Both the position numbers and the translations under genes were made by a program. From the IMG/VR virus record IMGVR_UViG_3300021425_000224, positions 1 through 21,367 of that record: 21,367 nt of DNA, one strand, 5' to 3'. This document shows positions 1-21,367 of the stretch, one piece after another. Positions within the stretch are counted from its first letter, which is position 1. Every line of letters begins with the position of its first letter. The notes beneath the pieces are model-generated. The model saw only the letters and a list, made by a program, of their open reading frames with translations, ran no database searches and was not told where the DNA came from. Source of the DNA: a virus.

Positions 1-186
1 TTGTGGCAAGATTGGCAAGCCTTTCAAGCCGAAGCTCGTAAATCTAGACGCTATCAAGAAAAAATGGAAGAGAAGCGTAGAGAAGAGTTGATGGAATACG
101 TAGGTTATGGAATAGCTTTTATAGTTGTACTATTCTTTGCAGGACTCCTAGCGTGGGCAGCAGGCAAGTGGATGGGAAGATTTTGA
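1..186 (+). CDS. Small membrane protein with charged N-terminal helix (probably 5' partial)
   Basis: The reading frame is open from the first base and ends with TGA at 184-186. The first codon is TTG, so it may start here or, more likely, continue upstream of the window. The visible 61 residues have a highly charged helical N-terminal half (about residues 10-32, rich in Lys, Arg and Glu) followed by one hydrophobic span at about residues 36-54 and a short basic tail. This is the layout of a C-terminally anchored coiled-coil protein. I do not recognise the family. Small phage proteins of this shape include holins and XhlA-like proteins, but nothing here proves a lysis role. The downstream DUF1289 gene overlaps its stop codon, which suggests translational coupling. 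Confidence 0.55.
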   Translation: MWQDWQAFQAEARKSRRYQEKMEEKRREELMEYVGYGIAFIVVLFFAGLLAWAAGKWMGRF

Positions 187-299
187 GTCCGTGCGTAGGT
201 GTCTGTACCTTGAAAGACAATGTCTGCATAGGTTGTAAACGAACTATTGAAGAAATTAAAAAGGCGTACGAAGATACAAAGAGATTGACATCTAGCTAA
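183..299 (+). CDS. DUF1289-type four-cysteine small protein
   Basis: A 38-residue frame follows the previous gene. The start is most likely TTG at 183-185, sharing bases with the previous stop TGA; GTG at 168 is the alternative. The product begins MSPCVGVCTLKDNVCIGCKR, with Cys at 4, 8, 15 and 18 (C-x3-C-x6-C-x2-C), and then has a short charged helix. The SPC-x-GVC...C-x-GC pattern is the signature of DUF1289, a small bacterial family, especially of Proteobacteria, thought to bind a metal or Fe-S cluster through its cysteines; its function is not established. The gene is too short for usual gene finders. The -35 box of the next promoter lies within its last codons. The family call rests on the motif; any role in the phage is unknown. 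Confidence 0.75.
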   Translation: MSPCVGVCTLKDNVCIGCKRTIEEIKKAYEDTKRLTSS

Positions 300-313
300 T
301 CTATCTGTATAAT
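285..313 (+). promoter_or_regulatory. Consensus sigma70 promoter
   Basis: TTGACA at 285-290 and TATAAT at 308-313 are separated by exactly 17 bases: all 12 consensus positions with the optimal spacing. A start site would be expected near base 320, giving a leader of only about 12-13 bases before the ATG at 333, with AGGAG at 321-325 as the ribosome binding site. The -35 box is inside the end of the DUF1289 gene. It would fire rightward into the small genes and the virion block, using host RNA polymerase. Confidence 0.85.
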
Positions 314-332
314 CCTTAAAAGGAGTACACCT

Positions 333-506
333 ATGAAGAAACTAGCGTCACAAGCTTTAGCATTTCAATACAAACTAAAAATTGAGAATGCAGAGAGCTT
401 ACTTAATGCTCCTAATACTCCCCTAAATGTATTAGATCAAGCACTAAAAGATATAACAGAAACAAACGCAAAATTAAAAGTTCTTGAAAGTGTACAAAGT
501 ACTTAA
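333..506 (+). CDS. 57-residue helical protein of unknown function
   Basis: ATG at 333 follows AGGAG at 321-325 with a 7-base spacing, directly behind the consensus promoter, so this is the first gene of that transcript. The product begins MKKLASQALAFQYKLKIENA and ends with VLESVQST; TAA is at 504-506. It is rich in Leu, Lys, Ala and Glu with no Cys or membrane span, and the second half (about residues 33-55) looks like a single amphipathic helix or short coiled coil. I do not recognise the family. The next open frame overlaps its last codons. Confidence 0.7.
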   Translation: MKKLASQALAFQYKLKIENAESLLNAPNTPLNVLDQALKDITETNAKLKVLESVQST

Positions 507-691
507 AACAAAAAAAAAATTTAAAGATACTTATACCAATTAAAGGTAAACCTATTCGATTTCTCACACAGAAGCAGAATGAAGCTATAGACAAATATTT
601 GAGAAACCCAACAAGACTAAAACGAATACGTGAAGATTATCTACGTGTTAGTAAACTTAAAGATAAACTTGAATCGGAAAAATTAAAATAG
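490..691 (+). CDS. Small basic protein, frame interrupted at an A10 run
   Basis: An open frame ending at TAG 689-691 encodes a Lys/Arg-rich helical protein (readable segments IPIKGKPIRF and LRNPTRLKRIREDY), but upstream of about 599 it has no ATG, GTG or TTG before a stop at 485-487. A second frame starts with GTG at 490 and reads through a run of ten A (510-519), then ends at TAA 541-543. Removing one A, or a +1 frame change in the run, joins the two into a 66-residue protein beginning MYKVLKTKK. This could be a homopolymer length error in the assembly, a real mutation, or productive slippage. The stop abuts the ATG of the next gene. Function unknown. Confidence 0.5.
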
Positions 692-1441
692 ATGTCCATC
701 ACGTCATACCCAAATGTAGTTACTTTTAGTGGTGGTGTAGGATCATACCCTTACTTTTTACAAGTATCTCGTGGACTTATCGCAGGACATAAACGTGTAT
801 TTAAGTTTGGATATAACGGAGAAATACAAAACGTAGAAGAAACTATTTGGGATGTAGGTGGTTTATATGCTTACCCATCTAGTGCTGTAACAATGACAGC
901 GACAAGTAGTTCAGGTGCTACAGATGAAGATGTGCAAGTAACTATTCAAGGTTTAGATGCAAGTTACAACGAGTTATCTGAAACAGTAACACTAAACGCA
1001 TCAGGAACTGCAACAACGACAGGTAGCTTCTTACGAGTATATCGTGCTTTTGTTGCGAGTGGTACAGCATCTGCAGGAAACATTACAATTGCAAATGGTG
1101 GAACAACTTACGCTTATATAGCTGTTGCCGAGCAACAAACATTGATGGCACTATGGACTGTACCTGCAGGATACACAGCTTATTTGTTTCAGATAGATAC
1201 AACAGCATTTACAGTACAAAATAATAAAGTTGCTACGATAAGAATGATTACACGAGAATTAAATGGTGTATTTCGCACCCAACAAAAGTTTGATTTATTT
1301 GAAGGCTCATATCATCAAGATATTACTTGCCCACAACCTATACCTGAAAAAACAGATATTGAGTTTCGTGCGATAGCAGACAGTTCAAATGCTGACTTAC
1401 GAGTGTCAACAACTTTTGACGTCATTTACATAGAGAACTAA
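692..1441 (+). CDS. Beta-rich virion structural protein, unknown role
   Basis: The 249-residue product starts at ATG 692, immediately after the preceding TAG. There is no strong Shine-Dalgarno sequence, so coupling to the upstream gene is likely. The N-terminal part carries a segment with the pattern GHKRVFKFGYN and IWDVGGLYAYP (about residues 30-60). The rest is Ser/Thr/Ala/Gly-rich and beta-strand-like, with no signal peptide or membrane span. Proteins with this N-terminal signature are, to my recollection, common hypothetical proteins of marine phage genomes, placed among head and tail genes. Its position at the head of a run of virion genes supports a structural role such as a decoration or neck protein, but the exact job is not recognised. 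Confidence 0.7.
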   Translation: MSITSYPNVVTFSGGVGSYPYFLQVSRGLIAGHKRVFKFGYNGEIQNVEETIWDVGGLYAYPSSAVTMTATSSSGATDEDVQVTIQGLDASYNELSETVTLNASGTATTTGSFLRVYRAFVASGTASAGNITIANGGTTYAYIAVAEQQTLMALWTVPAGYTAYLFQIDTTAFTVQNNKVATIRMITRELNGVFRTQQKFDLFEGSYHQDITCPQPIPEKTDIEFRAIADSSNADLRVSTTFDVIYIEN

Positions 1442-1443
1442 GC

Positions 1444-1782
1444 ATGGCTGAACGTAAAAAAAGAACCGTTGCTTTAGAACTAACAACAGCCAACCAAGAT
1501 ATTTACACAGTGCCTGCACGATTTACAACCGAAGTAAACAGCATATATATTAACAATGCTTCTAGTTCTTTGGTTACATTTAGCTTAGATTGGTACGATG
1601 CAGCATCAACAACGTTCTATACATTAGCTGAACTTGTTGAACTACCTGCAAACTCACTACTACAGATTACAGATTATCCTCTGTACTTAATTGGTAGTGA
1701 CAAGATACGAGGTCTTGCAAGTGCAAACAGTGCTGTAAATATAACAGTATCCCTAGAGGAGTTCTTTCAAACTTCTCTATAA
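1444..1782 (+). CDS. Small beta-sandwich-like virion protein
   Basis: The 112-residue product starts at ATG 1444, two bases after the previous TAA. After a basic N-terminus (MAERKKR) it is made of alternating hydrophobic and Ser/Thr stretches typical of a beta sandwich, with no Cys and no membrane span. It has the size and composition of small neck, decoration or fibre-base proteins. It sits between two other beta-rich presumed virion proteins and is surely co-transcribed with them. Family not recognised with certainty; the virion role is inferred from context and composition. Confidence 0.65.
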   Translation: MAERKKRTVALELTTANQDIYTVPARFTTEVNSIYINNASSSLVTFSLDWYDAASTTFYTLAELVELPANSLLQITDYPLYLIGSDKIRGLASANSAVNITVSLEEFFQTSL

Positions 1783-1802
1783 TTAAGCCGAAGGAGAGAT
1801 AA

Positions 1803-2240
1803 ATGGCTATTACAACTGCAATGTGTACAAGTTTTAAATCAGAGTTATTAGGTGGTTTACACGACCTTGACACTGATTCACTTAAACTAGCACTTATTAA
1901 GGCATCCCCATCAGGTACGTATGGTGCTGCTACAACTAACTACTCTGACGTAACAGGTAACTCTGACGAAGCAAGCGGTACAAACTATACTGCAGGTGGT
2001 CAAGTACTAGACAGTGCAACTATTGCTGTAGATGGTACAACTGCAACTGTAGACTTTGCTGATGAGGTATTCAGTAACGTAACAACATCTGCTGATGGTT
2101 GTATCATATATAACACTGCAAACAGTAACTCTGCTATCGCTGTTATTGACTTTGGTGGTACAGTATCTGCTACTGCAGGTGACTTGACTATTCAGTTCCC
2201 AACTGCTGACGCTTCCAACGCTGTAATACGTATAGCTTAA
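1803..2240 (+). CDS. Conserved phage structural protein, Ser/Thr/Ala-rich, 145 aa
   Basis: ATG at 1803 follows AAGGAG at about 1790-1795, the best ribosome binding site of this block, which suggests strong translation. The protein opens with MAITTAMCTSFKSELLGG, then a segment with LKLALIKASPSGTYG (about residues 27-41) and a long low-complexity beta region. The opening (short helix, then an LKLAL strand and a YS-V box) matches, to my recollection, a widespread family of phage and prophage virion proteins of unknown function. A surface or tail-associated protein made in many copies is plausible. It has one Cys near the start and one at about residue 100. Confidence 0.65.
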   Translation: MAITTAMCTSFKSELLGGLHDLDTDSLKLALIKASPSGTYGAATTNYSDVTGNSDEASGTNYTAGGQVLDSATIAVDGTTATVDFADEVFSNVTTSADGCIIYNTANSNSAIAVIDFGGTVSATAGDLTIQFPTADASNAVIRIA

Positions 2241-2250
2241 GGGGTAGAGC

Positions 2251-3753
2251 ATGTCGTTCTACGATACTGCTGATGCTATATATGGCTCTGGTGCTTATGG
2301 CACTGCGAGTTTTGGACTTGTAAGTGGCACTGTTTCTTTAACAGGAGTCAGTGCAACTGCTCTTACACGTACTTTACATATAGACGCATTTGAAGTAGAT
2401 ATCACAGAACCACTCAATGTTACCCCTGCTCTTACTAGTTCTTTAGGAACAGTACAGAGTAATATAGCCGAACAAGCAGGAAGTGTATCAGCTACAGGTG
2501 GAGTTAATGGTCTTACTTTAGATGTTGACGAACCATTAGCTAGTGTATCAGGTACTGGACAGCTAGGAAGTGTTTTTGCTACCTTATCAGTAACTCTAAC
2601 AGGAGTTGCATCTACAGGAAGTATAGGAACACTAACACACTCTAGTGATACATCAATTACTAGTGTGGGTATGACAGGCTCTATCTCTGCTCCTACTGAA
2701 AATATTGCTTTTACACTTGCAAGTGTTCAAGCTACAACGTCACTAGGAGATATAGAAAGTCAGTCTACTGAAGCATTACTTAGTGCTAGTGCGACAGGTT
2801 CTGTAAATGGTGTTACTGTAAATCTTGAAAAAGTTTTATCAAGTATATCTGCTACAGGTAACATAGGCACTCTAAATGTACGTGCTATATTAGGTGCAAA
2901 TGATGCCATTTATGGTCAAGGTCGTTATGGTAGTGCAATTTATGGCAGTGTAACACCTGTTATAAATCTTCCTACTCTAGAACTTATTGGCTCTGTAGAA
3001 ACAGTACAGGTAGATGGCTTTGAGATAGATGTTTCTGAACGCTTAACAGGTGTTTCAGCAACAACTGCAATAGGTCAAATTCAAGTTATACCAAAACTAG
3101 TTGACAGTGTATCTGCTACAGGTGCTTTAGGAACAATCAAACCTAATCCAACAGAACCTGTAGTCGGTGTAAATGCGACAGGTAGTATTGGAACATTAAC
3201 ACATAGTAATACACATCGTATTGCAAGTGTCGTAGGAACATTTACTCTTAACAAAGGTGACAGACCTTTTGTAAAAACTTTTACTTTCATAGATGCTCCT
3301 AGTTTCGTTGCTACAGGTGCTATAGGAACTATTCAACCTAATGTTGATGAACCTATAAGTGGGGTGTTTGGAACTGTTTCAGTAGGAACACCTGAGATAA
3401 CTACAACTGAAGCATTACTTAGTGTATCTGCTACAGGCTCAATTGGCACATTAACACATAGTAATACACATTCTATTGGAAGTGTTCAAGGGATTACTGC
3501 AGTAGAGCAAGTACAAGTAGATGGATTTGAAATAGATGTTCAAGAAAGACTCGGATCTGTTTCAGCTACAGGTGCAGTAGGAACATTAACAAATAGTTTC
3601 ACTCATTTTAGTACAGGTGTTGTAGGTACAATGTCTACAAACACAGTTACAGCTACAGGGGTTATAACAACATTTAGTGCAACAGCCTACGATAGAAGAA
3701 ACGTAGCTAACACACTACCTCAACAAACAAGCTCACAAAGGAGGGCTGCTTAA
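2251..3753 (+). CDS. 500-residue repeat protein (VSATGxIGTL repeats), virion-associated
   Basis: The product is almost entirely repeats built around SVSATGSIGTL-like units, spaced by variable 15-30 residue linkers, with about a dozen recognisable copies. A larger module also repeats: a Tyr-Gly box (IYGSGAYG near residue 11; IYGQGRYG near residue 220) comes before units of the type VDGFEIDVxERL (near residues 47, 253 and 421). There is no Cys, Trp is absent, and there are no membrane spans. ATG 2251 follows AAGGGG. The regular short beta repeats suggest an elongated fibre or spike, and its place before the adaptor and hub genes suggests a head-neck or tail appendage. Its stop overlaps the next start as TAATG. 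Function inferred from architecture only. Confidence 0.7.
   Translation: MSFYDTADAIYGSGAYGTASFGLVSGTVSLTGVSATALTRTLHIDAFEVDITEPLNVTPALTSSLGTVQSNIAEQAGSVSATGGVNGLTLDVDEPLASVSGTGQLGSVFATLSVTLTGVASTGSIGTLTHSSDTSITSVGMTGSISAPTENIAFTLASVQATTSLGDIESQSTEALLSASATGSVNGVTVNLEKVLSSISATGNIGTLNVRAILGANDAIYGQGRYGSAIYGSVTPVINLPTLELIGSVETVQVDGFEIDVSERLTGVSATTAIGQIQVIPKLVDSVSATGALGTIKPNPTEPVVGVNATGSIGTLTHSNTHRIASVVGTFTLNKGDRPFVKTFTFIDAPSFVATGAIGTIQPNVDEPISGVFGTVSVGTPEITTTEALLSVSATGSIGTLTHSNTHSIGSVQGITAVEQVQVDGFEIDVQERLGSVSATGAVGTLTNSFTHFSTGVVGTMSTNTVTATGVITTFSATAYDRRNVANTLPQQTSSQRRAA
3193..3471 (+). repeat. Direct DNA repeats within the repeat-protein gene
   Basis: A 24-base string is present identically at 3193-3216 and 3448-3471, 255 bases (85 codons) apart, encoding TLTHSNTH. 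A second exact 19-base string occurs at 2767-2785 and 3406-3424. Because the spacing is a whole number of codons, recombination between copies would shorten or lengthen the protein without breaking the frame. Confidence 0.8.
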
Positions 3754-4073
3754 TGGCATTAAAATGGCCCGATAAAGATCCCGATGAACAACTAGATTAC
3801 TCAATCAATTGGAAACCTCTTCTTGATACTGATACAATCTCATCAGTTATTTGGAAAATATATGACGCAGATGGTGTGTTGCAGACTTGGTCAAACAGTC
3901 AAATTGTAAATGGTTTACAGCTTGTCAGTCGTACAAATACAAGCACTGTTGCTACAATATATTTAGGAAGTGGCACTGCGTTTACAACATATAAAATTGT
4001 ATGTCGGGTAACTGCCAGTGATGCAACTATTCGTGAACAAGAGGTTCGCATAAGAGTCGTGGAGAAAAACTAA
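3753..4073 (+). CDS. Small beta-sandwich protein, possible fibre/tail adaptor
   Basis: The 106-residue protein starts at ATG 3753 in a TAATG overlap. Its opening, KWPDKDPDEQLDYSINWKPLL, followed by a strand with DTISSVIWKIYDADG, is a pattern seen in many phage proteins just upstream of tail genes. The rest is an immunoglobulin-like run of strands ending in EVRIRVVEKN. To my recollection this resembles the phage Gp77-like family, sometimes labelled fibre-tail adaptor. That name is tentative. Its position directly before the adaptor gene supports a structural role at the neck or tail. Confidence 0.6.
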   Translation: MALKWPDKDPDEQLDYSINWKPLLDTDTISSVIWKIYDADGVLQTWSNSQIVNGLQLVSRTNTSTVATIYLGSGTAFTTYKIVCRVTASDATIREQEVRIRVVEKN

Positions 4074-4753
4074 TGGCTTACAATTATCTCTCCCTTACAA
4101 ATGAAGTTTGTCGCAGACTTAATGAGACAGAACTTACATCTTCTAATTTTGCTACAGCCAATGGGTTTTACTCTCAAGTAAAAGACGCAATAAACTCTGC
4201 AATTCGTGACATAAATCAAAAACATTTCAGTTGGCCCTTCAATCACAACACAGATGACATAACTCTTACTGCAGGTGAGTTGAGATACCCTCTACCAGAA
4301 AACGCAAAGTACACAGACTTTGATACTGTCCGTATCTTACGTAACGCTTCCTTAGATCTTAACGAAGCAAGAAGACTTAAGCAGATGAGCTACGATGAAT
4401 ATGTAGACAGATACATAGACCAAGAAGGTGAAACAGATACTACAAAAGGTACAGTTCCTGAATACATTGTTCGCTCACAAGATGGTGATCTCATCGTTGC
4501 ACCTATGCCAAACAAAGCTTACACAATCGAGTATGAATTTTTTATGATTCCTGCTGACTTAGATACGTACGACGACGTTCCAACAATACCATTCAGATTC
4601 AAGCATGTAGTTGTGGATGGTGCAATGTATCACTCGTACATGTTCAGAGACAATCTTGAATCAGCTACATTATCTCTCCGTAAGTTTGAAGATGGTCTTA
4701 AGCAAATGAGAACTTTACTTGTTAATGAAAACGTATATGCAAGGGCTGTTTAA
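4073..4753 (+). CDS. Head-tail adaptor (SU10 adaptor / gp11-like)
   Basis: The 226-residue protein starts in a TAATG overlap. The N-terminal helical region (NEVCRRLNETELTSS, then a helix with DAINSAIRDINQKHFSWPF, about residues 9-55) is typical of podovirus adaptor proteins that dock below the portal. The middle contains a conserved run YPLPENAKYTDFDTVRIL and a later strand region LIVAPMPNKAYTIEYEFF. The C-terminal part has helices with VVDGAMYHSYMFRDN. Length and layout match phage SU10-type adaptors and the T7 gp11 tail tubular A class. The next gene is the probable hub or tube protein, as in other podoviruses. The class is fairly clear; the exact subfamily is inferred. Confidence 0.75.
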   Translation: MAYNYLSLTNEVCRRLNETELTSSNFATANGFYSQVKDAINSAIRDINQKHFSWPFNHNTDDITLTAGELRYPLPENAKYTDFDTVRILRNASLDLNEARRLKQMSYDEYVDRYIDQEGETDTTKGTVPEYIVRSQDGDLIVAPMPNKAYTIEYEFFMIPADLDTYDDVPTIPFRFKHVVVDGAMYHSYMFRDNLESATLSLRKFEDGLKQMRTLLVNENVYARAV

Positions 4754-6276
4754 TGCCTGATAGGTGGCAAACACATTCGTTTGAATTCAAAGGTGGTTTG
4801 ATAACTAACCTTTCTCCGTATCAACAGGGATTTCAAGCTCCCGGATCAGCACGAATACTTCGTAACTTTGAACCATCTATATTTGGTGGATACACTCGAA
4901 TAGAAGGATTTGAAAAGTTTGATACAAACGCCGTAAGTAACACAGGTGTTATCAGAGGTCTACATCGTTATGGTGGTAATGTCTATGCTGTAAGAGGTGA
5001 TGATCTGTTTAGATCAGGCGGATCAGGATGGACACAGATAAGTGACAATGCAACTTATAACAGTGCAGGCGTCACAATAGGCGGATCAGGCAAAGTACGA
5101 TTTCTCAAGTACGACTTTGATGGCACAGAGAAAATTATGCTTGTGGATAATACGGGCAAGCCTTACAGATTTGACGGTACTACATTTGAACAACTATCTT
5201 CTTTACCGACTGATACATCAGGTTCTAGCTTCGTAGTCAATTTTAAGAACCACATTTTTCTTGGAAACGGTAAAAGTGTAGTTTTTTCTGCTCCTTATGC
5301 AGATACAGACTTTACAAGTGCGAGTGGCGGTGGTATAATAAACGTAGCTGATACAATAACAGGAATGATTGTTTTCCGAGATCAACTCATTGTATTTAGT
5401 GAAAATAGTATTAACGTAATTGCAGGAAGTAGTGTTGGAGATTTTCAACTAAAACCAGTGTCTAGGGATTTAGGCTGTGTAGGTGAAGATACAATACAAG
5501 AGATAGGTGGCGATATCATATTCTTAGGTCCTGATGGACTTAGATTATTTTCTGCCACAGATAGATTTGGTGATTTTAGTCTTGCGGCCGTATCTAAAAC
5601 AATACAAGTTGAGATACTTGATTTAATAAGTAGTAGTCCAAATGGTTTTACAAGTACAGTTATTCGTGAAAAAAGTCAATACAGAATATTTGGATACAAC
5701 TCAACATATACCAATGATTCAGCAAAAGGGATTGGTGCAACTCAATTAGAAACTGGCATAGCATTCAACGATACACGTGGCATAAATGCTTTTGTAACTT
5801 ACAGTGAGTATGATGGTTTCGCAGAAAGAATTTACTTCGGAAACGCAGATGGATTCGTATATCAAATGGAACAAGGTAACTCGTTTGCAGGCACAGACAT
5901 ACCTGCTACGTTTGCCACTCCGTTTATCCCATTGGGCGATCCGACTGTACGAAAGACAATATACAAGGGTGTAACATATTTAGATGTAAATGGTGATTTT
6001 GATCTTGAGTATTCTCTCAAGTTTGATTTTGACCAACCCGATAGTATTCAGCCTGATTCGATACTATCAAGTGATGCAGCGGCATCAATAACATATGGTT
6101 CAGGTATTTATGGAACATCTTTGTTTGGAGTTAAGCAAAAAGCTACGTACGAAGTACAAACAATAGGTTCAGGATTTACAGTGTCAATATTATACGAAAC
6201 AACAGGAGCTAATACAGACGCTGTTTTTACAATAGATGCTGCTACACTGCAGTATTCTACTAACGCTAGGAGATAA
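4753..6276 (+). CDS. Tail hub/tube protein (gp12-like position), beta-propeller-like
   Basis: The 507-residue protein starts in a TAATG overlap with the adaptor. The N-terminus has the conserved phage pattern GGLITNLSPYQQGFQAPGSAR followed by NFEPSIFGGYTRIEGFEKF (residues about 13-57). Repeated strand pairs follow with glycine turns, including VIRGLHRYGGNVYAV, MLVDNTGKPYRFDG and IVFSENSINVIAG, which look like propeller blades. Near the C-terminus (about residue 447) there is a YGSGIYGTSLFG box resembling the Tyr-Gly boxes of the 500-residue repeat protein. Gene order (adaptor, then this) parallels T7 gp11-gp12, so it probably forms the tail tube or nozzle. The specific function is inferred from synteny and architecture. 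Confidence 0.7.
   Translation: MPDRWQTHSFEFKGGLITNLSPYQQGFQAPGSARILRNFEPSIFGGYTRIEGFEKFDTNAVSNTGVIRGLHRYGGNVYAVRGDDLFRSGGSGWTQISDNATYNSAGVTIGGSGKVRFLKYDFDGTEKIMLVDNTGKPYRFDGTTFEQLSSLPTDTSGSSFVVNFKNHIFLGNGKSVVFSAPYADTDFTSASGGGIINVADTITGMIVFRDQLIVFSENSINVIAGSSVGDFQLKPVSRDLGCVGEDTIQEIGGDIIFLGPDGLRLFSATDRFGDFSLAAVSKTIQVEILDLISSSPNGFTSTVIREKSQYRIFGYNSTYTNDSAKGIGATQLETGIAFNDTRGINAFVTYSEYDGFAERIYFGNADGFVYQMEQGNSFAGTDIPATFATPFIPLGDPTVRKTIYKGVTYLDVNGDFDLEYSLKFDFDQPDSIQPDSILSSDAAASITYGSGIYGTSLFGVKQKATYEVQTIGSGFTVSILYETTGANTDAVFTIDAATLQYSTNARR
5311..5339 (+). promoter_or_regulatory. Promoter-like sequence inside the hub gene (weak call)
   Basis: TTTACA at 5311-5316 and TATAAT at 5334-5339 are 17 bases apart, with TGG immediately before the -10 (an extended -10 pattern). 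This matches 11 of 12 sigma70 consensus positions. It lies in the middle of a coding region with the tail-fibre gene 940 bases downstream, and AT-rich DNA yields such matches by chance, so activity is uncertain. Confidence 0.3.
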
Positions 6277-6279
6277 AAA

Positions 6280-7710
6280 ATGGGTACAGGTTACACACGT
6301 AATGATACCGCTAACAACATTGCCGATGGTAACGTAATCAATGCGTCAGATCTTGACGGCGAGTTTGATGCGGTACAGGCAGCGTTTAACGGTACAACAG
6401 GACACTCACACGATGGTACGTCAGGTGAAGGACCTCAGATTGCTGCAGGGGGTATAGCAAGTAATGCTGTTACAACTGCAAAGATATTAGATGCCAATGT
6501 TACAACTGCAAAGATAGCAAACTCTAATGTTACACTTGATAAGATGGCAGCTAACTCTGTAGATAGTGATCAATATGTAGACGGGTCAATCGATAGAGTA
6601 CATTTAGCTGCTGACATTGTAGATGGAACAAAGATAGCTGATGATTCTATTAATTCTGAACATTACGTGGATGGGTCAATTGATACTGCTCACATAGGAA
6701 ACTTGCAAGTTACAACTGCCAAGATTGCAGCAGACGCTATTGATGGGACAAAGTTAGCTGATAATGCTGTAAATTCAGAACATTATACTGATGGTTCAAT
6801 CGATAGAGTCCACTTAGCTGCAGACATTATAGATGGTACAAAAATAGCTGATGACGTAATTAACTCAGAACACTACGTTGCAGGTTCTATTGACGCAGAA
6901 CACCTAGCATCTAGTTCAGTAACCAATGCTAAAATTGGAGCAGATGCAGTAACAACTGCTAAGATAGCTGATGATGTAGGATTAGGTGGTAATCCAACTA
7001 CAACTACACAATCTGCAGGTAATAACACCACAAGGATTGCAACAACTGCATTCGTGACAACTGCAGTAAATAATGCTGAACCGTTCCCAGCAGGAACATC
7101 AATGTTGTTCCAACAAACAAACGCACCTACAGGTTGGACAAAACAAACAACCCATAATAACAAAGCAATTAGACTACAAACAGGTACAGTGGGAACTGGT
7201 GGTAGCTCTGCATTTACAACAGCATTTGGAACTCCAAGTGTTGCAGGGGGTGCTATTAGTGGTAATCCAACAACCAATCATAGTGTAAGTTCAGGCAACT
7301 TAGCAGTGAGTTCTGGTAACTTAGCTGTAAGTTCTGGTAACTTAGCTGTAAGCATAAGTGGTAATATAAGTAATACAACTTTGTCTGCTAATACAATACC
7401 ATCGCACAGCCATAATTTTACAGTTCGTAACAGTTCTAACACTTTAAACCCCGGATCTACTAGTGCAGCTAACGGGGGTAATAATAATGCTACTAAAACA
7501 ACTTCAAATTTTGGTAATAATGGGGCTCACAATCACGGACATAACTTAAGTGGTAGCATGACAGGTTCACCAACATTAAGTGGTAATCCATCATTGAGTG
7601 GTAACCCAACTTTATCTGGTAATGTTAATGCAGGTAACTTGGCTGTTGGAGCATCCACTGCATCAATCAATGTACAATACGTTGACTTTATCATAGCTAA
7701 CAAGGATTAA
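6280..7710 (+). CDS. Tail fibre with repeat shaft and collar domain
   Basis: The 476-residue protein begins with a conserved tail-fibre attachment pattern (RNDTANNIADGNVINASDLDG, residues 5-25, then HSHDG near 45). The shaft, residues about 58-235, consists of repeats of the type INSEHYVDGSID followed by HLAADIVDGTKIADD, mixed with VTTAKI units. From residue 268 a tail-collar-like domain follows (FPAGTSMLFQQTNAPTGWTK), then a His/Gly/Ser/Asn-rich stretch with SSGNLAV and LSGNP repeats, ending in YVDFIIANKD, a usual terminal strand. It probably forms the trimeric receptor-binding fibre. The collar region with inserted repeats is the likely host-range determinant. It is followed at once by the accessory cassette. 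Confidence 0.85.
   Translation: MGTGYTRNDTANNIADGNVINASDLDGEFDAVQAAFNGTTGHSHDGTSGEGPQIAAGGIASNAVTTAKILDANVTTAKIANSNVTLDKMAANSVDSDQYVDGSIDRVHLAADIVDGTKIADDSINSEHYVDGSIDTAHIGNLQVTTAKIAADAIDGTKLADNAVNSEHYTDGSIDRVHLAADIIDGTKIADDVINSEHYVAGSIDAEHLASSSVTNAKIGADAVTTAKIADDVGLGGNPTTTTQSAGNNTTRIATTAFVTTAVNNAEPFPAGTSMLFQQTNAPTGWTKQTTHNNKAIRLQTGTVGTGGSSAFTTAFGTPSVAGGAISGNPTTNHSVSSGNLAVSSGNLAVSSGNLAVSISGNISNTTLSANTIPSHSHNFTVRNSSNTLNPGSTSAANGGNNNATKTTSNFGNNGAHNHGHNLSGSMTGSPTLSGNPSLSGNPTLSGNVNAGNLAVGASTASINVQYVDFIIANKD
6469..6516 (+). repeat. 18-base tandem repeat with 30-base period in fibre shaft
   Basis: An identical 18-base string, starting gttacaactgcaaagata, occurs at 6469-6486 and 6499-6516, exactly 10 codons apart, encoding VTTAKI units. 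Degenerate copies continue further along the shaft (for example near 6708). Confidence 0.8.
7288..7350 (+). repeat. Three tandem 21-base repeats (SSGNLAV) in the fibre tip
   Basis: Three in-frame 21-base units at 7288-7308, 7309-7329 and 7330-7350 encode SSGNLAV three times. The second and third are identical; the first differs at several silent positions. The array suggests recent duplication by slippage in a receptor-facing region. Confidence 0.9.
7570..7623 (+). repeat. Three tandem 18-base repeats (PTLSGN) in the fibre tip
   Basis: Units at 7570-7587, 7588-7605 and 7606-7623 encode PTLSGN, PSLSGN and PTLSGN. They are diverged at third codon positions, so this array looks older than the SSGNLAV array 220 bases upstream. 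Confidence 0.8.
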
Positions 7711-7711
7711 T

Positions 7712-8017
7712 GTGCAATTAAAAGTAGAAGATAACTGTCCTTTAAACAGTTTTAAAAAATGTAAACAGTTTAAATGTGCATGGTTTGTTCAGATGAAAGG
7801 AACAAATCCTAATGATGGAAAAGAAGTTGATGAATACGCTTGTGCTATAGCATGGTTACCAATGCTTTTAGTAGAGAATGCTGCACAGTCAAGACAAGCA
7901 GGAGCTGCTATAGAATCATTTAGAAATGAAATGGTCAAAGCCAATGAATCTAACCAAAACCTTTTAGAATTATCTAAAGTTTTAGAAATAAAAAATAATA
8001 AGAGATTAACTAAATGA
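7712..8017 (+). CDS. Four-cysteine accessory protein paired with the oxygenase
   Basis: The start is GTG at 7712, one base after the fibre stop; the overlapping ATG at 7710 is in another frame and stops after three codons. The 101-residue product has Cys at 9, 17, 22 and 44 (C-x7-C-x4-C-x21-C) in the pattern NCPLNSFKKCKQFKCAWFVQM, followed by a helical region with LPMLLVENAAQSRQAGAAIESF and a Lys-rich tail. Four cysteines in a 36-residue stretch suggest a Zn or Fe-S site. To my recollection similar proteins sit beside 2OG oxygenase genes in marine phages. Its stop overlaps the oxygenase start as ATGA, so the two are translated together. Function unknown; metal binding is an inference. Confidence 0.75.
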   Translation: MQLKVEDNCPLNSFKKCKQFKCAWFVQMKGTNPNDGKEVDEYACAIAWLPMLLVENAAQSRQAGAAIESFRNEMVKANESNQNLLELSKVLEIKNNKRLTK

Positions 8018-8601
8018 ACGATATGATAAAAATTAAAAATATTACTTTTATTTCAGCTTATGAAAATTTAGCACCTAATGATTATTGTGACAGAATGATA
8101 AAAGCTTTTGATCAGTTGGAAAGTAGAACTTCTGCTTGGAGTGGCTCTGAAGCTAACGGAGCAGGAAACAGAAAAGATTTTTCATTTATGTTTGATAACG
8201 CAAGTTACGGCTGTTTAGATTTAGCCAAAGAAACAAATGAAATATTAGATTTAGGTTTGAAAAAATACGTGGATGAATACCCATCCCTAGAACCTATGCA
8301 CTATTATAGCACTGCTATTAAAGTACAAAGAACTCCACCTAAAGGGGGATTTCATAATTGGCACTCTGAGCAATCTAGCAATGAAGCAGCACGAATGCTA
8401 ACATGGACAATATATCTTAATGATGTGCCTGAAGGTGAAGCTGAAACTGAATTTTTAGAATATGGTATGAAAATACAACCAAAAAAAGGAACAGTGTGTT
8501 TTTTTCCTGCATCTTGGACGCATACACATAGAGGTAATGCAGTTTATACACACGATAAATATATTGCTACTGGTTGGTACTATTTAGCACCACAAATTTA
8601 A
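8014..8601 (+). CDS. 2-oxoglutarate/Fe(II)-dependent oxygenase
   Basis: The 195-residue protein is a small double-stranded beta-helix oxygenase of the type common in marine phages. The expected iron ligands are His117 and Glu119 (FHNWHSEQ) and a distal His near 170-172 (WTHTHRGN). Lys182 (HDKYIATGW), ten residues after His172, is in the place of the residue that binds the 2-oxoglutarate carboxylate in prolyl-4-hydroxylase-like enzymes. The H-x-E in place of H-x-D is an accepted variant. Such enzymes couple 2-oxoglutarate decarboxylation to hydroxylation of a protein or small molecule; the substrate here is unknown. The gene starts in an ATGA overlap with the four-cysteine gene. Position beside the fibre suggests a virion protein, or a host protein, as substrate. 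Confidence 0.85.
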   Translation: MNDMIKIKNITFISAYENLAPNDYCDRMIKAFDQLESRTSAWSGSEANGAGNRKDFSFMFDNASYGCLDLAKETNEILDLGLKKYVDEYPSLEPMHYYSTAIKVQRTPPKGGFHNWHSEQSSNEAARMLTWTIYLNDVPEGEAETEFLEYGMKIQPKKGTVCFFPASWTHTHRGNAVYTHDKYIATGWYYLAPQI

Positions 8602-8612
8602 GGAGAAAAATT

Positions 8613-9026
8613 ATGGCAAAAATAACTTATGTTTTTGAAGGTGAAAACGAAGGCACTGCAAGAATTTCTATTGATGGAGAGTGTATAGATTCTGCTAATT
8701 TTGTGGGAATTGTTGCAGATGACATACACGCAATTCAATGGGATGGAGCAAGCGGTGAAATTGAGTACAAAGATAATAGCGGTAACGCCACTATTTCTGA
8801 CATTTCATCTTACAATTTTGAAACAGTCTTTGCTACAGAAAAGAAAGCAATAGCAGATGCTGAAACACAAGCTGAAGCTGATAGAATTGCTAACATGACA
8901 TACGCAGACAAAAGAGCAGAAGAGTATCCCTTTATTGCAGAACAATTAGATGACATCTACCACAATGGTATAGATGGTTGGAAAAGCACAATCACAGCTA
9001 TAAAAAATAAATATCCTAAACCATAA
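8613..9026 (+). CDS. Small tail-associated protein with YPxIxEQLDDIYH motif
   Basis: ATG at 8613 is chosen because AAGGAG lies at about 8599-8605; an upstream in-frame start at 8574 would run through the end of the oxygenase gene. The 137-residue product has an N-terminal beta region (VFEGENEGTARISIDG), a central helix (about 70-95, rich in Ala, Glu and Lys) and a C-terminal module with EEYPFIAEQLDDIYHNGIDGW ending in KNKYPKP. That C-terminal module recurs in many marine phages, including T4-like cyanophages, near tail genes, to my recollection. The function is not established; a role in tail fibre assembly or as a tail accessory protein is possible. Confidence 0.7.
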   Translation: MAKITYVFEGENEGTARISIDGECIDSANFVGIVADDIHAIQWDGASGEIEYKDNSGNATISDISSYNFETVFATEKKAIADAETQAEADRIANMTYADKRAEEYPFIAEQLDDIYHNGIDGWKSTITAIKNKYPKP

Positions 9027-9036
9027 GGGTATATAG

Positions 9037-9231
9037 ATGAAACTAGACATGCAGCCTGAGTTAAAAGTACAAATGGAACTAGATGCACATGAAAAAGAGT
9101 GTGCCATCAGATACCAAACAGTCAACGACAAGCTAGAAACCTTAGACAGAAGAATGTGGCGAATAGAAGCTATGTCTATGGTGGGTACACTTGGGGTGGT
9201 GGCTTTGATTGTTGCAATAGTTATGAAGTAA
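9037..9231 (+). CDS. Coiled-coil protein with C-terminal membrane anchor (XhlA/holin-like candidate)
   Basis: The 64-residue product begins MKLDMQPELKVQMELDAHEK, has a charged helical region to about residue 45 (with NDKLETLDRRMWRIEAM), and ends in a hydrophobic span at residues 46-63 followed by a single Lys. Coiled coil plus a C-terminal span is the layout of XhlA-like haemolysin and accessory lysis proteins of phages. No endolysin gene is visible nearby, so a lysis role is only a candidate. ATG 9037 follows AAGGG. The neighbours are the tail-associated protein and the first internal virion protein. Confidence 0.6.
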   Translation: MKLDMQPELKVQMELDAHEKECAIRYQTVNDKLETLDRRMWRIEAMSMVGTLGVVALIVAIVMK

Positions 9232-9241
9232 GGATAAAGAT

Positions 9242-10621
9242 ATGGCAGAACAAGATACCAATCAACTCTCAGTAACTCCGCCGACAAAGCCAGACTTTGA
9301 AACTAAGACTGAGGATTTGGCAGGAAAACTAGGTACTGCAGAAACGACAGTTACACCTGTTACTCAGGGCGTTCAACAAAATGAATTACTGGGAACTCAA
9401 GGGCAACTCTTATCAGATACAGATGTTCCAACTGTAACTCCCAAAACAATCGATACAACTCAAGTTGGACAGACAGCTAAACCAGTAGCAAGTGAAAACT
9501 TAGGTCAGATAACATCTCCTGTAGCTTCAGCAGTAGGTTACGTAGAAAAACAGGACTTTGCGGGTGCGACCTCTGATTTTAGTGCTGCTGATCTTATTGA
9601 TCTTGATGACATATCAAGTGCGACCTTGTCTGCGGGTGCAATGGCAGATCCTGCTCAAGAACAGCTTGATGAGAAAGCTACTGTAAAGTATCAATTAGAA
9701 TCACTACTTGGTGGCATCGAAGACGGCGAGCCACTACCTGCGTGGGCATCCCCAGCAACTAGAAAAGTTGCAGCCATAATGCAACAAAGAGGATTAGGCT
9801 CATCTAGTATGGCGGCCGCAGCTCTAACACAAGCTGTTATGGAATCAGGTATTTCTATTGCGGCCAGAGACGCAGGTGCTTATGCAAACATACAGCTAAA
9901 GAACTTAGATAACAGACAGCAAGCAGCCCTACAGAATGCACTACAAGTTGCTACACTGGACAGACAGAATGCTGATGCTAGAACTAAAGGTGCGATAAGT
10001 AACGCTCAAGCTCTTCTGTCTATTGATATAAAAGAACTGGATGCACAACAACAATCAAATGCCATAAAGTACAATGCAATGGCTCAAGCGGCATTCACTG
10101 AAGCTGCGGCTGAGAATGCTAGACAGCAGTTCAACGCAAAGAATGAGCTACAGGTAGAGGAGTACTTTGCTGAATTGGCTGTACAAGTTGACACAGCAAA
10201 CATAAACAGAGACGTGGCAATCAAACAATACAACATAAACCAAGAGAATTCATTTGCAGAGTTCAACGCTAACATGAGAGATCAGCGTGAGAAATTCAAT
10301 GCAAACATGAGAAATGTGATTGACCAATCAAATGTCAAGTGGCGTCGAGAAGTGAACACAGCAAATACTGCAGTTCAAAATGAAACTAACAGAATAAACG
10401 CACAACTTATGTACAACATGAGTGCTACGGCTATGAATGATCTGTGGCAAAAGTACAGAGATAACGCTACTTTTAATTTTACAGCTTCTGAGTCAGAGCT
10501 ACAAAGAAAGCACGAACAAGTGATACAAGCCTTAGAAGCTGCGGCAAATGCAGATGCTTACTCTGCGGCCAATAAAACAACATTAGCATCAAACATAATC
10601 AAAGTAATAGGGGCTTGGTAA
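9242..10621 (+). CDS. Probable internal virion protein (Ala/Gln/Asn-rich coiled coil, gp14-like position)
   Basis: The 459-residue protein has a Thr/Pro/Gln-rich disordered N-terminus (residues 1-110) and a conserved block LPAWASPATRKVAAIMQQRGLGSSSMAAAALTQ (interrupted here in description; about residues 161-193). A very long helical region rich in Ala, Gln and Asn follows (about 200-440), with QFNAKNE and FNANMR-type repeats. There is no membrane span or Cys. The LPAWAS...RGLGSSSMA block is familiar from marine phage structural proteins near the ends of tail modules. With the larger proteins that follow, it occupies the place of T7 gp14, an ejected core protein. ATG 9242 follows AAGGAT. The role is inferred from context. 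Confidence 0.65.
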   Translation: MAEQDTNQLSVTPPTKPDFETKTEDLAGKLGTAETTVTPVTQGVQQNELLGTQGQLLSDTDVPTVTPKTIDTTQVGQTAKPVASENLGQITSPVASAVGYVEKQDFAGATSDFSAADLIDLDDISSATLSAGAMADPAQEQLDEKATVKYQLESLLGGIEDGEPLPAWASPATRKVAAIMQQRGLGSSSMAAAALTQAVMESGISIAARDAGAYANIQLKNLDNRQQAALQNALQVATLDRQNADARTKGAISNAQALLSIDIKELDAQQQSNAIKYNAMAQAAFTEAAAENARQQFNAKNELQVEEYFAELAVQVDTANINRDVAIKQYNINQENSFAEFNANMRDQREKFNANMRNVIDQSNVKWRREVNTANTAVQNETNRINAQLMYNMSATAMNDLWQKYRDNATFNFTASESELQRKHEQVIQALEAAANADAYSAANKTTLASNIIKVIGAW

Positions 10622-11002
10622 ATGAGTTTTTTAGATAGTGTTCTTTCAGTTCTTTCTGTAGTTAAAAAGGGAGCAGAAGTATATAGTGCGTTGAGTGATA
10701 AGGATGACGATACAGGTTTTGCTCAACCTCAGAGAATTAACTTAGAGTCCAACTTAACTGCCCCAAGAGCTTCTCTGAGAACTATGGAAGCCCCAATCGG
10801 TCTTGGCTTACCAAATATGGAAACAGCCTACAGATACTTTTCAAATAATCTTTCAAGAGATAATAACTTCAGGTACGTACAAGGACAAAACTACGTAGCA
10901 AAACGAAGAAACCCTACTCCTGCTACAATGAGTGTGGCATCAGATGCAAGGGTCAAAGGTTTTACTGCTTCGTATAAAACAACGGGTGTACCAACAGCGT
11001 AA
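10622..11002 (+). CDS. Small virion-associated protein, unknown
   Basis: The 126-residue product starts at ATG 10622, directly after the previous TAA. It has a hydrophobic amphipathic N-terminal helix (FLDSVLSVLSVVKKGAEVYS, residues 3-22), an acidic linker, and then a polar, Arg/Asn-rich part with YRYFSNNLSRDNNFRYV and AKRRNPTP. There are no Cys and no clear full membrane span. It lies between two probable internal virion proteins and has no separate promoter, so it may be a small ejection or core protein. Family not recognised. Confidence 0.6.
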   Translation: MSFLDSVLSVLSVVKKGAEVYSALSDKDDDTGFAQPQRINLESNLTAPRASLRTMEAPIGLGLPNMETAYRYFSNNLSRDNNFRYVQGQNYVAKRRNPTPATMSVASDARVKGFTASYKTTGVPTA

Positions 11003-11011
11003 GGTAATATA

Positions 11012-11521
11012 ATGGATCAATTAAGAACACAGACAAATGTACGATCAGGATCTATAGAAGCGAAAGATCCTCTTGCACAAGCTATTCCGGGAACTTCCCT
11101 TACTGTAGACAATAAGAAATGGGCATGGGGTAATCCCCCTCAACATACAGATCCAGAAGTTGTGCTACAAGAAGCTACTGACAGATTAGAAGATCCTCGA
11201 TTTAAAGAAGATATGATGAAGCTATTGGTAGCAGGAGTATCCATAGAGCATATTGTAGAGACTTGGGTTATTGATGGCTTTGAGAGTGGTAAGTTCACTT
11301 TGGATGTTGGACTGCTGACTAAAGGACCTTTAGGAGTTTACATTGCATACATAGCTGAACAAGAAGATGTTCCGTACAGAATGTTTGAGAAAGACGATGG
11401 GGGTCTGAACGATAATAGAATTGATGATGAGTCTTTCTTCAAGCTTATGAAGGACAATAATCCTGCAATGTTTGAAACCTTACGAGAAGGATTAAACGAA
11501 ACTTTAAGAAAAGGTAAGTAG
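11012..11521 (+). CDS. Conserved marine-phage protein of unknown function, 169 aa
   Basis: The 169-residue protein contains the patterns KWAWGNPPQHTDPE (about residues 36-49), LVAGVSIEHIVETWVIDGFESGKF (split; about 72-95) and GPLGVYIAYIAEQEDVPYRMF (about 105-125), followed by an acidic helical tail. It looks like a soluble alpha/beta or helical protein with no membrane span and no Cys. To my recollection this pattern recurs beside the giant internal proteins of marine podoviruses, but no function is known to me. ATG 11012 follows AAGG. It could be an assembly partner or chaperone of the two large proteins that follow; that is only inference from position. Confidence 0.65.
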   Translation: MDQLRTQTNVRSGSIEAKDPLAQAIPGTSLTVDNKKWAWGNPPQHTDPEVVLQEATDRLEDPRFKEDMMKLLVAGVSIEHIVETWVIDGFESGKFTLDVGLLTKGPLGVYIAYIAEQEDVPYRMFEKDDGGLNDNRIDDESFFKLMKDNNPAMFETLREGLNETLRKGK

Positions 11522-14410
11522 ATGGCTGATATTTTTACTAAAATAGCAAAGAGTCCTGTTGCATTTGGTGTAATAAAGGGAGCTACGGATCTCTTTGTGG
11601 CGGGTAGAACTCAACAGAGAAAAGAAGCCTTAGAAAAGAAAAAGAAACAGGCAGAAATATTTGAAAAAAATCAACAAACTTTTATTGATACAGCACTTAG
11701 TAGTCAAGATATGGCTCAATCAGTCCTAACTAATTCTTATTTTAAACCTAGAATACAACAACTGGCTACAACAAATAGAGACTTGTACAACGCAATAGCT
11801 CTAAAGTCTTTAGCACCAAAAGAAGTTACTCCTTATAATCAACAAATTATAAATACGACATCTGGTAATTCTACTGCAGCACGAAATTTTATAGCTAACA
11901 ACAAAGATTATCTAGCACAAAATCCTACTCTTGCTAGAATACTGAAGACAACTGCATCTGTGGCTACCTTAACTGAAGGACAAAACAGAATAGTAAACGG
12001 TGTTAAAAATGCTGCTGATGCTAAGAAATTAATAGATGGCTATTTTCCAATAAAACAAACTAGTGAAATATTTGAAGGTCCTGTGAAAGTAAAAATCGAC
12101 GGGGGTAGACCTGTTAATGTTGAAACAGGAGAAGAGCTAAAAGGGGATTTGATTGAATATAGAGATAATAACCCTACGCAGAATGATCTATTCTATGCCT
12201 TAAATGCAAAGGCAGAAGCACTCGACGAAGAAGAATTTGAAGGTTTATCTGACACAAACATAAACACTATGAAAGATACAATAAAAGCTGCTGAAGAAAG
12301 AAACCCCGGATCAGGTATCATTCTTATTAATGACATGATGAAAAGACTAGACCCTAGAGATATCAAATCAAAATTCTTTCTTCAATCTCTTAATATTGCA
12401 TATGGTAAGAAAGAAAATTCAGGAGTATCTGTAGCAGAGCTTTTAAATGACTCTGTAGGCATGGTCAGGGAAGACATTAAAGATCAGACAAGTCGAGCTT
12501 TGTTTGCGAAGGATGTACTAGACAGCAAAAAAATTAAAGATATGGTAAGTAAAGGTTTATTTACCAAGTACTTAAATTCTGAAAATGAAGAAGAACAGCA
12601 AATAGCTAAAGATTATTTTGCATTGAAGTCTATGAAAGATAGCTTAGATAAAGTTGCAGAAGGAAAAGGTAAAGCTGGAATATCGTATGGTGGCATTGAT
12701 TTGTACCCCGCCACAATAAAAGATGTAACTACTAGCCTTCCCTTAGCAAATGCTTTCTTAGGTAGACTAAATGGATTAACAATTGGAAGTGGTACAGAAA
12801 AGGTAGACATACAAGGTTATATTAATAATCTACCCCCTCAAGAAAAAGCAGCACTCTTATCTGACATAAAATCTACCATCGAAAACCACGATAACATGAC
12901 AACAAAAGTGAAAGTAACTGAGAGCAACAGTAAGTATCAAGAGCGACCTGATAACTACGCAATTAAATTTCCTAACTTGTACAACATCCCTGAGATAAAA
13001 GCGTTCATACACGGTCCTGTTATCAATCAACCTCCTGAAGATGTCAGTGTAACTAGGAATGTTGCATCTACTCAGACTGTCGATAACACTCCTGTAGGTA
13101 ATTCTCTGCCAGATAACCAAGTTTTATTGGCAAATAAAAGCGACATTGTTACTCTTGCACCTGAAGTACTTGAATTTTCTAAAGCAAAAGGATTTGACAA
13201 ACCATCTGACATGTTAAAAGATGATGGATACTTTGAAACATTAGAAGGATCAGGAGGGTTTACTCTTGCAGGTAGTGGCACATTATTAAAAGGTAATGAT
13301 AGAATCTTTAAGGCTGCCAATGCAATAATAAGCCAAGTTCCTATGATTGGAAAATACACACCAAACTCGCTGAGAACTAAAGATTATGCAGCCATTGGTC
13401 GTACTATTGTGAACCAACAAATAGACGACGATGCAGACGTATTTGCTACCGTTTCTATGCTTATGAATGATGATTTCTCAATCAAAAAAGACCCCGGAAA
13501 AATAGGCTATGCCCAAGAACAAATTGAAGCTGCTATAACAAAACTAAGTGCGGGTGAGCTAAAAGTTGATGATATAGCAAAACAAAATGTAAACCTCAAC
13601 GATTATATCGCAACATTAAACTCTGGTATTAATAGTATAGGCGTACAGGGCGACAAGATGAATGCGACCGTAGCCCTTGAGAATATCGTAACTGATATAG
13701 TGGCATCTGAAACAGGACTTGTGAGAGGAACACTAGGATACATATCAGAAAATTTTGGTGATGTTTTTGAGATAGGTCAACGAAGTAAAGTAGTCAATTC
13801 GATGAACACCGAATATGATATATTACGTAAAGACAGAAGAATAGCTTCTGCTAAATTAGCTTCTAATTTAATAACAATAGCGTATCAGAGAGCTAGAACT
13901 CTTGATCCAAATGGTAGGATATCTGATAGAGACTTTAAAGCTGCATTAGATAGTATCACAGCTTCTTTCTTTGCGAGTAATCAAATTACAAAAGCTTTAC
14001 TTATCGACTTTAAAAATGATGCAGAATCACAGTTAATTATAAATAATAATTTACTTGAAGTTTTTACAAATATAAAAGAAGATGGTAGTAGTATTATACT
14101 AAAGAAAAACATCCGAGCAATAAGAGCAGTTCCTGTATTCAAAAAAGTAAGACAGATGACTAGCTCTATCAATGCCACTAGACAGTACAGAGATAGGTTT
14201 GTTGAAAATGGGAATAAAATAAATTATCGCTTTTATAATTTAAAAATAGTAGAAGCCCACAGACCTACAAATTCAGACTTACAAGTATATGAAGTTGTAC
14301 GAGCTACAAACGTAAATGATCCCATAGCTATAGGGCTACCTGTTTATACAAATAGATACGGAAGAATGTTAACATCACAAGAATTAAAACAGAGAGGTTT
14401 TAGACCATAA
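11522..14410 (+). CDS. Large internal virion protein (962 aa, gp15-like position)
   Basis: The 962-residue product starts at ATG 11522, directly after the preceding TAG. The N-terminus has a short hydrophobic helix (about residues 10-27) and then a Lys/Glu/Gln-rich coiled coil (about 28-55). The remainder is a mixed helical protein rich in Asn, Asp, Lys and Ile, with no recognised catalytic motif and no Cys. Size, helical character and place between a smaller Ala/Gln-rich protein and a 1690-residue protein match T7-type gp15 ejection proteins, which form part of the internal core and the trans-envelope channel. The assignment is by synteny only. It ends in a TAATG overlap with the next gene. 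Confidence 0.6.
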   Translation: MADIFTKIAKSPVAFGVIKGATDLFVAGRTQQRKEALEKKKKQAEIFEKNQQTFIDTALSSQDMAQSVLTNSYFKPRIQQLATTNRDLYNAIALKSLAPKEVTPYNQQIINTTSGNSTAARNFIANNKDYLAQNPTLARILKTTASVATLTEGQNRIVNGVKNAADAKKLIDGYFPIKQTSEIFEGPVKVKIDGGRPVNVETGEELKGDLIEYRDNNPTQNDLFYALNAKAEALDEEEFEGLSDTNINTMKDTIKAAEERNPGSGIILINDMMKRLDPRDIKSKFFLQSLNIAYGKKENSGVSVAELLNDSVGMVREDIKDQTSRALFAKDVLDSKKIKDMVSKGLFTKYLNSENEEEQQIAKDYFALKSMKDSLDKVAEGKGKAGISYGGIDLYPATIKDVTTSLPLANAFLGRLNGLTIGSGTEKVDIQGYINNLPPQEKAALLSDIKSTIENHDNMTTKVKVTESNSKYQERPDNYAIKFPNLYNIPEIKAFIHGPVINQPPEDVSVTRNVASTQTVDNTPVGNSLPDNQVLLANKSDIVTLAPEVLEFSKAKGFDKPSDMLKDDGYFETLEGSGGFTLAGSGTLLKGNDRIFKAANAIISQVPMIGKYTPNSLRTKDYAAIGRTIVNQQIDDDADVFATVSMLMNDDFSIKKDPGKIGYAQEQIEAAITKLSAGELKVDDIAKQNVNLNDYIATLNSGINSIGVQGDKMNATVALENIVTDIVASETGLVRGTLGYISENFGDVFEIGQRSKVVNSMNTEYDILRKDRRIASAKLASNLITIAYQRARTLDPNGRISDRDFKAALDSITASFFASNQITKALLIDFKNDAESQLIINNNLLEVFTNIKEDGSSIILKKNIRAIRAVPVFKKVRQMTSSINATRQYRDRFVENGNKINYRFYNLKIVEAHRPTNSDLQVYEVVRATNVNDPIAIGLPVYTNRYGRMLTSQELKQRGFRP

Positions 14411-17400
14411 TGGCAACAGTTGCAGATTATTTAAGTACAGGTCCTGAAGCTCTAGAGAGTGACTTAGTCAAAAACGTATTTCCGGGGGAGACACCTGACG
14501 CCCCTAAAAGAAATATACTTGACTTTCAAAGAGAAGAAGCTCCAGATGTTCAGATTGATCCACGACAAGTTCAAGATGATTTCTTTAAGAAAGCTCTTAA
14601 TGAAGAAGTTGACGTCAACACTATGTTTGAAGGTCCTAACAAGATAAACTACAACATAATAAAAGAAGCTATAGACGCTAATAAAGCTTTAAACCTTGCT
14701 AACACAGCAAATCAAATTCTACCTAATCAACAAGAACTAACTGCAAAAATTGACCTATTTAAAAACAATTATGACAGAGCCGTACCTACTAGTGAGAAAT
14801 TGTCTACAGGAGTCATGGAAACAGGATCATTCCCAATTAACTACGCTACAGGAGAAGTAGAGTACGGTGGCACTATGCCTGCTGACGGCGATCAAAATAC
14901 ATTTATGAAGAATGTATTCCCCAGTAACAAGACTGTCTTAGACAAGAAAGTTAGGCAAGAAGCTGACTTTATGGAGTGGTTTAAAACCCAACGTGATGCA
15001 CCTATGGATGTTAGGATACAAAAATCAATAGCTAGATCAATCAGACCTACTTTTGGTGCTAACCTTGCTAGAAGAACATACGATACTGTTGGCTTTTTGA
15101 ATGAAGGTATTCGATTTTATTTACCACAACTTGTAGATGGTGCTTTCCAAAAATTAAAAGGACTCACAGGTATAGGAGATCCAGAGAGAGATACATGGCT
15201 TTCACCCACTATAGAAAAAGAGTTATTTGATTTTAGGAATAGTGGTAAGCTTTCCGAGATTCTACCTGATACAGACAAGCACAGAATACTCAACGATATA
15301 ATACGTGATGACTTGCGTAAAACTATGTCCCCTCAAGAGTTTGAAAGAAAAGGGTACAATAAGAAAATAAATGTTGACGGTGTAGAAGTTTTTGAAAAGA
15401 ACTTTGTAACTCCTCAGTTTGCCAATAATGTGTTTGAGTACGCCTTTGATAAAATGGGATTCTTTGAACAAGTTGCAACATTTGTAGCAGAAGGCGGGGC
15501 AGCTTACAAAGTACTAACAGCACCTGTCGTTGCTGCCAAAAGAATATCTGATGGTATAAATGGTACACAGAGACTGTTGCACAAAAGAAAATACGGAAAT
15601 AATGTACCATACAAAATAGATACAATAGATAATAAGTTAGCACGATCTAAACAATATGCCCTTACTCACAATGTCTCCGTAAAAGATGCTACAAAAGAAT
15701 TAATGCTACTGAATACGAACGAAGGTAGATTAGCTAAATTTTCTGCAAATAGAATAGCTAATACTGTAAACAATAAATTTAATTATGAAAATGTAAAAGC
15801 TGGAATAAGATCTATACAAGATGAGATAGATACAAAAGGTAGACTCCTTATAGAAGCACGAACCAGTAAGAACACGGGTTATGCAGAACAATTAAGTAAA
15901 GAAATATCTAACTTAAAAAATAAAAGAAACTACCAAATGTACAAAGTAGCAGGAGCAAACGCTTTATTAGTCGGCTTGAATCCTAGACAAGACTTAACAA
16001 TAGGTATGATTCAAGGTGTTGGAAGAAACGCATTTGCAAGTGAAGAAAATCCACAAATGGGAGCTATGGGAGAAGGTGTAGCAGTAGGTGGTTATCTTTT
16101 ATTTGGAGGTGTTAGGAGACTGTTTAATCTAACCGAACCTTATTTCAAAGTACCTCTTTTAGAAGATGTTATCCAAAACAAAGCTTTTCAAGTTAAGATT
16201 GGAATTGAAAACATAGCTAACATAGCTCTGATGGGTTACGCTAAAGGTATGCTAGTCAATCCAGATTTAAGAAGCTTGAACGATCTAAAGAACACATTGA
16301 ACTTAGATACCACAGCCATAAGAACCATAGATGAATTCACAAAAAGGGCTAGGGATCTTCCTAAATTTCAAGCAGATGCCATGATAAAAACTATGTTAGA
16401 ATCTGTGCAGGATATTTACAATATAACAAAAGGTATACCAGATCAATTTAGAAAAGGTATACAAGATAAACTGACATTGAGTTTAGCTGATTCAGCAGGT
16501 ATTAATGTATTTCACGGCATATCTCAATACGTTAAACTAGAAAATTTAGATTTCAAGAAATCAGACATATTAAAATTTAAGAAAAGCGTAACATCAGCTA
16601 TAGACAATCAAACTTACGGCGAAGAAAGGTTGAATAATTTTTCTTCACTTGTTGAAAGTTTAAAAGCAGATATACTTAAATTAGAGACAGCAGAAGGAGT
16701 TGCACCCGAAGTTATACAGAGACTAAAACAAACTTCCCGTATGTATGAGTCTGCTGCTAAAAATCAAAAACTTGCTTTTACCAAATCATTGCAACAAGAT
16801 ATAATTCAAATTGATAACTTTCTTAAAGAGTTACAGAATCCTCAAAACGATGATATATTAAATATGTGGACTGAAGGAGACGCAGTAGACACAGGTCTAG
16901 CTAATTTACTAAAGCTAAAAGCTAAAGCTGAGTCTTATCTGACAAATCAATTTACTGGACTTCCTACAGAAATCTATCAACAAAAACAAACATCAAGTCA
17001 ACTAGTAAATGGATTATTAGATACTTTAGAGGATACAAACAAACGACTATCATTGTCATCAAATCAAATTCAAAACATAGACAATTCAAACAATAAAGTT
17101 ATAAAAACAGCAAAAATAATAAGGTCAGCTTCAGAAGCTAAAATATCTGCTGCCTATAATAAGATAGACCCATCTCAAACCATAGACTTTGTAAACACTG
17201 GGGATAACATATTCAAGATGTTTGATGAGTTTGCGGCAGGTTATGGTGTTGATATGTCTATTGTATCTAATCCTAGAACTTCACCTTTACTTGGTAACTC
17301 AGCAGGTAGGCAGTTAATGAGTAACATAGAAGGCGGAGCAAAACGAGGTCTTATGAAAGTCTTCAATGATCAGGGTATAATAGATATAATGAACTCTACC

Positions 17401-19482
17401 TTGACTAAAGATGATACACCCTTTGAATCAGGTGCAGATTTGTACAGATATTTTAAAGATCAAGCTCAGTCTAATCCTGCAGTAAGAGGACAATTTGGCT
17501 TAAGTGAAGCTGATACAATGAGTAACTTTCAGCTACTACAATACATGGTGCAAAAGGAAGGCTTGGCATTCACTGCAGATGACTTTGGATTCTTAGCTTC
17601 ACCTTTAGAATTTGAAAAGCTACGTCAGTCATTTCAAATGTTTTCAAAAAATGCAAATGCTAATATAAGCTCATTAGGCGTACGAATGGTAGCACTACTT
17701 GATCAGGACTTTAGAACATGGGGTAACTCAGTAGATGCTGATACATACAACGATGTAGTGCGAGCAAGAAATGTAGCTCGGCTTGAGAAGCAAAGATTTG
17801 ATGAAAACACTATAGGTGATCAAATAGAGAAAGCTTCAAAAGGTAGTCCTATAAAATTTTTAGGGATTGATGGACAAGAGACAACAATAACTAAAAGTAA
17901 TATAAACAAGTTATTTGACCCTCTGATCAATGCTATTGTAAGTCCGACGGATAGAACAGCATCATTTGTACAAGGAGAAATGAAAAGACTTATATCAACT
18001 TTTGCTTCTACATCAGAACAGCTACCTGCTAATGTTTTAGTCAAAGGTCCTGATGGTAAACTGTTAGAGCCTACAAATGAACAATTAAGTGGAATGGTAG
18101 AGCCTGTGTTTGATATAACCACGCCTGATGGTGTAGCAGGTCTAAAGGCTTTGAGTTCAACCCTACAGTCTTTGATGTATAGTAAGTTCATACAAACAAA
18201 AGGTATGTTTAATGTAGCTGATCAAATAAAGAATGGAGAAGCTATAGATTTAAATAAAATGAAAACAGGTAACATAAGAGTTCAAGATACTGAAGGATTT
18301 AATATTCCCAAAGCAATACCTCTTCCTACTCAATTTAAAAACTACGAAGAGTACATAACTGCAATGGAAGACTTAATAACAGTCAACGTTAGAAAACTTA
18401 ATAAAAATACTGGCGAGTTAGAAACTGTACCCCTACCTGCTTTTGATATTAAAGCAATGCTTAAGGCAGAAGAAGGCGTAACTAATGCTATTATGTCATC
18501 TAAGAAGTTTAAAGAAACTCACAAACAATTCTTTAAATTAGTAGACCAAGAAGCTCAAGTCACTAAGAGTGCGGCCGTAAAACAAATGGAAGTAGAACAA
18601 AGTGATGTGTATCAAAAGAGTAGATTATATAAAGAAAACATGTCAGGTGATTCTTTCTTTGAAGATGTCATAATGAAAGGAGATCCTAACTCTGTTGACC
18701 TTTATATTGAAGATTTAAATAGATTAGTTGATGCAGGCGAAATGACAATTGAGCAAAGTCAAAAAGTATTAAAAACTCTTGTGACTGACATACTAAGATA
18801 CTCTGGGGGAGAGTCTAAGAATGGTGCAACATTCAAGTTTTACAACGGACAAAACATACCTGTAAGTTCTTACGAAACTCCTGAAGTACCTTATGCCTTA
18901 CTTACTGGTGCTGATGATTTAGCAGAAGATGGTACAAGGACAGCCTTATCCATACAATCAGAAAAGTTTAATGCGTTGATGGATGCGGCGGGTGTAAGCT
19001 CTGAACAAAGAGAAGTTCTCATATCCATGTACAGACACTCTACGAAAATGGATGCAAGAGGTGTTTTAGACAGAGCAAAGCAAGGCTCAGATATAGGCGG
19101 TAAAGCAAAGCTAGGAGGACCTAGTCCAGCTTTCACCTTAAACAATACTTTGTCAAAAGCTTTTAACATAGCTAGAGGTATGGTTAGTACAGAGTATGTT
19201 ATGGCAGAGATGGCTATAAGATATGCAGCTTTAGCAGATGGAGCTATTCTGAATACAATAATGAACGATGAGAGAGTATCAAATACTATCTTAAATCTAA
19301 TGAATGATCCTACACAGGTACTAGAAGCTGATGCTGACTACTTTGTACGAGCAATGATAAAGTTCTCAGCTAACGCTATAAAAAATATATCAGGAATAAC
19401 TCACGATATTGGCTACAATGAAGAAAATTATTGGAAGTCAATGGGCGTAGTGTACCCAACACAAAGAAACCAAGTAAACTAA
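14410..19482 (+). CDS. Giant internal virion/ejection protein (1690 aa, gp16-like position)
   Basis: The 1690-residue protein is the largest in the window. It begins with a polar, partly disordered region (residues 1-130) that contains short linear segments. Several weakly hydrophobic, Gly/Ala-rich stretches lie at about residues 340-377, 515-572 and 592-615; the second includes EGVAVGGYLLFGG, which could insert in membranes. After about residue 640 it is almost entirely long helices rich in Lys, Gln, Asn and Leu. I saw no lytic transglycosylase, goose lysozyme or peptidase signature. In T7 the equivalent gp16 is ejected into the cell and moves the DNA. Here the role is inferred from size, order and helical content. 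It starts in a TAATG overlap. Confidence 0.65.
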   Translation: MATVADYLSTGPEALESDLVKNVFPGETPDAPKRNILDFQREEAPDVQIDPRQVQDDFFKKALNEEVDVNTMFEGPNKINYNIIKEAIDANKALNLANTANQILPNQQELTAKIDLFKNNYDRAVPTSEKLSTGVMETGSFPINYATGEVEYGGTMPADGDQNTFMKNVFPSNKTVLDKKVRQEADFMEWFKTQRDAPMDVRIQKSIARSIRPTFGANLARRTYDTVGFLNEGIRFYLPQLVDGAFQKLKGLTGIGDPERDTWLSPTIEKELFDFRNSGKLSEILPDTDKHRILNDIIRDDLRKTMSPQEFERKGYNKKINVDGVEVFEKNFVTPQFANNVFEYAFDKMGFFEQVATFVAEGGAAYKVLTAPVVAAKRISDGINGTQRLLHKRKYGNNVPYKIDTIDNKLARSKQYALTHNVSVKDATKELMLLNTNEGRLAKFSANRIANTVNNKFNYENVKAGIRSIQDEIDTKGRLLIEARTSKNTGYAEQLSKEISNLKNKRNYQMYKVAGANALLVGLNPRQDLTIGMIQGVGRNAFASEENPQMGAMGEGVAVGGYLLFGGVRRLFNLTEPYFKVPLLEDVIQNKAFQVKIGIENIANIALMGYAKGMLVNPDLRSLNDLKNTLNLDTTAIRTIDEFTKRARDLPKFQADAMIKTMLESVQDIYNITKGIPDQFRKGIQDKLTLSLADSAGINVFHGISQYVKLENLDFKKSDILKFKKSVTSAIDNQTYGEERLNNFSSLVESLKADILKLETAEGVAPEVIQRLKQTSRMYESAAKNQKLAFTKSLQQDIIQIDNFLKELQNPQNDDILNMWTEGDAVDTGLANLLKLKAKAESYLTNQFTGLPTEIYQQKQTSSQLVNGLLDTLEDTNKRLSLSSNQIQNIDNSNNKVIKTAKIIRSASEAKISAAYNKIDPSQTIDFVNTGDNIFKMFDEFAAGYGVDMSIVSNPRTSPLLGNSAGRQLMSNIEGGAKRGLMKVFNDQGIIDIMNSTLTKDDTPFESGADLYRYFKDQAQSNPAVRGQFGLSEADTMSNFQLLQYMVQKEGLAFTADDFGFLASPLEFEKLRQSFQMFSKNANANISSLGVRMVALLDQDFRTWGNSVDADTYNDVVRARNVARLEKQRFDENTIGDQIEKASKGSPIKFLGIDGQETTITKSNINKLFDPLINAIVSPTDRTASFVQGEMKRLISTFASTSEQLPANVLVKGPDGKLLEPTNEQLSGMVEPVFDITTPDGVAGLKALSSTLQSLMYSKFIQTKGMFNVADQIKNGEAIDLNKMKTGNIRVQDTEGFNIPKAIPLPTQFKNYEEYITAMEDLITVNVRKLNKNTGELETVPLPAFDIKAMLKAEEGVTNAIMSSKKFKETHKQFFKLVDQEAQVTKSAAVKQMEVEQSDVYQKSRLYKENMSGDSFFEDVIMKGDPNSVDLYIEDLNRLVDAGEMTIEQSQKVLKTLVTDILRYSGGESKNGATFKFYNGQNIPVSSYETPEVPYALLTGADDLAEDGTRTALSIQSEKFNALMDAAGVSSEQREVLISMYRHSTKMDARGVLDRAKQGSDIGGKAKLGGPSPAFTLNNTLSKAFNIARGMVSTEYVMAEMAIRYAALADGAILNTIMNDERVSNTILNLMNDPTQVLEADADYFVRAMIKFSANAIKNISGITHDIGYNEENYWKSMGVVYPTQRNQVN

Positions 19483-19493
19483 GGAGATAAAGA

Positions 19494-19748
19494 ATGAAGA
19501 CTTACTTTAACGGACAACGTAAAGGCATGATGTACGGTGGTAATGTACGAAAGCCTATGATGTATGGTGGCAAAGTACAGAAGATGGCTATGGGCGGTAT
19601 GGCTGAAAAGAACATAAAGCCTAATCAATCAGGCATGATGAGTTCAAACATGGACATGGGAATGATGTACGGTGGTCAAACTAAGCTAGATAAAAACAAA
19701 GACGGTAAAATATCAGGCAAGGACTTTGCTATGATGGGGAAGAAGTAG
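19494..19748 (+). CDS. Met/Gly-rich small protein with one EF-hand-like loop
   Basis: The 84-residue protein has 16 Met (19%) and a repeated MMYGG box at residues 12-16, 22-26 and 57-61, with a related MAMGG at 31-35; basic spacers (NVRKP, KVQK) lie between. Residues 66-77 (DKNKDGKISGKD) fit a calcium-binding EF-hand loop, with Asp66, Asn68, Asp70, Gly71, Ile73, Ser74 and Asp77 in the expected places; position 12 is Asp instead of the usual Glu. ATG 19494 has a strong AAGGAG site. Related Met/Gly/Lys-rich proteins with DKNKDGKI ends occur at the ends of marine phage structural operons, to my recollection. The role is unknown; metal binding is inferred. Confidence 0.8.
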   Translation: MKTYFNGQRKGMMYGGNVRKPMMYGGKVQKMAMGGMAEKNIKPNQSGMMSSNMDMGMMYGGQTKLDKNKDGKISGKDFAMMGKK

Positions 19749-19854
19749 GTTTATCCCTCTTTCTCATTATCTTACGACCTCTGAAGAAAACAATTGTATT
19801 GATAGTGGTGTTGATAGTGATAGCTACTAGTAACCAAATTTGCCACCACTCCAT
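19729..19854 (-). CDS. 41-residue single-span membrane protein
   Basis: On the minus strand, ATG at 19854-19852 overlaps the previous gene's stop as TGATG, the classic coupling arrangement, and the frame runs to TAG at 19731-19729. The product begins MEWWQIWLLVAITINTT, has a hydrophobic span at about residues 5-24, then a strongly basic segment (RGRKIMRKRDK) and a Pro/Ser tail. This predicts a single membrane helix with the basic C-terminus in the cytoplasm. Its last 20 bases overlap the end of the convergent Met/Gly-rich gene. It is shorter than the usual gene-calling limit. It could be a holin, a regulator or another small membrane protein; no family was recognised. Confidence 0.65.
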   Translation of the reverse strand: MEWWQIWLLVAITINTTINTIVFFRGRKIMRKRDKPTSSPS

Positions 19855-20075
19855 CACACGTACCTGCCAGATTTATCCATGATCTCTTGTGCCATAGACT
19901 TCAGATACTTTATCAACTGAGTTACTTTATTTGTACCTTCATACATGGGAAGACCTAAGTTCATGGTCTTCTCAAATTCATTTGGATCTACTGCATCGTA
20001 GAGTATCTCAACATTTCCATCCTTATTAAGAAACGCTTCTAACGAGAACAGTTTCGCTTTCACCTTTGATTTCAT
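19854..20075 (-). CDS. 73-residue hypothetical protein in the nuclease operon
   Basis: The product begins MKSKVKAKLFSLEAFLNKDG and ends DKSGRYV. It looks like a compact alpha/beta protein with an acidic middle (DAVDPNEFEKTMNLGLPMYEG) and a C-terminal helix. The ATG at 20075-20073 lies 50 bases inside the upstream nuclease gene, a longer overlap than its neighbours show. A GTG four codons later is an alternative start, though it hardly shortens the overlap. The stop overlaps the next start by one base. No motif recognised; linkage suggests the same expression as the nuclease and reductase. Confidence 0.6.
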   Translation of the reverse strand: MKSKVKAKLFSLEAFLNKDGNVEILYDAVDPNEFEKTMNLGLPMYEGTNKVTQLIKYLKSMAQEIMDKSGRYV

Positions 20076-20544
20076 TGATCGGCTCTAATTCACTTATAGG
20101 TAAGTTATAACAATCAGCTTTAAACGTAAAGCCGTTGCTTGGATCTACTTGACCTTTCTTATATCGAGTAGCTTTAGCGTAGTACTCTTGTTTACTAATG
20201 CTACCTAGTATCCAAGCTTTACTGAGATCGGTCAGTATCCTCACGAACACATAACTATCACAGTCTTGTTTTGTACCATGAGATGCAACCGAGCAATCAT
20301 AGTTAGACTGTGGCTTAGTGTTACAACGTTTAGTCTTAACGTCGATACGATTCCCATCTTTCACTAAATCATAGTTATATGTATTTGCTTCAGTTGCCCC
20401 AATGATATCAGCTACGATTACCTCGCCTATCGCACCCACAACATTGCTAGTGCCACCTGTAATACTTCCCTGCAATATGCCCACAGTAGAAGCTTTTTCC
20501 CTCGCATGACGCATGTAATCCTCGCTGATTGGTACTTCAATCAT
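20026..20544 (-). CDS. PD-(D/E)XK-type endonuclease
   Basis: The 172-residue protein has a short N-terminal helix and then GAIGEVIVADIIG (residues 38-49), containing Glu41. YNYDLVKDGNRIDVKTKRCN follows (about 56-75), with Asp59, Asp68 and Lys70. Glu plus Asp-x-Lys on a strand pair is the active site of PD-(D/E)XK nucleases that bind Mg2+ and cut DNA phosphodiesters. The remainder has YDCSVASHGTKQDCDSYVFVRI, a further core strand, and Cys residues at 74, 83 and 94. Phages use such enzymes for host DNA breakdown or recombination intermediates. ATG overlaps the reductase stop as ATGA. The fold call is from motif and spacing; substrate specificity is unknown. Confidence 0.75.
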   Translation of the reverse strand: MIEVPISEDYMRHAREKASTVGILQGSITGGTSNVVGAIGEVIVADIIGATEANTYNYDLVKDGNRIDVKTKRCNTKPQSNYDCSVASHGTKQDCDSYVFVRILTDLSKAWILGSISKQEYYAKATRYKKGQVDPSNGFTFKADCYNLPISELEPINEIKGESETVLVRSVS

Positions 20545-21367
20545 CAGTTTGCACCTAAGTCTACAACTTCACAGGCATCTGCAGTGCAAGCCAATTCACG
20601 AGTACCGCTCGTGTTATCTTCCTTTTCATACTTAGAAAACTTAGTCCAATCCAAAGAAGCAGGCACACGGCTTTGCCACTCTAGATAGTCATCAGCTTCT
20701 ATGTCTTGATAAGGAGCTTGTTGGTACGTATGATCGGCAAATGGAAGAAACGATACACCCGACGCTATATCAAAGTTATCGTACAACCACGCACCAACTT
20801 CCATCCATTCCTCTTCCTTTACAGTAATAGTCACAGACGGCTTGTGTTCGCACCAGTTAAGTGCATAGACTTTCCAAAGTTCTAGTTGTTCTATTGCACT
20901 CATCTCAGTTCTAGTGATAGCACCACTAGGAGATTTCATTGGAAAAGAAAACACGGTAACACTGTCAGGCTTCATAACGTCAGGCTCTGCAGGAATACCT
21001 TCTTCTTTCATAAATTGTGTTAAGGGATCTTTGTTATCCCCACGTACTGTTCTGATGTAGAAATCATTGTGTCTAGCATGAATACCTGATGCAGAATCGG
21101 TCAACTGAGACACAGTACCACTTGGCTTTACACAAGTGATAGCCGTACTTCTTGGTATACCAATAGCATCTGCATATTCTTTGTTAGTCTTTATTGCCAC
21201 TTGTTTCATCTCTTGTAACCAAATCTTTGAATCAGTTGTTTTAGACAGTACATAATGATCCATGATACCAGTTAATGAAACACCAAGCAAGCGTTCTTCT
21301 TCAGTATTTGTTTTCCATATCTTACGTAGATACTTCAGATCTGTAAGAGTAGACTGAAATGTACCTA
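20544..21367 (-). CDS. nrdJ: Class II (B12-dependent) ribonucleotide reductase, C-terminal part
   Basis: The frame is open to the right edge, so the N-terminal part lies outside. The visible 273 residues begin GTFQSTLTDLKYLRKIWK, then EERLLGVSLTGIMDH and CVKPSGTVSQLTDSASGIHARH; these are signature runs of monomeric adenosylcobalamin-dependent reductases. The C-terminus ends ELACTADACEVVDLGAN, with a C-x4-C pair that matches the swinging-arm redox cysteines. The enzyme reduces ribonucleotides to deoxyribonucleotides, with electrons from thioredoxin, without oxygen and without a second subunit, and needs host or environmental B12. The codon TTG at 21290 is an internal Leu, not the start. It heads the minus-strand operon. 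The finger-loop cysteine and NPCGE motif are outside the window. Confidence 0.9.
   Translation of the reverse strand, partial: GTFQSTLTDLKYLRKIWKTNTEEERLLGVSLTGIMDHYVLSKTTDSKIWLQEMKQVAIKTNKEYADAIGIPRSTAITCVKPSGTVSQLTDSASGIHARHNDFYIRTVRGDNKDPLTQFMKEEGIPAEPDVMKPDSVTVFSFPMKSPSGAITRTEMSAIEQLELWKVYALNWCEHKPSVTITVKEEEWMEVGAWLYDNFDIASGVSFLPFADHTYQQAPYQDIEADDYLEWQSRVPASLDWTKFSKYEKEDNTSGTRELACTADACEVVDLGAN

Follow-up and report, generated by a model that had tools for sequence, protein, structure and literature searches.

A four-cysteine phage protein co-occurs with HxH fibre tips and is joined by an optional 2OG-Fe(II) oxygenase in one marine lineage

Phage fibre chaperones are known to be encoded beside the fibre genes. 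To our knowledge, how metal enters phage fibre tips is not understood, and we know of no mechanism by which phage tails would come to carry marine iron, as has been proposed. According to PMC6116203 and PMC3004832, the genes of fibre chaperones often lie immediately after the fibre gene, those of T4 are needed for the folding of the trimeric fibre, and gp38 is proposed to bring the fibre C-termini together; gp57A has no cysteine (PMC3004832). Iron has been found crystallographically at the HxH motifs of T4 gp37 and of pyocin fibres, with a suggested role in folding (PMC6116203), and HxH iron has been predicted for the fibre of Alteromonas phage R22Y (PMC11705849). Among the titles and abstract openings covered by our literature searches, none describes the four-cysteine protein studied here or an oxygenase acting on a phage fibre, which is not proof of absence, and the near one-to-one pairing of a cysteine protein with an HxH tip class that we report here is undescribed as far as these searches show.

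The DNA analysed (the window) is a virus record of 21,367 bases. A tail fibre gene (6280..7710, +, 476 aa), identified by its ORF and by matches to phrog_892, phrog_21412 and phrog_28766 (tail fiber protein), ends in a stop codon (7708-7710, +) one base before the ORF of a four-cysteine protein, Cys4 (7712..8017, +, 101 aa, GTG start; Cys at 9, 17, 22 and 44). It is followed by a 2OG-Fe(II) oxygenase (8014..8601, +, 195 aa) and a fibre-assembly-chaperone-like protein of the HAIQWDG family (8613..9026, +, 137 aa), the latter recognized by a profile of the genes following Cys4 (E 8.9e-34). An earlier, sequence-only reading had described Cys4 and the oxygenase as two genes coupled by an ATGA overlap, and both their coordinates and the overlap were borne out. 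Viral relatives were found by scans in at least 572 stretches for Cys4 and in 28 loci for the oxygenase, and they keep the start and the gene order, so that the two are genuine genes rather than chance ORFs. The same reading held that the pair acts on the virion and pointed to a Pro-poor, Asn- and Lys-rich fibre and its accessory proteins as the substrates to try first. The pair is part of the fibre module and its acting on the virion is likely; the fibre is indeed rich in Asn (11.1%) and poor in Pro (2.5%), but it is not rich in Lys (2.7%). Elsewhere in the window, a small second Cys-rich ORF distant from the fibre module (153-299, +) matches DUF1289 (PF06945, E 5.5e-11), and an ORF running off the contig end (20544-21365, -), which we take to resemble part of a ribonucleotide reductase, has no Pfam match at E 0.01.

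The C-terminal tip domain of the window fibre (7084..7707, +; FPAGTSMLFQQTNAPTGWTK ... INVQYVDFIIANKD) covers about residues 269-476 and ends in VQYVDFIIANKD; it was recognized in an alignment of homologous tips (A5) and by its co-occurrence with Cys4. The tip class is collar-like, with two HxH motifs and an end of the form VxYVDxIIAxKD. In the window, the first HxH lies in PSHSH (7399..7413, +), with H70 and H72 invariant in alignment A5, and the second, extended to HxHxHNLSG, lies in AHNHGHNLSG (7525..7554, +), with H116 and H118 present in at least 90% of the alignment rows. Both sites are HxH in 144 of the 158 tip-domain hits from Cys4 loci. The window fibre thus has motifs of the iron-holding kind seen in T4 gp37 and R-type pyocins and also present in the R22Y fibre, which agrees with the idea of iron in phage tails that the sequence-only reading had raised; unlike in those systems, the HxH tip is here co-inherited with a cysteine protein and is a candidate metal binder. 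No PDB sequence match was found for either of the two fibres searched. Only one Cys4-linked fibre without any HxH was found (locus L136), and there both Cys4 and the C-terminal end of the tip are kept. This suggests that the docking partner of Cys4, and its constant one, may be the C-terminal segment of the tip and not the metal site.

The family to which Cys4 belongs is widespread, yet database searches gave it no meaningful match. The window copy matches nothing in Pfam, PHROGs or NCBIfam; members scanned one by one gave no PHROG match (0/113) and two stray Pfam DUFs, each matching a single member; and no PDB sequence was matched up to E 10. Cys4 was also found by scan in 30 bacterial or archaeal assembly loci. 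When 346 loci were clustered at 80% identity into 120 representatives, the four cysteines (C9-x7-C17-x4-C22-x21-C44 in the window copy) were found to be kept in 120, 117, 120 and 120 of them, as in a conserved metal-ligand set, with a spacing that varies among distant members. Two very diverged copies (G217 and G114) have lost the ESFRNE helix motif and retain the cysteines. The AlphaFold2 model (pLDDT 90, pTM 0.58) predicts short N-terminal elements, a beta-hairpin (25-31/38-44) and a long helix (49-100) that bears the ESFRNEMVK motif (helix consensus ENxxxxRxxGAAxESFRNEMVK), and it places the cysteines before the hairpin and at its ends, as would be expected of a tetra-Cys metal site. Judged by these residues, Cys4 is likely to bind metal, although the invariant cysteines could form a purely structural zinc site. 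A Foldseek search of the PDB with the full-length model gave no match at E <= 0.001, the weaker rows being long-helix matches (residues 54-101), so the cysteine half may still have a known fold; in BFVD, only the family of Cys4 itself was matched at E <= 0.001. Neither Foldseek search links Cys4 to a known chaperone or metallochaperone fold.

To the gene order of Cys4 and fibre corresponds a strong association of Cys4 with the tip. In 86 of the 116 evaluable representatives, the gene immediately upstream of Cys4 encodes a fibre with the tip motif at its end, and 85 of these 86 fibres have at least two HxH motifs, compared with 27 of 704 other ORFs of at least 150 residues in the same loci. With a tip profile, a tip was found within the locus for 119 of the 120 representatives; because this profile was built from the tips of those very loci, counts seeded with the tip or with whole genomes (phage records, viral loci and two bacterial orders) served as controls for circularity. 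The exception is phage S-SCSM2R, in which Cys4 lies at 227.5 kb and two tips lie 38 kb away from it, at 189-190 kb. In a tblastn search of 50,697 named phage records, the identical 12 records (nine phage names) carry Cys4 and the tip. The viral scans took the best 80 loci from a total of 500-600 matches or more, which makes the clusters an uneven sample; among the best 80 tip-seeded loci, Cys4 is present in all 80, namely in 76 of 76 evaluable loci (68 with the two genes adjacent) and in four short ones. In the two bacterial orders (397 + 399 = 796 genomes), Cys4 occurs in 4 + 2 genomes and full-length tips (E < 1e-30) in exactly the same 4 + 2, although four of these six (G001, G002, G163 and G213) match loci already in the bacterial/archaeal locus set. 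A plasmid collection was uninformative, since neither Cys4 nor the tip had a match there. In phage S-B05 (L106), Cys4 (9004-9333) and the tip fibre (9324-11666) are convergent with a 10-base overlap; as the pair is kept with the fibre on the opposite strand, co-transcription alone is not a sufficient explanation. The near one-to-one co-occurrence, the tip-seeded controls and the S-B05 arrangement together point to this tip domain as the partner of Cys4, and we consider it very probable that Cys4 functions together with the HxH tip.

Weak tip matches (E 2e-11 or worse, mostly partial) were found in 10 + 12 further genomes of the two orders, and 21 of these 22 loci were fetched. One of them (G114) has two HxH motifs and a diverged Cys4 alongside; Cys4 is absent from all 20 of the other, collar-like loci (profile E <= 0.05). 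Among 35 domain hits from the Cys4-less loci, H-N replaces the HxH of the paired tips in 24, and HxH at both sites is seen in one. The Pfam Collar family (PF07484), whose threshold was passed by four of six proteins tested among the weak matches, shares the IPSHxH region and a weak profile similarity with the Cys4-paired tips, but its proteins mostly have H-N at the second site and no Cys4 neighbour in the 20 loci. PF07484 matched neither the window tip nor three other tip fibres up to E 0.1, and it did not match L428 or L431.

Cys4 resembles a fibre chaperone in its gene position next to the fibre and in its co-inheritance with the fibre tip. As with T4 gp38/gp57A and pyocin-type chaperones, the gene often comes straight after that of the fibre. 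In contrast to them, it is restricted to a single type of tip and has four invariant cysteines where gp57A has none, and searches found it similar to them neither in sequence nor in fold. With PF16778 (Phage_tail_APC) and the tail fiber assembly PHROGs, Cys4 shares its gene neighbourhood, a member of that family often being the gene right after it, but PF16778 itself is matched by none of the 113 Cys4 proteins. Among 115 representatives, the first gene after Cys4 is fibre-assembly-like in 56, an oxygenase in 10 and neither in 49. The window protein at 8613-9026 has no Pfam hit of its own; its family directly follows Cys4 in many oxygenase-less relatives, and some members match PF16778 or 'tail fiber assembly' PHROGs. 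The same fibre module is seen in the gene order of the cultured cyanophage P-SSM2 (L105, 9001-10470), with fibre, Cys4, a PF16778 chaperone (E 8.1e-12) and piuC, the last presumably of the 2OG family, going by its annotated name.

On balance, we slightly favour the view that Cys4 would be dedicated to the maturation of HxH fibre tips and would probably bind metal, and with somewhat more confidence we take it to be a helper and not a component of the virion. In the mechanism that we infer, which comprises metal binding, docking and chaperone action, the N-terminal half of Cys4 would fold round a metal held by the four cysteines, the long conserved helix would dock onto the fibre C-terminus, and trimerisation, the proper loading of the HxH rings with metal, or both would be promoted, comparable to the action of T4 gp38 on gp37; the chaperone-like protein encoded next may act together with it. 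Such a role would explain what this family does in the hundreds of viral contigs and the assemblies of several bacterial groups that encode it. The near-restriction of Cys4 to two-HxH tips singles out one gene for deletion and one protein for purification, and it also marks a fibre-tip class for host-range annotation.

The oxygenase belongs to the 2OG-Fe(II) superfamily, scoring 45.6 bits against PF13640 (cut-off 27). The window copy has the iron triad and the basic 2OG residue (H117-x-E119, H172 and K182), and the corresponding alignment columns hold, of 214, H in 208, E in 125 or D in 84, H in 208, and K in 128 or R in 81. Its predicted fold is of the PHD/prolyl-4-hydroxylase type (5c5t, E 6.5e-12; Z 19.6 over 162 residues, 2.8 A), with matches to a viral collagen prolyl hydroxylase (vCPH) and to PHD2/EGLN1 at Z about 19 (19.6 and 19.2). 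The fold and the 2OG-Fe(II) residues are shared with these enzymes, whereas vCPH and PHD2 use HxD and 81 of the 89 Cys4-adjacent oxygenase copies have HxE, with no conserved Pro at the candidate site. Matches to 2OG oxygenases lie within 1.5 kb of Cys4 in 30 of the 115 representatives, and in all 10 with an oxygenase directly after Cys4 a chaperone-like gene lies within 2.5 kb. The dependence is one-way, in that the subfamily of the window oxygenase is found mostly beside Cys4 and Cys4 does not need the oxygenase, which is an optional addition to the fibre module in one marine lineage.

Presence of the oxygenase is associated with the sequence of the tip. The motif HN[LFM]xG after the second HxH is found in 33 of 35 tips with an immediate oxygenase versus 1 of 133 without one within 1.8 kb (201 non-redundant tips, of which 33 with a nearby, non-immediate oxygenase were excluded); the exceptions are L058 and L264 (oxygenase, no motif) and L347 (motif, no oxygenase). 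The chances that the oxygenase modifies the fibre tip appear to us about even. The substrate that we infer in the marine lineage is the tip itself, which the PHD-type enzyme would probably hydroxylate beside the second HxH, at HNLSG, with AHNHGHNLSG (7525..7554) as the candidate site. A conserved proline substrate within the tip insert was rejected: the insert of many oxygenase-linked tips lacks Pro, none is conserved after the second HxH across these tips, and the fibre ends are no richer in it, the mean over the final 150 residues being 4.6 Pro in eight oxygenase-linked fibres and 5.0 in 65 others.

It is quite possible, if not the explanation we prefer, that the motif and the oxygenase are linked by common descent in one marine clade, the true substrate in the fibre module being another protein or none. 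The Cys4 tree holds four to five independent pairs, of which two to three are concordant and zero to one discordant; the sign test is not significant (p 0.5), as common descent would have it, whereas the concordant changes themselves argue for a functional link, as do L155 and L190, whose tips join the HN[LFM]xG motif with the C-terminal end type of oxygenase-less tips. With two to three independent events and no significance, the association is a lead on the substrate, not proof. We think it unlikely that the oxygenase sits in the fibre module by chance and has an auxiliary metabolic or host-directed task, be it 2-oxoglutarate drawdown, DNA repair or modifying a protein of the host, for example EF-Tu. 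Such a function would agree with the frequency of 2OG oxygenases in cyanophages, for which roles in nitrogen metabolism or DNA repair have been proposed (PMC3037559), and with the fold match to 4iw3, a bacterial P4H complexed with EF-Tu; however, 2OG matches peak less than 1.5 kb from Cys4, and oxygenase presence tracks the tip motif.

As to Cys4, it could instead stay in the finished particle as a small cap or adhesin that sits on the fibre tip and whose metal site is structural, in the way that gp38 adhesins of T2/T6 type cap their fibre. The strict pairing with the tip and the gene position directly after the fibre in the 86 of 116 representatives would suit this role, which we nevertheless regard as rather improbable: Cys4 is strongly conserved, unlike host-range adhesins, and phages with two tips (S-SCSM1 and S-SCSM2R) have a single Cys4, which a shared helper fits better. 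More doubtful again is the joint proposal that Cys4 is an iron or cluster metallochaperone for the HxH rings of the tip and that the oxygenase tunes or oxygen-gates the tip. Here Cys4 would insert iron or a cluster from its cysteines into the stacked HxH rings during trimer folding, and the marine oxygenase would then hydroxylate a residue beside the added third histidine, by which the iron-bearing tip would be tuned or oxygen-gated; if true, this would be the loading machinery missing from the idea of iron in phage tails. A role of Cys4 in supplying the oxygenase with iron or in presenting substrates to it, as the sequence-only reading had suggested, with occurrence apart in most relatives to count against it, is highly improbable despite the ATGA coupling in the window, the 10 of 115 representatives in which the oxygenase comes directly after Cys4, and the position beside Cys4 of most relatives of the oxygenase subfamily. 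Cys4 stays associated with the fibre tip whether or not an oxygenase is there, and an oxygenase subunit was rejected as its main role because 105 of the 115 have no immediate oxygenase.

Several loci have stacked 2OG oxygenases in the slot after Cys4 (L016:4970-5635, L021:1855-2457, L058 and L107; PF13759 or PF13640), and phage S-SCSM1 has seven annotated 2OG oxygenases around its fibre genes. The oxygenase family is also matched by phrog_2297, phrog_274 and phrog_3531 (64, 58 and 39 of 65 members, respectively), and the labels of these PHROGs, which are DNA endonuclease, endonuclease V and ferrochelatase in the same order, are probably misleading for this family.
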